Notes under the pieces: model-generated
Told to the model about the DNA's origin: nothing
Seen by the model: only the letters and a program-made list of their open reading frames with translations
Database searches by the model: none
In this document: positions 1-64,000 of the stretch, piece by piece
Numbering within the stretch: the stretch's first letter is position 1
How the letters are laid out: each line of letters opens with the position of its first letter
Made by a program: the position numbers and the translations under genes
NCBI RefSeq assembly: GCF_900100765.1
Contig: NZ_FNFO01000006.1
Span: 186,001-250,000 of the forward strand
DNA from: Catalinimonas alkaloidigena
GTDB lineage: Bacteria > Bacteroidota > Bacteroidia > Cytophagales > Flexibacteraceae
Length of the DNA stretch: 64,000 nt
Direction: 5' to 3'

Positions 1-1645
1 GGTGCTTCAGCGTAATGCTCGCCCCGAAAGCCGCCGTGTTTTGCCGGTCGCCCCGGAGCTGAAACTTCAGGAAATGGTGCGGCCTCGCCCGCGCGTCGGC
101 ATCGTTGCGGTAGACGAACGGCGGCATGTTCACGTTGTTGACGATCAGATCGAGGTCGCCGTCGTTGTCCAGGTCGCCGTAGGCCGCCCCGTTCGAAAAG
201 CCGGGTTGCGCCAGCCCCCACGCGGCCGTCTGGTCCGCAAAGCGTAGACCGTCCTGATTCTGGAAGGCGTAGTTGGCGATGGGGTTGGAAGGAATGTAGC
301 TGATAAGCTTTTTGAAATCGACGCCTTCTTTCGTGACGATCGACTTGCGGATTTCGTCGTTGGCGATGAACTGGAGAAAGTCCTGATCGGTCAGGTCCTG
401 GTGAATGCCGTTGGCCACAAACACGTCTTTGAGGCCGTCGTTGTCCAGGTCGGCGATCAGCGCCCCCCAGCTCCAGTCGGTGGCCTCCATGCCGGTCAGT
501 CGTCCGATTTCGCTGAACGTTCCGTTACGGTTATTGAGCTGCAACGTGTTGCGGGTAAACTGGTGGCCGTATCCGTTCTCCACGCCGTATTGGTAGCGGT
601 TCCAGTCGTCGAAGGTGGTTTTGGTTTTGAGACGTTCCTCGGCGGCAGGCAGCATGTCAGTCACAAAGATATCGGGGTACGCGTCGTTGTTGATGTCGGC
701 CAGGTCGGCCCCCATCGAAGCAGCACTGGTGCTGCGGATCTGCGCTTCGAGGCTCTCGCGGAATGTGCCGTTCTGCTGGTTGAGGTAGAGGTAATCCCGT
801 TCGAAAAAATCGTTCGAAATGTACAGGTCCATCCACCCGTCGCGGTTCACGTCGCCGACTGTTACGCCCAGCCCGAAGCCGATGATGCTGCCGTAAATGC
901 CCGCCTCGGTGCTGACGTCGGTGAAGTGGGGATGCGCCGCCCCGCCGCGGCCGTCGTTGCGGTACAGTTTGTCGCCACCCAGCGTATCACGGAGGGGCCG
1001 TTCGTTTTTCCGGAGGTTAAAACTCCCGATGGCCTGGTACGAATTGTTGAGCAGGTACATGTCGAGGTCGCCGTCGCGGTCGTAGTCGAAAAATGCCGCG
1101 TGGGTCGAAAGTCCGAGGTCGGCCAGTCCGTAGGCAGCGGCCTGTTCCTGGAACGTGCCGTCGCCCTGGTTGATGAACAATTCGTTCTGGCGGTTGTCGC
1201 CCTGTACGTCGCCGGAGTTGCAGACGTACATGTCGAGCCAGCCGTCGCCGTTCACGTCGGCCATGCTGACGCCCGTCGACCACGCGCGCCTTCCTGCCAC
1301 CCCGGCCCTATCGGTAACGTCTTCGAACTGAAGTGGTGCCGCCGCGCCTTTGTTCAGGTAGAGTTTGTTGGGCCCCATGTTGGCCGTGAGGTACACATCG
1401 AGGAAGCCGTCGCCGTTCACGTCGCCCAGCGCCACACCACCACCGTTGTAGAAGTTGCGGTAAGTGTAGATGTTGAACGCTTTGTCGTAATGCAGGTCGT
1501 TGCGAAAGTCGATGCCCGTCGCGTCCGCAGGCAGGAGCGCAAAGAGGGTCGACCCGACCGGCGGCGCGGTGGTAGTCGGCTGGCAGGCCACCAGCCCGAT
1601 CAGCAACATCCATCCGCTCCCTGAAATCCATTTGTGTGCAGTCAT
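1..1645 (-). CDS. FG-GAP/VCBS repeat, ASPIC/UnbV-type lipoprotein (C-terminus beyond window)
   Basis: The reading frame begins at the ATG at 1645 and stays open to the left edge, giving about 548 residues; the C-terminal half is outside the window. The start MTAHKWISGS is followed by a hydrophobic stretch and a lipobox (GLVAC), so it should be an SPII lipoprotein of the cell surface. Calcium-binding-type FG-GAP/VCBS repeats follow (GDVNGDGFLD, ADVNGDGWLDMY, DYDRDGDLD, GDVNRDGWMDLY, GDLDNDGDLD), which form a beta-propeller. It is a close paralogue of the 1145-residue protein at 2220-5657 (shared NFYNGGGV, STHAAFFDYDRDGDLD, ERDYLYLNQ, TDWSWGAL). It is the last visible gene of the run downstream of SusC/SusD, 17 bases after the small lipoprotein. 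The family is common next to SusC/D pairs; a role in surface glycan or ligand handling is inference. Confidence 0.88.
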   Translation of the reverse strand, partial: MTAHKWISGSGWMLLIGLVACQPTTTAPPVGSTLFALLPADATGIDFRNDLHYDKAFNIYTYRNFYNGGGVALGDVNGDGFLDVYLTANMGPNKLYLNKGAAAPLQFEDVTDRAGVAGRRAWSTGVSMADVNGDGWLDMYVCNSGDVQGDNRQNELFINQGDGTFQEQAAAYGLADLGLSTHAAFFDYDRDGDLDMYLLNNSYQAIGSFNLRKNERPLRDTLGGDKLYRNDGRGGAAHPHFTDVSTEAGIYGSIIGFGLGVTVGDVNRDGWMDLYISNDFFERDYLYLNQQNGTFRESLEAQIRSTSAASMGADLADINNDAYPDIFVTDMLPAAEERLKTKTTFDDWNRYQYGVENGYGHQFTRNTLQLNNRNGTFSEIGRLTGMEATDWSWGALIADLDNDGLKDVFVANGIHQDLTDQDFLQFIANDEIRKSIVTKEGVDFKKLISYIPSNPIANYAFQNQDGLRFADQTAAWGLAQPGFSNGAAYGDLDNDGDLDLIVNNVNMPPFVYRNDADARARPHHFLKFQLRGDRQNTAAFGASITLKH

Positions 1646-1662
1646 CGGTGGGGATCGTAGGT

Positions 1663-2217
1663 CTAGTGGTCTATGGCAGTTAGGTCGGTAAACAGAGCGT
1701 GGACCTGCATGTCGTCGGCATCGGTATAGAGGGTGATGCGGCGGTTGCCGTCCACTTTCACGTAGGCATCGCCCTTGGTCGAGTGCGTCACTTTAATAAA
1801 TCCGTCGCCGTACCATTGCTTGAAGAGCGCCAGCACATCGAGTTGCAGGCTGTCGGCAAACAGGTGCTTGTTCCAGGGCGCCCACGCGTCGTAGGCAAAG
1901 GTGACGGGCATCTGGACGATTCGGTTCTGTTGGAACTCCGGGTAGAAATTCATCGATGCCGGATGCGGCAACTCCGCCATACGGTACAACACGGTGGTGT
2001 TGCTGGCGCCTTCCATCACCCGTCCCTGCCGGTTCAGGTCCCAGCACTGGTCGAAGAATTCCTGGCTCGTCATCCCGAACGTCAGGCCGAGAAACAGGCT
2101 GTCGTACCGCACGCCGCGTTGCAGTTCGCTGTCGACCAGCTCCTGGTATTCCGATTTGGCGCTGCAACCACTCCAAAGCGCTCCCACGAGCCCAAGCCAT
2201 ACGATCCATTTTGCCAT
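1663..2217 (-). CDS. small lipoprotein of unknown function between two FG-GAP paralogues
   Basis: About 184 residues. ATG at 2217 (MAKWIVWLGLVGAL) is preferred over an in-frame TTG at 2223. The N-terminus is a classic lipoprotein signal: basic residue, hydrophobic core, then WSGC with the lipidated Cys near residue 18. The rest is soluble and mixed alpha/beta, with an aromatic-rich centre (YPEFQQNRIVQMPVTFAYDAWAPW) and no enzyme motif that I recognise. It starts 2 bases after the stop of the large FG-GAP gene and is followed 17 bases later by the second FG-GAP gene, so the three are very probably cotranscribed. It may be a structural partner of the FG-GAP proteins; the function is unknown. 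Confidence 0.75.
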   Translation of the reverse strand: MAKWIVWLGLVGALWSGCSAKSEYQELVDSELQRGVRYDSLFLGLTFGMTSQEFFDQCWDLNRQGRVMEGASNTTVLYRMAELPHPASMNFYPEFQQNRIVQMPVTFAYDAWAPWNKHLFADSLQLDVLALFKQWYGDGFIKVTHSTKGDAYVKVDGNRRITLYTDADDMQVHALFTDLTAIDH

Positions 2218-2219
2218 GA

Positions 2220-5200
2220 TCAATACTGATAAGTCTGTAATGCTTCGTTGTTTCGGGCCACCAGCAGTACCGTGCGCGCACCTTGCTGCAAGGTCACGAA
2301 ATCCCGGATTTCTCCTTTGACGAACAGGCCCGACCGGTGGGCCGGAACCGGCGCGAATCCGCCTTTTCCGTTGCCGATCAGCAGCAGGCCATAACTGCCG
2401 TCCTGAATGCCCACCTCGGGTTTGCAGCGGTACTGGTTGCCACCCAGCACGAGGTCCAAGTGGCCGTCTCGGTTAAAGTCCCCTACCTCAATTCCGCAGA
2501 CCGGGGCCCGTTGCGCTTCGTCCGGGAGGGGTTGCCACACAAACGTGCCGTCGCCCTGGTTGAGCAGCACGCCGCTACGGGCCTCGTACGCCGGCAACGC
2601 CAGGGCCGTGTGCAACTGCGCCGGGCGGAACAGGTCTTCGATGGTCTGGTCGCGGTAGTCCACATTTTTCAGGTAGCGTTTTTTCAGCGTCGGGAGTTGC
2701 GCTACCAAATCCTGTCGGGTCACCAGCGGGTAGGCCGTATCGCCATTGTAAGCACAGAGGATCTGCTCGACGGAGCCGTTCTGGTCGAAGTCTTTCACGT
2801 ACAAGGTCAGGGGTTTATCGGCCGACGGCTGGAATCGGGTGTTCAACCCCTGGTTCCCCACCACCACGTCCAAGTCGCCGTCGCCATCCAGGTCCGCGAC
2901 GTCCAGACAACTCCAGAAACCGTTGGTGTGCGCCAGCCCTGCCGGTGCGGAAGCTTCCTTCAACAGGCGGCGGTGTGTGTCGGGGTCGCGTTCGTTGCGA
3001 AACAACTTGATGCCCATCCACTCACCCACCACGATCAGGTCGGGATCGCCATCGCGGTCCACGTCGGCCCATTGCGCATCGCGCAGCAACCCTAATGCGT
3101 TCAGGTCCGGATGCGTGGCGGGTGTGAAATGTCCCTGGCCGTCGTTTTCCAGCAGGTATCCGTTGACGGGCAGCCCGTAGGCAAACGGCTGGAGGCGAAT
3201 CCCGACGAACAAATCCTGGTCGCCATCGTCGTCGTAATCGGCGGCGGCCACACATGACGAACTTTCAAATTTCCCGGCGGGCAGCAATTGGCCGGACTTC
3301 ATAAAGTTGCCCTGCCCATCGTTCAGGTACAGCCGGTCGATCAGCGCGGTCGAGGCGGAAGGGAACTCGTTGCCGCCGCTGCACACGTAGAGGTCGGCGT
3401 CACCATCGCCATCTGCGTCGAAGAAAAGCGCATCCGTATCTTCCGAAACGCGGTCGCTGGCAAACACCGCCTCGCTGGTTTTCCGAAAGCCGCCGTCGGA
3501 CAGTTGCACAAACAGCGTACCCGGAGCATCTTTCGCCCCGCCGATGTAGACATCCTCGCGCCCGTCGCCGTTCACGTCGCCTTTGCAGAGGTGGGGCCCT
3601 TCGTTCGACAGCATCTGAAACAACAGCCCGTCGCGGTCGAAGTCCGAAAAATCGTTTTCCCGATGTACATAGTCGAGGGCCGCGTCGCGCACCGGCCGGA
3701 AGATCGGAGCGGGTGCCGCTGCTGCTGCTGGCCGGGGCCTCGCCGGCGTTTGGGTCTGATCGACCAGCAGGATCTGGTTCGTCGCCACGTTTTCCAGGTG
3801 GCTGCAGGTGCCGTCGGGCCATTGGACCCGCACCGAATCAACAGACGCCCACGTACCGAGGCCAAAGTGCAGGCGGTAGTCGACCGACGACTCGAAGCCG
3901 CGCATGGGCATCAGTTCCTGGTAACGTTGCTCGCCCTGGCGGAATACCGTGACCTGCGTGCCGATGGCGAAGGCGTTTTGGCCGGCACCTTTCAACTGCA
4001 CTTGCAGAAAATGGTGGTCGGCGCGCAGCGCGTCGGTTTCGTTGCGGTAGACGAACGGCGGCATGTTGACGTTGTTGACGACCAGATCCAGGTCGCCGTC
4101 GTTGTCCAGGTCGCCGTAGGCCGAGCCGTTCGAGAAGCCGGGAGTGGCCAGGCCCCATGCATCGGCCACGTTGGTAAACGTCAGATCCCCGTGGTTCTGA
4201 AACAGGTAATTGCCGAGGGGCTGCGATGGCATGCGGTCCACCAGCGTTTTGATCACCTGTTTCTCTTGCTTTAACGTTTCGCGCACCACGGCCGGATTGG
4301 CCATGAACTGGATGTAGTCCAGGTCGGTCAGGTCTTTGAAAATCCCGTTGGCGACGAAAATATCGTTGTAGCCGTCGTTGTCGAAGTCCTGCATCAGGGC
4401 ACCCCAGCTCCAGTCGGTGGCCGACACACCCGCCATGCGCCCGATCTCACTGAAGGCAACGGGCGCTTCCGTCCTCCGGGGCCCCTGGGGCACCGGCCCG
4501 CGGTTCAACTGCAGCACGTTCCGGGGAAACTGGTGGCCGTAGCCGTTGGCGACGTTCATCTGGTACTTGTTCCAGTTTTCGAACTGCGCCTTCGTTTTCA
4601 ACCGGGCGTTGTCTTCCGGCAGCATCTCGGTCACGAACAGTTCCGGGTAGCCGTCGTTGTTCAGGTCCGCCAGGTCGGCCCCCATCGAGCCGAGGCTGAT
4701 TTCGCGCATCGTTTCTTCGAGCGATTCGCGGAAGGTGCCGTTTCGCTGGTTCAGGTAGAGGTAATCGCGTTCGAAAAAGTCGTTTGCCACGTAGAGGTCG
4801 GGCCAGCCGTCGCGGTCCAGGTCGCCGATCGTTACACCCAGGCCAAAGCCGATGGTGCTGCCGTAGATGCCGGCCGCCTCGCTCACGTCGACAAAGCGAC
4901 CGCCGTCGTTGCGGTACAGTTTGTTGCCCCCCAGCGGATCGCGCACCTGCCGCTGGTCTTTCACCAGATCGTAGTTTCCTACCGAGCGGAACGAGTTGTT
5001 GAGCAGGTAACAGTCGAGGTCGCCGTCGCGGTCATAATCAAAAAAGGCGGCGTGGGTCGAGAGGCCCTTTTCGTCCAACCCGTACGCATGCGCCTGTTCC
5101 GTAAAGGTAGGCACCTCCCCCGGCCCGTTGGCGTCGTTGATGAACAACGCGTTGTGGCGGTTCTCGCCCCGGATGTCGCCCGATTTGCAGATGTAAATGT

Positions 5201-5657
5201 CGAGCCAGCCGTCGCCGTTCACATCGACCAGGCTGACGCCCGTCGACCAGACGCCGGTAGAGGCCACACCTGCCCGTTCGGTGATGTCGGTAAACTGAAA
5301 TGCCTGTGCTGTTCCCTCGCCTCCGCGATTCAGGTAGAGGCGGTTGGGTTGCTGGTTGCCGCAGAAAAACAAGTCTGTCCAGCCGTCGTTGTTCAGGTCG
5401 CCCATCCCCACGCCGCCGCCGTTGTAAAAATTACGGTACGTGTAGACGTTAAATTCCTCGGTGTATTCGACGCGGTTCTCGAAGGTGATGCCGGTATACG
5501 TGGCCGGCACCAGGGTAAACAACGTCGCTCCGCGCGGAGGTGATTCGGGCGCCGAAACCTGACAGGCGGCCAGCAGCAGAGCACCCAGACCGAACAAGCC
5601 GGTCCGCCGAAGGTTTCGCAAAAAAGTTGTGTCGTGGCTGCGCATGGTGGCTGGCAT
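2220..5657 (-). CDS. FG-GAP/VCBS repeat protein with ASPIC/UnbV domain, surface lipoprotein
   Basis: 1145 residues, full length for this family. The N-terminus has Arg residues, a hydrophobic core and lipobox LLAAC (Cys near residue 32), so it is predicted to be a lipoprotein. At least a dozen FG-GAP/VCBS repeats with D-x-[DN]-x-D-G loops occur along the chain (GDLNNDGWTDLF, VDVNGDGWLDIY, DYDRDGDLDCY, GDLDRDGWPDLY, GDVNGDGREDVY, DYDDDGDQDLF, ADLDGDGDLDVV, GDFNRDGHLDLV). An ASPIC/UnbV-like module lies near residues 540-620 (DSVRVQWPDGT). A second start (MRSHD) lies four codons in. It is downstream of susD, separated by a hairpin, and upstream of a paralogue at 1-1645. Such proteins commonly accompany SusC/D pairs; their biochemical role is not established. 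Confidence 0.9.
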   Translation of the reverse strand: MPATMRSHDTTFLRNLRRTGLFGLGALLLAACQVSAPESPPRGATLFTLVPATYTGITFENRVEYTEEFNVYTYRNFYNGGGVGMGDLNNDGWTDLFFCGNQQPNRLYLNRGGEGTAQAFQFTDITERAGVASTGVWSTGVSLVDVNGDGWLDIYICKSGDIRGENRHNALFINDANGPGEVPTFTEQAHAYGLDEKGLSTHAAFFDYDRDGDLDCYLLNNSFRSVGNYDLVKDQRQVRDPLGGNKLYRNDGGRFVDVSEAAGIYGSTIGFGLGVTIGDLDRDGWPDLYVANDFFERDYLYLNQRNGTFRESLEETMREISLGSMGADLADLNNDGYPELFVTEMLPEDNARLKTKAQFENWNKYQMNVANGYGHQFPRNVLQLNRGPVPQGPRRTEAPVAFSEIGRMAGVSATDWSWGALMQDFDNDGYNDIFVANGIFKDLTDLDYIQFMANPAVVRETLKQEKQVIKTLVDRMPSQPLGNYLFQNHGDLTFTNVADAWGLATPGFSNGSAYGDLDNDGDLDLVVNNVNMPPFVYRNETDALRADHHFLQVQLKGAGQNAFAIGTQVTVFRQGEQRYQELMPMRGFESSVDYRLHFGLGTWASVDSVRVQWPDGTCSHLENVATNQILLVDQTQTPARPRPAAAAAPAPIFRPVRDAALDYVHRENDFSDFDRDGLLFQMLSNEGPHLCKGDVNGDGREDVYIGGAKDAPGTLFVQLSDGGFRKTSEAVFASDRVSEDTDALFFDADGDGDADLYVCSGGNEFPSASTALIDRLYLNDGQGNFMKSGQLLPAGKFESSSCVAAADYDDDGDQDLFVGIRLQPFAYGLPVNGYLLENDGQGHFTPATHPDLNALGLLRDAQWADVDRDGDPDLIVVGEWMGIKLFRNERDPDTHRRLLKEASAPAGLAHTNGFWSCLDVADLDGDGDLDVVVGNQGLNTRFQPSADKPLTLYVKDFDQNGSVEQILCAYNGDTAYPLVTRQDLVAQLPTLKKRYLKNVDYRDQTIEDLFRPAQLHTALALPAYEARSGVLLNQGDGTFVWQPLPDEAQRAPVCGIEVGDFNRDGHLDLVLGGNQYRCKPEVGIQDGSYGLLLIGNGKGGFAPVPAHRSGLFVKGEIRDFVTLQQGARTVLLVARNNEALQTYQY

Positions 5658-5761
5658 CCTTATTTACATTCCCCCCTTCATTCTTACGCCGGGGGCTGTG
5701 GGGTGATGAGAGAGAACGAGCTTGTCGGTGTATACTACCGAAAACCCCGGAAACCGAAAAG

Positions 5762-5797
5762 CAGGAAAGCAGCCGGTGACGGATGGCTGCCTTCCTG
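5762..5797 (-). terminator. stem-loop between susD and the FG-GAP genes
   Basis: A 13-base stem with one mismatch pairs 5762-5774 with 5785-5797 around a 10-base loop. On the minus strand it is followed by CTTTTC, a weak T-tract. It sits about 90 bases after the susD stop and about 105 bases before the next start. It could be a leaky terminator or attenuator that lowers expression of the downstream lipoproteins, or an mRNA-stabilising end. Confidence 0.45.
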
Positions 5798-5854
5798 ATG
5801 ACGTTGTTGACTTCACGAATGATTTACCGGAAGGGATTCTGCGCAGGAAAGACC

Positions 5855-5883
5855 TCACTCATTCACTCATTCACTCATTCACA
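5855..5883. repeat. octamer tandem repeat, (ATTCACTC)n
   Basis: About three and a half copies of the 8-base unit ATTCACTC run directly into the susD stop codon. The same unit recurs in intergenic positions at 39971-40000 (inverted), 40205-40234 and 41941-41960. It lies outside coding sequence apart from abutting the stop. Confidence 0.7.
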
Positions 5884-7515
5884 CTAGTATCCCGGGTTTT
5901 GTTTCAGGTTGCGGTTGGCGTTGATTTGCGTTTCCGGAATCGGGAAAATGTTCAGGTGGTTGATGCCGTTCGGCCCCAGGTTGTCGGCGGGATCGGCGTC
6001 GTGAAACCGCCAGGCGTCGTTGTACTTCCCGAACCGGATCAGGTCGGTACGACGAACCGACTCCGCAAACATTTCGCGGCCGCGCTCGGCCAGGAACCCC
6101 TCAGCGTCCAGCGTCTGGAACGGATCGACTTTACCGTGCTCTTCCCGAATCTGGTTGACGATGGCCAGCGTGACGGGATCGTTCCAGTTACCGCTTTGCC
6201 GGGCCACGGCTTCGGCTTTCATCAGGATTACGTCGGCGTACCGGAAAATGCAGTAATCGTTGCTCAACTGTCCGTTGTTGCCTTTGTAGATTTCCCACTT
6301 GCCGATGCGCGCGCCCGATTGCCGCCAGGCGCTGGGCAACAGTTCGTTGATGTAAGGCGTGAAGGTGATCGGCGGGCCGTTCGGGTCGTTCGGGTCCGCC
6401 CCGCCATCCTGCAACGGCGTGCTGCCATCGGCCTCGAACTGAGGGCCTACGATGAAGTTCGACAGCCGGTTGTCGAGCGTACCCGTGGTGGGCGTACCCG
6501 CCGGGTCGACGCCAATGACCTCGCCCTGCGGGCCCGGGTTTTGCGTCGGATCGGTATACGACTGATAAAATTCCTGAATGGAAGCAAAGCCGTTCCAGGG
6601 CTGCGCACTCATCTGGTACGTGTTCTGGCTCTGCATGTGCAGCGTGATGTGCGGAATGGTATGGCCGGTGGCGTTGATCTCGTCGTACGGAATCACCCAG
6701 ATGAACTCCGTGGAGCCTTTGTTGTTGCGGGTGAAGTTGTCGCGGTAGTTCGGCATCAGCGAATACATTCCCGAGTTGATCACCTCGTCGCAGGCGGCGA
6801 TGGCCTTGTCCCACTGCGGAGTGCCGGTGTAGACTTCGGCATTCAGGTACAGCTTGGCCAGCGCCGTGTAGGCCGTGTAGTAGTTGACGCGCCCGTAGGT
6901 GCTCTCGTCGGCCGGGCCGGTCTTTTGCAACAGCGGTGCGTTGTCCAGCAGTTCTTTTTCTACAAAATCGTAGACCTGCTGCCGGGTGCTGTTGGCGGGC
7001 GGCTCGGTATTCGAGAAGTCGGTGCTCAGCGGCACGTTGCCGAACAAATCGAGTAGCCAGTAGTAATAGATGGCCCGCAGGGCTTTCAGCTCCGCAATGA
7101 ACGCATTGGCCTGCTCGGTGCCGATCGGTTCCAGCGTTGCCAGCAGGCGGTTGCAGGTATTGACTCCGGCATAGAGGAAGTTCCAGGTGTTGAGCGGACG
7201 CGGGTCCTGCGAGTTGTAGGTGTGGGTTTGCAGCCGCACCCAGTGGCCGCCGTCGCCCCAGTCGGCCCCGCGCGTGGGCACGACCATCTCGTCGGTCGTG
7301 ACTTCGCAAAGGGGCATGATGTTGTCGGCATTGCCAAACGAGCCGAACAGGTTGGCGTACGCCGCCCCCACCGCCGAGAGGATTTCGCGGTCAGTCTGGT
7401 AAAAATTGGTACTGGTCGCTGTATCGTAGAGTACGTTGTTCTCGTCCAGGTCGGTACACGACCCAACAACGACGCCCCCGATCAACAGGAATCTTTTGAG
7501 GTATCTCAATTGCAT
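5884..7515 (-). CDS. SusD/RagB family nutrient-binding outer-membrane lipoprotein
   Basis: 543 residues, the usual SusD length. It has a lipoprotein signal with lipobox VVGSC (Cys20) and the typical start of the mature protein (DLDENNVLYDTATSTNFYQT). SusD hallmarks are present: NTWNFLYAGVNTCNRLL, the alpha-helical TPR-like region LKALRAIYYYWLLDLFGNVP near residues 145-165, and the C-terminal RYADVILMKAEA and FAESVRRTDLIRFGKY segments. It forms the lid of the SusC transporter encoded 25 bases upstream. The ligand cannot be read from the sequence. The genes downstream are FG-GAP proteins, with no glycoside hydrolase adjacent, so the substrate need not be a glycan. Confidence 0.95.
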   Translation of the reverse strand: MQLRYLKRFLLIGGVVVGSCTDLDENNVLYDTATSTNFYQTDREILSAVGAAYANLFGSFGNADNIMPLCEVTTDEMVVPTRGADWGDGGHWVRLQTHTYNSQDPRPLNTWNFLYAGVNTCNRLLATLEPIGTEQANAFIAELKALRAIYYYWLLDLFGNVPLSTDFSNTEPPANSTRQQVYDFVEKELLDNAPLLQKTGPADESTYGRVNYYTAYTALAKLYLNAEVYTGTPQWDKAIAACDEVINSGMYSLMPNYRDNFTRNNKGSTEFIWVIPYDEINATGHTIPHITLHMQSQNTYQMSAQPWNGFASIQEFYQSYTDPTQNPGPQGEVIGVDPAGTPTTGTLDNRLSNFIVGPQFEADGSTPLQDGGADPNDPNGPPITFTPYINELLPSAWRQSGARIGKWEIYKGNNGQLSNDYCIFRYADVILMKAEAVARQSGNWNDPVTLAIVNQIREEHGKVDPFQTLDAEGFLAERGREMFAESVRRTDLIRFGKYNDAWRFHDADPADNLGPNGINHLNIFPIPETQINANRNLKQNPGY

Positions 7516-7540
7516 GGTAGTAGGCGTTTGTGGTAGAAGG

Positions 7541-10500
7541 TTAGAAAGTAGCGTTCACCCCGAGGGTAAAGGAGCGCGTCAGCACCCAGATCTCACGCCG
7601 GTCCACGCCGGGTGCTAAGGAATTGGCATCATCGGCGTTGCCATCCGCGTAACGTACTTCCGGATCTACTCCCGTATAGTTAGTGATCATAAACAGATTC
7701 TGGCCGGTGAGGTAGGCCCGCAGCGACTTCACCCATCCTTTCTTTTCCAGGTTGAACTGATAGCCCAGCGTGGCGTTGTCCATCTCCAGAAAAGAGGCGT
7801 TTTCCACAAACAAACTGCTGAAGATCTGCTGGTCGGTGATGTCGGGGTTGAAGTACTGGGTATTTACGACGTTGTAGCTGCTGGCCAGGTTGGGATTCTC
7901 GTAAAAGGCGCGGTAGGTGTTGATCAGCTGGTGGCCGAACGCACCGCGCAGCAGGAAGTTCAGGTCGAAATTCTTGTAGCGGAACGTGTTGGTCCAGCCC
8001 AGCTGAAAGTCGGGCAGGCCGTTGCCGATCACCATCTGGTCGTTGTTGTCGTACTTGCCGTCGTTGTTCAGGTCGGCCAGCTGGTACTTTCCGCCTTCGT
8101 CTACGCCGAGGTACTGGTAACCCCAGAACAGCCCGATGGCCTGGCCTTCGACGGCCCGCGTAATTTGCGTCTGCTCCTGCCCGGGTGTGCCCAGGTTGGT
8201 GGCCCCGACGTAGCTACCGGCCAGCGTGGGGTCCAGTCGTGCCAGTTTCACGTTGAACGTCGAAAAGTTAAAACTGGAGTTCCAGGTGAACATCGAGCTG
8301 CGCACCACGTCGTAGGCCAGCGCCAGTTCAAAGCCATTGCTGCTCAGCTCCCCGATGTTCATCCAGGTGGTGGGCACCAGGTTCGGCGGCACGGGCACCG
8401 TTACGTTGAAAATCAGGTCGGACGTCACGCGGTTGTAATAGTCCAGCGTACCGGTCATCCGGTCGTTGAAAATCACGAAGTCCAATCCAACGTCGAACTC
8501 CTTCTTCCGTTCCCATTTCAGGTCAGGGTTGGCGTTTTTATCCGGCTCGTAACTCTGGAGGTAGACGTTGTTGCCGGCGTAGAAGTTGGCGCCACCGGGT
8601 GCCAGGGTCTGCAACGACAGGTACGGCTCCGGCGGCAGGGCCCCGGTCACCCCGTAGCTGGCGCGTAGCTTGATGCTGCTCACGCTGGGCAGGTCGAGAA
8701 AGCGGTCCAGGTTGACGCCCGCGCTGATCGCCGGGAACATCCCCCACTTGTTGTTTTCGCCGAACTGAGTAGCCCCTTCGCGACGCAGGCTGGCCGACAA
8801 GAAGGCCGCTTCGTTGAAGTTCAGGTTGAGGCGCCCGAAGAACCCGATCAGGCGCGACCCGGTTTTGTAGCTGTTGATGTTGCCACGGCCGCTGGCGAAA
8901 TCCAGCGCGGTAGAAAAATCCTGCCCCGACGCATCGGTCACAAAATTGCCGCCGCCCACTTCGAACTGCTTGTCCAGAAAATCTTGGTACGAATACCCAG
9001 CCACGGCCGAAACGCGGATGGTGCTGATCCGCCCGTCGTACGAAAGGGTGTTTTCATAGAGCCGGTTCCGGTTTTCGATGTCCGCCTTCCAGGAATACCC
9101 CCCACGACTGAAGCCACTCACGCCCAGAAAGTTGCGCGAATGGAACGACGTGCGGGGCAAGTACGCTTCGTCGAAAGTGCTAGTGGTCTGCTGGGCGTAG
9201 CGCACCAGAAATTTCAGCCCGTCGACGATCTGAAAGGTAGCGGAGCCGTTGAAGTTAAACCGCTTCAGTTCCTGGTCGCGCATGTTCTGTTCCAGTACCG
9301 CCACGGGGTTGGCATAGTCGACGTTGTTTGCTTCGTAGTAGCCCCCGCCGGTCAGGTCGTACAGCGGATCGGTGGTGTGTACCGGGGCGGTCGGGTTGTA
9401 GATAGCCGCGTACTTGAAGGCCTCCGAATACCCCAGTTGCGACTCGCGCGAGGTGTTGCTCATGTTGAGGTTGAAGACCAGCCGGTCGTCGAGGACCGAC
9501 TGCGACAAATTGAGCCGGGTGTTGATCTGGTTGAACCCGGTGTTGATCGCCACGCCCTGCGCATTGCGGAAGTTGACCGAAGCGCTGTAGGTGGTGCCGG
9601 AACTGTTGCCGCCCGACAGCGAAAGGTTGTGCGTATGCGAAAACGCGGTGCGGGTGATCTCTTTGTACCAGTCGGTGGTTGCACCATAATCCACGGCGTT
9701 GCTCAACTGGCGGTACTCGTCGGCGGTCATGTGCTGCGTGAAGCGGGCCGGCGTTTCGGTCTGCACCAGTCCGCTGTACGACACGCCGAAGCTATCGGCC
9801 GACCCCGACTTGGTGGTGACGATGATCACCCCGGCCGACCCGCGCGTTCCGTAAATGGCGGCAGCCGATCCGTCTTTCAGCACATCGATGCTGGCGATAT
9901 CGTTCGGGTCTACGGTGTTCAGGTCCGCCCCGATCTGCCCGTCGACCACCACCAGCGGTTGGGTGTTGGCCCCAAGGGTGGACAGGCCGCGCAGCCGAAT
10001 GGCAAATCCGGCGTTGGGATCGCCGCCGGGACGCGAAATGGAAAGGCCCGACACTTTGCCCTGCAACAGTTGCGAGACGTTGCTGATGTTCCCCTTGTTG
10101 AATTCTTCTACGCCGATGCTGGCCACCGAACTGGTGATTTCGCCCTTGCGCTGCGTGCCGTACCCCACAACCACCACTTCGTCGAGGGCTTTTATGTCGT
10201 CGGCCATCGTTACGTCAATGGTGGTGCGCCCCCCTACCACCACTTCCTGCGTAGCGAACCCTACCGCACTGAACACCAGGGTCGCGTTGTCGCCCACGTT
10301 CAGGGTGTAGTTTCCGTTGACGTCGGTGATGGTCCCGTTGGTGGTGCCTTTCTCCAGAATGTTGATGCCCGGAATGCCTTCGCCCGTCGCATCGATGACG
10401 CGCCCGCTGATCGCGACCGCCCGCTGGGCCCGGGCCGCACGGATGGCCATCAACGTGTTGTGCGCGCTCATGGAAGCCGCTACCGGCGTGCGAGCGTCTT

Positions 10501-10879
10501 TCCAGACGGGCTGCACCACCTCCGCCGTGGTTTCTTCTACCTCCCGGTAAATGGCATAATAGTCGTCGCCGACCTTTTTGTAACGCAGCGAAGTCGATTG
10601 CAGGGCGGCCTGCAGGTTTTTCTCCAGTCCCACGCTTCGGTGCACGTAGTAGCGGATGGCCTGCCCCTGAATTTCGGAGGGGTAGATGAACTTCACCCCG
10701 AACTGCTGCTCCAGTTCCTGAAACAGACTTTTAAGGGAGACCTCCTTTTGCTTGGGCTGTTCGTCGGAGGAGGCGATCCGATACGCCAGGCTGGTGGAAG
10801 CCTGCACCTGCGCCTCCGCAGGGACGGGGGGCAGCAGGCTGGTCATGGCGAACCCAACCGTGAGGTAGAAAATTTTCAT
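7541..10879 (-). CDS. SusC/RagA family TonB-dependent outer-membrane transporter with N-terminal STN domain
   Basis: 1112 residues. After a signal peptide ending near AEAQ there is an STN (secretin/TonB short N-terminal) domain at roughly 45-115 ([19 protein letters not shown]...[13 protein letters not shown]), then a carboxypeptidase-regulatory-like domain ([19 protein letters not shown]), the TonB-box region [15 protein letters not shown], a plug ([35 protein letters not shown] in several blocks) and a beta-barrel ending in the aromatic C-terminus VNATF. The STN domain implies contact with the FecR anti-sigma factor encoded upstream, so binding of the substrate should control the ECF sigma factor at 12322. 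SusD follows 25 bases later. It imports an unknown ligand across the outer membrane. Confidence 0.95.
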   Translation of the reverse strand: [1112 protein letters not shown]

Positions 10880-10933
10880 AAGGTATGGACGAGTAGGTAG
10901 GTTGTAAATACTTCCAGGGCTAGGGATTCAAGG

Positions 10934-11944
10934 TTATTCTTTTCGTTTGATCAAGATGTTATCGTTTTCGTAGGTGATGGCCAGGTTGCGGCTCATCGCA
11001 AGCGCATCGAGCAGAAGTTCGAGGTTGTCGGCGGGCAGGTTGCCGCTCAGGTGCTGTTGCGCCAGCGAGGTATCGGCGATGATGACGGGGCGTCCGTAGG
11101 TGCGGGTAATCAACTCGCCGATTTCGTGCAGCGACATGTCGTCGATCACCAGGTAGCGGTCGGTCCAGGAGGTGTAGCGTTCGGTGTTGACGGGCCGCTG
11201 TTCCACCTGACGGGTGGCCCGCGAGAACGCGACGAGCTCGCCGGGTTCCATCACGACCTCCTGAGCGAGTTGCGAAGGCGCCAGATCGACGCGAACTTTG
11301 CCCGTCTCCAGCACGACCTGCGTGCCCTGCGTCGCGGTGGTCACGTTAAACTCGGTGCCCAGCACTTCCACGTCCAGGTCGGCCGTATGCACCCGAAAGC
11401 GGGCGTTTTCTTCGTAGGCTTCCTGGTGGGTTACCTGAAAGAAAGCTTCGCCGTCCAGCCATACTTCGCGTACGTGGGCGGCATCCCAGGTATCGGCCAG
11501 TCGCAGCCGCGTGTTCCCGTTCAACAAAGCCACCGTGCCGTCGGGCAGGATGATTTCCCGCGTTTCGCCGAAGGCCGTTACGTATTCTGCCGGCGTGCGC
11601 GCCTGCCATAGGTACAGAGCCGCGCCCAGCGTCAGCAACAGCGCCACGGTTGCCGCCACCCGCTGGCCCATCCCCCACCGGGACGTCACCCGCAGGGCCG
11701 GTGGTGCGGTCGCGTGGTCGATCCGCTCCCACATCTGCGTTAGTTCTTCCGACGTCAACGCATGTTGGCGAAACCGCAGGCTGGTCAGAAAGTGACGCGC
11801 TTCTTCAACATCCTCCCGTTTTTCAGGATGTTCCTGTACCCACTGGGTCCAGAAGGCATGGCTGGTCCGGTCGCCCTGCAGTACCCACTGCTGAAACGAC
11901 TCGTCCTGGGCCAGTTCTTTCGCGCCGAATGTCTCGTAATTCAT
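10934..11944 (-). CDS. FecR family anti-sigma factor
   Basis: 336 residues from ATG at 11944 (MNYETFGAKE); the frame extends upstream, but this start fits the family. The N-terminal cytoplasmic domain (about 1-85, DESFQQWVLQGD...HPEKREDVEEARHFLTSL) would bind the sigma factor, a single transmembrane helix (VAATVALLLTLGAALYLWQ) follows near residues 118-136, and the periplasmic FecR domain has the signatures REIILPDGTVALLNGNTRL, VWLDGEAFFQVTH and FRVHTADLDVEVLGTEFNV. A C-terminal STN-like segment (LVIDDMSLHEIGELITRTYGRPVII) ends the protein. It is divergent from the ECF sigma gene at 12322 and about 55 bases upstream of the STN-type SusC, completing a trans-envelope signalling set. Confidence 0.95.
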   Translation of the reverse strand: MNYETFGAKELAQDESFQQWVLQGDRTSHAFWTQWVQEHPEKREDVEEARHFLTSLRFRQHALTSEELTQMWERIDHATAPPALRVTSRWGMGQRVAATVALLLTLGAALYLWQARTPAEYVTAFGETREIILPDGTVALLNGNTRLRLADTWDAAHVREVWLDGEAFFQVTHQEAYEENARFRVHTADLDVEVLGTEFNVTTATQGTQVVLETGKVRVDLAPSQLAQEVVMEPGELVAFSRATRQVEQRPVNTERYTSWTDRYLVIDDMSLHEIGELITRTYGRPVIIADTSLAQQHLSGNLPADNLELLLDALAMSRNLAITYENDNILIKRKE

Positions 11945-12321
11945 AGGCTCGCTCGGAAGGGTCTTCTGAACCTTCTTTCCCTCAAAAGGCACGAAGTCCG
12001 GATTTTACCCCTAGCCTTCCGAAAAAAATTTTGTCGCCCCAGGCGATAAGTTTTGAGGCATGGTGCCTGAGGTTTCTTTGCGTGCGCCGCTGCGTCCTGC
12101 CCAAGCGAGCCGTTTACCGCAGGGTTTATCGTCCGTGAATCGATGGACCGCCCTGCAACAGAAAAGCCTGACGGATGAGTATAATCAGATTATTATTTGC
12201 ATCTTGGTTAACAGCAACCTCCCCCAGGCAGGGGGAAGTTGGCGACCGAACGCCCACCACACCCACGGCCCAACGCCGACGAGCGGGCACAAGCATCACC
12301 TGCATGGCGCGAGTTGAACAC
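11945..12321. promoter_or_regulatory. divergent intergenic region between fecR-like and ECF sigma genes
   Basis: 377 bases without a supported gene. It must hold the promoters for both directions. An 11-base palindrome, TAATCAGATTA, lies at 12182-12192 inside an AT-rich patch (about 12178-12212) that is the best candidate promoter or operator zone for the sigma gene. I see no clear TTTG/TAnnTTTG pair. Confidence 0.35.
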
Positions 12322-12891
12322 ATGCCTGAGTACGAATCGGAGGAAGCGGTCTGGCGGGCGTTCAGGCAGGGCGATCGTGCGGCGTTTCAGCAGCTCTACC
12401 ACCGCTTCGCCAACGTGTTGTTTAACTACGGCAGCAAGTTTACGGCCGACCGCGATCTGGTGCGGGACGCGATTCAGGAGCTCTTTTTGCGGCTGTGGCG
12501 CGACCGCACCCGCCTGGGCGACACGACTTCCGTTAAATATTACCTCTTTAAAGCCTTACGGCGCGATCTGGTGCGGGCCCTGCAACGCAAAGCCCGGTTT
12601 GTGGCCGAAGCCAGCCTGAGCGGCCCGGCGTTTGCCATCGAATATGCGCACGAAGTTGCGTTGATGCAGGAAGAGCTGTGGCAGGAGCAGCAGGACCGCC
12701 TGAACCTGGGGCTGGAACAGTTGTCGCCCCGGCAACGCGAAGCGATTTTCCTGCGCTTTTACGAAAATCTGAGTTATCAGGAGGTAGCCGAAGTGATGTC
12801 CATCACGCCCAAGTCTACTTACAAAATCATCTACAAAGCCATCGAAATGCTACAAAAGCACTTCAAAGTGTTTTGCCTCTGGCTCTTCTGA
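12322..12891 (+). CDS. ECF RNA polymerase sigma factor (FecI/HasI-like group)
   Basis: 189 residues from ATG at 12322 (MPEYESEEAVWRAF); an in-frame ATG six codons earlier (12304) is an alternative. Region sigma2 lies at about 10-80 (RQGDRAAFQQLYHRF, RDAIQELFLRLW) and region sigma4 at about 125-180 (LEQLSPRQREAIFLRFYENLSYQEVAEVMSITPKSTYKIIYKAIEML). No sigma3 is present, as expected for ECF factors. It lies divergent to the FecR-type anti-sigma factor and should drive the SusC/SusD operon when the outer-membrane transporter is loaded. The length and the SusCD/FecR context are typical for Bacteroidota. Confidence 0.93.
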   Translation: MPEYESEEAVWRAFRQGDRAAFQQLYHRFANVLFNYGSKFTADRDLVRDAIQELFLRLWRDRTRLGDTTSVKYYLFKALRRDLVRALQRKARFVAEASLSGPAFAIEYAHEVALMQEELWQEQQDRLNLGLEQLSPRQREAIFLRFYENLSYQEVAEVMSITPKSTYKIIYKAIEMLQKHFKVFCLWLF

Positions 12892-12921
12892 AAAAAGGGT
12901 GCATGGAAACCCGCTGGGCGG

Positions 12922-13737
12922 CTAGCCTTCGCGTTTGGCCCGCAGGAATGCTTGCAGGTCGGCGAGGCGGTCGGTGTTGATCAGGTCGACGCCGTTCTCC
13001 CACAAAAACTGCCAGACTGCCGGCGTGTCGGGCGTACCCCACAGACGCACTTTTTTCCCTTCGGCATGGGCCTGCTCGACAAACGCCCGGAAGCGTTTCA
13101 GCTCGTCGGGGGCCACCGGTCCCTTCCCTTTCCACGACAAAAACCGGTTGTAGCTCTGACTCACCACCGGCATGCGCACCGGGTCGATGTCCTGTCCCAG
13201 GTCATCCGGACGACCGTCCAATGCCGTCAGCGCTTGTGCATCGTACAAGACCAGGGGTTTCAGCGGCGGCTTTTCAATGCCGGAGAGAAACACCCGCACC
13301 GGCTTGCCGTCGCCCGGAGCGACCGAAAGCATGGCGGCGTAAGGCGCCAGCTGAGCCTGGAGGGCGCGGTACGTGGCTTCGTCGGAGGTCTTGAAATCGA
13401 TCATCAGGTAAAACAGGGTGCGATGCCCGGCATACACCGGTTGCGTACCCTGCGCAGTGCGTTCCCACAGGGGCCTCAGGTACAGACGGTCAAGGGTACG
13501 GGCCGGATCGGGTTGCGCAGGGCGGTTGTGCGCCACATAAAGTGCGCCGTCGATGAGAAACACGTCGGATTCGACCGAGCAAAAGCCGTGTGCCAGCGCA
13601 TCCAGCAAGGGGCGTTCGTGTTCGTAGTCGTTATGGGCATGGGCACGCACCAGGGGCTGCACCTCCAGGGCGGACTGAGCCTGAAGGGACGTGACAAAAC
13701 CCAGGAAAAGAAGGAGAACAAGCGAGCGAAGTACCAT
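12922..13737 (-). CDS. secreted phosphodiesterase of the PI-PLC/GDPD-like TIM-barrel superfamily
   Basis: 271 residues from ATG at 13737. A signal peptide (MVLRSLVLLLFLGFVTSLQA, cut before QSALE) predicts export. The catalytic entry motif is RAHAHNDYEHERPLLDAL, with the first His pair, followed by VESDVFLIDGALYVAHN, which supplies the acidic metal ligand and second His. The C-terminal strand GVDLINTDRLADLQAFL matches the last barrel strand of glycerophosphodiester phosphodiesterases. This is the divergent 'HAHNDY' group rather than the classic HRG..PENT group seen at 32085. The substrate is unknown. It starts 96 bases after the membrane-tethered sigma gene and could be cotranscribed with it. 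Confidence 0.82.
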   Translation of the reverse strand: MVLRSLVLLLFLGFVTSLQAQSALEVQPLVRAHAHNDYEHERPLLDALAHGFCSVESDVFLIDGALYVAHNRPAQPDPARTLDRLYLRPLWERTAQGTQPVYAGHRTLFYLMIDFKTSDEATYRALQAQLAPYAAMLSVAPGDGKPVRVFLSGIEKPPLKPLVLYDAQALTALDGRPDDLGQDIDPVRMPVVSQSYNRFLSWKGKGPVAPDELKRFRAFVEQAHAEGKKVRLWGTPDTPAVWQFLWENGVDLINTDRLADLQAFLRAKREG

Positions 13738-13833
13738 GGCATAGGGTTGGAAACGGACGGGCAATAGTACACCACAAACCACACCTACAGGTTACCGCAA
13801 CGTTAATTTTGCGCCTTCGCTCCGGGCGAAGGG

Positions 13834-14847
13834 TCAGGAGCCGTCGCCGAGGTGGATGACGTTCCGAATGAGGGTCTGGCCTTTTTGCAGGGTTTCGACC
13901 GAGACTTTTTTCGCCTGGGGCTGTTGGTACGTCCGGTAGGCGATCAGCCCGAGGGTCAGTCCGACCAGAAAGGTCATCAGCAACAGGGCAATGTGGGCCG
14001 AACGTTTTTTATGAAACCGAAAGGTCCGGGTAGGCCGCTTTTCCCAAAAGTGCCACGCTTCGGCGGCATCCATCTTGTCGTCCAGTTTCTGAAGTCCCCG
14101 GCCCAGCACGTCGTAAACGGCGCGGTCCAGCGTAATGTCCTGGATGCACTCGCGCAGCTCTTTTTCCAGGCGGGTGTAGTCCGCGCTTTGCAGCAGCCAT
14201 TGCGCAACCTGACTGGTCACTTCTTCCGAAGCCTGGTCGAGGATGTACGTCAGCCAACTGTCGACTTCGGCCTCGTTCCATCTTTTGGCCCCGTCGGCCT
14301 CTCCGTAGGGAACGCTGCCGCCGTACATGAAAAAGTTCAGGGAACGGTCGAGGCTGGCCGCAATGTGCCGCCACGACAACGCCAGCGTCAGGGCAATTTC
14401 GGTATACGACAAGCCCGACAATTTCAGGCGCAGAATGAGTTGATCCTGGGCGGGCAGCCGGTCGACCAGATGATTAGGACGGTAATTCAGTTCCTGATAC
14501 AGCAGCAGGTCGAGCGGATTGAACGGCGCTTCGTCGGCGTTTTCTGCCTTTTTCTTTTGCAATCCCGGAATCAGCTGGTGGCTGGTGGCTTCCTGTGCCT
14601 TGCGGCGGACCGTTGCGTACAGGTAGCCTTGCAACGACGAGGAAATGGACAGCAACTGCCGGTGCTGCCATAAGTTCATAAAGACTTTTACGACGACCTC
14701 TTCGGCCAATTCGGGGTTGTGGGTAATCTGGCAGGCGAAGTCGCAGAGACGCTGGTAATAATGCAGGTAGAGTTCTTCTAACGCCAGGCGATTCCCTGCA
14801 CGCAGTTCGTCGACAATTCTATGTAAAGACGGGGGATCCTGGAACAT
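13834..14847 (-). CDS. ECF-type sigma factor with C-terminal anti-sigma-like region and transmembrane helix
   Basis: 337 residues, nearly twice the length of a normal ECF factor. Residues about 10-90 are sigma2 (GNRLALEELYLHYYQRLCDF, PELAEEVVVKVFMNLWQHR) and about 130-180 sigma4 (LPAQDQLILRLKLSGLSYTEIALTLALSWRHIAASLDRSL). From about 190 comes a helical region starting WNEAEVDSWLTYILDQASEEVTSQVAQWLLQ, which resembles the sigma-binding N-terminus of FecR-type anti-sigma factors. A basic stretch (FRFHKKRSAH) precedes a single transmembrane helix at 286-304 and a tail of about 33 residues (YQQPQ...HLGDGS) predicted to be periplasmic. The layout reads as a sigma factor fused to its own membrane anchor/inhibitor. 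The sequence is clear; the regulatory reading is inference. It could alternatively be a degenerate, non-transcribing relative. Confidence 0.85.
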   Translation of the reverse strand: MFQDPPSLHRIVDELRAGNRLALEELYLHYYQRLCDFACQITHNPELAEEVVVKVFMNLWQHRQLLSISSSLQGYLYATVRRKAQEATSHQLIPGLQKKKAENADEAPFNPLDLLLYQELNYRPNHLVDRLPAQDQLILRLKLSGLSYTEIALTLALSWRHIAASLDRSLNFFMYGGSVPYGEADGAKRWNEAEVDSWLTYILDQASEEVTSQVAQWLLQSADYTRLEKELRECIQDITLDRAVYDVLGRGLQKLDDKMDAAEAWHFWEKRPTRTFRFHKKRSAHIALLLMTFLVGLTLGLIAYRTYQQPQAKKVSVETLQKGQTLIRNVIHLGDGS

Positions 14848-15505
14848 GACACAAGCTGGGGATTGGGTTATTTGGCTTTTCCGGTGGTTGGTGGCAAAAT
14901 TAGTTACGATTGGCTACGTCGTGTATGCAGGACGGGTTACCTTATCGTTATCATACGCAGCCGGAGGCGTAAGAAAACGAGCAAAACCCTCGATTTATCG
15001 TCACTTATTCACCATCCCTAGGCACCGACACGGATTTATGGACTCGTTTTCAATAGGAGACCTTGAATTCCGCCTGATACTCACCTGGCCCTTATAAATT
15101 TTCTGCGCGGTTTGGCCCAGAGGCGGCCGCTACCCGCCCCGCGGGCGTCCCGAAGAAGCGTAATTTCTCGCCTAAACCTTACGTGCTTCAGCTATTGCGC
15201 CATTTCCTTTTCTTAACATTCTGTACCGCAGCGGGGCGGATATCTTCTTCGCAACCAAAAGGTTAGTGCCCGCCGGAAACATGACAAATGCTTCCTATTT
15301 CATACATGGTCTAGCGTTAGGGACTCCCCGCTCCGATCTATTCCTAGCTACCCCTCTACATCCGACTGCACTTTTGTTGTGGCTGTCCCCAAAATTTCTG
15401 TATTTTCCTCGCCGAAGGGTCGACCGACCTTCCAGTCGCACTTTTGCCGTTGCTTTTTCGCCTGTTCGATTCGCATTCTAACCTCTTATCCCTAGTTCTC
15501 ACCAC
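14848..15505. other. gene-free divergent region
   Basis: 658 bases with no supported coding sequence. Short frames in it have no family resemblance and odd composition. It separates the tethered sigma gene (minus) from the Gfo/Idh gene (plus) and should contain both promoters; I see no convincing box or repeat. Confidence 0.5.
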
Positions 15506-16873
15506 ATGTTTGACTTTCGCATTAACCGCCGCCAATTTCTCAAAACCTCTTCCGCCTCGCTCGCACTGGCCTCGCTGGGCCCGGCAGGCCTCGACATGCT
15601 TTACCGGAAAGACCCGCTGCGGGTGGGACTGATCGGGACGGGCTGGTACGGCAAAAGCGACCTGTTCCGGCTGATTCAGGTCGCGCCCGTCAACGTCGTG
15701 TCGCTGTGCGATCCCGACCAGCACATGCTCTCCGAAGCCGCCACGCTGGTCAGCCGACGGCAGAAGTCGGGAAAAAAGCCGCGCACCTACGGCGACTACC
15801 GGAAAATGCTGGCTGAAAAAGACCTGGATATTGTGCTGATCGGCACACCCGACCACTGGCACGCGCTCCAGACCATCGACGCGCTGAAAGCGGGAGCACA
15901 CGTGTACGTGCAGAAGCCCATCAGCGTCGACGTGCTGGAAGGCGAAGCGATGCTGGCCGCCGCGCGGAAATACGACCGGGTGGTGCAGGTCGGGACGCAG
16001 CGCAAAAGCACGCCCCACCTGATCGACGCTAAGAAGAACATCATCGATGCCGGGTTGCTGGGCAAGGTCAGACACGTGGAGATGTGCTGCTACTTCCACA
16101 TGCGCGCCAATGGCAACCCGCCCGTTGAGCCGGTGCCGTCCTTTTTCGATTACGACATGTGGACCGGGCCTGCGCCCCTACGTCCCTACGACGGCCTGCC
16201 GCACAAACGCTGGTGGCGGACGTTTATGGAATACGGCAACGGCATTATGGGCGATATGTGCATCCACATGTTCGACACGGTCCGCTGGATGCTGAACCTG
16301 GGCTGGCCCAAGCAAGTGACCTCGACCGGCGGCATTTACGTGCAGACGGAAGGCAAGTCCAACATTCCCGATACGCAGTCGGCGCTGTTCGAGTACGACG
16401 ACCTGACCTGCGTCTGGCAGCACCGTTCCTGGGGCACACCGGCCAACCCGGAGTACCCGTGGTCGCTGACCCTCTACGGCGACAAAGGCACGCTGTGGGC
16501 CAGCACCATGCAGTACGACTTCATCCCCGAGGGCGACGGGAAGAAAATCCACAAGGACGTGGTCTACGAAAAGGAGAAGTACCCGGAAGACCTTACCGAG
16601 AAAGACATCGAACTGAACGCCGCGCCGGCCACGCGCCTCCACATGCTCGACTTCCTGGCGGCCATCGACAAGCACAGTCGCCCGGTGGCCGACATCGAAG
16701 ACGGTCACATCTCGACGGCGTCCTGCATTCTGGCGAACCTCTCCCGGCAGTTGGGCCGACCGCTCCGCTACGACCACGCCACACGTACGGTGGTGAACGA
16801 CCCGGCGGCGACCAAGCTGCTGCAACGGCCGTACCGCGAGCCCTGGATTCACCCCGACCCTACGCAGGTATAA
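15506..16873 (+). CDS. Tat-exported Gfo/Idh/MocA family oxidoreductase
   Basis: 455 residues. The N-terminus carries a twin-arginine motif (NRRQFLKTSS) and a hydrophobic core, so it is exported folded, presumably with its NAD(P) cofactor. The Rossmann fold begins at about residue 33 (RVGLIGTGWYGKSDLFRL, GxGxxG-like), followed by IVLIGTPDHWHALQTIDALKAGAHVYVQKPISV, whose EKP-like 'QKP' motif holds the catalytic-region Lys. The C-terminal domain includes YGNGIMGDMCIHMFDTVRWML with the His typical for the family. The family acts on sugars and cyclitols by NAD(P)-dependent oxidation or reduction. The substrate is unknown. The nearby DUF1080 gene (17986) often occurs with such oxidoreductases in Bacteroidota, where together they can process 3-keto sugars. 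Confidence 0.9.
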   Translation: MFDFRINRRQFLKTSSASLALASLGPAGLDMLYRKDPLRVGLIGTGWYGKSDLFRLIQVAPVNVVSLCDPDQHMLSEAATLVSRRQKSGKKPRTYGDYRKMLAEKDLDIVLIGTPDHWHALQTIDALKAGAHVYVQKPISVDVLEGEAMLAAARKYDRVVQVGTQRKSTPHLIDAKKNIIDAGLLGKVRHVEMCCYFHMRANGNPPVEPVPSFFDYDMWTGPAPLRPYDGLPHKRWWRTFMEYGNGIMGDMCIHMFDTVRWMLNLGWPKQVTSTGGIYVQTEGKSNIPDTQSALFEYDDLTCVWQHRSWGTPANPEYPWSLTLYGDKGTLWASTMQYDFIPEGDGKKIHKDVVYEKEKYPEDLTEKDIELNAAPATRLHMLDFLAAIDKHSRPVADIEDGHISTASCILANLSRQLGRPLRYDHATRTVVNDPAATKLLQRPYREPWIHPDPTQV

Positions 16874-16895
16874 ACGGCACACAACCGGCGGCACA

Positions 16896-17738
16896 TCAGG
16901 CGCGGAAGGTCATCAGCGGCGTTTCGCCGTGAAAACACATGTGCCGCGTGTGGCTGCCCTCCAGCATGCGTTCCCAGAGGGAATGGGTGCGGGGCATCAT
17001 GGCCAGCAGATCGGCCGGGTGCTCGCGCAGGTAGTGGGTGATGCCTTCGTTGATGTCGTCGCAGTGCCGGATGGCAAAGCTGTGGGGCACCGGGTCCAGG
17101 GCGTGCTTCAGGTTGCGCCCGGCGTCCAGCTCCTGGTCGGAGAGCAAAGCCTCTGCCCGCACCACGTACAACACCTCGATGTGAGCGCGCAACGCAAACG
17201 CGAGGTCGACCAGCGGCTGGTAGTTTTCCGGCAGGGCAGCATGGCGGTAGTCGGTGGCCAGCAGCATGCGGTGAATGCGGGTGAACGACGCCTCGGGCGG
17301 AATGGCCAGCACCGGGCAGTGTAGCTGCCGCATCAGGTGGAGGGTCGTGTTGCCAAGGAGCGTGCGCAGCCCGCCGCTGCCGTGGGTGCCCATCACCACC
17401 AGCCCGATGGCTTCGTCGTTGACCATCTTTTCGACGGACAGCTCGACGTTGCCCAGTTGTTTGACCAGTTGGTACGGTACGCCCGCTTTTTTCAGGTAAG
17501 TCGTTTCCAGCGTGGCCAGTTGCTCGTCGATGTCCCGCTCGACCCCGGCCAGGTTTTGCTGGTCTTCCAGCAGCACCACGCCGGGGGTGTACATGGGAGT
17601 CGACATCGGAATCGGCATCTGGTAGACCGACAGTACGGTGAGGCGTGCGCCCAGCGACCGGGCCAGTTCCAGGGCGTAGCGCAACGCGTTGTTGGCAGGT
17701 TGAGAGAAATCCGTGGGAACTAAAATGTGCTTTTTCAT
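16896..17738 (-). CDS. universal stress protein, two tandem UspA domains
   Basis: 280 residues from ATG at 17738 (MKKHILVPTDFSQPANNALRYAL). Domain 1 (about 1-145) begins with the classic ILVPTDFS and ends with the nucleotide-binding loop VVMGTHGSGGLRTLLGNTTLHLM...CPVLAIP. Domain 2 (about 150-280, ILLATDYRHAALPENYQPL) lacks the glycine-rich loop (LLAMMPRTHSLWERMLEGS) and probably does not bind ATP. Proteins of this tandem type are cytoplasmic stress or redox-response proteins. It ends 22 bases from the convergent Gfo/Idh gene. Confidence 0.9.
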   Translation of the reverse strand: MKKHILVPTDFSQPANNALRYALELARSLGARLTVLSVYQMPIPMSTPMYTPGVVLLEDQQNLAGVERDIDEQLATLETTYLKKAGVPYQLVKQLGNVELSVEKMVNDEAIGLVVMGTHGSGGLRTLLGNTTLHLMRQLHCPVLAIPPEASFTRIHRMLLATDYRHAALPENYQPLVDLAFALRAHIEVLYVVRAEALLSDQELDAGRNLKHALDPVPHSFAIRHCDDINEGITHYLREHPADLLAMMPRTHSLWERMLEGSHTRHMCFHGETPLMTFRA

Positions 17739-17985
17739 GGCAATTGACGAATGGTGAGGAGGGTCGCAACCCGCCGCCGACCTGTGGAAGGCAGCGCGCT
17801 GCAACGGGTGTCAAGATCGGTCTCATGCGGTCGGCATCAAATGACTTCGCCCCGGCAAAACCATGATCTTCATCACTTCTGCCACCCCGGCGAAGGGCGG
17901 GCGGATTCTGCCGGCCTAGCTCGCACGGGCCCGGCGGAAATCGCTACCTTTCGGTCGTTATCCATCCATTTTACCAAACACCTAC

Positions 17986-18624
17986 ATGACTAGGAACCTG
18001 TATGCGTGGTGCCCCCTGCTGGCACTCGTCCTGCTTTGTTCGCCGGCGCTGGCGCAGCGCTGGCAACCGCTGTTTAACGGCAAAAACCTGGAAGGCTGGC
18101 AACACGTCGGCGACGGCTCGTTTGTGGTGGAAGCCGGCATGCTAAAAACCGAGGGCGGCATGGGGTTGCTTTATTACCAGAAGAAACCCTTCGAAAACGC
18201 CGTGCTGCGCGTGGTGTACCGCAATCCGGAAGGCAAAAACGCCGGGGTCTTCATCCGCATTCCGGAAGCGCCCACCGAGCCGTGGATGCCCGTCAACAAA
18301 GGCTACGAAGTGCAGATCGACGACCACGAAGGCGAATACCACGACACCGGCGTGCTCTACTCGCTGACCAAGTCGAAGGCGCAACCGGGCCGACCCGGCG
18401 AGTGGAACACAATGGAAATTACGCTGGACGGCGACCGTACGCTGGTGAAGGTCAACGACGTGCTGGTGACCGACTACCGGGAGGGCGATCCCGTACCGGA
18501 GAAGGCGGCCGATTACGAGCCGGACCGGGGCCGACGCCCCACGCGGGGCTACATTGGCTTGCAAAACCACGGCCCGCACGACATTGTCTACTTCAAAGAG
18601 GTGAGCATCCGGCCGCTCAAATAA
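17986..18624 (+). CDS. DUF1080 (3-keto-disaccharide hydrolase-like) secreted protein
   Basis: 212 residues with a signal peptide (LLALVLLCSPALAQ). The mature part is a concanavalin-like jelly roll: WQPLFNGKNLEGWQHVGDGSFVVEAG is the family entry motif, then GVFIRIPEAP, GYEVQIDDHEGEYHDTGVLYSL, GEWNTMEITLDGDRTLVKVNDVLVTDY and the closing GYIGLQNHGPHDIVYFKEVSIRPL. Members studied in Bacteroidota cleave 3-keto-glycosides made by Gfo/Idh-type dehydrogenases; that activity is plausible here because a Tat-exported oxidoreductase is nearby (15506). A strong terminator follows. Confidence 0.92.
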   Translation: MTRNLYAWCPLLALVLLCSPALAQRWQPLFNGKNLEGWQHVGDGSFVVEAGMLKTEGGMGLLYYQKKPFENAVLRVVYRNPEGKNAGVFIRIPEAPTEPWMPVNKGYEVQIDDHEGEYHDTGVLYSLTKSKAQPGRPGEWNTMEITLDGDRTLVKVNDVLVTDYREGDPVPEKAADYEPDRGRRPTRGYIGLQNHGPHDIVYFKEVSIRPLK

Positions 18625-18647
18625 CGCGTCGGTCCGCTTTCCAAACA

Positions 18648-18676
18648 AAAGGGTCGCCTTGGTAAGGCGACCCTTT
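18648..18676. terminator. bidirectional intrinsic terminator
   Basis: A perfect 13-base-pair stem pairs 18648-18660 with 18664-18676 around a GGT loop; the outer pairs are A/T runs and so serve both strands. It lies between the convergent DUF1080 gene (stop 18624) and the small membrane protein gene (stop 18708). Confidence 0.85.
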
Positions 18677-18707
18677 CTGTGCCGAAGCACTTGAACGAAC
18701 CCACTTT

Positions 18708-18920
18708 TTATCCGTGCACCTTTTTGCGCCGCGTGCTAATGCCGAACGGCAGGTACAATGGACAAAAACTCATAAAACTGGTGGCGATAAACACGCCCGC
18801 CAGAATGCCTAGTACGAGCGCAACCGTCCCGCTGATGATGCCCGCGGCGTAGAGCACCGCCACCACCAGGGCGGCAGCCAGGCGAATGGCTCTATCGAGG
18901 ATACCCATATTCTTTTTCAT
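18708..18920 (-). CDS. small DUF2892 (YgaP-like) inner-membrane protein
   Basis: 70 residues from ATG at 18920 (MKKNMGILDRAIRLAAAL). It has two transmembrane helices (ALVVAVLYAAGIISGTVALVLGILAGVFIATSF) and the family pattern NMGxxDRxxR near the start and SFCPLYLPFGIST near the end. The single Cys and 'CPLY' motif are typical of DUF2892 proteins, which may be linked to rhodanese or sulfur handling. No rhodanese domain is attached here. Confidence 0.85.
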   Translation of the reverse strand: MKKNMGILDRAIRLAAALVVAVLYAAGIISGTVALVLGILAGVFIATSFMSFCPLYLPFGISTRRKKVHG

Positions 18921-19026
18921 GATCGGACAGGTTTGGTAGACAAAAGGAGTTAAGAAGATCGGTTGTGTGTTGAAAGATACAAGGCGCCTCACCCCGGTTC
19001 AGTAACCTGAGTCACAGACGCGTGCG

Positions 19027-19800
19027 TTATTGCGCCGTATAGCCGCCGTCGATCACCAGCGACGAGCCTGTCACGAATTTGGATTCGTCGGAGGCGAGGT
19101 ACACCACGCCCCACCCGATGTCGTCCGGCTCACCGATGTGCCCCACGGGGTGCAGGCTGTCGAGGTACCTACGCCCCTCTTCGACGTTGCCACTGGCGTT
19201 CAGGTAATTTTCGACCATCGGCGTCCAGATGTAGGCCGGATGAATGGCATTGACCCGAATTCCGTAGCCCTGTTTGGCACAGTGCAGGGCGGCCGATTTG
19301 GTGAACAGCGTAACGCCCCCTTTGCTGGCGTTGTAGGCCGGAAGGTTGGCGTCGCCGACCAGCCCCTCGATTGATGAGAAGTTGATGATGGAGCCGCCGT
19401 TGCCTTTGGCGCGCATGGCCTTGATGCCGTATTGCGTACCTAGAAACACGCCGTCCAGGTTGATGCTCATCAACCGCCGCCACTCGGCCAGCGTTACGTC
19501 CTCGACGCTGCCGCCCACCCCGATGCCCGCCGAATTCGCTACGATGTCGACGTGCCCGAACCAGCCGAGCGTCTGGTCGATCACCCACTGCCAGTCGGTT
19601 TCCAGCGCCACGTCGTGCGCCAGGAAGCGGGCCATTCCTCCGGCCTGAGTGATGGCTTCTACAACGGCCTCGCCTTCGTTTTTGTCGAGGTCAGTGACGA
19701 CGACACTGGCACCTTCGCGGGCCAGCAACTGGGCACTTGCCCGTCCTAATCCGGAGGCGCCGCCCGTCACGATGGCTACTTTTCCGCTAACTCGTCCCAT
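19027..19800 (-). CDS. short-chain dehydrogenase/reductase (SDR)
   Basis: 257 residues, classical SDR size. It shows the cofactor motif VTGGASGLGRAS near residue 11, VVTDLDKNEGEA (acidic residue after strand 2, suggesting NAD preference), NSAGIG, the catalytic Ser in IINFSSIEG and YNASKGG with the Tyr/Lys pair, and the closing VTGSSLVIDGGYTAQ. It reduces or oxidises an unknown alcohol/ketone. It is divergent from the kinase-like gene at 19944 and has no operon partner. Confidence 0.93.
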   Translation of the reverse strand: MGRVSGKVAIVTGGASGLGRASAQLLAREGASVVVTDLDKNEGEAVVEAITQAGGMARFLAHDVALETDWQWVIDQTLGWFGHVDIVANSAGIGVGGSVEDVTLAEWRRLMSINLDGVFLGTQYGIKAMRAKGNGGSIINFSSIEGLVGDANLPAYNASKGGVTLFTKSAALHCAKQGYGIRVNAIHPAYIWTPMVENYLNASGNVEEGRRYLDSLHPVGHIGEPDDIGWGVVYLASDESKFVTGSSLVIDGGYTAQ

Positions 19801-19943
19801 AGGTTATCTTTGTTTGGGTGTTCAAGGCTGATGTTCAATGCATTGGCAAGGTAGCCCCCCTTCCGCCCGGGTCCGATGAGGAAGGTCAAGCGGAAACCTG
19901 ATTTTGCTCACCCCCTGTTGCCGCCCTTTACTTCCCCTGTTTT

Positions 19944-21538
19944 ATGGACGATTCTTCACTGCAAACCCCTTCTGCCGACGATCTGCTGCTTTTCCTGGAG
20001 CAGCCCGCTTCGTACCCACACGGTCCTGCGGCGGTGGAAGTTCGGCAAACCCACGCGTCCCTTCTGGCGCTGGCCGGCCCCTACGTCTACAAAGTCAAAA
20101 AGGCGGTCGACTTCGGTTTCCTGGACTTCACCACCCTTGCCAAGCGCCGGGAAAATGCCGAACGCGAACGCCGCCTCAACAGCCGCCTGTGCGCCGATCT
20201 GTACCTCGACATCGTGCCGATTTGCCACCGGGCGGGGAAGTTGGCCTTTGGCTCCAAGGGCGAAATCGTGGAGTATGCCTTGAAGATGCACCGCCTCGAC
20301 GACGGTTATTTCCTGGACCAGTTGCTGAAGGAAGGCGCTCCCGACCCTGTCCTGCTTACGCCCGTGCTCGATACGTTGCAGGCGTTCTATACGCAGCCGC
20401 CGCAGCCGCCTGCCCTGGCGGCGTTCGGGGCGTTGTCGCACATCCGTCGTGTAACGGACGATACGCTGCGCGCCCTGGACCTGCCGGAGGCATTGCCGCC
20501 GGTGGTCTATCCGACGCTCCGGCAGTACCACGATGCGTATTACGAACAGCATGCGGCGCTTTTTGCCGAGCGTGTGCAGCAACACCGCATTGTCGACGGG
20601 CATGGCGACCTGCGCCTGGAGCACATTCACCTGCAAGGAGGCCGGGTATGTATTTACGATTGCCTCGAATTCAACGACGCACTACGCTACCTCGACGTTG
20701 CCGCCGACCTGGCTTTTCTGGCCATGGACCTTGATTTTGCAGCCCACCCCGCCCTCGCCCGGTACGTGGTCGATCAGATGGCGCAGCGGTTGCACGACCC
20801 GGCGCTGAAGTCCTTGATGGATTTCTACAAAGTGTACCGCGCCTGTGTGCGGGCCAAGGTGGAACACCTCCGAAGCCAGGAGGCGGAAGTGGGTGAAGCG
20901 GAACGGCAACGGAGTCAGGTGCAACGGCAGCGTTACCTGCAACTGGCGCTGCGCTATGCCACCTGCGGTTCGTCGCCTACGGTGCTGCTGGTCGGTGGCC
21001 CCATCGGAAGCGGAAAAAGTACACTGGCCCGTGCGCTGGCCGATCACCTGGGCCTGACGTACCTCAGTAGCGACATCGTGCGCAAGCAACAGGCCCACCA
21101 GCCGCTGTTCGCGCGCACGCCGGCCTCGCAACGCAAGCTGCTCTACACTCCAGCCCGCACCGCGGCCGTTTACGAGGCGTTGCTGGCGGCGGTAGCGGCG
21201 TTGCAGGCGCAGGAGAAAGGCGCGGTGGTCGACGCCACCTTCGGCAACGCCGCGCACCGCGCCCGGTTTTTCCGGCACTTCCACGCGCACCGGCTTCCGT
21301 TCTTTTTCTGGAAGCGTGGGCTCCCCCCACCCTACTCCGGCACCGGCTGGCCGAACGGGAAGGAGGGCCACGCGTGGTGTCAGATGCCCGCCTGGACGAC
21401 TTCGAGGCGCTCTATGCGCGCTATCAGCCGCCTGCTGAAGTTCCCGGCGTGGTATCCGTTTCGACCGCGCAAACGCCCGACGACGCGCTGCAACAGGCGC
21501 TGGCGCAGTTGGTTTCCCGACAGGTGCGCAGCCGGTAG
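19944..21538 (+). pseudogene. bifunctional APH-like/P-loop kinase protein, frameshifted near 21305
   Basis: Residues about 1-335 form an aminoglycoside-phosphotransferase-like kinase fold (YVYKVKKAVDFGFLDFTTL, VDGHGDLRLEHIHL with the Brenner-type HGDLR motif, IYDCLEFNDALRYLDVAADLAFLAMDL). A P-loop kinase follows (VLLVGGPIGSGKSTLARALADHLG, YLSSDIVRK, GAVVDATFGNAAHRARFF). After FFFW the frame turns into Arg/Trp-rich nonsense and runs to 21566, while the family-like continuation (LEAWAPPTLLRHRLAE ... LDDFEALYARYQPP) is found in the -1 frame and stops at 21538. One missing T in the T5 run at 21303-21307 would restore it. This is either a sequencing indel or a true frameshift that alters the last about 75 residues. 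Intact relatives (COG2187/COG0645 fusions) are of unknown substrate. Confidence 0.82.
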
Positions 21539-21550
21539 CGGCCCGGTCGG

Positions 21551-21997
21551 TCAATGGGTTTCGTAGCGACCTGTCATGCGCAGGACGCGAATCCGAAATA
21601 CGACTTCCTGCCGCCCGTGCAGGTCTTTGCGTGCAGCACCGATCAACGTCCATCCCGGACGACTGTGCCGCCCCGGGGCCAGCGGGGCCAGGCGGGTGTA
21701 GAGCTTTCGAAGGGCCTCTTCGGCCTCTTGTCCTGCCAGTTCTTCGAAGGTTCCCTCCACCAGCACGCTTTGCCACTGCGTCAGGCTCAGGATGCGGTCC
21801 ACCTGAAAACTGACGGCCGGGTTCTGGCGCATCAGGGCTACTTTCTGCCCTTCCCAGCTATGCGCATACAGGCTCTCGCCGTCGTAAACGAACGCAATCG
21901 GCACCACGTACGGGTGGGCGTCGCCCTGGCAAGCCAGTCGCCCCACTTCGGCACCGCGCAGCAGTGTATCCATTTGTTCGGCCAGTAGATGTCCCAT
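21551..21997 (-). CDS. pyridoxamine 5'-phosphate oxidase-like flavin split-barrel protein
   Basis: 148 residues from ATG at 21997 (MGHLLAEQMDTLLRGAEVGRLAC); an ATG 16 codons upstream is possible, but the family normally begins here. Motifs are GRLACQGDAHPYVVPIAFVYDGESLYAHSWEGQKVALMRQNPAVSFQVD, the FMN-binding barrel core, then WQSVLVEGTFEEL. Such small proteins bind flavin (or F420 in actinobacteria) or heme and are usually annotated as general stress or nitroreductase-like. It is convergent with the kinase-like gene, 12 bases apart. Confidence 0.85.
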   Translation of the reverse strand: MGHLLAEQMDTLLRGAEVGRLACQGDAHPYVVPIAFVYDGESLYAHSWEGQKVALMRQNPAVSFQVDRILSLTQWQSVLVEGTFEELAGQEAEEALRKLYTRLAPLAPGRHSRPGWTLIGAARKDLHGRQEVVFRIRVLRMTGRYETH

Positions 21998-22182
21998 GGG
22001 TTGTGTAGCGTAAGTGTAGGATTTAAAAGTAGGAACCTTCGCCACCAGAGGCCATCACCTACGTCAGTGCAGGGCATGACTATGGTCACTTTTGCCTTGT
22101 CGTCCTGCCGCCCGCCCACCTTTTTGATCGATTTTGGGACGGCCCTTCTTATGTCAATATATTTTACTATTTTCATACAGCG

Positions 22183-25100
22183 TTGATTGTCCCGGAAACC
22201 TTGCCGCCTACGACCTTGCTTGCACTCTTCCTGCTTTTCTTTTTCCAAGGGAGCGACCGACCCTTTGCGCCTCCCGATCCACACGCCGCCGATAGCCTGT
22301 ACCAACAGGGGCTCTATCCGCAGGCGGCCGAAGCGTATCAGGCAGTGGCGGAAGCCTGGCAGAAACTGCACCAGGACGACAGCACGCGCTACTACCAACT
22401 GCGGACGGCCCGCGCCTACGTGCAGGATTACGATTTGGACAATTGCGAGCGCTGGGTGCACCGGGCGCTGGAAGATCGGGGCACGGGTGCCCCGCTGTGG
22501 GCCCAAAGCATCGGCTACAACGAACTGGGATACATCCAATTGCTGGGAGGCGAATACGAAGCGGCGCTGGCCCTGTACCAAAAGAGCATTGAGGCCGAAA
22601 CCCGTCGCCCGGCGGCCGATACCCTCAACCTGGCCAAGTCGTACGAATTTCAGGGACTGACGTACATGGCCCTGGGCGACCTGGAACAGGCGCAACGGTG
22701 GGTAGAAGAGGCGCACCACCTGCGGCAACTCATCCTCGATCCCTGGAATAAGGAACTGGGTTACAGCGCCAACGGGCTGTACATGGTCTATTCGCAGGCG
22801 GGGAACCTGCCCCGCGCCGACACCGCCATGGCGCAGGCCTGGCGCATCCTCAACAAGCAGCTGCCGAAAGACCATCCGCACCTGGCTCTTCTGGCGAACA
22901 ACTACAGCACCATCAAGTCGAGTCTGGGTGACATCACGCAGGCGAAAGAGTTGTTGCTCAAGGCCATCACCCTTAATAAAACGTACAGCCGCGAGCGCGC
23001 AACCATCTCGAACTACAATAACCTGGGAGGGCTACACCTGACCCTGCTGGAGCCCGACGCCGCGCTCCGGTATTTTTTTCAGGGGCTGGCCCTCGCCGAT
23101 ACGCTCCTGCCCCATCCGCACCTTAACCGCGTATACCTGCTCGACGGCGTTGGCGCGGCCTATTACTTACTCGACAGTCTGCGCCAGGCCGATTCGGTTT
23201 TCCGGCTCGCTCTGACAGAAAAACGAGCTCTGCTGGAAGAAGATCATCCGGAACTCGCGCAGAGCTGGTACAACCTGGGAACCATCGCCCAGGAACGGAA
23301 CCTCACGGCCGAAGCGCGGCGCGATTTTCAACGGGCGGAAGCGCTGTACAGAGCAAGCTGGGGGCCCGACCACCCCAAGCGGGCCGATGCGCTGTTCGAA
23401 CTGGGCGAACTGGCCTGGGCGGAGCACGACAGCCTTCCGGCGCGGGCACTCTGGCAGGAAGCGCTCCGCCTCTACCGCACTCACCTGGGCTTTTCGCACA
23501 GCTACGTCGCCGAAACGGCCCTGCAACTGGCCGAATCGTATCAATACGCGCGGCAAGACAGCCTCGATTTTTACCTCCGCATGGCCTGGGGGAGCGCCTC
23601 CGGGCAAGACGCGCCGGTGCGGTCGCGTTTGTTGGATAGCCTCACGTTGACGCTGTTGAATCCGCGTACGCTGGATCTGATCAGTTTTGAGCTTGCGCTT
23701 CTGACCCAGGAGGTGGCCCCGACGGAGGCGCCCCGGACCTACACCGCCCAGGAACTGACACGCGGGCATCACCTGATGGACATTGCCGAACGCTGGATTC
23801 CCGCCTTTTTATCGCTTTCCAAGCAGGAGCGCGGCAGCGACGCCACCGCCGAGTTGGTGCAGTCCATCTACACCCGGGGGGCGCTGTTCGCCCATCGGGC
23901 GCTTCAGCAGCATCCCGACGATGTGACGCTTCGGCAGCTTTTGCTGACCTGCATGCAAGCCAGCCGGGGGGCCACCATTCAGGCCGCTTTTCGGCACCGT
24001 CAGGCCATTCAGTTTGCGGGCGTGCCCGATACGTTGGTGGAACACGGACGCCAGCTGATGGAAGCGCTGCGCTATCAGGAAACCAAGTGGCAGAAGAGCG
24101 ATGAAGAAAGCGTTTCTGCCCAGCGAGAGTTGTACCTGGCGGCGCTTCAGGCCTGGCAGGAATACCAGCGGGAGTTGGAGCGGACCTACCCGCGCTACTA
24201 CCAGATGCGTTACGAAACGCCGTCGGTTTCGTGGGAAAAGGTGCAACAGGCACTGGCACCGGACGAATCGATGCTGACCTACCTGAAGCTGGACTCGAAC
24301 CTGCTGGTGGTGCTGGTCGACCGGGAGACGTTTTCGTCCCAACTGCTTGCCCTGCCGACGTCCTGGCCGGACTCCGTGTATCGTTACCGTCAGTTACTGG
24401 CGCAACGGGGCGATCCGGCCGAAGTGGCACGCCTGAGCCATTCGCTTTACACGCAATTGTGGGCCCCCTTTGCCGACCGGCTCAACAAACGCGTGCGGCT
24501 TCTGCCCGACGGACCGCTCTACTACCTCAACTTCGAAACCCTGCTGGAGCAACCGGTAACGGCCCAGTCCACGTCCCGGGCGTGGCCGTACCTGATCCGG
24601 CGCCATGCCATCTACTACGCTTACACCTTGCCAGGCGTCTATCCGACCGCCGAGGCCAGCCCGGGCACCATTCTGGGCATTGCACCCGGGTTTTCGCCCG
24701 AACTGAAAGCCCACTACCGGCAGCAGCTTCCTCCCGAAACGGCCGTCGATTCTGTATTCCTGGGATGGGTGCGTACGCCCTGGTCGGTGCAACTGGTCGA
24801 TCAGCTGGCCCAGCGCGGCTGGGGAACGGCGCTGACCGAAAACAACGCGACCGAGCGCCGCTTCCTGGCGGAGGCCCCCTCGGCGGGCATTTTGCACTTC
24901 GGAACCCATGCACAACTGATCAGCCAGAATCCGCTGGAAAGTTTTCTGGCCCTGACGCCCGAGCCGACCGACAGTGCCGACGGCTACCTGCATACGTACG
25001 AGCTCTACGGACAGCCGTTCCATGCGCAACTAGCGGTGCTGACGGCCTGCCAGACGGGGCTGGGACGCTACCAGGCCGGCGAAGGCGTGCTGTCGCTGGC

Positions 25101-25467
25101 ACATGCGTTTCGGTACGCCGGTTGCCCGAGCGTGATCTACAGCCTGTGGAGCATCGACGACGAACAGACCAACCAACTGACCGAATTCTTCTACGAGGAA
25201 GTGCGGCAGGGGCGCCCCTTCGGCGATGCGTTGCGACAGGCCAAACTGCGCTACCTCGATCAACAGCCCGCCGCCCTGCAACTGCCGTTTTACTGGGCCA
25301 GTCTGGTGCTGGCCGGCGAAAATCAGGCCCTGCCGATGCCTTCGTTCTGGGAAACTTACGGCGGGTGGTTGCTGGGCGGACTTGTTGTGCTGGGACTAAC
25401 AGCCCTTTGGGTGTACCGCAAAAAGAGGGCTTCGGCCACGTCGGCACACCAACTTCAAAAAAACTGA
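22183..25467 (+). CDS. TPR-CHAT protein (caspase-like protease domain), membrane-anchored
   Basis: 1094 residues from a TTG at 22183; no in-frame ATG lies nearby upstream. The N-terminus (TTLLALFLLFFFQGSD) looks like a signal sequence. Residues about 35-460 are tetratricopeptide repeats (YQQGLYPQAAEAYQAVAEAW, YNELGYIQLLGGEYEAALALYQKSI, SWYNLGTIAQERNLTAEARRDFQRAEALY). The C-terminal CHAT domain (about 760-1045) has the His/Cys dyad of clan CD peptidases: HFGTHA with His909 and LTACQTG with Cys956, plus GEGVLSLAHAFRYAGCPSVIYSLWSI. A transmembrane helix at about 1062-1078 is followed by RKKR, so the TPR and CHAT parts should face the periplasm and the tail the cytosol. It heads a cluster with a Gln-rich lipoprotein, an ECF sigma factor and a membrane anti-sigma-like TPR protein. 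The protease substrate is unknown; the anti-sigma protein is the obvious candidate by context. Confidence 0.92.
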   Translation: MIVPETLPPTTLLALFLLFFFQGSDRPFAPPDPHAADSLYQQGLYPQAAEAYQAVAEAWQKLHQDDSTRYYQLRTARAYVQDYDLDNCERWVHRALEDRGTGAPLWAQSIGYNELGYIQLLGGEYEAALALYQKSIEAETRRPAADTLNLAKSYEFQGLTYMALGDLEQAQRWVEEAHHLRQLILDPWNKELGYSANGLYMVYSQAGNLPRADTAMAQAWRILNKQLPKDHPHLALLANNYSTIKSSLGDITQAKELLLKAITLNKTYSRERATISNYNNLGGLHLTLLEPDAALRYFFQGLALADTLLPHPHLNRVYLLDGVGAAYYLLDSLRQADSVFRLALTEKRALLEEDHPELAQSWYNLGTIAQERNLTAEARRDFQRAEALYRASWGPDHPKRADALFELGELAWAEHDSLPARALWQEALRLYRTHLGFSHSYVAETALQLAESYQYARQDSLDFYLRMAWGSASGQDAPVRSRLLDSLTLTLLNPRTLDLISFELALLTQEVAPTEAPRTYTAQELTRGHHLMDIAERWIPAFLSLSKQERGSDATAELVQSIYTRGALFAHRALQQHPDDVTLRQLLLTCMQASRGATIQAAFRHRQAIQFAGVPDTLVEHGRQLMEALRYQETKWQKSDEESVSAQRELYLAALQAWQEYQRELERTYPRYYQMRYETPSVSWEKVQQALAPDESMLTYLKLDSNLLVVLVDRETFSSQLLALPTSWPDSVYRYRQLLAQRGDPAEVARLSHSLYTQLWAPFADRLNKRVRLLPDGPLYYLNFETLLEQPVTAQSTSRAWPYLIRRHAIYYAYTLPGVYPTAEASPGTILGIAPGFSPELKAHYRQQLPPETAVDSVFLGWVRTPWSVQLVDQLAQRGWGTALTENNATERRFLAEAPSAGILHFGTHAQLISQNPLESFLALTPEPTDSADGYLHTYELYGQPFHAQLAVLTACQTGLGRYQAGEGVLSLAHAFRYAGCPSVIYSLWSIDDEQTNQLTEFFYEEVRQGRPFGDALRQAKLRYLDQQPAALQLPFYWASLVLAGENQALPMPSFWETYGGWLLGGLVVLGLTALWVYRKKRASATSAHQLQKN

Positions 25468-25548
25468 AAAAATTTTCCGGTCGGCTGATGACCTTCCCGC
25501 AGGCCCTTCGATTTACGGGCAGAAATCCACTGAAACTCCTTTGTCATC

Positions 25549-26760
25549 ATGAAATACCGCCTCCTCACCGTCGCCCTTCTTTCCAGCGCTCTCCTGTCGC
25601 AAGCCTGCCAGTCGCAAAGCGATTACGCTTCGGACGAAACCGGCTTTGCCGAATCCCCTTACGAAACCGAAATCTCCCCGAACGAACCTTCTAACGAAAA
25701 CGCCATGTATACTTCGACTCCCCAACCCTCTACCCCAACCAACGGCGGCCGCGTCGTGGTGATGGACCGTGGTTTGCAAATGCCCAGCGGCTCGTATGTA
25801 TTGCCCCAGGGCTGGCAACTGGACCAGGACGTAGCGACCAGTCCGCAAACCGGGCAACCGATGCGCTACAAAATGGACTTCTGGGGACCTAAAGGCGAAC
25901 TGGTCCGGAGCCTGGGCCTGGGAAAGTACATGCAGATGATGGGGCAGAACGTAGAGCAGAGCTGGCAGCAGTTGATTCAGCAGAAACTGCAAGGACCCGA
26001 CGTGCAGGTCGTTAGCCTGGGACCCGCCCGGCGCAGTGCCGATCAGCACGTTCCTGATCTGATCCGCAAGACCCTGCAGGGCTACCGCATCGAGATTTAC
26101 GAACGCGATGTGCGGGTCAACCTCAAAGGCAATACCTCCGATGGCCTGATCAAGATGATTCATGCGGCCACTTCGCCCGAATTCGGCATCTTCTTCAGCA
26201 CGGCGTTTCTGGCACCGCAGGGCCGCCTGCAGGAAGCGCTCTCGCTCGAAAAAGCACTGGAGCAGTCGTACCAGCCGAACCCACAGTACCAGCAGGTGAT
26301 GGCGCAAATCAACCAGCGCGTGATGCAGCAGAACAACGCCAGCCATCAACAATGGATGCAACAGAGCCAGGCGGCCCACCAGCAGCGGATGGCCATGCGT
26401 CAGCAGGCATTTGATGCACACCAACAGCGCATGGCCTCGCAGCAGCAGACGTTCGATCAGCAGAACCAACAGTGGATGAACAACTTCCGTAACAGCGGCA
26501 CCTCGGCCTACGGCACCACGTCCGGCAGCTACGACAACTATACCTCGAACGACTACTTCAACGACGCCATGCGCGAAACCACGTCGTTCAACGACCCGTC
26601 CAGCGGCTACCGGGTGCAACAGGACGGCCAGTACGATTACTGGTATACCAATGGCCAGGGCGACTACTACGGCACCAACGACGTCAACTTTAACCCCAGC
26701 ACGCTCCAGGGCGACTGGCAACAGGCACAGCCCCTGACACCCGGCAGCGACGGGTATTAA
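25549..26760 (+). CDS. Gln/Met-rich lipoprotein of unknown function
   Basis: 403 residues. The signal ends in lipobox LLSQAC (Cys20) and a Ser/Glu/Pro-rich linker follows (QSQSDYASDETGFAES). Residues about 60-250 look folded (GSYVLPQGWQLDQDVATSPQTG, VVSLGPARRSADQHVPDLIRKTLQ). Residues about 250-310 are a Gln-rich helix with repeated HQQ[RW]M units (SHQQWMQQ, AHQQRMAM, AHQQRMAS), probably coiled coil, followed by a Tyr/Asn/Gly/Asp-rich C-terminal region (YGTTSGSYDNY, DYYGTNDVNF). I recognise no named family. It lies 81 bases after the CHAT gene and 72 before the sigma gene, with a hairpin between it and the latter, so it belongs to the cluster. Export to the same compartment as the CHAT domain makes it a possible substrate or sensor partner. 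Confidence 0.85.
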   Translation: MKYRLLTVALLSSALLSQACQSQSDYASDETGFAESPYETEISPNEPSNENAMYTSTPQPSTPTNGGRVVVMDRGLQMPSGSYVLPQGWQLDQDVATSPQTGQPMRYKMDFWGPKGELVRSLGLGKYMQMMGQNVEQSWQQLIQQKLQGPDVQVVSLGPARRSADQHVPDLIRKTLQGYRIEIYERDVRVNLKGNTSDGLIKMIHAATSPEFGIFFSTAFLAPQGRLQEALSLEKALEQSYQPNPQYQQVMAQINQRVMQQNNASHQQWMQQSQAAHQQRMAMRQQAFDAHQQRMASQQQTFDQQNQQWMNNFRNSGTSAYGTTSGSYDNYTSNDYFNDAMRETTSFNDPSSGYRVQQDGQYDYWYTNGQGDYYGTNDVNFNPSTLQGDWQQAQPLTPGSDGY

Positions 26761-26779
26761 TTCATCTTCCGACAGGCCT

Positions 26780-26811
26780 ACTCGCCGGTTCGTACACGCA
26801 GACCGGCGAGT
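26780..26811 (+). terminator. stem-loop between the lipoprotein and the sigma gene
   Basis: A perfect 10-base-pair GC-rich stem pairs 26780-26789 with 26802-26811 around a 12-base loop, followed by TTACTTCC. The T-tract is short, so it may be a partial terminator that sets a lower level for the downstream sigma and anti-sigma genes. Confidence 0.55.
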
Positions 26812-26832
26812 TTACTTCCTACCTTCTTCCTT

Positions 26833-27414
26833 ATGTTGCGACCCCTCATCTCTCGTAGATCTTCCACCAGCGATGCCGAACTGTACGCCGGACTGCTCCG
26901 CAACGACCCGGCCAGCTTTGAATACCTCTACCAGCGGCTGTTCCCCATGGTGCGACAGCACCTCACCAGCCACGGCAGTACCGATGAAGATGCGCAGGAT
27001 ATCTTTCAGGAAGGGGTGATCGCCCTCTGGCAAAATGCCCGCTCGGGAAGTTTTCAGTTACGCGATGGCGTAAAGCTCAGCACTTACCTGACCCAAATCT
27101 GCAAATTCCGCTGGATGGACAAGCAACGCAAAGCCGGTTACCGCCGCGAAAAGCACCAGGAAGATATTCCGGACACGCGCCAGGACGCCGATCCGCTGGC
27201 CCAATGGCTGGACCGCGAAGAGCAGCAGACCTTCCAAACCGTGTTCGCGCAACTCGACGAACGCTGCCAGGAGATGCTGCAACGGTTCTACTTCCAGAAA
27301 GAATCGATGCTCGAGATCGCCCAGGCGTACTCCATCGGCGAGGCTTCCGCCAAAAACCAGAAATACCGCTGTATGCAACGCCTACGGCAACTTTTTCAAC
27401 AGGCTCAATCTTAG
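26833..27414 (+). CDS. ECF RNA polymerase sigma factor of the CHAT cluster
   Basis: 193 residues. Sigma2 is at about 15-85 (DAELYAGLLRNDPASFEYLYQRLFPMVRQHL, DAQDIFQEGVIALW, STYLTQICKFRWMDKQRK) and sigma4 at about 130-185 (FAQLDERCQEMLQRFYFQKESMLEIAQAYSIGEASAKNQKYRCMQRLRQLF). The helix-turn-helix with 'SAKNQKYRCMQRL' is typical of a Bacteroidota ECF group whose partner is a TPR-type membrane protein. That partner starts 5 bases after the stop. Which genes it controls is not shown; autoregulation of the cluster is the default guess. Confidence 0.93.
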   Translation: MLRPLISRRSSTSDAELYAGLLRNDPASFEYLYQRLFPMVRQHLTSHGSTDEDAQDIFQEGVIALWQNARSGSFQLRDGVKLSTYLTQICKFRWMDKQRKAGYRREKHQEDIPDTRQDADPLAQWLDREEQQTFQTVFAQLDERCQEMLQRFYFQKESMLEIAQAYSIGEASAKNQKYRCMQRLRQLFQQAQS

Positions 27415-27419
27415 AACTT

Positions 27420-28163
27420 ATGGACCCTTTCTTGTTTGAACGCATAGATGCCTACCTCCTCGAAACCATGTCGCCGGAAGAGCGCCAACGTTTTGAAGAC
27501 GAGGTCCGGACCCAGCCCGAACTGGCCGAAGAAGTGGCGCTTCAGCGCAAGCTGATCCAGGGCATCGAAACTGAATCGGTGCGCCGCCTGCTGCAGGAAT
27601 TGCACACCCGCCAGACGGCCGCGCCCGTCATGAAGGCCAGCCCGGCCCGCCGCACGTGGCTCACCCTGACGGCCATTGCCGCCTCGGTGCTGTTGATTTT
27701 AATCGGACGCTGGGCTTTTGTGCAATACGCGTCGCCGTCGTCGGCCGACTTGTATGCCGCCTATTACAGCCCCGCTCCCGGCCTGCCCACCACCCTGGGC
27801 GCAACCGACAACCCCGATTTTTCGGAAGGTATGGTGGCGTATAAACTGGGCAACTACCAGGAAGCGCGCCAGTGGTGGCTGCCGCTCACGCAGCAAGACG
27901 CTGCCAACGACACGCTGAATTTTTACCTCGGTGTGTCGTACCTCGCCACAACACAGACCGACTCGGCCCTGTATTACCTACGCCGGGTCTACGACGCGCC
28001 CAAAACCTCGTACGGGTCCTCGGCGCGGTGGTACATGGCCCTAGGATATTTGCAGACGAGCGAACCAGAACGGGCGCGCGAATTGTTACAAAACTTTCGG
28101 GAGGACGATCCCCGACGCGAGGAAATCGTCAAACTCTTGAACGAGCTTCCGAAAAGCCAGTAA
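27420..28163 (+). CDS. membrane anti-sigma-like protein with periplasmic TPR domain
   Basis: 247 residues from ATG at 27420. The cytoplasmic N-terminus (FERIDAYLLETMSPEERQRFEDEVRTQPELAEEV) has the pattern of zinc-free anti-sigma N-termini found in Bacteroidota. One transmembrane helix lies at about 80-102 (TWLTLTAIAASVLLILIGRW). The periplasmic part has about three TPR-like helical pairs at 133-240 (DFSEGMVAYKLGNYQEARQWW, LNFYLGVSYLATTQTDSALYYL, ARWYMALGYLQTSEPERARELL). It is 5 bases from the sigma gene and is ended by a strong terminator. It probably holds the sigma factor at the membrane. The periplasmic TPR part would be on the same side as the CHAT protease domain of 22183-25467. Confidence 0.88.
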   Translation: MDPFLFERIDAYLLETMSPEERQRFEDEVRTQPELAEEVALQRKLIQGIETESVRRLLQELHTRQTAAPVMKASPARRTWLTLTAIAASVLLILIGRWAFVQYASPSSADLYAAYYSPAPGLPTTLGATDNPDFSEGMVAYKLGNYQEARQWWLPLTQQDAANDTLNFYLGVSYLATTQTDSALYYLRRVYDAPKTSYGSSARWYMALGYLQTSEPERARELLQNFREDDPRREEIVKLLNELPKSQ

Positions 28164-28227
28164 GTGTTTAAAGTGGACTTCAGGACTCGTCAACCGGGTC
28201 CTTACTCCCTCATCATCTATCGGATAC

Positions 28228-28264
28228 CGCCTGACCGGAGCCATTCGGTCAGGCGCTTTTTTTT
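28228..28264 (+). terminator. intrinsic terminator after the CHAT/sigma cluster
   Basis: A perfect 10-base-pair stem pairs 28228-28237 with 28246-28255 around an 8-base loop, followed by C and eight T residues. It closes the plus-strand cluster and overlaps the stop region of the convergent hydrolase gene. Confidence 0.92.
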
Positions 28265-29042
28265 AGAGCCGCTCCCTTACATGCGCGCTTTGGGCCGTTA
28301 CCGCCTCCCGAATTTGTTGCGCCAGCCAGGCAGGATCTTCCAGCGGGAGCAGGTGCCCGGCCTGGGGATGCGTTACCAGTTTTGCCTGAGGCAAGAGTTG
28401 CATCACATCGGTTTGCACGAGCCGGTAGTCGATGATCGGGTCGTGTTGAGAGGCCAGTACGGTCACCGGCGCTTTTACCCGGTCGAGGCGCTCGGCAATC
28501 GACTGCTTGCGGCCGTCTTGTATCCACCAGCGCCACGTTTTTTCGTCAATCTGCAACGGCGTGTCGAGCGCTAGTTGTCGCCGTTCAGGCGTCAGGGGCA
28601 GTTTGGCGGCGGTATTGACGTTGTCTTCAGCAACTTTGCGGTTGTGTTTTAGCATGTGCGCCACCTCGTCGGGTGTCATCGGCTCGACTGTGGGCGGCGA
28701 AGGCGCGACCAGAATCAACTGCCGAATCCGTTCGTCTGACTCTTCACTGGCCATCTGCAATGCCAGTTTGGCGCTCATCGAATGGCCAATCACCGTGTAC
28801 GGTTGGTCGCCGAGTTGCTGCGTGATGCGTTGCCCGATCGCCCCTGCAAAGTGGGCAATCGACGGTTCGGACAGCGGCGAGGTACCGCCGAAGCCAGGCA
28901 GGTTCAGGGCCAGGCAGCGGTACTGCGCGCTCAGTTCCTGTGCTACCCACTGCCAGCTCAGAGCCGAACCTCCGAAGTAGTGTAAAAAAATGAGGGTTTC
29001 GTTGCCCTGCCCCCATGCGATCCAATCGTTAGGCTGTGTCAT
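28263..29042 (-). CDS. alpha/beta hydrolase
   Basis: 259 residues, cytoplasmic (no signal). It has the oxyanion region IFLHYFGGSALSWQWV, the nucleophile elbow GHSMSAKLAL (Ser), the acid in VLASQHDPIIDYRLV and the catalytic His in THPQAGHLLPLEDP. The lid region (PTVEPMTPDEVAHMLKHNRKVAEDN) suggests a small hydrophobic ester or C-C-bond substrate, but none can be named. It is a monocistronic gene convergent with the CHAT cluster. Confidence 0.9.
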   Translation of the reverse strand: MTQPNDWIAWGQGNETLIFLHYFGGSALSWQWVAQELSAQYRCLALNLPGFGGTSPLSEPSIAHFAGAIGQRITQQLGDQPYTVIGHSMSAKLALQMASEESDERIRQLILVAPSPPTVEPMTPDEVAHMLKHNRKVAEDNVNTAAKLPLTPERRQLALDTPLQIDEKTWRWWIQDGRKQSIAERLDRVKAPVTVLASQHDPIIDYRLVQTDVMQLLPQAKLVTHPQAGHLLPLEDPAWLAQQIREAVTAQSAHVRERL

Positions 29043-29484
29043 ATCGTTTCTATCAAAATTCCAGCCTCGGATATGAAGCTGATCTTTCGGTAAACGCCGT
29101 ATGAAGTAACTTGTTTAGATATCGGCATTTTTAACATAACTTCAAATCTTTATAAGACAGACCATTTGTTAATTCTGAATCTGTATATGTGGAGAAGCTG
29201 ATCTCCTCTCAGACTACGCGTCCCGGACTACACCTTGCCGAAAGATGTACCACTTCTAGTATAGCGCGCCAGTAAAAGTGGTATGCCTAAGTAAGAGAGA
29301 AATGTAAATGTGTAAAGAACTACGCGTCTCCGTGACAGCCTGTGCCAGGAGTAGTGCATGTAGTAACGTTCCAGGCATAGGCACCACGTATTGAAGCTCA
29401 CGCCAAAAGTCCCCTATACAAAACACAAAAACGCCCTCCAGAAAGCTGGAAGGCGTCTTAATATCGTTTTGGGTGCGCTTTTCG
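29043..29484. other. gene-free, AT-richer region with inverted motif TACCACTT...AAGTGGTA
   Basis: About 440 bases without a supported gene. At 29248-29283 an inverted pair GTACCACTT / AAGTGGTAT is separated by about 17 bases; the same AAGTGGTAC core forms an 11-base inverted repeat at 58519-58567. The region between about 29100 and 29250 is AT-rich and is probably the hydrolase promoter. Confidence 0.4.
29427..29456 (-). terminator. intrinsic terminator of the isomerase-like gene
   Basis: An 11-base-pair stem with one mismatch pairs 29431-29441 with 29446-29456 around a 4-base loop; on the minus strand it is followed by a T-run (29430-29427). It lies 29 bases after the stop of the gene at 29485-30375. 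Confidence 0.85.
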
Positions 29485-30375
29485 CTAGGCAATGTCGCAA
29501 ATCTGCACGCCCTGTTTCAGCGAAGCGATTTTGTCCTGCCGGGCCGGCACAAACTCCTGAGCCACAAAGCCTTTAAAACCGGTTTCGGCAATGGCCTTCA
29601 TAATGGCGGGGTAGTACAATTCCTGCGTATCGTCGATTTCGTTGCGTCCGGGCACGCCACCGGTGTGGTAGTGCGAGATGTACTGCTGGTTGTCTTTGAT
29701 CGTCCGGATCACATCCCCTTCCATGATCTGCATGTGGTAGATGTCGTACAACAGCTTGAACCGTTCAGAACCCACCGCTTTGCAAAGCTCCGCGCCCCAG
29801 GCGGTGTGGTCGCACATGTAATCGGGGTGGTTGACTTTGCTGTTGAGCAGCTCCATCACCATCGTTACTTTGTGCTTCTCGGCGGTCTTCATCAGCTTTT
29901 GCAGGGCAGGTACACAGTTTTTCAAACCTTGCTCGTCGTCCATCCCGTTACGGTTTCCCGAAAAACAGATAATCTGATCGTAACCGGCGGCCGCTACTTT
30001 CGGAATCACGGCTTCGTAGCTCGCGATCAGTTCCTCATGCAGTTTCGGGTCGTTGAAGCCTTCGGTAATGCCTTTGCCTGCGCCCCAGGGCAGCGCCGAG
30101 GTCAGCCCGTATTTCTTCAGCATGGGCCACTCCTCTGGCCCCACGAGTTCGATCGACGCAATGCCGATGTTTTTGGCGGCTTTACAGAGGTCTTCCAGCG
30201 AGGTATCGGCGTAGCACCAACGGCACACCGAGTGGTTAATTTTACCTTTCAGGCTGGTTTCCAGCGTGTTTTCAGCGGCTTGTACGCGGTTTGAGAGCGA
30301 GAGGCCCACACTGGCGAGGGCGGCGCCACTGGCCATGGTTTTCAGGGCATGGCGGCGGGAAGTGAGGTGGTTCAT
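29485..30375 (-). CDS. Tat-exported hydroxypyruvate-isomerase-like/xylose-isomerase-like TIM-barrel protein
   Basis: 296 residues from ATG at 30375 (MNHLTSRRHALKTMASGAALASVGLSLS), a twin-arginine signal that settles the start; the frame is open further upstream without signal-like sequence. The barrel shows KGKINHSVCRWCYADTSLEDLCKAAKNIGIASIELVGPEEWPML, IICFSGNRNG, VTMVMELLNSKVNHPDYMCDHTAWGAEL (metal-ligand Glu), FKLLYDIYHMQIMEGDVIRTIKDN (Asp/His ligands) and HTGGVPGRNEIDDTQELYYPAIMKAIAETGFKGFVAQEF. These are hydroxypyruvate isomerase (Hyi)-like motifs; Tat-exported members are frequent in Bacteroidota and of unknown substrate. It has no operon partner and a clear terminator. Confidence 0.9.
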   Translation of the reverse strand: MNHLTSRRHALKTMASGAALASVGLSLSNRVQAAENTLETSLKGKINHSVCRWCYADTSLEDLCKAAKNIGIASIELVGPEEWPMLKKYGLTSALPWGAGKGITEGFNDPKLHEELIASYEAVIPKVAAAGYDQIICFSGNRNGMDDEQGLKNCVPALQKLMKTAEKHKVTMVMELLNSKVNHPDYMCDHTAWGAELCKAVGSERFKLLYDIYHMQIMEGDVIRTIKDNQQYISHYHTGGVPGRNEIDDTQELYYPAIMKAIAETGFKGFVAQEFVPARQDKIASLKQGVQICDIA

Positions 30376-30789
30376 AGGAGTAGAAGTTTCGTCGGAACAT
30401 GAGGCAGCCCGCACACGCACGCGGCGGTCCAACCTACGTGCAATATACCATTTCAGGGCACGGGGCACACTACTAGAGGAAACTTTCTCCGGCATCTACT
30501 CAATTCCCCATCGTTTTCCTGAAGCCTTCATCACTGTTCACTGGAACACCTCCTGGGATGGAAGCGCCACTGCGATGATCGGGTTCGCACGGTAGTTACA
30601 CTTTTACTCTCCTCCAAAATCAAAGGCCACTCTGCCTACCACCTTTACTTTTCACTTCTGCCCAAAAGGACATCGGTGCTTTCTGACACACCAATTTTCC
30701 TGTTTCAAGCGATTGCGGCACCTCAATTTCCAGATAATCTACATTGCAATAAAGCATTTAACTTAACGCCATCATTTCTCCTCCAACGT
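30376..30789. other. gene-free divergent region
   Basis: 414 bases between the minus-strand isomerase-like gene and the plus-strand GNAT gene. The part after 30600 is AT-rich and should hold the GNAT promoter. I see no repeat or hairpin of note. Confidence 0.45.
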
Positions 30790-31077
30790 ATGAGCAAGTT
30801 ATTCATTCAGCACCAGGACGACGGACCGAAAGGTTCCTTTTACTATGCCGTCGACGGCGTCCCGAAGGCGCAGATGTTTTACGTCTGGGCAGGCAACCAA
30901 AAACTGATCATCGACCACACGGAAGTCGATCCGAGTTTGCGCGGTCAGGGGGTCGGCGAAGCGCTCCTGGAACAGATCGTAGCCTACGCCCGCACCAAAG
31001 GCGTCAAGATCCTTCCGCTCTGTCCGTTTGCCAATGCCCAGTTTAAAAAACACCCGGAGTACCAGGACGTGCTCTAA
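30790..31077 (+). CDS. small GNAT-type N-acetyltransferase (YidJ/Gtt1-like)
   Basis: 95 residues from ATG at 30790 (MSKLFIQHQDDGPKGSFYYAVDG). It has the short 'N-acetyltransferase domain' architecture: strand pair, TEVDPSLRGQGVGEALLEQIVAYART with the acetyl-CoA-binding R/Q-x-x-G-x-G/A loop, and the closing KILPLCPFANAQFKKHPEYQDVL that identifies the family (CPF..F.KHPEY). It acts in the cytoplasm on an unknown amine. The arginase-like gene starts 12 bases after its stop, so they are likely cotranscribed. Confidence 0.92.
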   Translation: MSKLFIQHQDDGPKGSFYYAVDGVPKAQMFYVWAGNQKLIIDHTEVDPSLRGQGVGEALLEQIVAYARTKGVKILPLCPFANAQFKKHPEYQDVL

Positions 31078-31089
31078 ACAGGCGACGCC

Positions 31090-31998
31090 ATGAAGCCCTT
31101 ACATGTGCTGGAGTTTCCCACCAACCTGGGCCTGAAAGAACCCGCTCCCGGTGTGGAACCGGGCGTGCGGAAACTGCCCGACGGGCTGCGCCGCTGGGGC
31201 CTCTACGCACGCTTGTCGCCGGTAGAAATCGAGCGACTTTCCCCGCCCCCCTACACCATGCACCTGGACCCGGACTCGGGCGTGCGGAATGCCGAGGCCA
31301 TTGCGACGTACGCGGAAGCCCAGGCGGACCTCCTGCGCAAGGTGCTGGAGCTGCCCCGTTTTCCGCTGGTGATCGGCGGCGATTGCAGCGTGTTGCTCGG
31401 CAACGCGCTAGCTCTGAAAACCAAGGGAAGGTATGCCCTCTTTTTTGTAGACGGCCATACCGATTACATGAGCACAGAACTTTCGTCGACCGGCGGGGCG
31501 GCGGGGATGGACCTCGCCCTGGCAACCGGGTGGGGGCATCCGAAGCTCACGAACCTGCGGAACCAAAAGCCTTACTTTCCCGAATCGTCAGTGTGGGCGG
31601 TCGGCAACCGGGAATACCATCCGCAATACGTAGCCACCATCCGACAATCGGCCATCACGTACCTCGACCTGGCGACCCTCCGACAAGAAGGCCCCGCCGC
31701 CTGTGCGCAGCGTTTTTTGCGTTGGTTCGCCCAGGAAGGCTTCGACGGGTTCTGGCTGCACCTGGACCTCGACGTGCTGGACGACGCCGTGATGCCCGCC
31801 GTAGATTCCCGCGCGCCCGACGGCCTGCGTTACGACGAATTGCACGCGCTGCTGGCTCCGCTCGTGCACCATCCGCAAGCAACCGGTCTGGAAATCACGA
31901 TTCTCGATCCGGACCTGGACCCCACGGGTCAGTATACCCGGCGGTTTATCGATGCGTTTTCGGCGCTGATGCAGGCCTCTCCCTCCGAAGCGACGTAA
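31090..31998 (+). CDS. arginase/agmatinase family hydrolase with a Cys in the first metal-ligand position
   Basis: 302 residues. Binuclear Mn site motifs are LVIGGDCSVLLG (usual GGDHS; here Cys replaces the His), FFVDGHTDYM (D-x-H-x-D) and GFWLHLDLDVLDDAVMPAVDS (D-x-D). A conserved Glu lies near GLEITILDPDLDPTG. The substrate could be arginine, agmatine, formiminoglutamate or another guanidine. GGDC-type members exist in the family, so the change does not by itself mean loss of function. It is cotranscribed with the GNAT gene. Confidence 0.9.
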   Translation: MKPLHVLEFPTNLGLKEPAPGVEPGVRKLPDGLRRWGLYARLSPVEIERLSPPPYTMHLDPDSGVRNAEAIATYAEAQADLLRKVLELPRFPLVIGGDCSVLLGNALALKTKGRYALFFVDGHTDYMSTELSSTGGAAGMDLALATGWGHPKLTNLRNQKPYFPESSVWAVGNREYHPQYVATIRQSAITYLDLATLRQEGPAACAQRFLRWFAQEGFDGFWLHLDLDVLDDAVMPAVDSRAPDGLRYDELHALLAPLVHHPQATGLEITILDPDLDPTGQYTRRFIDAFSALMQASPSEAT

Positions 31999-32055
31999 TC
32001 GAAAAGCCTCACGATAGCATCATATTTTCGTAATATGCCGTTCATCTTCGACGTC

Positions 32056-32063
32056 TAGGTTTG
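32056..32063 (+). promoter_or_regulatory. candidate -7 box (TAGGTTTG) of the glycerophosphodiesterase gene
   Basis: A perfect match to the Bacteroidota -7 consensus TAnnTTTG, 21 bases before the ATG at 32085. A matching -33 TTTG at normal distance is not evident. If real, it makes the in-frame TTG at 32061 unusable as a start. Confidence 0.4.
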
Positions 32064-32084
32064 TATCTTCCCAACTTCATTTCC

Positions 32085-32867
32085 ATGCGTACCGCTCTTT
32101 TTTTCCTGATGCTCTGCACCATGTCCACGTTTAGTCACGGTCAGTCCCACCCCGCGTTTGTGATCAGCGCCCACCGCGGGTACTCAAACCTCGCGCCCGA
32201 AAACACCCTCAGTGCATTTCGCAAGGCCATTGAAGTCGGGGCGGATTATTTTGAGTGCGACGTGCGCCGGACCCAGGATGATTCGCTCGTGATTCTGCAC
32301 GACGCCACGATCGACCGCACCACCAACCGGAAGGGCAAACTCGCGTCGTTTACGTATGCAGACCTCCGACAGGTAGACGCCGGCTACCCGACCAAGTTCG
32401 GGAAGCAATTCGCCGGTGAAAAGCTGCCTACCCTGCGCGAGGCGCTGGCACTCGCCAAAGGCAAAATCAAGGTCGAGATCGAAATCAAAGAAGCGGGACT
32501 CGCCGACGACGTCGTGGCGCTGGTGCAGGAACTGGGCATGGCGTCGGACGTATCGGTGATTTCGTTTGATTTTGGAGAGATCCAGCGCGTCAAGGAACTG
32601 GCCCCTGCCATTCCCGTCAAGTACCTGGTGGGGAAAACCTGGGGACAGAAAGAACTCGATCAGCTTTTGTCTATCAGAGGGGAATACCTCGGTCCCAGCG
32701 GCGTCTCCTCTCCCGAACTGATCCAATTGGCGCATGACAAAGGTGTCAAGATCATCGCCTACACCTTCAACACGCCGGAAGGCATGGCCGAAGCCCTCGC
32801 CGCTCACCTCGACGGCATCGCCACCGATTTTCCCGAAGAAGCGATGAAAATCCGCGCGGGGAGGTAG
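32085..32867 (+). CDS. secreted glycerophosphodiester phosphodiesterase (GDPD)
   Basis: 260 residues from ATG at 32085 (MRTALFFLMLCTMSTFSHGQ, signal peptide). The family signatures are complete: SAHRGYSNLAPENTLSAF (HRG..PENT), ADYFECDVRRTQDDSLVILHDATIDRTTN (E-x-D metal ligands, HD catalytic His), KIKVEIEIKE (Glu ligand) and the C-terminal VKIIAYTFNTPEGMAEALAAHLDGIATDFPEEAM. It cleaves glycerophosphodiesters to glycerol-3-phosphate and an alcohol in the periplasm, serving phosphate and lipid head-group scavenging. Confidence 0.95.
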   Translation: MRTALFFLMLCTMSTFSHGQSHPAFVISAHRGYSNLAPENTLSAFRKAIEVGADYFECDVRRTQDDSLVILHDATIDRTTNRKGKLASFTYADLRQVDAGYPTKFGKQFAGEKLPTLREALALAKGKIKVEIEIKEAGLADDVVALVQELGMASDVSVISFDFGEIQRVKELAPAIPVKYLVGKTWGQKELDQLLSIRGEYLGPSGVSSPELIQLAHDKGVKIIAYTFNTPEGMAEALAAHLDGIATDFPEEAMKIRAGR

Positions 32868-32891
32868 AAAGTAAGAGGTGCAGGCAGATTT

Positions 32892-33296
32892 TTATTGCCC
32901 CGAGTCCCGTATCAGATAAACTTCATGCTCTTCCGGACCTAGTATCAACTCATCCTTTGATTTGCTGAGAATAGTGTAGATCATAGGCGAAAAATTATCG
33001 CCTAGAAATGTAAATACCAATTGATCCTCTTCGTTGACTGCCCAGGTTCCCGCTTCCCCGTCAAGTGTAGTAAAGCGTTCACTTGTATAATCATAACGTC
33101 TGATCAAAAAAGCTCCCTTCGCCTTCAATTCCACGCCCTGCTCGTAGAAATAAGTAAAGCTGGGCGCTGGCCACACATGCGTTGAATCTAGATAAACATT
33201 CCAAGCTCCCTCGTATTTGAATGGTTCGACCTCTTCTTTTTTACAGGACAAGCAGGCAATAATACAAATAGCGAGAAGTAGATTGATGCGTTTCAT
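32892..33296 (-). CDS. lipocalin-like small lipoprotein, AT-rich
   Basis: 134 residues with lipoprotein signal MKRINLLLAICIIACLSC (lipobox CLSC). The mature part (GAWNVYLDSTHVWPAPSFTYFYEQGVELKAKGAFLIRRYDYTS, GTWAVNEEDQLVFTF) reads like a small beta-barrel of the lipocalin-like type often seen in Bacteroidota. Base composition is much more AT-rich than the neighbours, as is the next gene on the same strand. No function can be given. Confidence 0.75.
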   Translation of the reverse strand: MKRINLLLAICIIACLSCKKEEVEPFKYEGAWNVYLDSTHVWPAPSFTYFYEQGVELKAKGAFLIRRYDYTSERFTTLDGEAGTWAVNEEDQLVFTFLGDNFSPMIYTILSKSKDELILGPEEHEVYLIRDSGQ

Positions 33297-33364
33297 AACT
33301 AAATCTTTTAGTTATGAACGAAGCGATTATTCGCTGAAACTGATGATGCATACCGTTATTGCTA

Positions 33365-34000
33365 TCATCTTTTTTGATAATATAAAATCGCAGTATTTCC
33401 ATTCCCAGAAAAAGAACCCTGTGTCTCATTCCATTCCCAATCTATGCTACCAAGATACAACCTGTCATTATCATCCAAGTAGGTTGAATAGACGAGGCGC
33501 TTATACGGAAAAATATTTTCCCAATTCGTACCCCTATCCGAAGACATTAAAATTAGACTTGGCGTAATTAATTCACCATTTGGAATGGCCACATGATGAT
33601 ATATAATCCCTTTTGAGTCTGTCAGGTCATTAGGGGTAAAAGGCATAAAATCCTTGTTTGACACTTGCCAAGAATCCCCACCGTCAATTGAATAGTAATC
33701 TTGCTCATTGGTAATGGCATAGAGGGTATCTGCGTCTTCAAAAAAATCAGTGACTGGATAGTCAAGCTGTAATACATTTCTAGTGCTTTTACCATTGTCT
33801 GTTAATTTTATTACGGATAGGCTCGTACCTACCAACAAAGTACTTTCTAAAGATCCATAAACACTATAGATGGCACCCTGATCGGCAAATTCTATCTGTT
33901 CCCAATCAGTTTTAGGACTCATGTTATCACCTTCTTTCTCACAAGATTGAAGCGTGATTCCCAAGAGGAGAACAACATAAATGATCTTGTTTTTTTTCAT
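33365..34000 (-). CDS. lipoprotein with BNR/sialidase-type beta-propeller blades, AT-rich
   Basis: 211 residues; signal MKKNKIIYVVLLLGITLQSC (lipobox LQSC). Asp-box-like repeats typical of sortilin/WD40-like propellers are visible: YSIDGGDSWQVSN and MSSDRGTNWENIF. It may be only part of a propeller, since full ones need more blades. It is in the AT-rich patch (about 32.9-34.1 kb) with the preceding lipoprotein gene, 68 bases apart and in the same orientation. The function is unknown; a recent acquisition is possible. Confidence 0.75.
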   Translation of the reverse strand: MKKNKIIYVVLLLGITLQSCEKEGDNMSPKTDWEQIEFADQGAIYSVYGSLESTLLVGTSLSVIKLTDNGKSTRNVLQLDYPVTDFFEDADTLYAITNEQDYYSIDGGDSWQVSNKDFMPFTPNDLTDSKGIIYHHVAIPNGELITPSLILMSSDRGTNWENIFPYKRLVYSTYLDDNDRLYLGSIDWEWNETQGSFSGNGNTAILYYQKR

Positions 34001-34131
34001 GATTCAACATTTGCTGGTTTGAGATTTTCTCGAAAAATAATACTTGATAGGGTATACTCTGACACGATAGAAACCTTTTGAGGGTTGCTTCACTTCAATT
34101 GCTACAAAAGTTATTTTTTCAGTTGCTTCGC

Positions 34132-35172
34132 TTACAGCGATTTGCGGCGGATCAGGACGAAGGGATTTTCCACTTTGTCGGTGCGGCCTTCCAGGACCAT
34201 TTCGGCGGCGGTTTCGCCCATCTTCTGGAAATCGGTCGAGACGACGGTGAGTCCCCCGGCGATGAATTCCTTGAGCGGACTTTCGTTGTAGGAGATCACG
34301 CCGATGTCTTTGCCCAGTTCCAGATTCCGCTCCTTGGCGGTCCGCAACAGCGACACCAGATCGTGCTCCTCCATGAGGATGTAGGCCTCTTTGATTTGCA
34401 GCGCTTCGTACTGAAACTCCGGCAGCACGCGGTAGTTGAAGCCGTTGTATTCGCAGAAGTCGGTGAAGCCGCGCTTGATGTCGAGCGGGTGGTAGCTCGA
34501 ATCGGGAAACACCAGGTTCAGCCGGTCGTACTTGCGCAGGTCGTTGCCCGCCTCGGTCAGCACGCGGTAGAGGTCTTCTGAAAAGTTCTGATAGACGGCT
34601 GCGTAACTGGCGTGGAGGTTTTTGATCTCCCGGTCCAGGATCACGATTTTGTCGTGTGGGATTTGTTTTAGGGCCTCGCTCACCGGACGGTTCAGGCCGT
34701 AGAAGTGCGAGATGATGATGAAGTGCGTGTAGTTGGCCGCGTGCCGGTTGATCAGGCTCTTGAACGTCTCGAAGTCGTTGTGGTAGACGTAGAGGTCGAT
34801 GCGCGCCTGGTTGCCGAACGACTGGACGATGGCGTCGTAGATGGTCTTTTTGTGGGCGCTGAGTTTGTTGAACAGGAGGCAGACGTTGTACGTCTCGTGG
34901 ATCGCCTCGCTTTTGATGTAGTAACCTTTGCCGTGGCGCGACTCGATGATGCCCCGCTCGCGTAGTTCGTTGTAGGCCCGCACGACCGTCTCGCGCGACA
35001 GCAGGTGCTCGATGCTGACGGCGTTGATGGAAGGCAACTGATCGCCCACCTTGAGGTTACCGTCACGGATTTCGTGCAGGACGGACCGGATGATCTGCTT
35101 GTACTTGGGGGTATAGAGCTTCTCGTCTACCCTGATTCTGTGCAGCAAGTCGGCTTCTTCGATTGGGTTCAT
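34132..35172 (-). CDS. GntR-family transcriptional regulator with periplasmic-binding-protein-like sensor domain
   Basis: 346 residues. The N-terminal winged helix (about 20-88: KYKQIIRSVLHEIRDGNLKVGDQLPSINAVS...LSRETVVRAYNELRERGIIESRHGKGYYI) is GntR type. The C-terminal 250 residues are a LacI/PBP-like sugar-sensing domain (NVCLLFNKLSAHKKTIYDAIVQSF, FIIISHFYGLNR, LNLVFPDSSYHPLDIKRGFTDFC, DIGVISYNESPLKEFIAGGLTVVSTDFQKMGETAAEMVL). This architecture replaces LacI regulators in many Bacteroidota sugar loci. As the last gene of the permease-lutABC operon, beside rhamnose genes, it is the likely local regulator; the effector (rhamnose, lactate or an intermediate) is not known. Confidence 0.93.
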   Translation of the reverse strand: MNPIEEADLLHRIRVDEKLYTPKYKQIIRSVLHEIRDGNLKVGDQLPSINAVSIEHLLSRETVVRAYNELRERGIIESRHGKGYYIKSEAIHETYNVCLLFNKLSAHKKTIYDAIVQSFGNQARIDLYVYHNDFETFKSLINRHAANYTHFIIISHFYGLNRPVSEALKQIPHDKIVILDREIKNLHASYAAVYQNFSEDLYRVLTEAGNDLRKYDRLNLVFPDSSYHPLDIKRGFTDFCEYNGFNYRVLPEFQYEALQIKEAYILMEEHDLVSLLRTAKERNLELGKDIGVISYNESPLKEFIAGGLTVVSTDFQKMGETAAEMVLEGRTDKVENPFVLIRRKSL

Positions 35173-35265
35173 ACTGGAGCGTAGGTGTAGGTTGTCGTTA
35201 AGAACGAATTTCTAAAAAATTTACGAAGATGCCCACCACCTCCCGGGTTTAATCGAAACTTATGT

Positions 35266-35529
35266 TCAGAATTTTGTGGAAAGTAACTCCAGTGCCCGCC
35301 TGGTTTCTTCTCCATCGGTCAGTTCTTGCAAACGAAGCCGATGCCGCCGGGCATACGCGTCGGACGCCACCCCTTTTTGCAGGATAAATTCATCCTGTAG
35401 TAAATCCTCGATCAGGGCCCATGCTTTGTAATTGACCAACGCTTTTTCGGCGGGGTTCCCGGTTCGGAGCAACACGTCGCCCTCGCCGTTATACTTCGCG
35501 TAGAGCCGAATCATGGGCATCGTAATCAT
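35266..35529 (-). CDS. small conserved-looking protein downstream of lutC
   Basis: 87 residues from ATG at 35529 (further in-frame Met codons at 35520 and 35514). It is soluble with no signal: RLYAKYNGEGDVLLRTGNPAEKALVNYKAWALIEDLLQDEFILQKGVASDAYARRHRLRLQEL. The start is 12 bases after the lutC stop, and no other gene fits the 370-base gap before the GntR gene. I do not recognise a family. The function is unknown; context suggests a role or passenger position in lactate/rhamnose metabolism. Confidence 0.55.
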   Translation of the reverse strand: MITMPMIRLYAKYNGEGDVLLRTGNPAEKALVNYKAWALIEDLLQDEFILQKGVASDAYARRHRLRLQELTDGEETRRALELLSTKF

Positions 35530-35541
35530 CGGCGCGCGTTG

Positions 35542-36132
35542 CTATACCAGAAAGACCGTCAGGCTCTTGGGACCGTGGGCACCCAGTACCAGCGACTGTT
35601 CGATGTCGGCGGTTTTGGAAGGCCCCGCGATGAAGACACCGTAGCCCGGCAGGTCCGTTCCCAACCGCCCGTAGGCCTGGTGCATGTTCCAAACCAGCTT
35701 CGTTTTCTCCACGATCAGCACCAGATGCTGTGTAATGAACGGAGCCACACGATGCACCAGCTTTTCGTCACTGACCCAGATCGCCGCATTTTCGGCCACC
35801 CCGAATTCGCCCCGGAACACGGCCAGTTCCAGGTAATGCAGGTCGCGGGGACTCACGTCGGGCGAAAGCTCCGCGAAGTCCAGCCCCAGGTCGGCACCGG
35901 CATGGCACTGCGCGGGCGGCACGTCGGGGAACCGTTGCTTCAGGTGAGCGGGAATCTCGTCGAGCGTTTCCACCACGACCGGTTCGCTTCCCATGGCTTT
36001 GGCCGTTTCGCAAAAAAGCCGCAGCACCTCGCTTTCCGCAGGCGTCTCGAACAGGGGGATGACGGGCAGAGGTTCGGGGTTGGGTTTGTTGCGGCGGACG
36101 GCCGCCAGAATTGCGTCGCGTGCGTTAGCCAT
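35542..36132 (-). CDS. lutC: lactate utilization protein C (LUD domain)
   Basis: 196 residues from ATG at 36132 (MANARDAILAAVRRN). The LUD fold is shown by ELAVFRGEFGVAENAAIWVSDE, HLVLIVEKTKLVWNMHQAYG, GYGVFIAGPSKTADIEQSLVLGAHGPKSLTVFLV; 'GPSKTADIEQSLVxGxHGP' is diagnostic. It works with LutA and LutB as a cytoplasmic iron-sulfur L-lactate dehydrogenase complex that gives pyruvate. It overlaps the end of lutB by 8 bases, so translation is coupled. Confidence 0.95.
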   Translation of the reverse strand: MANARDAILAAVRRNKPNPEPLPVIPLFETPAESEVLRLFCETAKAMGSEPVVVETLDEIPAHLKQRFPDVPPAQCHAGADLGLDFAELSPDVSPRDLHYLELAVFRGEFGVAENAAIWVSDEKLVHRVAPFITQHLVLIVEKTKLVWNMHQAYGRLGTDLPGYGVFIAGPSKTADIEQSLVLGAHGPKSLTVFLV

Positions 36133-37510
36133 GCGTTCGGTGTTTTTGGTACCAGTCGTGGAAACTTTCATTCGGCGGAGCGGGCAGCTCGCGCCCTTTG
36201 CCCCAGGGATTCAGTTGGTTGTAAACGGCTTTCCGGGGCAGCACCTTCAACAGCCAGCGCCCGACTTTTCCGGCCATGCGGAACAGGCGCGGATGCCGGA
36301 ACAGCCATCCCGCGAACTTCATCCCGAGCTGCTTGGCCGGTGACAGGTTGTTATTTTTCGCGATTTCCTGCCGCCACAAATACAATTGTTCGTGGATGTT
36401 GATCTTCACAGGACACACGTCGCTGCACGACCCGCAAAGCGTAGAGGCAAACGGCAAACTGCTGTACGATTTCAGGTCGCGCCCCGGTGCCAGAATCGCG
36501 CCGATGGGTCCCGGCACGGTAAAGCTGTAGCTGTGCCCGCCGCTGCGGCGGTAGACCGGACAGGTGTTCATGCAGGCCCCGCAGCGGATGCAGTGCAACG
36601 ACCGCCGGAAGTTTTCCCGCCCAAGTTGCTCGGTCCGGCCGTTGTCGACCAGAATGACGTGCAGTTGCGCTCCCGGACGCGGCTGGTGGAAGTGTGAGGA
36701 ATAGATCGTGACAGGCTGGCCGGTGGCGCTGCGGGCCAGCAGTCGCAGAAAAACGCCCAGATGCTCGGCCTTCGGAATCAGCTTTTCGATGCCCATGCTG
36801 GCGATGTGGACCGGCGCAAGATGGACGCCCATGTCGGCGTTGCCTTCGTTGGTGCAGACCACAAAGCCGCCCGTTTCCGCTACGGCGAAGTTCACACCCG
36901 TAATGGCCACGTCGGCGGCGAGGAATTTCTGCCGCAGGTGCTGCCGGGCGGCGGCGGTCAGGTAATTCGGGTCGGCATTGCCTTTTTCGGTGCCCAGCCG
37001 CTCGTGAAACAACTCCCCGATCTCCTCCTTTTTCATGTGGATGGCGGGCATCACGATGTGGCTCGGCGGCTCCCCTTTCAGCTGCACGATGTGCTCGCCC
37101 AGGTCGGTATCGACCACTTCCAGGTCGTGCTCCAGCAAATAGGGATTCAGGTGGCACTCTTCCGTCAGCATCGACTTGCTCTTGACCACTTTCTTGCCGT
37201 TGACGGAGCGGATGATGTCGAGGGTAATCTGGTTGTGCTCGGCGGCGTTGCGGGCCCAGTGGACCTGAATGCCGTTGGCACGGGCATTTTTTTCGAACTC
37301 GAGGAGGTACTCGTCGAGCTGCGAAAGCATATTGGTTTTAATCGCCGACCCCAGTTCGCGCAGCGCCTCCCATTCGGGAATGCCTTTGGAGGAGCGGTCG
37401 CGCTTGCTGCGCACCATCCAGAGCGTTTCGTCGTGCCAGTTGACACGCGGCTCGTCCAGGTTGAATTGATCGGCCGCGACGGCGTGGTCGACAGGAATAC
37501 GGTCAGTCAT
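36125..37510 (-). CDS. lutB: lactate utilization iron-sulfur protein B
   Basis: 461 residues from ATG at 37510 (MTDRIPVDHAVAADQF); the frame is open far upstream, but that part lies in lutA. An N-terminal LUD domain (ITLDIIRSVNGKKVVKSKSMLTEECHLNPYL, DVAITGVNFAVAETGGFVVCTNEGN, IEKLIPKAEHL) is followed by a 4Fe-4S ferredoxin pair (CIRCGACMNTCPVYRRSGG and CGSCSDVCPVKINIHEQLYLWR) and a C-terminal helical region. It is the electron-transfer subunit of the LutABC L-lactate oxidation complex. The start codon shares one base with the lutA stop. Confidence 0.96.
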   Translation of the reverse strand: MTDRIPVDHAVAADQFNLDEPRVNWHDETLWMVRSKRDRSSKGIPEWEALRELGSAIKTNMLSQLDEYLLEFEKNARANGIQVHWARNAAEHNQITLDIIRSVNGKKVVKSKSMLTEECHLNPYLLEHDLEVVDTDLGEHIVQLKGEPPSHIVMPAIHMKKEEIGELFHERLGTEKGNADPNYLTAAARQHLRQKFLAADVAITGVNFAVAETGGFVVCTNEGNADMGVHLAPVHIASMGIEKLIPKAEHLGVFLRLLARSATGQPVTIYSSHFHQPRPGAQLHVILVDNGRTEQLGRENFRRSLHCIRCGACMNTCPVYRRSGGHSYSFTVPGPIGAILAPGRDLKSYSSLPFASTLCGSCSDVCPVKINIHEQLYLWRQEIAKNNNLSPAKQLGMKFAGWLFRHPRLFRMAGKVGRWLLKVLPRKAVYNQLNPWGKGRELPAPPNESFHDWYQKHRTHG

Positions 37511-38238
37511 CAGACGTGATTTAAAATTTCGGCAATGTGCATCACTTTCACGGGGCTTTTCTGCCGCCGGAGGATGCCTTCCATGTGCATCAGGCACGAC
37601 ATGTCGCCGCCCGTCACCACCTCGGCCCCGTGGCGCAGGTGATCCGACAGCCGGTCTTTCCCCATCTTCACCGAAACGGCCTCTTCGAACACGGCAAACG
37701 TCCCGCCGAAGCCGCAACATTCGTCGATGCGGTCGAGCGGCACCACTTCCAGGTCTTTCACCAGTTCCAGCAGGCGATGGGGTTTCGAGTAGGCCACGAC
37801 GTTCCGTTCGGAGCCGGTGCCCAGCTTCAGCATCCGCAGGCCGTGGCAACTGGCGTGGTAGCCCACCCGGTACGGAAACCGGGCGTCGAGCTGGTTGACC
37901 TCCAGCACGTCGGTCAGAAATTCGACGAGGTCGTAGATCGACGACTTTACTTTCGCCACTTCCGCGCCGTCGCCATGAAAGTGTTCTTTCACGTGGAGGG
38001 CACAGCTGCCCGACGGCGCCACGATGTAGTCGTAGTCTTTAAAATTCTCTACAAAAAGCTGCTCGACAGGCGGTGTGTACATCTCGCAGCCCGAGTTGGC
38101 CATCGGCTGTCCACAGCAGGTTTGGTTTTGGGGTACGTGTACGGTGCATCCCAGCTTTTCGAGCAGCTCCAGCGTGGCGATGGCCACCTGCGGATAAAAC
38201 TGGTCGACGTAGCAGGGAACAAAAAGTGCGACATTCAT
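37510..38238 (-). CDS. lutA: lactate utilization (Fe-S)-binding protein A, CCG-domain
   Basis: 242 residues with two CCG (DUF224) cysteine-rich domains: LFVPCYVDQFYPQVAIATLELLEKLGCTVHVPQNQTCCGQP and YHASCHGLRML...DECCGFGGTFAV. The gene is the first of the three lut genes and lies 52 bases after the small membrane protein gene. Together the subunits oxidise L-lactate. Beside rhamnose genes the lactate would come from L-lactaldehyde, the aldolase product. Confidence 0.96.
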   Translation of the reverse strand: MNVALFVPCYVDQFYPQVAIATLELLEKLGCTVHVPQNQTCCGQPMANSGCEMYTPPVEQLFVENFKDYDYIVAPSGSCALHVKEHFHGDGAEVAKVKSSIYDLVEFLTDVLEVNQLDARFPYRVGYHASCHGLRMLKLGTGSERNVVAYSKPHRLLELVKDLEVVPLDRIDECCGFGGTFAVFEEAVSVKMGKDRLSDHLRHGAEVVTGGDMSCLMHMEGILRRQKSPVKVMHIAEILNHV

Positions 38239-38290
38239 GAGGCGGAAGGTACCAAATCAAATTTATTACGAGCGAACCGAAACTCCCTTT

Positions 38291-38491
38291 CTAAATCTGC
38301 GGGGTTTCTTTCAACTCTTCGTTTTTCTGCGCGCTCATCCAGAACGGACAGGTCAGGAACCACAGCGCGGTCCCGATCGCCATGTACAACCGGTTCTGTT
38401 CCAGCGTCATGGCCCCGGAAGCGACCAGGATGGACGGGACAATGGTGAGCAGCAGCCCCACCATCGAGACAAGAATCAAGATCCATTTCAT
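38291..38491 (-). CDS. small two-helix membrane protein linked to the permease
   Basis: 66 residues: MKWILILVSMVGLLLTIVPSILVASGAMTLEQNRLYMAIGTALWFLTCPFWMSAQ gives two transmembrane helices with an outside loop. It overlaps the permease stop by 4 bases (ATGA), so it is translationally coupled to it, and lies just before lutA. It could be an accessory subunit of the permease. I know no named family for it. Confidence 0.75.
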   Translation of the reverse strand: MKWILILVSMVGLLLTIVPSILVASGAMTLEQNRLYMAIGTALWFLTCPFWMSAQKNEELKETPQI

Positions 38492-39894
38492 CGGCTCATC
38501 GAGTTTAGCGCCGGACGACGGCTGTTCTGGTAAATTCTACTAAAGATGACGTAAAACACGGCGGCGATGAACCAGCCCGGCAGCCCCAGGAAGAACACTT
38601 CCACCCCCGCAAAAATATTCAGGCCCAGGCAGACGGCCAGCGTACCGAACCAGGTAAGGCCCGCCGCCACGTTGAACGAAATGCCTTTGCGCTCGGCATA
38701 CTGCGCTTCCAGCCCCAGCTTTGGAATCAGGTAGTGATCGATGAAAATCACCGCGCCCATCGGCATCAGCACCAGGCCATACAGCGCCACAAAATCGAGG
38801 AGCTTCATCACCAGCGCCGGAAAACAGGCCCCGAGCGTCGCCACCCCACCGGCCAGCAGCGTCACCTGCCCCCGGCTCCACTTCGGAAATAGGGTTTGAA
38901 ACGCCAGCCCCGCCCGGTAGATCGTCGGGTTGGCCGTAGTCCAGCCGGCAATCACCACGCACATGGCTCCGGCCAGACCAGCCGAGTAGTAGGCCACCGG
39001 TCCCGGTGCCACCGCCGTGTTGCTGGGATCGCGGTACACCTGCGCGGCGTAGAGCAGCGAGGCGGCAATCCAGGCCATGTAGTGTCCCACAAACGCCCCG
39101 GCAAACGAAGAAGCCCCCATCTGCCACTTTTTGGCGTAGCGGAAAATCGACAGGTCGGCCATTCCGATGTGCATCGCCATGTTGGCGAACCACGCGAAGA
39201 ACATCACGTGCCAGAAGGTAAACTTCGTTGCCCCCGCCAGCGGCACGCCCGTCCAGATCCGGTCTTCGGCCACCGTCCAGAATTCGCTCCAGGAATGAAT
39301 TCCTAGTTGCGGCAACGACACAATGCCGCAGGCCAGAAAGATCAGGACCATCCAGGGTGAAGCCAGGTTGGCAAACCAGGAGACCGTTTCGTAACCCCGC
39401 ATCGCCACGACCGAAATGACGGCCCCCACGGCGAATACGGCAATCACCCAGCCAATGCTGTTGGGCAGCCAGTCGCTCAGTTCCGGCATGGTCAGGTCGA
39501 AGGGAATGCCGACGGCCGTGGCCGAAACGGCGATCATCGAGCCCGCCAGGAAACAGAACATCAGCCCGTTGGCCAGGTTGTATAGGTTGACCAGCCTGGT
39601 GCCGCAAATTTTTTCGAGTTGGTAGTAGAGGGTGAGGCGGTAGCGCGTCGCGATGGGTGCGGTAATGAAGGTCCAGCTCAGCACGGCCAGGAGGTTCCCG
39701 ACCAACAGGCCCACCAACACGTCGAACACCGAAACGCCGTGCACGACAAACAAGGGTCCGATGACGAACTCGGTGCCGGCGGCGTGCTCTCCGGCAAACA
39801 TCCCGATGAAACTACGCCACCCCTTCAGGGCGCGGGCCGGGACGGGCTCCCGTTCAAATTCATCGGCGGTGGTGATCGCTTCTTCTTGTTGCAT
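38488..39894 (-). CDS. NCS1-type (purine/cytosine permease-like) transporter
   Basis: 468 residues with about twelve transmembrane helices. Early motifs GWRSFIGMFAGEHAAGTEFVIGPLFVVHG and WTFITAPIATRYRLTLYYQLEK, and WFANMAMHIGMADLSIFRYAKKW, fit the Transp_cyt_pur fold (LeuT-like symporter). Usual substrates are nucleobases, hydantoins or thiamin. Here it is the first gene of an operon with lutABC, where a lactate permease would be expected, and it is divergent from rhamnose genes. It may thus carry lactate, rhamnose or a related compound; that is inference from position only. Confidence 0.88.
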   Translation of the reverse strand: MQQEEAITTADEFEREPVPARALKGWRSFIGMFAGEHAAGTEFVIGPLFVVHGVSVFDVLVGLLVGNLLAVLSWTFITAPIATRYRLTLYYQLEKICGTRLVNLYNLANGLMFCFLAGSMIAVSATAVGIPFDLTMPELSDWLPNSIGWVIAVFAVGAVISVVAMRGYETVSWFANLASPWMVLIFLACGIVSLPQLGIHSWSEFWTVAEDRIWTGVPLAGATKFTFWHVMFFAWFANMAMHIGMADLSIFRYAKKWQMGASSFAGAFVGHYMAWIAASLLYAAQVYRDPSNTAVAPGPVAYYSAGLAGAMCVVIAGWTTANPTIYRAGLAFQTLFPKWSRGQVTLLAGGVATLGACFPALVMKLLDFVALYGLVLMPMGAVIFIDHYLIPKLGLEAQYAERKGISFNVAAGLTWFGTLAVCLGLNIFAGVEVFFLGLPGWFIAAVFYVIFSRIYQNSRRPALNSMSR

Positions 39895-39970
39895 AGGTCA
39901 TTTGACAATCCATCAATACTAGCCAATATCGCCAAAATCGCTGTGCTGTACTCTACTAATCATGCAATTA

Positions 39971-40000
39971 GTGAATGAGTGAATCGCTGAATGAGTGAAT
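39971..40000 (-). repeat. octamer-type repeat, left arm of inverted pair
   Basis: Two GAATGAGTGAAT blocks separated by CGCT; it is the reverse complement (26 of 30 positions) of 40205-40234 and is built from the same ATTCACTC unit as the repeat at 5855-5883. Confidence 0.75.
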
Positions 40001-40204
40001 GGGGCGGGGCGTGAAGGACGTTTTGCGTAGGGCGCATAGGGTTAGTGGTTGATCCTGCCGCAAGCTTGTAGCTTTCGGCAGTGGAGTATCTAAGAGATGA
40101 CCCTCAGAGTCGTTTGTTATTCTGTCCAGTCTCTCTGTACTGTCAGAAAACACTTAACAGGGACAGCGTGGAATCTTAACGCTACACCCGCTGCGCTCCG
40201 TGCC

Positions 40205-40234
40205 CCTCACTCATTCAGCGGTTCACTCATTCGC
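40205..40234 (+). repeat. octamer-type repeat, right arm of inverted pair
   Basis: Two TCACTCATTC blocks separated by AGCGGT; partner of 39971-40000. It lies 84 bases before the kinase start, so it could be part of the promoter region or a mobile-element remnant. Confidence 0.75.
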
Positions 40235-40317
40235 TCAATTCTTCCCGCCCCAGCAAAGTCCAGTACAGCTACGCTGCCGAAACCTCTTACCTTTAAGAAC
40301 GACCCAATTCCTGTTGC

Positions 40318-41661
40318 ATGCAAGCACTCACCGCCATATTCGACATCGGCAAGACCAATAAAAAGTTTCTGTTATTTGACGAAGGCTTCCGGATTGTGAA
40401 AGAGGTCTCGATTCATCCGGACGATTCGGCCGACGAAGACGGGTTTCCCTGCGAGGATTTGCCCCGGCTCATGTCCTGGATGCAACAGACGTGGGACGAA
40501 GCGCGACGTACTCCCGATTACCAGATCCGTTCGCTCAACTTCACGACCTACGGGGCCAGCTTTGTGCACCTCGACGCCGACGGACACCCCGTGGCGCCAC
40601 TCTACAATTACCTGAAGCCCCTGCCGCCCGACGTTCGAGACCAGTTTTACGCGGACTACGGCCCGGCGGACCAACTGGCGCGCGAAACCGCCTCGCCCGC
40701 GCTGGATCTGCTCAATTCCGGGTTGCAGCTCTACTGGCTCAAACAAGCGCGGCCGGACGTGTTCGCACAAATCCACATTTCGCTGCACCTGCCCCAGTTT
40801 TGCAGCTTTCTGTTCACGGGACATCAGGCGAGCGAACTGACCAGCATCGGTTGCCACACCGCCCTCTGGGACTACGACCAAAACACTTACCACCGCTGGG
40901 TGAACGCCGAAGGCATCGCACCCCTGTTCCCGCCGTTGGCGTTGGGGACGAAGCGCCTGGAATTGGAAGGGGGATTGATCGCGGGGGTGGGCCTGCACGA
41001 CAGCAGTGCGTCGCTGGTGCCCTACCTAAAAACCATTGAGGAGCCGTTTCTCCTGATTTCGACGGGCACCTGGAGCATCACGATGAATCCGTTTTCGGAC
41101 GATCCGCTGACGCCTGAACTATTGGCACAGGATTGCCTCAACTTCCTGACGTACGAAGGGAAAACGGTCCGGGCCTCGCGCCTGTTCCTCGGCTACGAGC
41201 ACGAATCGCGCGTCAAGCAACTGGAAGCCGACTTCCACCAGAAGCCCGATTCCTACAAATGGGTACGATTCAATCCGACCTACCTGAAGCCCGCCGCGCA
41301 ACCGAAGGCCGTTCAAACCAGCGTCCTTTCGGAGACGGAAGAAGAACAGCCCCCGACACCGGCCACCTTCGAGGAGGCGTATCATCAACTGGTGATGGAA
41401 CTGGTCGCGCTGCAACTTCACGCACTGCAACTGGCACAGGGCACTACGGTCGCCAGGAAAGTGATTGTGACGGGCGGTTTTTGCCACAACGAAATCTTTC
41501 TGAAAGGGCTGGCCTCGCTCCTCCCCGACCAGGAAGTCTACATCTCGGACCTGCCCCACGCCACGGCCATCGGGGCGGCGCTGGTTTTGCAGGAAACACT
41601 CTCGCCCGAAGTCCGCGCCGCGATCACGCCGCTCACGAAAATTGAAAAGTTAGCGCTTTGA
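40318..41661 (+). CDS. FGGY-family sugar kinase, probable L-rhamnulokinase
   Basis: 447 residues. The N-terminal phosphate-binding motif is IFDIGKTNKKFLLFDE, the substrate-side domain includes FTTYGASFVHLDADGHPVAPLYNYLKP and SIGCHTALWDYDQNTYHRW, and the second ATPase-fold half starts at VGLHDSSASLVPYLK (catalytic Asp in HDSSA) with LISTGTWSITMNP and VIVTGGFCHNEIFLKGLASLLPDQEVY. It phosphorylates a ketose in the cytoplasm. The context (class II aldolase and RhaM downstream) points to L-rhamnulose; L-fuculose is the main alternative. Confidence 0.88.
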   Translation: MQALTAIFDIGKTNKKFLLFDEGFRIVKEVSIHPDDSADEDGFPCEDLPRLMSWMQQTWDEARRTPDYQIRSLNFTTYGASFVHLDADGHPVAPLYNYLKPLPPDVRDQFYADYGPADQLARETASPALDLLNSGLQLYWLKQARPDVFAQIHISLHLPQFCSFLFTGHQASELTSIGCHTALWDYDQNTYHRWVNAEGIAPLFPPLALGTKRLELEGGLIAGVGLHDSSASLVPYLKTIEEPFLLISTGTWSITMNPFSDDPLTPELLAQDCLNFLTYEGKTVRASRLFLGYEHESRVKQLEADFHQKPDSYKWVRFNPTYLKPAAQPKAVQTSVLSETEEEQPPTPATFEEAYHQLVMELVALQLHALQLAQGTTVARKVIVTGGFCHNEIFLKGLASLLPDQEVYISDLPHATAIGAALVLQETLSPEVRAAITPLTKIEKLAL

Positions 41662-41687
41662 GATGGAGACAGGAAGAACCGCTTGCG

Positions 41688-41814
41688 TTGTCATCGCCCG
41701 CTGCCACGGGGGCCGTTGCCACGGGGGGCCGCGACCCGGTTCAAACAAAGCTTAGCGGAGTGAGTAATCTCTTCTTGATTTTAGAACAAGATCTCTCCTG
41801 TCGTCGAGATGACA
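41688..41814. repeat. dispersed palindromic (REP-like) element, degenerate copy
   Basis: It starts TGTCATCGC and ends CGAGATGACA, with a central AACAAGATCTCTCC core like that of the copies at 43324 and 54700. A GC-rich block (GGGGGGCCGCGACCCGG) precedes the core, as in the 54700 copy. Confidence 0.6.
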
Positions 41815-41940
41815 ATGAAGTTGTATACATGTCATGCTGTCAAGCGTCTTTTATCCAAATAGGAAACTTCCGGTTTTTATGAAATAAGATCCTTTTCAGG
41901 ATGACATTCCTATTAATTCCTCTTGCGCTCCCTGATCTAA

Positions 41941-41960
41941 TCGCTCAATCACTCATTCAC
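41941..41960 (+). repeat. octamer-type repeat upstream of the aldolase gene
   Basis: TCGCTCAATCACTCATTCAC, related to the TCACTCATTCGCTCAATT block at 40223-40240. It lies 11 bases before the aldolase ATG. Confidence 0.6.
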
Positions 41961-41971
41961 ATACGCACTTT

Positions 41972-43261
41972 ATGGAAAGTCATTACCTGCCCTCGCATAT
42001 TCAGATTGCCCGCGTGTTGCGCCTGATTTACCTGTCGGGCCTGACGACCACATCGGGTGGGAACATCTCGATCCGGGGCAACGAGGGCAACGTCTGGATT
42101 ACGCCCAGCGCCGTCGACAAGGGCGACCTGACCGAAAAAGACATCATCAAAGTGCGGCCCGACGGCTCGACCGAAGGCCTCCACAAACCTTCGTCAGAAC
42201 TGCCGTTTCACCAGGCGATCTACAAAATGCGTCCGGACATCGGGGCGATCATCCACGCGCACCCGCCCGCCCTGGTGTCGTTCAGCATCGTGCGCAAGAC
42301 GCCGGATACGTCCATTCTGCCGCAGGCGCAATACCTCTGCGGACGCGTCGGCTACGCGCCCTATCGCCTGCCCGGCAGTGAGGAACTGGGCGAGAGCATC
42401 GCGCGGGAGTTTGAGAAGGGCAGCAACGCGGTGATCATGGAAAATCACGGTACGGTGGTCGGGGGACGGAACCTGACGGAAGCCTATGCCCGGTTCGAGA
42501 CGCTCGAATTTTGCGCCCGCACGCAGATGAAAGCGTACCAGATCGGCGAACCGCATGCACTGTCGGCCGCTCAGGTACAGGCCTTCGAGGACCGGCCCAG
42601 CACGCTGGCGGAGTTCGACCCGCGCGAAGAACCGACGGAAACGGAGCGGCACATCCGCTACCACCTGACGAACATCATCCACCGGGCTTGCCAGCAGAAC
42701 CTGATGACCAGCGCCTACGGCACCATTTCGGCCCGTATCGACGACGAACGGTTCCTGATCAACCCTACGTCGTTCGACCGACGGCAGATTCAGGTAAAAG
42801 ACCTTGTGCTGATCAAAAACGGGCAGCGGGAACGGGGCAAACTGCCGAGCCGGGCGGTGCAGTTGCACCAGCGCATTTACCGCGACCATCCGCACGTCCA
42901 GTGCATCATCAATACGCAATCGCCGAACGTGACGGCCTTTTGCGTGGCGCATCAAGACCTCGATTCCCGGACTATCCCGGAGAGCTACATCCTGATGGAA
43001 GAAATTCCGCTTCTCCCCTACGACAGCATTCTCGACGACGGTGCTACCGTGTCGAAAGCCCTTGGCCCGCACGTCCCGATTGCCTTCCTGCAAAACGATT
43101 CAGTGCTGGTGACGGGTGGCTCCATCCTCGAAACCTTCGACCGCCTGGAAGTGGCCGAATTCACCGCGACGTCGCTGATCGACAGCCACGCCCTCGGCCG
43201 CATGGTACCCATCGAAGGCCAGGAACTCCAGGACCTGAAAGACAAGTTTTTGAACAAATAG
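41972..43261 (+). CDS. class II aldolase with tandem domains, probable rhamnulose-1-phosphate aldolase
   Basis: 429 residues, two adducin/class II aldolase domains in one chain. The N-terminal domain (1-205) has the full site: TTSGGNISIR, KPSSELPFHQAIY with Glu76, IIHAHPP with zinc ligands His95 and His97, and MENHGTVV with His159. The C-terminal domain (about 220-425) repeats the fold (LMTSAYGTISAR, LPSRAVQLHQRIYRDHPHVQCIINTQSP), but the HAH pair is NTQ and the Glu is replaced, so it cannot bind zinc in the usual way. It would cleave a deoxyketose-1-phosphate to DHAP and L-lactaldehyde. The substrate (rhamnulose- or fuculose-1-phosphate) is inferred from RhaM and the kinase. Confidence 0.88.
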   Translation: MESHYLPSHIQIARVLRLIYLSGLTTTSGGNISIRGNEGNVWITPSAVDKGDLTEKDIIKVRPDGSTEGLHKPSSELPFHQAIYKMRPDIGAIIHAHPPALVSFSIVRKTPDTSILPQAQYLCGRVGYAPYRLPGSEELGESIAREFEKGSNAVIMENHGTVVGGRNLTEAYARFETLEFCARTQMKAYQIGEPHALSAAQVQAFEDRPSTLAEFDPREEPTETERHIRYHLTNIIHRACQQNLMTSAYGTISARIDDERFLINPTSFDRRQIQVKDLVLIKNGQRERGKLPSRAVQLHQRIYRDHPHVQCIINTQSPNVTAFCVAHQDLDSRTIPESYILMEEIPLLPYDSILDDGATVSKALGPHVPIAFLQNDSVLVTGGSILETFDRLEVAEFTATSLIDSHALGRMVPIEGQELQDLKDKFLNK

Positions 43262-43323
43262 GCCGGTGAAGCGCAGAGGCGGCAGCCGGAGTCAGGAGTG
43301 CGGAGCGCTCACGTTCCACTTCT

Positions 43324-43404
43324 TGTCATTTCGACCAAAGGGAGAAATCTTCTGGCTTTTGGAACAAGATTTCCCTCTTCGCTTCACTCCGTTCGAAACG
43401 ACTC
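43324..43404. repeat. dispersed palindromic (REP-like) element
   Basis: It starts TGTCATTTCGACC and ends GTTCGAAACGACTCA, with inner arms GGAGAAATCTTCTGGC and GGAACAAGATTTCCC that can pair. It is related to copies at 41688, 52534 and 54700 and lies between the aldolase and rhaM genes. Confidence 0.7.
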
Positions 43405-43488
43405 ATGTATTTCGTATGCCGCTTGCGGCCTGCGCCCTCCGCTCAATTTGTAATTTGCAATCTGTAATTTCTTAATCCCCCTCCCACC

Positions 43489-43803
43489 ATGCAGCGCGTT
43501 GCGTTTAAAATGAAACTGTTTCCGGGCCACGAAGCTGAGTACCGGCGGCGGCACGATGCCCTCTGGCCCGAACTGGCCCAACTCCTGAAAGAAACCGGCA
43601 TCGAAGACTACTCGATTTTTCTGGACTCGGAAACGAACACCCTCTTCGGTACCTACAAATTGCGCCCTGACCATACGGCCGATGAGTTGCCCAACCATCC
43701 GGTGATGAAAAAATGGTGGGCCTACATGAAGGACCTGATGGAAACCAACCCCGACCAGTCGCCGGTGAGCGTGCCGCTGCCGGAAGTGTTTTACCTGGCG
43801 TAA
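43489..43803 (+). CDS. rhaM: L-rhamnose mutarotase
   Basis: 104 residues, the exact family length. Family signatures are complete: RVAFKMKLFPGHEAEYRRRHDALWPEL (catalytic His), IEDYSIFLDSETNTLFGTYKL and HPVMKKWWAYMKDLMETNPDQSPVSVPLPEVFYL. It interconverts alpha- and beta-L-rhamnopyranose before isomerisation. Its presence is the main reason to assign the kinase and aldolase upstream to rhamnose. No rhamnose isomerase is in the window. Confidence 0.96.
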   Translation: MQRVAFKMKLFPGHEAEYRRRHDALWPELAQLLKETGIEDYSIFLDSETNTLFGTYKLRPDHTADELPNHPVMKKWWAYMKDLMETNPDQSPVSVPLPEVFYLA

Positions 43804-43919
43804 GGCTGTGTTTTCGGGCAAAATTTACGTTCTGTCAGGGCCCGGACACGCACAGCCCGCAAACGCTCCGTATATTGCTCCCGAAAATTTCGTTTATTAA
43901 TCCATCTACCCAACTACCT

Positions 43920-44441
43920 ATGCAACACATCAAAAACGTTTCGCTGTGGGCCGTTGCCCTGTTGTTTTCGTTTGTCACCGTGGTCCAGGCGCAAGACGAC
44001 CCGTCGAAGCGCCCCAGCCCCCCCGCCACGGCATCGGGCAAAGTGAAGGGTGCCAACATCACCGTGAACTACAGCAGCCCGGCCGTAAAAGGACGCACCG
44101 TCTGGGGCGAACTGGTACCGTACAACGAAGTATGGCGTGCCGGTGCCAACGAAGCGACTACCTTCGAAACCGACAAAGACATTATGGTAGAAGGCAAGGC
44201 GCTGCCCGCCGGGAAGTACAGCTTCTTCACCATTCCTGGTGAAAAAGAGTGGACCATCGTCTTCAACAAAGTGGCCGAACAGTGGGGCGCGTACAAGTAC
44301 GACCAAAGCGAAGATGCGCTGCGCGTTACGGTGAAGCCGAAGAAAGCAAAAGAGATGCACGAGCGGCTGGCCTACGAAGTCAACAACAAAGGGCTGGTGC
44401 TCCAGTGGGAAAACATGGAAGTCCCGGTGGCGATCAAGTAA
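43920..44441 (+). CDS. DUF2911 exported protein
   Basis: 173 residues from ATG at 43920 (MQHIKNVSLWAVALLFSFVTVVQAQ, signal peptide). The DUF2911 core is ASGKVKGANITVNYSSPAVKGRTVWGELVPYNEVWRAGANEATTFETDKDIMVEGKALPAGKYSFFTIPGEKEWTIVFNK, followed by LRVTVKPKKAKEMHERLAYEV. The domain is widespread in Bacteroidota and its function is unknown. It ends at a bidirectional terminator. Confidence 0.95.
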   Translation: MQHIKNVSLWAVALLFSFVTVVQAQDDPSKRPSPPATASGKVKGANITVNYSSPAVKGRTVWGELVPYNEVWRAGANEATTFETDKDIMVEGKALPAGKYSFFTIPGEKEWTIVFNKVAEQWGAYKYDQSEDALRVTVKPKKAKEMHERLAYEVNNKGLVLQWENMEVPVAIK

Positions 44442-44458
44442 ATCGCTTGTCCCCTCAC

Positions 44459-44496
44459 AAAAAAGCCTGCGTTGTTTGTACAGCGCAGGCTTTTTT
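44459..44496. terminator. bidirectional intrinsic terminator
   Basis: A7-base GC stem (44465-44471 with 44484-44490) is extended by A6/T6 runs on either side (44459-44464, 44491-44496), giving 13 pairs around a 12-base loop. It serves the convergent DUF2911 and GH2 genes. Confidence 0.9.
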
Positions 44497-44512
44497 CATG
44501 TAGAAGGCTTCT

Positions 44513-46393
44513 TTATCGCTTCTTTCTGGAGGTAGGCTGGGCCTTCATTTCTTCGTAGTACGCGTTCAGTACCGAGAAGGCTTCTTTCTTCTGTCCGTCC
44601 GAGCCGATCAGCCCCTTGCGGTTCCAGCCCTGTTGGTACTGGTTGTTGCGTTTCGGGGAGCGAAAATCGACCAGCACCCACGGCGAAAGGCCCACGAAGT
44701 TGTCGGGCATGCGCTTCATCATCGCCACCTGTTCGCGGAAGTACCACGCCTGATACTCTTCACTCCAGCGCGTCAGCGAATCGGCGTGGAAACCGGCTTT
44801 GGCGCCCGCCCCGGTTTCGCTGATGAACAGCGGTTTGTCGTAGGACGTTTCCCAGATGGCCGTGCGGCAGTTGTCGGGCAGGCCGCCGTACCAGCCCAGG
44901 TATTCGTTGACCGACACCAGGTCGGTGTATTGCCCCAGCGGATCGTCGATCACGTTTTTCCCACCCGTGTAGTGCACCTCCAGCGCAGCGGAGATGAGCC
45001 GGGAGCCGTCCCAGGCGCGGGCGGTTTTGGCCAGATCGCTCATGAACGCGGTACGTACCGGGCTGACCGGCGTCTCGTTCCCGACCGACCAGATGATGAT
45101 GCTGGCTCGATTTTGATCGCGGGCGATCATCTCGTGCAGTTGGTGCTTGGCTTTGGTGAGCACCGCCAGATTGCCGAAGTCGATGGTCCAGTAGACCGGA
45201 ATTTCCGACCAGACCAAAATGCCTAGCGAATCGGCCAGGCGCGTCGTCTGTTCGCTGTGCGGGTAGTGTGCCAGGCGCACCATGTTACAGCCCAGCTCGT
45301 GCGCCCAACCCAGCAACTGCGCGGCATCGTCCTCGCTGTTGGCCCGCCGACCTGGATCAGGAATTTCGCCGTGCACGGAAATGCCCCGCATGAAAATGGG
45401 TTGCCCGTTGAGCAACACGTCCTTCCCCTGCACGGCGATGGTGCGGAAGCCGATCCGTTCCGAGACCTCGTCTTCTCCCATCCGGAAACGGACCTCGTAC
45501 CGCTTCGGCGATTCGGGCGACCACAGTTCTACGGACGGCAGGGTCAGTTGAAACGCGACGGAATCGCCCGTCGCCGGAAACGATTCACGGACCTTGAGTT
45601 CGGGAATTTCCACGGTCAGTTGGCCGCCCGAGGGTGCGCCGTTCAGCTTGACCCATCCGGCCACCGGTACTTTTCGCTTTCGGGGGGCGGCCCCGTCGGC
45701 CGGGCGCTCCAGTTGAATAAAATAATTCTGGATGAAGGTGTCGGGTACCCAGATCAGATGCACGTCCCGGGTGATGCCGCCGTAATTCCACCAGTCGGTG
45801 TTGACCGTCGGGACCTCGTCGGGAGCGCGTTTGTTGTCGACCTTCACCACCAGAAAGTTGTCCGCGTCGCGCAACAGGGTGTCGGGAATCTCGAAGTTGA
45901 AGGCCGTAAAGCCACCTTTGTGACTACCGAGTTTACGACCGTTCAGGTAGACCTCGGCCTGGTAGTTCACCGCCCCGAAGTAAAGAAACGCCCGCTGACC
46001 CTGCCGCTGCGCTGCCGCCACGTCGAAAGTACGTTGGTACCAGACGGTGCCTTCGTAGTAGAGAAACTCAGGCGCTTGCGAGTTCCAGTCGCCGGGCACC
46101 TCTAGCGTGTTGGCGTCGACGTAGGCGTGCTCTTTCCGGTCCGTTTTGTTTTTGGGAACGGGATTGTTCCAGTAGGCCTCGCCGTCGGTTTCCTTCCGCT
46201 CTTGGTAGCGGTAGTCGTAATAGCCCGTTTCGTACGGATCGACGATGTAGTGCCAGGTGCCGTTGAGCGATTGCGTGCTGCGCCCCGGCACGTTGCCGAT
46301 GAGGGGCGTTTGCGCCAGAAGCATGTGGCAGGAAAAGAGCCCGCAGACAAGTCCGATCCCCACCCGGAGGGACCCAAAAGAATTCAGATGCAT
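44513..46393 (-). CDS. glycoside hydrolase family 2 enzyme, exported
   Basis: 626 residues with a signal peptide (VGIGLVCGLFSCHMLLAQ). The GH2 order is clear: jelly-roll sugar-binding domain (SLNGTWHYIVDPYE, LEVPGDWNSQAPEFLYYEGTVWYQRTF, FLYFGAVNYQAEVYLNGRKLGSHKGGFTAFNFEI), immunoglobulin-like domain, then a TIM barrel with MRGISVHGEIPDPGR, the acid/base in IIWSVGNETPV and the nucleophile Glu in KPLFISETGAG. It is shorter than LacZ and closer to beta-glucuronidase/beta-galactosidase-like members. The substrate is probably a plant glycoside; it lies at the end of the pectin/pentose locus. Confidence 0.93.
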   Translation of the reverse strand: MHLNSFGSLRVGIGLVCGLFSCHMLLAQTPLIGNVPGRSTQSLNGTWHYIVDPYETGYYDYRYQERKETDGEAYWNNPVPKNKTDRKEHAYVDANTLEVPGDWNSQAPEFLYYEGTVWYQRTFDVAAAQRQGQRAFLYFGAVNYQAEVYLNGRKLGSHKGGFTAFNFEIPDTLLRDADNFLVVKVDNKRAPDEVPTVNTDWWNYGGITRDVHLIWVPDTFIQNYFIQLERPADGAAPRKRKVPVAGWVKLNGAPSGGQLTVEIPELKVRESFPATGDSVAFQLTLPSVELWSPESPKRYEVRFRMGEDEVSERIGFRTIAVQGKDVLLNGQPIFMRGISVHGEIPDPGRRANSEDDAAQLLGWAHELGCNMVRLAHYPHSEQTTRLADSLGILVWSEIPVYWTIDFGNLAVLTKAKHQLHEMIARDQNRASIIIWSVGNETPVSPVRTAFMSDLAKTARAWDGSRLISAALEVHYTGGKNVIDDPLGQYTDLVSVNEYLGWYGGLPDNCRTAIWETSYDKPLFISETGAGAKAGFHADSLTRWSEEYQAWYFREQVAMMKRMPDNFVGLSPWVLVDFRSPKRNNQYQQGWNRKGLIGSDGQKKEAFSVLNAYYEEMKAQPTSRKKR

Positions 46394-46522
46394 AGGAGTA
46401 CAGTTACCAGATGTTACACTAGGGAGTAGAAACTGGCAGTATTATACCCAGCAATGCAGAAATAGGGTAATTGATTGACAACCTGGCCTCCTGAAACGAT
46501 TGCGAACGGATCGCAGCGCAAC

Positions 46523-48031
46523 CTAGACAGAAGCCACCGATTGCCCGACGGTTCCCACCGCCTGTTGCCACCCCGCGTACGCCCGGTCGACGGCGCTTCG
46601 GTCGGCGGCAGGCGATAGCCGTGCGGGATCTGCCTTCAGTTGCTTGAGGTAGTCGAGGCTCGGATAAACGTTCGCCTTCAAGCCGGCCAGAAAAGCCGCA
46701 CCCTGCGCCGAGACGTCGGGCATGCCCTGGTTCACGACCGACTTGCCGAGCAAATCGGCCAGGAATTGTAGCACGAACCCGTTGGCGGTCATGCCGCCGT
46801 TGACCATCAGTTCCTGCAGCAACAAGCCGGTGTCCTGTTCCATCGCGACGATCACGTCTTTGATCTGGTAAGGAATCGATTCGAGGGCGGCGCGGATCAA
46901 GTGCTGCTTCGTACTGCCGAAGGTCAGGCCCGAAATGGAAGCTTTGCGGTCCATCTGCCAGTGCGGCGCACCCAAACCACTGAAGGCCGGAATAAGGTAA
47001 ACACCGCCGTTATCAGGCACCGCCGTGGCGAGGGCTTCCGTCTCCCGGCTTTCCCGGATGAGGCCCAGTTCGTTTTTAAGCCACTCGATCGTACCGCCGC
47101 AGGTGACGATGACGCCTTCCAGCGCAAAGTCGATGCGTTCTTCCGTGCTCCAGCACAGCGTCGTGACCATGCCGTGGGCGGAAGGCTTGGCAACGGGACC
47201 GATGTTTTTCAGGATCGAACAGCCTGTGCCCAGCGTCGCTTTGGCCGTCCCCGGCTCAAAACAGCCTTCGCCGAATGCCGCCGCGTGGGAGTCGCCGATC
47301 ATGGCAGTGATGGGTAGGGACTGCGGAAAAAGTCCTCCGAAATCGGACGCTCCGAAATGAGAAGACGACGGCTGCACGTCGGGCAACTTCAGTTTCGAGA
47401 GGCCGAAGGCATCGAGCAGTTCCTGATCCCACGCCAACGTGTGGATGTTGAAAAAGAGCGTGCGCGAGGCGTTGGTATGGTCGGTCAGGTACTTTTCTCC
47501 GTTCGTCAGCTTGTAGAGCAACCACGTATCGACCGTCCCGAAGTAAGCGCGTCCTTCGTCGATGGCCTGTCGGACCCGCGCGTCGTTTTCGTAAAGCCAG
47601 ATCACCTTGCTGCCGGAAAAGTAGGGGTCGATGAACAGGCCCGTCTTCTCTTTGATCCGGGTTCCGAACCCCGCCTGCGCCAGCCGCTGACATACCCCGA
47701 TGGAACGCTTGCATTGCCACACGATGGCAGGGTGCAGCGGCGTCCCGGTTTCGTCCCAGATCAGGAGGGTTTCCCGTTGGTTCGAAACGCCACCGGCGGC
47801 GATTTCTTCCGCCTTCCCTCCTTTCGCTTTGAAATCTTCCAGACACGCCTCTACCGAGTCCAGCACATTTTGCAGAATCGCTTCCGGTTCCTGTTCCACC
47901 CAACCGTCGGACAGATACTGCGTTTTCAGCGGCACGGAGCCGCGGGCCTGTACCCGGCCTTGCGCATCGAAGACGAGGGTTTTGGTACTGCTGGTGCCTT
48001 GGTCAATCGCCAGGATGTATTTTGAGGTCAT
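46523..48031 (-). CDS. GlpK-like FGGY kinase of the pentose locus (candidate apulose kinase)
   Basis: 502 residues, full FGGY length. ATP-site motif DQGTSSTK (10-17) and many glycerol kinase landmarks are kept: SNQRETLLIWD (84-94), WQCKR, IDPYFSGSK. Two positions that contact glycerol in GlpK differ: the DQQA motif is GDSHAA (246-251) and GTGCF is GTGCS (Ser272). That points to a larger or branched polyol/ketose instead of glycerol. It follows the CUT2 ABC permease gene by 56 bases and should phosphorylate the imported sugar after isomerisation. The neighbouring split transketolase makes D-apulose a good candidate. Confidence 0.9.
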   Translation of the reverse strand: MTSKYILAIDQGTSSTKTLVFDAQGRVQARGSVPLKTQYLSDGWVEQEPEAILQNVLDSVEACLEDFKAKGGKAEEIAAGGVSNQRETLLIWDETGTPLHPAIVWQCKRSIGVCQRLAQAGFGTRIKEKTGLFIDPYFSGSKVIWLYENDARVRQAIDEGRAYFGTVDTWLLYKLTNGEKYLTDHTNASRTLFFNIHTLAWDQELLDAFGLSKLKLPDVQPSSSHFGASDFGGLFPQSLPITAMIGDSHAAAFGEGCFEPGTAKATLGTGCSILKNIGPVAKPSAHGMVTTLCWSTEERIDFALEGVIVTCGGTIEWLKNELGLIRESRETEALATAVPDNGGVYLIPAFSGLGAPHWQMDRKASISGLTFGSTKQHLIRAALESIPYQIKDVIVAMEQDTGLLLQELMVNGGMTANGFVLQFLADLLGKSVVNQGMPDVSAQGAAFLAGLKANVYPSLDYLKQLKADPARLSPAADRSAVDRAYAGWQQAVGTVGQSVASV

Positions 48032-48086
48032 GGAGTTTACTTTTTTACCACGGAGACATGAAGAGCACAGAGGAGCACGGAGCTCG

Positions 48087-49076
48087 TTACTCGGATTTGG
48101 AGTTGGCTTTGTCGATGATGACGGCCAGGAGAATCACCGCGCCTTTCACCACCTGCTGCCAGAACGGAGAGACGTTGAGGAGTACCAGCCCGTTGTTCAG
48201 CACCCCGATGATGATGGCGCCCTGCACCGTGCCGAGGATGCTGCCCCGCCCACCGGACAGCGATGTGCCGCCGATCACCACCGCCGCGATGGAATCCAGT
48301 TCGTAACTGATGCCCGCGTTGGGCTGGGCCGAGTCGAGCCGGGACGTCACCAGCAAGCCACCTACCGCGGCCAGCGCTCCAGCGATGCTGTAGACGATGA
48401 TTTTGATACGGTTAATGTTCACCCCGGAGAGGCGAGCCGCACTTTCACTCCCGCCGATGGCGTAGATGTAGCGCCCCAGCCGCGTTTTGGTCGTGACGCC
48501 CACCGCCAGCAACACGATGATCCCGGAAATCCAGACGGGCACCGGCATGCCCAGGAACCAGCCCGTCCCCAGAAACGCAAAGTTTTCGCCCAGACCGGTG
48601 ATGGGAAACCCTTCCGTCCAGAGCATCGTCAGGCCGCGCGCAATGGTCAGCATCGCCAGCGTCGCCACGAACGGCGGAATCTTGAATTTGGTGATCGTCC
48701 AGCCGTTGAACCAGCCCAGCAAACTGCCCGTCAGCAGTCCGGCCAGGCAGCCACCCAGCACCGTAAAGCCGATGTAGAGGTCGTTCGATGGGAACGGAAT
48801 GCCATTTTTGAGCAAGCCCGCCGTCACCGCTCCGCACAGGGCCAGGATCGAGCCGACCGACAAATCAATGCCGCCGGTCAGCACCACGAGGGTCATCCCC
48901 ACCGAAATGCAGACGTTGACAGAAATCTGACGCAGGACGTTCCAGCCGTTGTCGATCGTGAAGAATCGATCAGACAGCAATCCGATTAGGAGACACAAGA
49001 CAAACAGTGCAATCAGCGATTGCAGCTTGACGAGGTACGTGCGGTAATTGGTCGTAGTGGGAGCGGTGAGTTCCAT
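48087..49076 (-). CDS. CUT2 (RbsC-type) sugar ABC transporter permease
   Basis: 329 residues, about 9-10 transmembrane helices, with the family signature NVCISVGMTLVVLTGGIDLSVGSILALCGAV (GIDLSVG loop) and later AIGGSESAARLSGVNINRIKIIVYSIAGALAAVGGLLVTSRLDSAQPNAGISYELDSIAAVVIGGTSLSGGRGSILGTVQGA. It works with the ATPase at 49336 and the binding protein at 51552. A 259-base palindrome-rich gap separates it from the ATPase gene. Confidence 0.95.
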   Translation of the reverse strand: MELTAPTTTNYRTYLVKLQSLIALFVLCLLIGLLSDRFFTIDNGWNVLRQISVNVCISVGMTLVVLTGGIDLSVGSILALCGAVTAGLLKNGIPFPSNDLYIGFTVLGGCLAGLLTGSLLGWFNGWTITKFKIPPFVATLAMLTIARGLTMLWTEGFPITGLGENFAFLGTGWFLGMPVPVWISGIIVLLAVGVTTKTRLGRYIYAIGGSESAARLSGVNINRIKIIVYSIAGALAAVGGLLVTSRLDSAQPNAGISYELDSIAAVVIGGTSLSGGRGSILGTVQGAIIIGVLNNGLVLLNVSPFWQQVVKGAVILLAVIIDKANSKSE

Positions 49077-49162
49077 AAGTTATTTTTTTCGTCGCAAAGC
49101 GACTTTGTTTAGCTTCTACTATTCACAACAGGTTTCAGGACTTTCATAAAGCCTGTCCCTGG

Positions 49163-49181
49163 TTTCAGGTTGTACCTGAAA
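49163..49181. repeat. palindromic element 1 between ABC transporter genes
   Basis: TTTCAGGT and ACCTGAAA separated by TGT. It is the first of three palindromes packed into the ABC intergenic region. Confidence 0.7.
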
Positions 49182-49189
49182 CTTATGTA

Positions 49190-49258
49190 CACAGGGAAGT
49201 TTTTAACTTCCTGAAAAAGGAAGTGTATACAGTGCGGGAAGTTGAAAACTTCCCTGTG
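49190..49258. repeat. palindromic element 2: 22-base inverted repeat
   Basis: Arms 49190-49211 and 49236-49258 (CACAGGGAAGTT... and ...AACTTCCCTGTG) match with one or two differences around a spacer of about 24 bases. Each arm is itself a near palindrome (GGAAGTTTTTAACTTCC). It can form a long hairpin in the mRNA between ATPase and permease genes. Confidence 0.75.
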
Positions 49259-49265
49259 TTCGTGT

Positions 49266-49288
49266 GGCTTCAGCATGATGCTGAAGCC
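49266..49288. repeat. palindromic element 3: perfect 23-base palindrome
   Basis: GGCTTCAGCAT and ATGCTGAAGCC around one G. It lies 47 bases before the stop of the upstream ATPase gene on the minus strand, that is, just after its end in transcription order. Confidence 0.8.
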
Positions 49289-49335
49289 AGTAGATGAGTA
49301 GGCTATCTCTCGATTTCATCAGCTTTGGATTTTTT

Positions 49336-50862
49336 TCATTTTTCAACCGCCACCTCCGTCGAGGCGGGAATGGCGGCTTTGAGAATCTGGTCTTCGGACG
49401 CGCCTTTGGCCGGCAGGTTGGCGGTCAGGCAACCTTCGCTCATCACCAGAATCCTGTCGGACAGCGCCAGGATTTCCGGCAGTTCGGAAGAGACGACCAG
49501 GATACCCATTCCCTCGCGGGCGAGCTGGACGATGAGTTTGTAGATTTCATTTTTGGCGTGGATGTCAATGCCCCGCGTCGGTTCGTCCAGCAACAGGAGT
49601 TTCGGTTGCGTCGCCATCCATTTCGCCAGGACGATTTTCTGCTGATTTCCCCCGCTCAGATTCCGGGCGAGCTGCGTCTCCGAAGGCGTTTTGATACCCA
49701 GGTGGCCGATGTATTTTTTCGCCATCGCCGTCTCGCTGCCACCGTCCAGCACGACGCCCATCCGTTCCAGTTGATCCAAGTTGGTTAGGCTAATGTTCGT
49801 TTTCACGTCGAGGCCCAGCACCAACCCGTCCTGTTTCCGATCTTCCGGTACGAGGGCCAGTCCCGCCCGGATCGCATCCTGCGGCGAACGGAATGTCATC
49901 GCCTCGCCCTCCATGTGGATCATGCCCCGCGAACGTTTCGGGTAAAGGCCGAAGAGGGTTTCGAGTAACTCGGTACGTCCGGCCCCCATCAGGCCGAACA
50001 AGCCCACGATCTCCCCTTTCCCGACCGTGAAGCAGATTTCTTTCAATTGATCGTCGTTCCTGCGAACGGGATGTTTCAGACACAGCTTCTCAACTTTCAG
50101 GAGCGTCTGATGTGTGGTGGCGGGTGTCTCCCGTTGGATGACGTGCACATCGCGCCCCACCATCTTGCGGATCAGCGCATCGGGCGTCATACCCTGCATT
50201 TCGCCCGCGTCGATGGAGCGACCGTCGCGCAACACCACGTAGCGATCCGCGATGCGAAACAGCTCGTCCAGCTTGTGCGAAATGTAGACCACCGCTTTCC
50301 CGTCGCGGCGTAGGTCTTCGATGATGCGGAACAGGACTTCCACCTCACTGTCGCTGATCGCCGACGTGGGTTCGTCCATGATGATCACCTCGGCGTCGAG
50401 CAACAGGGCTTTCGCCATCTCGACCACCTGTTGTTGTCCTACTTTGAGTGAGGCCACTTTCACATCAGGGTCGATCGGGAGTTGTAGTCGCCTCAACAAT
50501 TCCTGGCTCTTCGCGCGCATCGCTTTTTTGTCGAGTAGTCCCCAGCGCGTCAGCATCTCCCGCCCGAGGAAAATATTCTCCTGCACCGAGAGGTAGGGAA
50601 TCAGGTTCAGTTCCTGGTGGATGATGGCGATGCCCGCGTCCTGCGCCTCGCGCGGCGTCTGAAACCGCACCACCTCCCCTTTGTACCGCACCTGCCCTTC
50701 GTAGTCGGCATAGACTCCCGACAGGATCTTCATCAGGGTCGACTTGCCTGCTCCGTTTTCCCCCAGCACCGCCGTCACCTGCCCACCGGGAAACGACAGA
50801 TTGACGCCGTCGAGCGCCGTGACGCCCGCAAATCGCTTGGTGATGTGTTCGGCAACGAGCAT
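49336..50862 (-). CDS. CUT2 (RbsA-type) sugar ABC transporter ATP-binding protein
   Basis: 508 residues with two ABC domains. The first has Walker A GENGAGKSTLMKIL, signature LKVGQQQVVEMAKAL and Walker B VIIMDEPTSAI; the second begins about residue 260 with a degenerate Walker A (GLMGAGRTELLETLFG), signature NLSGGNQQKIVLAKW and LLLLDEPTRGID. This asymmetry is normal for RbsA/XylG/MglA. It energises import of a pentose or related sugar. It starts 40 bases after the DUF2291 gene. Confidence 0.96.
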   Translation of the reverse strand: MLVAEHITKRFAGVTALDGVNLSFPGGQVTAVLGENGAGKSTLMKILSGVYADYEGQVRYKGEVVRFQTPREAQDAGIAIIHQELNLIPYLSVQENIFLGREMLTRWGLLDKKAMRAKSQELLRRLQLPIDPDVKVASLKVGQQQVVEMAKALLLDAEVIIMDEPTSAISDSEVEVLFRIIEDLRRDGKAVVYISHKLDELFRIADRYVVLRDGRSIDAGEMQGMTPDALIRKMVGRDVHVIQRETPATTHQTLLKVEKLCLKHPVRRNDDQLKEICFTVGKGEIVGLFGLMGAGRTELLETLFGLYPKRSRGMIHMEGEAMTFRSPQDAIRAGLALVPEDRKQDGLVLGLDVKTNISLTNLDQLERMGVVLDGGSETAMAKKYIGHLGIKTPSETQLARNLSGGNQQKIVLAKWMATQPKLLLLDEPTRGIDIHAKNEIYKLIVQLAREGMGILVVSSELPEILALSDRILVMSEGCLTANLPAKGASEDQILKAAIPASTEVAVEK

Positions 50863-50902
50863 GGGGAGGGAGTTAAGAGTTTTGAGTTAAAAGTTTAACG
50901 TG

Positions 50903-51550
50903 CTATGAGTTTTCTTCAGATACGCTGGAAGGTTGGCTTTCAAGAGAAATGGGAATGATCTCAATGCTCTTTAGATCCAAATGCGCTTTGTTGAGTTGGA
51001 TGGCTCCGGTGAAGTGGACCTGCTCTCCGACCTTCGCCTGTTGCTTGAAGGGTGGTACCACGTTTTGCCGGATGATGGCGTTGAGTTCTTCGGAGATGTA
51101 GTTGATGTCCATCGTGTTGTCGAATTCCTGGATGTCGACCAGTCCCGACGCATCGCGCACGGCATTCCCGAAAATGAACTCGGTAGCAAGTCGCACGTCT
51201 GTCCCCCCTTTTAGTGCCAGCGTCATGTCGTTTTCGTGGATGGCGGTCAGGGTGCCTTCGCCTTTCACGAGGAAATACCGCAGGTTGCCGATGCCCAATG
51301 CATTCGAGTGCTTCTCAAAGGTGGCTTCCGGTTGCGTGCGCAGGAGGGTAACCAGCGTATCCAGTTCCTGCGCCTCTTGCAGGCGTGGCGGCAGGGTTTC
51401 GGTCCACATGCGTTCGGCGTACGCTTTCGCGTCGAACTGGCGGGTGGTCGCTTCGGCCTGCACTTCGCTCAGTTTCCGGAAGTAGACCGAGTTGTAGAGC
51501 AACAGCAGCGCTACGGCCGCGATGATCGCGTATTTGACTCCCTTTTGCAT
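50903..51550 (-). CDS. DUF2291 protein associated with the sugar ABC importer
   Basis: 215 residues, one N-terminal membrane anchor (YAIIAAVALLLLYNSVYF), then a periplasmic domain with the DUF2291 pattern FDAKAYAERMWTETLPPRLQEAQELDTL and FIFGNAVRDASGLVDIQEFDNTMDINYISEELNAIIRQNVVPPF. The family is almost always coded between the binding protein and ATPase of CUT2 importers, as here, but its function is unknown. It begins 1 base after the stop of the binding protein gene. Confidence 0.92.
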   Translation of the reverse strand: MQKGVKYAIIAAVALLLLYNSVYFRKLSEVQAEATTRQFDAKAYAERMWTETLPPRLQEAQELDTLVTLLRTQPEATFEKHSNALGIGNLRYFLVKGEGTLTAIHENDMTLALKGGTDVRLATEFIFGNAVRDASGLVDIQEFDNTMDINYISEELNAIIRQNVVPPFKQQAKVGEQVHFTGAIQLNKAHLDLKSIEIIPISLESQPSSVSEENS

Positions 51551-51551
51551 C

Positions 51552-52490
51552 TCAGTTCGTGTATTCGTTCACGTTGTCCTGCGTCACCAGCTCCACCGCC
51601 ACCGGCACCTTCTGTGGAAACTCTTTCTTTCCTTCGAAATACTGGTGAGCATACTGCGCGGCGGTCTTCGCCATCTCCTTCGGGTACTGCATCCCCGTCG
51701 CCATCACTTTTCCTTCCGCGATGGAATGGATCACGTCGTCGGCCCCGTCGAAGCCGAACACTTTCACCTTGTCGCCCCGCCCCGACGCCAGAAGCGCCTG
51801 GTAGGCACCCATCGCCATGGCGTCGTTGCCGCAGAACACCGCGTCGATGTCGGGATGCGCCTGCAGGATCGATTCCAGCACTTCCATCGCCTTGTTCCGG
51901 TCGAAGTCCGCACTTTGCTGCGCCACCATTTCCAGATCGGGGTAATGATCGACCACGCTGTGAAAGCCCTTCGAGCGATTCCAGGTATTGTTGTCGCCCA
52001 CCAGTCCCAGAATCTCCACGTACCTGCCCCGCTTGTTCATCGTCTCCACAAAGTACTTCCCGATGGCCACGCAGCCGGAGTAATTGTCGGAGAGAATCTG
52101 TGACGCGGCCGCATCGGGCGTATTCACTTCACGGTCCATGCAAAAGACCGGGATACCCGCCTCCTTGGCTTTCCGCACGTTGACGATGGAACCGTCCGCA
52201 TCGGTCGGGTTGAAGAGGATGGCGTCGAACCCGGAAACAATGGCGTTCTCAAAGTGGTCGGTTTCCAGCGCCGTGTTGTTCTGCGAATCGAAGATTTTGG
52301 CTTCGTAGCCCAGCGCCTCGGCCTCGGCGGCGGCGGTTTCGCCCAGCACCACGAACCAGGGATTGTTCAGGGTCGAGATGATCACCGCTACCTTCTTGGG
52401 CTGCGCCTCCCCGCCCTTTTCACCGCATGCACTCAGCCAAAGCAAGGGCAGCATCAGGAACAGGTGTTTACTAAATTTTAGTGCAATCAT
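51552..52490 (-). CDS. CUT2 sugar ABC transporter substrate-binding lipoprotein (RbsB-like)
   Basis: 312 residues. Lipobox LWLSAC shows it is membrane-anchored. The type I binding-protein fold is clear: [131 protein letters not shown]. Polar ring residues (N, D-R, R, N, D) fit a pyranose or furanose pentose. It feeds the RbsA/RbsC-type pair. The ligand is not identified; apiose is suggested by the enzymes nearby. Confidence 0.94.
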
Positions 52491-52533
52491 CGTGGTGGCG
52501 TTGGTTAGTTCTATTTTCTATTTTCCCATTTAT

Positions 52534-52638
52534 TGTCATTTCGAGCGAACGCGACCGGGCGGCCGGGGCCGAAATCTCGTTCCAGAAATAAGGAGATCTC
52601 TCACCGCTGCGGCGGACCGCATGCGTTCGAGATGACAA
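52534..52638. repeat. dispersed palindromic (REP-like) element
   Basis: Ends are TGTCATTTCGAGCGAACGC and GCGTTCGAGATGACA, which pair; the middle holds a second GC-rich stem and GAGATCTC. It sits in the 195-base gap between the DUF1593 and binding-protein genes. Confidence 0.8.
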
Positions 52639-52685
52639 GTCAATGAGAAAGTTGTCTACTGTAAAAGAGACCCTTTCCCTTCCCT

Positions 52686-54104
52686 TTATAACGCTTTCGG
52701 GAGGACCGTAACGATCACCCGTTGATACCGCGTCAGGGCGGGCGTTCCCGCATCGGTCACCTTCAGAATGATGTGTATCGTTTGCGGTTCCGGCACCGAC
52801 GGCGCTACAAACGTGGCTTTCTTCTGATCCTTCCCTTCCAGCGGGATCGGTTTGCGCATCGCGTAGGTGCCCGGCTCCGGGTAATAGAGCCATTCGTACC
52901 GCAGGGCGTCTTTGTCCGGATCGCTCGACCCTTCGGCACTCAACTGCACCGTTTCGCCCTCCCGGACGGTCAACATGTGGTCGTGAGCCAGTTTGGCTAC
53001 CGGCGGATGATTGGCCTTTTTGTAGGATTGAACGGTCCAGTCCATGCGGGCGGCGAAGTCGTTCTGAAACGCCTCGCGCCACCGCCAGAGCGTCGCCTTG
53101 TTGCTGGTGTGGTAGGCACTGTCGTGGCCCAGCACCTCGTCGACGGCGTCGGTCCAGAGCGGACGGGTTTCGGGCTCGTAGAACCATTTCTCCGTGCGGG
53201 GCTGATACAATTCGTAGCGTCCGCCCCAGCTTCCCCAATTCGGGTGTTCCGGGTCGCTCAGTCCGTTCTCGATCAACCAGAGGAAACTCGGCGTATCGCC
53301 TTCCATTAGGTATTCGATCAAGGGATACTGGGCACCCAACGGACCGTGGTTCTGAATATTTTCCTTCACCCAGTCGTTGTTCACGAGGCTGAAATCTGCC
53401 CCGCCGAACCGTCCGTGAAACTGGTCGCCGCTGATGCCGCTCCAGGTGGCGTAGTGGTAGGCTCCGGCCGCATGGTAGCCGGGACTTGCGATGTAAAACA
53501 GGTTCGGAAAGGTTTTGCGTAGCCACGGTCCGGCGTCGTCCTGGTCAGAAATGGTGTAGACGCGCAGCTTCGACACAAACCGGTCGAGTTCCTCTGGCGA
53601 ACGGGTCATTTTCACCTTCCAAAGGGCCTGCGCCAAGCAGTTGCTTCCACCCCATACTGGCACATACACCGGACGCGGATCGTCGCGATCCACCACTTCG
53701 ATGATCCATGCCGACCCTTCCGAATCTTTGCCCGGCCCGACGGCCTGCATGCCAAAATCAGCGTAGCCGCGCTTGATCCGGCTCAACAGGGTGTCGGCTG
53801 GTGGATAGCCCGGTTCGTGTTTGAGGAGGTTGTCGCGCACTTTGCCGTACGCTTCCACAATCTCGCGGATGCGCCAGTCGGCTACTTTGTCGCGCTGGTG
53901 CGTAGAGGTCGTGGCCACCAGTCCTTCCGTGTCGAATTGATTCGTGTAGAGCATGAACCGCACCATCGACATGGCATCATCCGGCTCGTTTTCAATGTCA
54001 GTCAGGATCAGGACGCGTCGCTTCTGGGCAGGTTCCTGCGCCCAACTCAACAGCGGCAGGAAGAGCAACAGAAGAAGATAGTAAGTGAGGGAGTGGTGGT
54101 GCAT
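52686..54104 (-). CDS. DUF1593 (nucleoside hydrolase-like) exported protein
   Basis: 472 residues, signal peptide [14 protein letters not shown]. The N-terminal domain resembles inosine-uridine nucleoside hydrolases, with a metal-type acidic start [23 protein letters not shown]; then [33 protein letters not shown] and a C-terminal Ig/PKD-like domain ([25 protein letters not shown] region). DUF1593/Sde182-type proteins are linked to plant cell-wall degradation and probably hydrolyse glycosidic bonds. It lies within the pectin/pentose locus. Confidence 0.92.
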
Positions 54105-54265
54105 GAGGTGGGGAAATTGCAGATTGGTGATTACAAATGGGTCAGAAGAAGGTTGTTAGTCGAAGGGCACAGGCAACAGGTTTCAAGTCCGGTCTATCAT
54201 ACCAATTTTCATCTCGAACTCTTGCGAGAGATCTTTTACCTTTTGATACAAGTATTTATTCTGGC

Positions 54266-54664
54266 TTAACTCGCTAATGTTATTTTGCGAGTCCCCCTTT
54301 CAAATAATAACTTTTCGTTATCAAGTATGGGAAAACAACTGTTGATGAAAAGGTCAGTACGCTGTTTACTTTCTCTTTTCTTTAGCCGTCTATTTACCGA
54401 TATACTTTGACTAGAATTTAGTATCAACAGATTGCAAGTGACCTTCCACTTTCCCACGTCAGTGATTGTCACACCTAAATGATTCCAATAGTTGTACTCG
54501 TAAGTAGAATCCTCTCGGATCAAAAGCGAATACCTTTCATTCTGAGTGACATAACTATAGCTTTTTCCAGTCTGGATCGTTTGCCCCATGGCAGCAAATC
54601 CTATCAGAAAAGCTATACAGAAAGAAACACTGCTTACTCTATAAGTGAATTTGATCTTCATCAT
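54266..54664 (-). CDS. small exported protein of unknown function, AT-rich
   Basis: About 132 residues from ATG at 54664 (MMKIKFTYRVSSVSFCIAFLIGFAAMGQ, signal peptide). The mature part (GKSYSYVTQNERYSLLIREDSTYEYNYWNHLGVTITDVGKWKVTCNLLILNSSQS) looks like a lipocalin-like or 'copper-resistance NlpE-like' small barrel. It is AT-rich compared with its neighbours, has a REP-like element just upstream, and interrupts the sugar locus between transketolase and DUF1593 genes. No function can be named. Confidence 0.65.
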   Translation of the reverse strand: MMKIKFTYRVSSVSFCIAFLIGFAAMGQTIQTGKSYSYVTQNERYSLLIREDSTYEYNYWNHLGVTITDVGKWKVTCNLLILNSSQSISVNRRLKKRESKQRTDLFINSCFPILDNEKLLFERGTRKITLAS

Positions 54665-54699
54665 TTGCTTCTCTCTCTCCAGAATCAAACCATTTTTTC

Positions 54700-54823
54700 T
54701 CATCTCGAGCAGAGCTTCGCGTAGTGACCGGGGGCGGTGCCCCGCCGGGTCTCGCCAGACCGGGACCGGAGTCGAGATCTTCTACTTTTTGCAACAAGAT
54801 TTCTTGCTACGCTCGAAATGACA
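54700..54823. repeat. dispersed palindromic (REP-like) element, long copy
   Basis: Begins CTCATCTCGAGCAGAGC and ends GCTCGAAATGACA; contains ACCGGGGGCGGTGCCCCG hairpin, GGGTCTCGCCAGACC hairpin and the core TTTGCAACAAGATTTCTTGC shared with the 43324 and 41688 copies. A related fragment (TCATCTCGAACTCTTGCGAG) lies at 54209-54228. Confidence 0.8.
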
Positions 54824-54873
54824 TAAAGGGGAAAATCGGTTTCCGGTTATCCAGACCTCCGATCATCCCTTCC

Positions 54874-55836
54874 TCACTTACAGAGTTGCAGCGCGGTTTC
54901 GGCGATGCCTTCTTCGGTGAGGCCGTAGTGCCGGAAGATGTCCCCCTGCGAGCCGGTGACGGTGTATTCGTCGGGGATCGCCATGATCTTGAACGGCAAC
55001 GCCAATCCGTTTTGCATCAGGAACGACGCGCACGCTTCGCCGAGGCCACCGTAGACGCTGTGCTCTTCGACCGTGACCATCGGGGCGCCTTTCGCGGCGA
55101 CGCGAGCCAACAGGTTCTCATCCAGGGGTTTGATCGTGTGCATGCTGATGACGGTGGCGCGAAGGCCCTGCTCCCGTTCCAGTTTCCGGGCGGCCTGCAG
55201 GGCGGGCCAGACGGTTTCGCCGGTCGCCACGAACGTCAGGTCGTCGCCCTCCTGAATCACGCGGCCCTTCCCAAACTCGAACGAGGTCTCTTCTTCCGAC
55301 AGGAGCGGCATCGGTTTCTTCCCGAAGCGGAGGTAGACCGGGTGTGGGAAAGCCGCCGCCGCACGAATCGCCTGTTCGGTCTCGAAATTATCGGCGGGGG
55401 CCACGACCAGAATGTTGTTGATCGCCCGCAGTGCCGCAAAATCGTGGAGGCTGTGGTGGGTCGATCCCAATGCGCCGTAACTCACCCCGGCACTGATGCC
55501 GATCACGTTCACGGGATTGTCCGAATAGGCCACGTCCGCCTTGATCTGTTCGAGCGAACGGGCCGTCAGGAAACAGGCCGGCGACACGGCAAAGACCTTC
55601 TTTCCGGTGGAGGCCAGCCCGGCGGCCACGCCCACGAGGTTTTGCTCAGCAATGCCGACTTCAATAATTTGTTCCGGGTATTTCTGACCGAAGGGCACGA
55701 GCTTGCCGGAGCCACGCGAGTCGCTGGTGACGACCACAATCTGCCGGTCGTCATGCGCCAGGTTCTGCAACGTGCTGGAAAACACTTCCAGGTTCGGCTT
55801 CTCGGAAACGTGAGGGTTTGCTATGGTTTCTCCCAT
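54874..55836 (-). CDS. transketolase, C-terminal (Pyr + C-domain) subunit
   Basis: 320 residues: the pyrimidine-binding half of a split transketolase. Motifs are VVVTSDSRGSGKLVPFGQKYPEQIIEVGIAEQNLVGVAAGLASTGKKVFAVSP (catalytic Glu in GIAEQN), VSYGALGSTHHSLHDFAALRAI, YLRFGKKPMP and the C-terminal domain TFVATGETVWPALQAARKLE, VVTVEEHSVYGGLGEACASFL-like. It pairs with the N-terminal subunit at 56452 to move a two-carbon ketol unit with thiamin diphosphate. Split transketolases of this kind act as apulose-4-phosphate transketolase in known apiose loci; that role is inferred here. Confidence 0.94.
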   Translation of the reverse strand: MGETIANPHVSEKPNLEVFSSTLQNLAHDDRQIVVVTSDSRGSGKLVPFGQKYPEQIIEVGIAEQNLVGVAAGLASTGKKVFAVSPACFLTARSLEQIKADVAYSDNPVNVIGISAGVSYGALGSTHHSLHDFAALRAINNILVVAPADNFETEQAIRAAAAFPHPVYLRFGKKPMPLLSEEETSFEFGKGRVIQEGDDLTFVATGETVWPALQAARKLEREQGLRATVISMHTIKPLDENLLARVAAKGAPMVTVEEHSVYGGLGEACASFLMQNGLALPFKIMAIPDEYTVTGSQGDIFRHYGLTEEGIAETALQLCK

Positions 55837-55889
55837 CTTATTAGTTACTGGTTAATCAGTTATTGGTGATCAGGGCGCTGCGCATCTCT

Positions 55890-56432
55890 CTATCGACAAT
55901 CGATTATGTCTCTGTAGTCTAAAACGAAGGCGTTTTTTGCTGAATCGTATTTATATGGCAAGAGTTTATCATCACGAAAGGGGCATGTCAGATCAACTTT
56001 TACTGTATCGACTCGGCTTTTGCTGACGTACCCAAGAAGCTGATCCCAGTGATACATCGGTCGAAAATCTGTTTGCTGTGCATCATTCAGTTGCTGATAG
56101 GCTACGGAATCAATCATTTGATTCATGAATACAGGCAGCGTCCCGAGGCTTACATTTTCTTCGGATGCATCAATTTGTGTGATTCGCGTGATCGCACTCA
56201 AATTTCCGGGATAGGCGATTTCAACCTCAAACTCCTTCTCCTCTGATGCTACCACCGCTCGATAGTTTCCTTCGACATCCGAAGTCGTTTCGATGGACGT
56301 GCCGAGCACCTTAATGGTACAACCGGGCATCGGCTCATTTTCCCAGCGTACTGTTCCTTCCACGATTACCCGAGACGGCGCTTGTTCGCTGGTTAGCACA
56401 CAAAACAGCATCTAGATCCAAATCAGATTCAT
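55890..56432 (-). pseudogene. carboxypeptidase-regulatory-like domain protein with a stop codon in the signal peptide
   Basis: A frame of 173 residues starts at ATG 56411 (MLFCVLTSEQAPSR). Seven codons upstream, in the same frame, is ATG 56432 giving MNLIWI, then TAG at 56412-56414, then MLFCVLTSEQA: together a normal signal peptide split by one amber codon. The rest is a CarboxypepD_reg-like beta domain (VIVEGTVRWENEPMPGCTIKVLGTSIETTSDVEGNYRAVV) and a tail (LTCPFRDDKLLPYKYDSAKNAFVLDYRDII). It is AT-rich and sits between the two transketolase subunit genes. Either the gene is disabled or starts at the inner ATG with a poor signal. It looks like an insertion into the operon. Confidence 0.65.
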
Positions 56433-56451
56433 CCTGTTCTACTTTATCGAC

Positions 56452-57285
56452 TCACAACGCCTCACTCAAGACATTCAACTCCTCCTGTGCCTGTTCGTAT
56501 TGCTCCGGGCTGGGGACGCCGTGATGCCATTTGAGTTGATTTTCCATGAATGAGATGCCGCGTCCTTTGATGGTGTGGGCGATGACCAGACTCGGTTTCT
56601 CTCCCTGGAACGGCAGGCTCTGGAAGGTCTCTTTCAACTGTGCGAAGTCGTGTCCGTCGACGTGCTTCACTTCCCATCCGAAGGCTTCAAACTTGGCGTC
56701 GATCGGATCGGTGTTGCAGACGTCGCAGGTCGGGCCGGTGATCTGCAATTTGTTGTGGTCGATGATGGCGCAGAGGTTGTCGAGCTTGTACTGCGCGGCC
56801 AGCAACGCCGCCTCCCAGTTGGACCCTTCCGGCAGTTCGCCGTCGCCCAAGAGCGTGAAGACGCGGTAGTCGCGCTTGTCCAGCTTCGCGGCCAGGGCGG
56901 TGCCAACGCTCAGCGCCAGGCCGTGGCCCAGCGAGCCGGTGTTCTGTTCGATGCCGTTGACCTTTTTAGTCGGGTGCCCGATGTAGTGCGACTGGTACTG
57001 ACACAAGGTTTCGAGGTCCGATTCCGGAAAGAAGCCTTGGTCGGCCAGCACCACGTAGAGCGCCTCCACGGAGTGGCCTTTGCTCTGGATGTAACGGTCG
57101 CGGTCGGGTGACGCGAAGTTCTCGGGCGACACCTGCATCACGTCGTTGTAGAGGACGTTCAGGATGTCGACGCACGAAAGGCTGCCGCCCGTATGACCGG
57201 CCTTGGCGCTGTAGATGTATTTGAGAATTTTCTTGCGATAGTCGACCGATTTACGGGCCAGTTCTTTAGGCGTCATCAGCGTCAT
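56452..57285 (-). CDS. transketolase, N-terminal (PP-domain) subunit
   Basis: 277 residues: the diphosphate-binding half. Motifs are YIYSAKAGHTGGSLSCVDILNVLYNDVM, RDRYIQSKGHSVEALYVVLADQGF, NTGSLGHGLALSVGTALAAKLDKRDYRVFTLLGDGELPEGSNWEAALLAAQYKLDNLCAIIDHN (GDG...N ThDP/Mg motif) and GRGISFMENQLKWHHGVPS. With the subunit at 54874 it forms an active enzyme. The two subunit genes are about 615 bases apart (56452 to 55836) because an AT-rich gene lies between them, which is unusual for split transketolases, normally adjacent. Confidence 0.95.
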   Translation of the reverse strand: MTLMTPKELARKSVDYRKKILKYIYSAKAGHTGGSLSCVDILNVLYNDVMQVSPENFASPDRDRYIQSKGHSVEALYVVLADQGFFPESDLETLCQYQSHYIGHPTKKVNGIEQNTGSLGHGLALSVGTALAAKLDKRDYRVFTLLGDGELPEGSNWEAALLAAQYKLDNLCAIIDHNKLQITGPTCDVCNTDPIDAKFEAFGWEVKHVDGHDFAQLKETFQSLPFQGEKPSLVIAHTIKGRGISFMENQLKWHHGVPSPEQYEQAQEELNVLSEAL

Positions 57286-57346
57286 GTTTTAGTGGGCATC
57301 TTTGGATCAGCACGGGCGTTTCCTGTCGATGCCTTTTTGATTCTAT

Positions 57347-58483
57347 TTAGTGGGCATTTACTTTTTTGTGCCAGGCCGGGTAGTGTTCCAACACATCGGC
57401 GGGATTGTTGGTGTACCACCCGTAGCCGTTGCGGCGTTCGTAACCGATATCGGCCAGGGCGGGCTTCTTGATGCCATCGCGATCGCAGAAGAACGGCTGT
57501 TCGGTTTCCAGGTCGTAGAAGCGCCCCCACAACGGAGCGGCTTTTTTGTCCTTCACAACAATCAAATTTCGCTTGCCATCGGCATCCTGTTCCCGCTCCA
57601 GTTTGATGCCTTCGACCTTATGCGTCTCAAACCAGTCGACCGCCCCCTCCACGGCAGCCACCACACGCTCCGAGGGATTTTTTAGACTCATCAGAAACAG
57701 GGTAATGTCGGCCGATTCGGAGCCACTGAACGACGGCAATTCGTAGGCACGGGCTTTGGCCGGGGCCAGGGTGTTTTCATCGTGCTGCGCACACCACACG
57801 GTCGGTTTCCCGTCGACCACAATCTGGGTATTGAGGATGCACTGGACGCCCTTATCCATCGCTTTTTTGGCGTGCGCTTTCTGGTCGCCGCTCAGGTGCA
57901 ACGGCGCAAAGGCTTCGTCGCCGGCGGCGATCTCCTGCAACAGAGAAAGGATGCGTACCATCGCGTTGTCGTTGTAGGTGATGTGCCCCGAATACGCGAC
58001 ACTTTTGCCGGTCCGCACCGGGAAAAACTGCGGCCAGCCGCCGTTGTCGTACTGCGATGCGAAGATGTAGTCGAGTCCTTGCTCAAACGCTTCCTTGTAG
58101 CGTGGGTCCTGCAGGTGGGCGTAGACTTTCGCGAGAAACCGCATTTCCTGGATGGTCGCGCCGTTGTCGAACGTCGCCCCGATCTCCCCTTTTTCTTCCT
58201 GCAGAGCGGCCTTGTCTCCCTCCGAAAGGGGGTGGTGATAGGGCTTGTTTTTTGCCCAACCGCCGACCTCTTTTTGTGCCAGCAAGACGTTCTCCGCCAC
58301 CTGTTTGGCTTCGTCTGAACCGTACCAGGCCTCCGGCATCCGGGTCGCCACGTCTTTCCAGCGTTTGTTGAGGTAATCGCCTTCGTCGGCCGAGGGTCCT
58401 CCCTGCGCGGCAACGGAAGTCACGACTCCCATCGTCAGGAGAAGGAAGACGCTAGCAACAGTACGTTTGATCGGATTGAACAT
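57347..58483 (-). CDS. pelA: pectate lyase, polysaccharide lyase family 10
   Basis: 378 residues from ATG at 58483 (MFNPIKRTVASVFLLLTMGVVTSVAAQ, signal peptide). PL10 hallmarks are present: GGWAKNKPYHHPLSEGDKA, IGATFDNGATIQEMRFLAKVY, SQYDNGGWPQFFPVR...GHITYNDNAMVRILSLL, TVWCAQHDENTLAPAKARAYELPSFSGSESADI and the C-terminal APLWGRFYDLETEQPFFCDRDG with YERRNGYGWYTNNP. It cleaves polygalacturonate by beta-elimination outside the cytoplasm and ties the locus to pectin. Confidence 0.96.
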   Translation of the reverse strand: MFNPIKRTVASVFLLLTMGVVTSVAAQGGPSADEGDYLNKRWKDVATRMPEAWYGSDEAKQVAENVLLAQKEVGGWAKNKPYHHPLSEGDKAALQEEKGEIGATFDNGATIQEMRFLAKVYAHLQDPRYKEAFEQGLDYIFASQYDNGGWPQFFPVRTGKSVAYSGHITYNDNAMVRILSLLQEIAAGDEAFAPLHLSGDQKAHAKKAMDKGVQCILNTQIVVDGKPTVWCAQHDENTLAPAKARAYELPSFSGSESADITLFLMSLKNPSERVVAAVEGAVDWFETHKVEGIKLEREQDADGKRNLIVVKDKKAAPLWGRFYDLETEQPFFCDRDGIKKPALADIGYERRNGYGWYTNNPADVLEHYPAWHKKVNAH

Positions 58484-58518
58484 GAGGGTGGGTGTCAATA
58501 GGTTTTAGTATGCTTTTT

Positions 58519-58567
58519 AGAAGTACCACGTTTATGAATGTGTGGACAACCTAAAAGTGGTACTTCT
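58519..58567. promoter_or_regulatory. 11-base inverted repeat AGAAGTACCAC / GTGGTACTTCT
   Basis: Perfect 11-base arms at 58519-58529 and 58557-58567 with a 27-base spacer, in the 95-base gap between isomerase stop and pectate lyase start. The inner motif AAGTGGTA also occurs inverted at 29249-29282. It could be an operator or an mRNA hairpin. Confidence 0.5.
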
Positions 58568-58578
58568 GATTATTTCAA

Positions 58579-59988
58579 TTATACGTGCTGGTAGACTTCC
58601 CAGCCCATGTAGTTCTCTAACGCTTCTTTGAGAATGTCGGCGGTTTTAGAGGCGTTCATCACCACGTGGTGCTCGAAGCCGGTCCGGCAGACGTACTTCA
58701 TCAGTCCCTGCAAATCCGGGATCTGCGCGACGGCGCGGGTACCGAACGTATTCAGCGGATCGTCGGTCAGCTGGCCTTCGCCGATGTAGGCTTTGATGAT
58801 GCCCTTCGTATCGTCGGTGCTGATGCGCCCGTAGGTCAGCGGCGAAGCGGGGGTCCGTCCGGCCAGCGCGCCGTAGGTATTTTCTTCGCCGACGCTCGTG
58901 CCCAGAATCGGGGCGGTGCTCACTTCGATGTCGGGCAGGAACGACTTGGCCCAGTTGCCGCAGTGGAACAGCACGCACTTGTTTTCGTCATCGGCGTAGT
59001 TGTTGTTCCAGTCCACCAGCGCGCTCGGCGAGCCGGAGGCCAGTTGCATGGCATACATACTCAACGTGCCGGTCACGTCCACTTCGCAGGCGCTCGGCAG
59101 CATGTTTTCGCTCATGATGCTCATACTCGTGCAGACGTTACAGCCCCAGTTCTGTTGCAGCGACGTCCAGCACTGAATGGCGGTGGCGTCCAGCGCGTTT
59201 TCCTCCATGAAGTCGGTCAGCGCTACATCGAGTTTCGCCATCTGCACCAGCGCTTCCTGCGGCGTCCGGCCCATCGCGGCGTAGTTGCGCATCTTCTCCA
59301 TCCGTTCCTTGACGGTGGCGGCTTCTTTGTCCATTTTTTCGGCGGCCCCTAGAATCGACGAAAGGTCGACCGTCGTGACGGAAATGCCATGGCGCTGGAG
59401 AATCTTCTCGCTGTAACGCACCGTGTTGAAGGCCCCCGGACGGGCACCCACGGCCCCGATGCGGACGTTGCGGAGGCCCTTGACCACTCGGCAAACGGCC
59501 ACGAAGTTTTGCAGATCGCGCTGGAACGTTTCATCCTGCGGACTGACGACGTGCTTCTCGGTCAGCGTGTACTTGATACCGAACTGGTAGAGGTTGTTGC
59601 AGACCGAAATCTTGCCGCACCAGGCATCGCGGCGGCGCGCCACGTCCAGTTGGTTGAGGCTGTCGGGATAGGCCTGGATCAGAACCGGCACATCCAGCTT
59701 GGCGAGTTTCAGGGTTTCGGCCACGCCTTTTTCGTCGCCAAAGTTGGGCAGGACGACCAGCACGCCGACGATCTCGTCCCGGTGCTGTTTAAACAAATCG
59801 GCACAGCGCTGTGCTTCCTGAAACGTCTCGACGCCGCCCAGTTTGGACTGGTTTTCGTCAAGCATGACCGGCGTAATCTGTAGTTTGTTGAGGACGTCGC
59901 GAATCTCGACGCGGGCCTCGGCTACCAGGCGGTCGGGGAAAAAATCCCGGTTGCCAATGATCACGCCCAGAACAGGTTTCTCTTTCAT
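58579..59988 (-). CDS. L-fucose/L-arabinose isomerase family protein (candidate isomerase of the pentose locus)
   Basis: 469 residues, typical for the fucose/arabinose isomerase superfamily. N-terminal: VLGVIIGNRDFFPDRLVAEARVEIRDVLNKLQI and VVLPNFGDEKGVAETLKLAKLDVPVLIQAYPD; middle: VRIGAVGARPGAFNTVRYSEKILQRHGISVTTVDL; C-terminal domain: TAIQCWTSLQQNWGCNVCTSMSIMSENMLPSACEVDVTGTLSMYAMQLASG with metal-ligand Glu and Asp (E in SACEVD), and NWAKSFLPDIEVS. It is the first enzyme gene after the DeoR regulator and should convert an aldose to a ketose for the GlpK-like kinase. The exact substrate is open. Confidence 0.9.
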   Translation of the reverse strand: MKEKPVLGVIIGNRDFFPDRLVAEARVEIRDVLNKLQITPVMLDENQSKLGGVETFQEAQRCADLFKQHRDEIVGVLVVLPNFGDEKGVAETLKLAKLDVPVLIQAYPDSLNQLDVARRRDAWCGKISVCNNLYQFGIKYTLTEKHVVSPQDETFQRDLQNFVAVCRVVKGLRNVRIGAVGARPGAFNTVRYSEKILQRHGISVTTVDLSSILGAAEKMDKEAATVKERMEKMRNYAAMGRTPQEALVQMAKLDVALTDFMEENALDATAIQCWTSLQQNWGCNVCTSMSIMSENMLPSACEVDVTGTLSMYAMQLASGSPSALVDWNNNYADDENKCVLFHCGNWAKSFLPDIEVSTAPILGTSVGEENTYGALAGRTPASPLTYGRISTDDTKGIIKAYIGEGQLTDDPLNTFGTRAVAQIPDLQGLMKYVCRTGFEHHVVMNASKTADILKEALENYMGWEVYQHV

Positions 59989-60015
59989 TCCTTTCGTTTA
60001 CTTTCGGTTGTTTTA

Positions 60016-60795
60016 TTAGGTTGCGATGATCAATTCGATCTCGTGGTCATGAAATACGTGCTGGTCTTTCTCCTCAATGCCCGCGTCGGTGATGATGTAG
60101 TCGATGAGGGACAACGCCCCCAGGCTGGCCAGCGCGCTCTGCCCGATCTTGGTCGAGTCGGCCACCAGGTAGGTGGTCTCGGCCGCGTCGATCATCGCCT
60201 TTTTCACGACCAGATCAGAGATGCTCGGGTAAGTCAGACCCGCCTTGAGGGAGATGCCCGCCGTAGCCAGAAAAAGCTTCTGCACGTTCAACCCTTTGAA
60301 GAAATCGGCGGCCTTCTGCCCGGTCAGCGACAGCGTCGGCGGCTTGAATTCCCCGCCGGTCATGATGACTTCGATGCCCGGTTCTGCACCCAGCATCAGG
60401 GCGATGTTCAGGGCGTTGGTAATGACCGTTAACTGGCTGTATCCCACTAGTTTCTTGGCAATCTCGGTAGTCGTGGAGCCGGAATCGAGGATGATGGTAT
60501 CGCCCACTTCGATGTACTCCAGGCACTTCTGCGCGATCCGCTCTTTCTTGTCCATGTTCGTCTGGTTCGCCAGCGACACGGTACGCACCTGATCTTCCAC
60601 GTTTTTGAGGTAGGCCCCGCCGTGTTCCTTCACCACCAGGCCGTCGCGCTCCAACTTGTCGAGGTCCTGCCGGATCGTCACTTCCGTCACCTTGAACAGC
60701 TTGGCGAGAGCCGCCACTTTGGCCGACCCGTCCTCTTTCAGAAGTTCGAGGATTTTGTCGCGGCGCTGGTTGGGAAGTAAAACTTTGGTGGGCAT
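60016..60795 (-). CDS. DeoR/GlpR-family transcriptional repressor
   Basis: 259 residues from ATG at 60795 (MPTKVLLPNQRRDKILELLKEDGSAKVAALAKLFKVTEVTIRQDLDKLERDGLVVKEHGGAYL), the standard DeoR winged helix. The effector domain has NQTNMDKKERIAQKCLEYIEVGDTIILDSGSTTTEIAKKL, LTVITNALNIALMLG, VIMTGGEFKPPTLSLTGQKAADFF and TYLVADSTKIGQSALASLGALSLIDYIITDAG (sugar-phosphate-binding fold). It is the first gene of the 16-kb locus, so it probably represses it until a sugar phosphate binds. Confidence 0.94.
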   Translation of the reverse strand: MPTKVLLPNQRRDKILELLKEDGSAKVAALAKLFKVTEVTIRQDLDKLERDGLVVKEHGGAYLKNVEDQVRTVSLANQTNMDKKERIAQKCLEYIEVGDTIILDSGSTTTEIAKKLVGYSQLTVITNALNIALMLGAEPGIEVIMTGGEFKPPTLSLTGQKAADFFKGLNVQKLFLATAGISLKAGLTYPSISDLVVKKAMIDAAETTYLVADSTKIGQSALASLGALSLIDYIITDAGIEEKDQHVFHDHEIELIIAT

Positions 60796-61107
60796 GGGTG
60801 GTCTGGAAGAAAAGCAGTTCTCACGCAGCACGTGCGTAATTTCCGTAGCGCTCGCGCCGAAGCACGCGGCCTGAACGTTCACAATAATAGCAAACAAAAG
60901 AAAATAAACGAAATAAAAAGAAAAAATTCACCCTCTTTCTTTTGTCGCTGCCTGGCGTTGCCCTTCCCTCTCCTATTAAGTACCGCTTCGGCCACTTTCC
61001 TACCCTCTGTTTTGCCTTTTCAAAAAAATTTTCATCTTCCCTGTAACCTTCCGCCCGTTCGGCGGTATCCCGTTCATCGAACCCAACTTCATCAAACAAT
61101 CGCTCCC
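60796..61107. promoter_or_regulatory. divergent region with candidate DeoR operator
   Basis: 312 bases between the DeoR and sigma genes. At about 60891-60926 there is an A-rich run with the repeated pattern AAAnGAAAT (AAAAGAAAAT, AAACGAAAT, AAAAAGAAAA). On the minus strand this reads TTTCGTTT-like direct repeats of the kind used by many DeoR-type repressors. It lies about 100 bases upstream of the DeoR start, consistent with autoregulation. Confidence 0.4.
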
Positions 61108-61677
61108 TTGACTGCGCTTACGGACAATGCCTTGATGCTTCGTGTAAAGGCGGGCGACCTGGACCCGATGAGTCTGCTCTTCGAGCGCTACCATCGGCCT
61201 CTGTTGGGGTTTCTGTTCCGCATGACCGGTCAGCGAGACGTGAGCGAAGACCTGGTGCAAAACGTGTTTTACCGGATGCTGAAGTACCGGCATACGTTCA
61301 CTGGCAAAGGCGAATTCCGGGCGTGGATGTACCAGATGGCGCGGAATGCGCTGGCCGATCACGCCAAGCAAATCCGGCGGGCGGGTTATCCGAAAGATGT
61401 CGCGGACGTGGCTGAGAAGCTGGCCGGAGGCCCGGAAGCCGACGCCGCGCTGGCCCAGGCGCAGGAACTGGATGCCTTGCAGGAAGCGCTGAACGCGCTG
61501 CCGGACGAGTACCGGGAAGTGCTGGTGCTGAGCCGGTTTCAGGAGTTGAAGTACGAAGAAATTGCGCGGGTGCTGCAAACGACCGAGGGCGCGGTGAAGG
61601 TGCGGGTGCACCGGGCGCTGAACAAGTTGAGAAGCCTTTTTTTAGAGATCGAAAATGGAAAAGCCCATAACCTGTGA
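61108..61677 (+). CDS. ECF RNA polymerase sigma factor
   Basis: 189 residues if read from TTG at 61108 (TTG-TALTDNALMLRVKAGDLDPMSLLFERY); the only nearby ATG (61135) would cut into the conserved LTDxALMLxVKxGD start of the family, so the TTG is preferred. Sigma2: LLFERYHRPLLGFLFRMTGQRDVSEDLVQNVFYRMLKYRH; sigma4: ALNALPDEYREVLVLSRFQELKYEEIARVLQTTEGAVKVRVHRALNKLR. It overlaps the anti-sigma gene by 23 bases and is therefore translationally coupled to it. Confidence 0.92.
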   Translation: MTALTDNALMLRVKAGDLDPMSLLFERYHRPLLGFLFRMTGQRDVSEDLVQNVFYRMLKYRHTFTGKGEFRAWMYQMARNALADHAKQIRRAGYPKDVADVAEKLAGGPEADAALAQAQELDALQEALNALPDEYREVLVLSRFQELKYEEIARVLQTTEGAVKVRVHRALNKLRSLFLEIENGKAHNL

Positions 61678-62488
61678 AGCAGTAAAAGAGCGGTTGGTCG
61701 ACTGGTGTACGGATCAACTGCCCCCGCCGGAGCAACTGCGGCTGGAAGCGCACATAGCCACCTGCGGCGACTGTCGGGAAGAACTGCACGCCGTCCGGCA
61801 CCTCTGGCGACACCTGGGACACCTTCCCGCGCCACAGCCGAGCGACCAGGCGCGGGTCCGGTTCGACGCGATGCTCACCACGTTCAAAGCGCAGGAAGCA
61901 ACGCGCTGGCAGGCATCCGACTGGTGGGCGCAACTTGTGTCGTGGGTGGTATCGCCTCCGGTGGTTCGTCTGGCCTACAGCGTATGTCTGATCGGTGTGG
62001 GACTGGCCGCGGGCTACTTCCTAAACCACCCTCCTGCAACGAACCCGGCGCAACAGGATCAGATCCAGGCACTGACGAGCGAAGTGCAGCAGATGCAGGA
62101 ACTGATGATGCTCTCCCTGCTCGAAAATCCGTCGGCGTCGGAGCGGCTGCGGGCCGTCAGCTACACGAAAGAGATTCATCAGGTCGACGACCGCGTGTTG
62201 GAAGCGCTGCTGACTACCCTCAACCGGGACCCCAACGTAAACGTGCGGCTGGTCACCCTCGAAGCCCTCGTCGCGCTGGCCGACGACCCGCACGTGCGGG
62301 AAGGCCTGGTGAAATCCCTGTCGCATCAGGAGTCGCCGCTGGTGCAGGCCGCGCTGGCCGACGCGATGGTGCAACTCCAGGAAAAACGGTCGGTCGACGC
62401 GCTGCGACAACTTCTGCAACAGGACAACCTGAACGACCTGGTAAAAACGAAAATCGAGAAGAGCCTACAAGCCCTCTCCGAAGCATAA
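61655..62488 (+). CDS. anti-sigma factor with zinc-finger N-terminus and HEAT-repeat C-terminus
   Basis: 277 residues. The N-terminal zf-HC2-type motif is ITCEAVKERLVDWCTDQLPPPEQLRLEAHIATCGDCREEL (His-x3-Cys-x2-Cys), which binds the sigma factor. A transmembrane helix lies at about 103-122 (LAYSVCLIGVGLAAGYFL). A helical stretch follows and then HEAT-like repeats (VDDRVLEALLTTLNRDPNVNVRLVTLEALVAL, VREGLVKSLSHQESPLVQAALADAMVQL, VDALRQLLQQ) in the periplasm. HEAT repeats as the sensor half are unlike the FecR and TPR forms elsewhere in the window. The target genes probably include the DUF4097 genes downstream. Confidence 0.93.
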   Translation: MEKPITCEAVKERLVDWCTDQLPPPEQLRLEAHIATCGDCREELHAVRHLWRHLGHLPAPQPSDQARVRFDAMLTTFKAQEATRWQASDWWAQLVSWVVSPPVVRLAYSVCLIGVGLAAGYFLNHPPATNPAQQDQIQALTSEVQQMQELMMLSLLENPSASERLRAVSYTKEIHQVDDRVLEALLTTLNRDPNVNVRLVTLEALVALADDPHVREGLVKSLSHQESPLVQAALADAMVQLQEKRSVDALRQLLQQDNLNDLVKTKIEKSLQALSEA

Positions 62489-62509
62489 CCCTCTCATCCT
62501 AACCCTCTT

Positions 62510-63391
62510 ATGAATCCTCAAGCAATCCCCTTTCTGGCGGGACTGGCCTTGCTGTGCCACTCCGCGACGCCACAGGCGCCATCGACGCCCCCCGCGTGGG
62601 AGAAAACGATCACGCACACCTTTACGCCCACCGGGGCGGCGGACCGGACCACGCTGGCGATCTACAACATCAACGGCTTTATCCGCGTGGAAGGCTACGC
62701 CGGTACCGAGGTGCAACTGGAAGTCCATCAGGTGCTGACGGCCGACGACCAGGCTACGCTGGACCAGGGAAAACAGGAATTCCGGCTCGCGTTCGATCAG
62801 GTCGGCGACACGCTGATGGCCTACATCGCCGAGCCGTTCGACACCCGCCCACAGCGGAACCGCTGGAACCAGGACAACAACCGGAGAATCCACTACGATT
62901 TCACCCTTGATTTTACCGTGAAAGTGCCTTATGCCCTGAACCTGGACGTTGCGACCGTGAACCGGGGCGATGTGGAGGTAAAAGACGTAACCGGAGCCCT
63001 GCACGTCAACAACGTGAACGGGGCCATCACCCTCGCCAATGCGAAAGGGGCCACCGACGCCCGGACGATCAACGGCAACGTGGAAGCCCATTACCTGACC
63101 CCACCACCGGCCGCCTCGTCGTACTACACGCTGAATGGCGACATCAAGGTGAATTATCCAAAATCCCTCTCCGCCGACCTGAAGTTCAAGAGCTTCCAGG
63201 GCGATTTCTACACCGATTTCCCGAAAGTGCAACGCCTGCCCGCCGAGGTGACGCGCAACCAACAAAAAGAGGGCGACGGCACCGTCTACCGCGTTTCGCA
63301 GGACACGGCCGTGCGCATCGGCAAAGGCGGCCAAACCCTGCATTTCGAGACGTTCAACGGCAACGTCTATGTCCAACAACAAACCCGATAA
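62510..63391 (+). CDS. DUF4097-type exported beta-helix protein
   Basis: 293 residues, signal peptide NPQAIPFLAGLALLCHSATPQA. The domain is a run of beta-strand repeats: TTLAIYNINGFIRVEGYAGTEVQLEVHQ, LNLDVATVNRGDVEVKDVTGALHVNNVNGAITLANAKGATDARTINGNVEAHY, YYTLNGDIKVNYPK, HFETFNGNVYVQQ. The recurring N-G-[DNS]-[IV] steps are typical for DUF4097 'putative adhesin' domains. It starts 21 bases after the anti-sigma gene. The role is unknown; envelope-stress or adhesin function has been suggested for the family. Confidence 0.9.
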   Translation: MNPQAIPFLAGLALLCHSATPQAPSTPPAWEKTITHTFTPTGAADRTTLAIYNINGFIRVEGYAGTEVQLEVHQVLTADDQATLDQGKQEFRLAFDQVGDTLMAYIAEPFDTRPQRNRWNQDNNRRIHYDFTLDFTVKVPYALNLDVATVNRGDVEVKDVTGALHVNNVNGAITLANAKGATDARTINGNVEAHYLTPPPAASSYYTLNGDIKVNYPKSLSADLKFKSFQGDFYTDFPKVQRLPAEVTRNQQKEGDGTVYRVSQDTAVRIGKGGQTLHFETFNGNVYVQQQTR

Positions 63392-63397
63392 CCCAAC

Positions 63398-64000
63398 ATG
63401 ATCCTTCATAAAACCATGCGTTCTTTTCTCGTACTGGGCCTCAGTGCCCTGTTCAGTGCCCCCCTCGCGGCGCAATTTTCTACCCAGGGATCGGCCGCTG
63501 GCGCCTCCCAAACCCTATCGATTCCGCTTTCCAGTCCAGGCCAGGCGGCCAAGATCGAAGTCGGGCTCGTCAACGGCTCGATCCAGATCGTCGGCACCAG
63601 CGGCAAGGAAGTCGTGGTGAAGGCCACCCCCCGCGCAAAAAAAGAGAAAGACAAGGACCAAAACAGCACCCTGAACCTCAACCTCAACAACGGCCAAGAC
63701 AACGACCGCAACGAACCCACGGCCTCCACGGGCATGCGGCGGATTTCGACGGGCGGCTCGTTCGAACTGACGGCGGAAGAACGAAACAACCAAGTGCACA
63801 TCGACCTGGGCAACAGCTGGCAATCTGTCGTCGATCTGGAAATTCAGGTACCGACCCAAAGTTCGGTGAAGGCCAGTACGGTGAACCACGGCAACATTTC
63901 GGTCGAGAACGTGAACGGCGAACTGGAGATCGACAACGTAAACGGCTGGGTGAAGCTGCAAAACGTATCGGGTTCGGTCGTGGCCAACACGGTCAATGGC
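63398..64000 (+). CDS. second DUF4097-type exported protein (cut by window edge)
   Basis: 201 residues visible from ATG at 63398 (a second ATG, MRSFLVLG, at 63416 fits the signal peptide equally well). Signal peptide LGLSALFSAPLAAQ, then KIEVGLVNGSIQIVGTSGKEVVVKA, a charged Asn/Lys-rich insert (RAKKEKDKDQNSTLNLNLNNGQ) and beta-helix steps VDLEIQVPTQSSVKASTVNHGNISVENVNGELEIDNVNGWVKL. It is a paralogue of the preceding gene, 6 bases downstream, and continues past the right edge. Confidence 0.88.
   Translation, partial: MILHKTMRSFLVLGLSALFSAPLAAQFSTQGSAAGASQTLSIPLSSPGQAAKIEVGLVNGSIQIVGTSGKEVVVKATPRAKKEKDKDQNSTLNLNLNNGQDNDRNEPTASTGMRRISTGGSFELTAEERNNQVHIDLGNSWQSVVDLEIQVPTQSSVKASTVNHGNISVENVNGELEIDNVNGWVKLQNVSGSVVANTVNG

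Follow-up and report, generated by a model that had tools for sequence, protein, structure and literature searches.

The release of an ECF sigma factor from an anti-sigma protein with one transmembrane helix in response to a periplasmic signal is known from the DegS/RseP-RseA-RpoE pathway and also from PorXY-SigP in Porphyromonas. Besides these, TPR-CHAT proteins come together with sigma factors in at least two architectures: in Myxococcus xanthus a TPR-CHAT body is part of DdvA, the membrane-bound inhibitor of the ECF sigma factor DdvS (PDB 8rot, 8rw5), while in type III-E Craspase the TPR-CHAT protein Csx29 is accompanied by Csx30 and CASP-sigma, CHAT protease, sigma inhibitor and ECF-like sigma factor being united in one locus (PMC10028731). 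For the ECF54 group, exemplified by Geodermatophilus, genes of CHAT and subtilase proteins adjoin that of the sigma factor and proteolytic control was proposed, the group being presented as having no anti-sigma factor (PMC8999054). DdvA and the CHAT and subtilase genes adjoining those of ECF54 sigma factors are precedents overlooked in an earlier note on the DNA considered here, which knew of no described function for gene sets of this kind; for TPR-CHAT proteins of Bacteroidota as such, the literature searched gave no tested function. Here, we compare these systems with a locus found in the window, i.e. in the entire stretch of 64,000 nucleotides that was analysed.

Gene set of the window and its predicted products

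The plus strand carries genes for a TPR-CHAT protein, a lipoprotein, an ECF sigma factor and a one-helix TPR protein resembling anti-sigma factors, followed by a terminator. Rechecking of reading frames and coordinates confirmed those of the earlier note, including the terminator which it had called strong, with the start of the anti-sigma-like gene set at ATG 27420, since 27204 is a mere beginning of a longer mechanical open reading frame. The features are as follows.

22183..25467, plus strand: TPR-CHAT protein of 1094 aa, predicted to be exported; TTG start
24433..25320, plus strand: CHAT domain, residues 751-1046 (PF12770, E 3.6e-47)
24907..24909, plus strand: codon of catalytic His909, invariant in alignments of 25 and 66 rows
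25048..25050, plus strand: codon of catalytic Cys956, invariant in the same alignments
25357..25413, plus strand: C-terminal membrane anchor of the CHAT protein with basic tail after it (hydrophobicity scans)
25487..25515, plus strand: predicted ECF promoter GATGAC-N16-CGATTTA, 62 bp upstream of the lipoprotein ATG
25549..26760, plus strand: lipoprotein gene (family of 42 matching ORFs; structure model)
26833..27414, plus strand: ECF sigma factor of 193 aa (TIGR02937; Sigma70_r2)
27420..28163, plus strand: anti-sigma-like protein of 247 aa (NCBIfam anti-sigma model below cut-off, TPR, transmembrane helix)
27666..27722, plus strand: predicted transmembrane helix of the anti-sigma-like protein, residues 83-101 (hydrophobicity-type prediction)
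27750..27800, plus strand: conserved juxtamembrane motif on the predicted periplasmic side, residues 111-127 of the anti-sigma-like protein (30-row conservation)
28228..28255, plus strand: stem of an intrinsic terminator, 12 pairs (8 G-C), T run after

In the Pfam scan the CHAT domain scored 161.6 bits against a cut-off of 24 and was accompanied by TPRs. Both His909 and Cys956 are retained throughout 25 linked relatives and a second alignment of 66 rows (the window protein plus 65 of 68 candidates), so that, judging by sequence, the caspase-type dyad is intact, as had been suggested. The signal-like N-terminus and C-terminal anchor proposed for this protein are equally typical of its relatives: hydrophobic stretches are present at the N-terminal side in 63, at the C-terminal side in 62 and at both in 59 of the 66 aligned proteins, and in 62 of 62 proteins having the C-terminal stretch its C-terminal flank is the more positive. 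The TPR-CHAT protein is thus predicted to be exported and anchored C-terminally, and a cytoplasmic position of the CHAT domain is disfavoured by the signal-like start and the anchor with its basic tail. The exact start is unsure because of the TTG codon and because, unlike in loci L151 and L153, no basic residue precedes the signal-like stretch.

The AlphaFold model of the protein (pLDDT 87.8) has Csx29 and separase as the closest solved folds. Csx29 (7y9x_B) shares the TPR-CHAT fold with Z 27.8, rmsd 6.0, 602 aligned residues and 11% identity; for the separase ctSPD (5fby_A), Z is 26.9 with rmsd 2.9 over 307 aligned residues and 14% identity, separases being eukaryotic intracellular proteins not known to be associated with a sigma factor. 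Comparison with DdvA gave Z 21.7, rmsd 6.6, 554 aligned residues and 16% identity. Sequence profile A6 placed DdvA (8rot_B, E 7.6e-10, His and Cys aligned) ahead of Csx29, while with profile A2 Csx29 came first (0.0045 vs 0.016 for DdvA).

Assignment of the sigma factor relies on TIGR02937 (78.1 bits vs cut-off 42.9) and Sigma70_r2 (38.2 vs 24), Sigma70_r4 falling just below its Pfam threshold (23.6 vs 24.1); the type III-E model NF041236 of CASP type gave 31.2 bits, below its cut-off of 100. For the adjacent protein a cytoplasmic N-domain, one transmembrane helix and periplasmic TPRs are predicted, in line with the topology proposed earlier: a single helix is present in 30 of 30 rows, and its N side is the more positive in 24, which places the N-terminus inside. 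Residues 10-120 match the NCBIfam model NF052375 (E 5e-9, 36.4 bits vs cut-off 100), as do 12 of the 30 members, and the score of this domain stays below every curated anti-sigma cut-off; it is from the adjacency of the genes that we infer binding and inhibition of the sigma factor. The juxtamembrane motif (PDPGLPTTM in relatives, PAPGLPTTL in the window) appears to be the best conserved stretch of this protein in the clade of the window, with a mean majority-residue fraction over 30 rows of 0.69 vs 0.44 for the N-domain and 0.48 for the TPR part, in which residues 161-175 are almost as conserved (0.71). The core DPGL/M/V is shared by 53 of 57 anti-sigma proteins from the 80-locus set described below, but only by 5 of 21 from the order set and 2 of 13 from the phylum set, and three proteins of one genus have it with no CHAT gene nearby. 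Being confined to one clade and present without CHAT, it is not a general sign of CHAT docking.

The lipoprotein is one of a family, and 42 ORFs of the fetched loci match it. Its model (pLDDT 81.6) comprises a PsbP/Mog1-like domain (residues ~66-245), a 71-residue helix (245-315) and a small C-terminal beta domain. The lipobox LSQAC of the window is loose, but conservation of its Cys over 35 rows is 90% or more. A common arrangement of the N-terminal domain with the PsbP/Mog1/DcrB-like fold is possible, given Foldseek matches to 9grx chain 0 (best row, E 6.0e-5) and CyanoP 2lnj (2.9e-4) and VIA comparisons with Z up to 7.1, rmsd 4.5 and 128 aligned residues.

Conservation of the neighbourhood and of the promoter motif

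Among 80 named loci collected on the basis of CHAT similarity, 65 have a sigma or anti-sigma gene within 4 ORFs of the CHAT gene and 54 have both, while 10 of the remaining 15 lie near a contig edge. The positions are almost fixed: where the respective gene is present, sigma stands at offset -2 in 53 of 70 loci and anti-sigma at -1 in 56 of 73, any other single offset being seen in two loci at most. In the commonest order the CHAT gene is last, after sigma, anti-sigma and, if present, lipoprotein genes; several loci have the CHAT gene on one strand and the sigma/anti-sigma genes on the other, and in six loci a subtilase-like gene is inserted between anti-sigma and CHAT. Of 19 CHAT loci which we picked from the phylum listing, 16 contain sigma or anti-sigma within 4 ORFs and 7 contain both, in several arrangements. 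The co-occurrence search proposed earlier thus revealed a preserved neighbourhood, and the accompanying guess that such sets recur in Bacteroidota proved correct. The tree, built from 98 rows, puts the window in a clade of 27 with support 99 (23 linked, 3 unlinked, 1 at an edge), and the linked label requires 16 changes vs 32.4 in shuffles, none of 500 shuffles being as low. Of 60 TPR-CHAT proteins from the same order, 38 have neither a sigma nor an anti-sigma neighbour; for 8 of these 38, a contig edge is close. By sequence criteria, TPR-CHAT, ECF sigma and one-helix TPR anti-sigma-like families recur together, the lipoprotein joining them in part of the loci (within 4 ORFs of CHAT in 26 of 80; near-complete matches come from 2 of 296 phylum genomes), and that the module is real we regard as nearly certain.

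A bipartite ECF-like promoter, GATGAC-N15/16-CGAT, occurs within 150 bases upstream of 24 of the 42 lipoprotein genes, the whole motif being absent from this interval in the other 18. The same interval contains it for 6 of 119 sigma, 0 of 116 anti-sigma, 0 of 159 CHAT and 43 of 1550 other ORFs, and the reversed pattern for none in any gene class. With a matrix built from 23 relatives, the top match on both strands of the window is the site 62 bp before the lipoprotein gene. Among relatives, genes for exported proteins, some of them with T9SS sorting tails, likewise lie downstream of the motif, which in genome G507 is retained upstream of a lipoprotein gene located ~2.2 Mb away from the CHAT cluster. 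It is probably the promoter of this sigma factor, and its conservation suggests surface and secreted proteins as targets of the switch. Since in the window it separates the CHAT and lipoprotein genes, a single transcript for the whole set is uncertain.

Comparison with described systems and the mode of sigma factor control

Unlike DdvA, in which one chain combines both functions, the window, as well as the linked loci viewed, encodes anti-sigma-like and TPR-CHAT proteins by two ORFs, the latter protein has its own signal-like start and C-terminal anchor, and the motif precedes genes of exported proteins. In contrast to Csx29, export is predicted for the TPR-CHAT protein, and a membrane TPR protein with a single helix would take the place of the inhibitor. 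The Pfam scan detected no cas gene and no gRAMP (Cas7-11) in the operon or in one flanking gene on either side, so that the earlier designation "CRISPR-free" holds over this range, but another contig of the genome contains a Cas1 fragment. The likeness to ECF54 consists in a CHAT gene and, in the six loci mentioned, a subtilase-like gene beside an ECF sigma gene, whereas an anti-sigma-like gene is present here and the phylum is Bacteroidota. In comparison with DegS/RseP, a caspase-like protein would replace the PDZ serine protease. We read the module as a variant of a kind already known, with Csx29, DdvA and the ECF54 neighbourhoods as its kin.

The best explanation, with a probability of about 0.5, is a cell-envelope signalling module of Bacteroidota. 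Without signal, the anti-sigma protein would keep the sigma factor at the membrane; an envelope signal, perhaps sensed by the lipoprotein, would cause docking of the TPR-CHAT protein on the anti-sigma protein, whose conserved juxtamembrane segment would be its point of action, cleavage being the likeliest mode. This step would trigger further proteolysis and so free the sigma factor, which would then activate the lipoprotein gene as well as genes for surface or secreted proteins. The link of the CHAT protein to sigma control is reinforced by the conserved promoter and by DdvA, which joins anti-sigma and CHAT. The neighbourhood, periplasmic CHAT domain and sigma link assumed in the earlier interpretation are supported, while proteolysis by the CHAT protein and its target we still infer; cutting of the anti-sigma protein has close to an even chance. 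The fullest version, in which the exported TPR-CHAT protein is a site-1 protease cutting PDPGLPTTM, the freed sigma factor drives a surface/T9SS regulon via GATGAC-N15/16-CGAT, and Csx29-sigma and DdvA arose from this module or in parallel, is put forward tentatively.

Alternatively, the TPR-CHAT protein may be a sensor or scaffold which binds the periplasmic TPRs of the anti-sigma protein and protects it, as RseB protects RseA, or relays a change of shape. DdvA, which one of the two profile searches gave as the closest solved relative, has its TPR-CHAT part inside an anti-sigma factor, and both window proteins bear TPRs, i.e. protein-binding repeats; however, His909 and Cys956, invariant in both alignments, are needless for a pure scaffold. 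Their conservation alone is not decisive, since DdvA also keeps both aligned residues, and we consider the scaffold role doubtful. It is improbable that the CHAT protein is an output of the switch, an exported protease made together with the regulators and processing surface or secreted proteins. Its gene is last, hence downstream of the promoter, in the commonest order, and the genes behind the motif have exported products, several of them with T9SS tails, but in the window the CHAT gene lies ahead of the promoter, in L151 and L153 it precedes lipoprotein genes having just the GATGAC half (3 of 4) or neither half (one), and the opposite strands seen in several loci fit a regulator better than a target. 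Action on the lipoprotein, which would itself restrain the anti-sigma or CHAT protein, agrees with its envelope-lipoprotein-like domain and long exposed helix in the model and with its proximity in 26 of 80 loci, yet the 54 loci with no such gene within 4 ORFs argue against a general substrate, unless it is encoded elsewhere as in G507, which makes this option quite improbable. Chance neighbourhood of genes common in the phylum (a CHAT match was found in 73 of 98 genomes searched, that of the window counted) is hardly credible in view of the fixed offsets, the offset control, clade-wise conservation and several arrangements.

Returning to the signalling module, its fixed gene set, predicted export and predicted promoter with candidate targets turn TPR-CHAT proteins into a testable pathway and suggest a context without CRISPR in which the Csx29-sigma logic may plausibly be set. 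If the site-1 protease version is true, these loci would encode a caspase-driven pathway of envelope signalling, and should the sigma factor be governed by the dyad, proteolysis of the caspase-like type would count, beyond its use as a tool of defence, as an ordinary means of bacterial trans-membrane signalling.

The four genes and their products

The gene set occupies one strand of the window and consists of:
22183-25467 (+), TPR-CHAT protein
25549-26760 (+), Gln-rich lipoprotein
26833-27414 (+), ECF sigma factor
27420-28163 (+), anti-sigma-like protein

All four reading frames are positioned as the earlier note had them, and the good terminator it placed 3′ of the set is likewise present. 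The first product contains TPRs and a complete CHAT domain (PF12770, E 3.6e-47), and its proposed catalytic dyad His909/Cys956 is intact, being invariant both in 25 linked relatives (those with a sigma or anti-sigma gene nearby) and in a second, 66-row alignment. The sigma factor scores above the cut-off of the ECF model. In the anti-sigma-like protein, starting at 27420, the N-terminal region matches the NCBIfam anti-sigma model with an E-value of 5e-9, which lies below the strict cut-off of this model, and is followed by a predicted single transmembrane helix and periplasmic TPRs. The lipobox of the Gln-rich protein is loose, but its Cys is conserved to at least 90%. PADLOC assigned neither the CHAT protein nor the sigma factor to a defence family and gave weak matches for the other two. 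The designation “CRISPR-free”, previously applied to the unit, cannot be extended to the genome as a whole, where a Cas1 fragment is found at a contig end (G000:C15:57-488). Upstream of the set, the arginine-rich tail of ORF 19944-21566 appears by eye to be out of frame, and the ORF overlaps the next gene on the opposite strand, which suggests a possible frameshift or assembly error.

Conservation of the neighbourhood and of the membrane-proximal stretch

CHAT-domain relatives were taken from order, phylum and named genome collections, and their neighbours were scored with profiles built from the order loci. In 20 of the 60 loci of the order set both sigma and anti-sigma genes lie four ORFs or fewer from the CHAT gene, and in 22 at least one of them does (8 of the remaining 38 are near contig edges), these loci being hand-picked from the upper part of a longer match list. 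For the 19 CHAT loci picked from the phylum match list, excluding L232, which was fetched for its lipoprotein, the respective values were 7 and 16. The named set gave both genes in 54 of 80 loci and either in 65, with 10 of the other 15 near edges; since its loci were selected for their resemblance to seven CHAT rows, all from linked loci, these values reflect conservation inside that clade and not the rate over all CHAT genes. In the named set, counted in ORFs from the CHAT gene, position −2 is held by sigma in 53 of 70 cases and position −1 by anti-sigma in 56 of 73, any other offset occurring at most twice; this positional constancy serves as the control for chance and substitutes for a genome-wide background. 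Thus the supposed recurrence of the TPR-CHAT and sigma/anti-sigma neighbourhood is borne out. Two named loci titled Thalassobius and Thalassovita (L154 and L163) were taken as mislabelled bins since contigs with equal length and layout occur as L091 and L093 (genomes G154 and G203, grouped with the window’s order). The contigs of L091/L154, L092/L155 and L093/L163 are identical between two sets, which were counted separately; duplicates were dropped from the promoter-motif counts and from the list of motif-bearing genes.

The FastTree phylogeny has 98 rows, 15 of which come from the named set of 80. It places the window in a clade of 27 rows with support of 99, where 23 rows are linked. Linkage is clustered (16 changes vs 32.4 in shuffles), with TPR-CHAT clades devoid of linkage also present; near-copies and long branches make this tree a rough guide. 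The sigma ORF of the window, overlapping a longer anti-sigma ORF, was entered by hand. Separately, three loci (L189, L212 and L214) carry two CHAT genes per cluster, in tandem or close, perhaps with divided roles. Marine carriers of the set include Cellulophaga tyrosinoxydans and Maribacter (loci L193 and L198).

Hydrophobic stretches were found at the N-terminus of 63 of 66 CHAT rows and, as a transmembrane segment, at the C-terminus of 62, with the C-terminal flank of the latter more positive in 62 of 62. Hydrophobicity and flank charge thus lead to the predicted placement of TPR and CHAT domains outside the cytoplasm, on the same side as the anti-sigma TPR, in agreement with the topology proposed before. 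Within the named clade, conservation of the anti-sigma protein is highest directly outside the membrane, at residues 111-127 (0.69), and lower in the N-domain (0.44) and the TPR (0.48), although in 12-residue windows the TPR stretch 161-175 comes close (0.71 vs 0.73 for the motif). Such placement and conservation would be expected of a docking or cut site, but the stretch is mostly lacking in the order and phylum sets. DPGL or a close variant is present in 53 of 57 anti-sigma proteins of the named set, 5 of 21 of the order set and 2 of 13 of the phylum set (distinct sequences, transmembrane score of at least 1.3, link status over five genes on each side, L097 entered as unlinked in error, since other genes intervene). 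PDPGL was consequently rejected as a mark of all CHAT-linked anti-sigma proteins, the motif marking one clade. Comparison of the Met of PDPGLPTTM with M427 of Csx30 was dropped as well, as deletion of M427 blocked cleavage but none of the single alanine changes had this effect, and the length of the loop was apparently important (excerpts of PMC10028731). Anti-sigma-type proteins with PDPGLP and no CHAT gene nearby were observed in L046, L047 and L054 (genus code g17), from genomes with 0, 0 and 1 CHAT matches; there the motif may serve another partner.

The lipoprotein family and a shared promoter motif

An iterated profile run over ORFs of the loci sampled above collected 42 lipoprotein matches, including that of the window and with two contigs counted twice, a number that by virtue of this limitation is no proof in itself that the family adjoins CHAT genes. 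Of the 80 named loci, 26 have the lipoprotein gene at most four ORFs away from CHAT; L151 and L153 contain a tandem pair of such genes in the gene order of the window. Near-complete matches among 296 phylum genomes are confined to G000, the window’s own genome, and G507, with partial ones in five more, so that the lipoprotein version is a minority form. In the predicted model (mean pLDDT 81.6) a PsbP/Mog1/DcrB-like domain is followed by a helix of 71 residues and then by a small beta domain. For the first domain Foldseek returned 9grx chain 0 (E 6.0e-5) and CyanoP 2lnj (2.9e-4), and VIA-align 2 gave a best Z of 7.1 (rmsd 4.5, 128 aligned), a value under 8 which keeps the fold name tentative; resemblance to RseB and MucA/MucB is weak (Z 3.5 to 4.0). 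A second protein of the window’s genome (G000:C1:820120-820614) matches the later part of the lipoprotein model alone (E 8e-12), and weak matches in other genomes are confined to this part too, so the C-terminal portion seems, by these matches, to be more widely used. Large lipoproteins of about 810-880 aa are encoded beside the CHAT cluster in L041, L097, L098, L099, L105, L198 and L202, being paired in L097, L098 and L099; four carry the GATGAC promoter motif, and two submitted to Pfam gave no match.

This motif emerged from a gapped-word search (4+4) of 91 regions, located upstream of lipoprotein and sigma genes in the named set and of the window’s CHAT gene. TGAC/CGAT occurs at a single spacing in 21 of these regions, related sequences being counted repeatedly, against an average of none in five block shuffles. 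The full motif reads TGATGAC(A/C)TTTT followed by CGATNTA; GATGAC and CGAT are separated by 15 or 16 bases, a spacing that suits an ECF promoter. In the 150 bases upstream it was detected for 24 of 42 lipoprotein genes, that of the window among them, and for none of 116 anti-sigma or 159 CHAT genes. Sigma genes have it in 6 of 119 cases and other ORFs in 43 of 1550, and the reversed pattern is absent from every gene class; the half motif GATGAC.TT precedes 27 of 42 lipoprotein genes. A matrix derived from 23 relatives, with the window excluded, and scanned over both strands of all 64 kb had its top match at 25487, 62 bp before the lipoprotein ATG (13.8 vs 11.2 for the runner-up). In G507 the lipoprotein gene is about 2.2 Mb away from the CHAT cluster and retains the motif. 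From the company the motif keeps, we infer that it is read by this ECF sigma factor.

Another 44 ORFs of at least 100 aa bear the motif and by eye have signal or lipoprotein starts, with an Era-like gene of L198 as the one clear exception. Pfam was run on 18 chosen proteins, 14 of them motif-bearing (12 from relatives, 2 from the window’s genome) and four without motif (subtilases of L126 and L140, sister copies L097:10565 and L098:10398). Among the 14, T9SS sorting tails scored over the cut-off five times and slightly below it once. Two subtilases, a beta-lactamase-fold hydrolase, a YadA-head protein and two endosialidase-chaperone proteins also occur, and four had no Pfam match. The exact motif has 5 sites in the window’s genome, where by our own estimate one or two could arise by chance and the reversed control gave 0. 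They precede the lipoprotein gene, an M23 peptidase with T9SS tail, an exported protein of about 470 aa with no domain over cut-off (at a distance of about 115 bp) and a short stretch with signal-like start by eye, the remaining one being intragenic. Shorter-spacer patterns had zero sites in this genome.

Relation to Csx29 and DdvA

The CHAT-protein model (pLDDT 87.8) aligns with Csx29 (Z 27.8, rmsd 6.0, 11% identity over 602 residues), separase (Z 26.9, rmsd 2.9 over 307 residues) and DdvA (Z 21.7, rmsd 6.6, 16% identity over 554 residues). In a search with a profile of eight C-terminal CHAT regions, DdvA (E 7.6e-10) came out ahead of Csx29 (1.3e-5), and the His and Cys align in both; another CHAT profile ranked Csx29 ahead of DdvA (0.0045 vs 0.016), and profiles from whole CHAT alignments matched mostly TPR proteins. 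DdvA is titled in PDB as a transmembrane anti-sigma factor. Excerpts of a review credit its sigma factor, DdvS, with control of an antiphage island, and excerpts of an earlier paper state that inactivation of DdvA, by a signal not identified there, renders DdvS active. DdvA is a single chain, whereas its presumed Bacteroidota counterpart is divided between two neighbouring genes, and such an arrangement, one chain in one lineage and two neighbours in another, would typically point to a joint function.

For ECF54 sigma factors, adjoined by CHAT and subtilase genes, proteolytic control without an anti-sigma factor was proposed (PMC8999054, in part). A similar trait is seen here in six loci of family f10, where the anti-sigma and CHAT genes are separated by a subtilase-like gene (L126, L129, L138, L139, L140 and L144; proteins of 460-570 aa, two called by Pfam and four by catalytic motifs). 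Several of these copies have no clear signal peptide by eye, and that of L139 has a lipoprotein-like start. In Bacteroides fragilis, CHAT proteins that neighbour T6SS effectors, one of them seemingly transmembrane, were called probable immunity proteins, and sigma is not mentioned in the text consulted (PMC11854122, in part). The gene set is described nowhere in the open-licence literature searched.

As computational results, the gene set and its conservation are solid, and so are the predicted topology and the promoter motif. Control of the sigma factor by the CHAT protein is likely. The earlier note had the protease release sigma by cutting either the anti-sigma protein or the lipoprotein; control via cutting of the anti-sigma protein is our leading guess, with roughly equal odds for and against. 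Judged by the tested features, the set is neither the Csx29 system nor identical with DdvA; it is a separate version, found in Bacteroidota, of the Csx29/DdvA idea.
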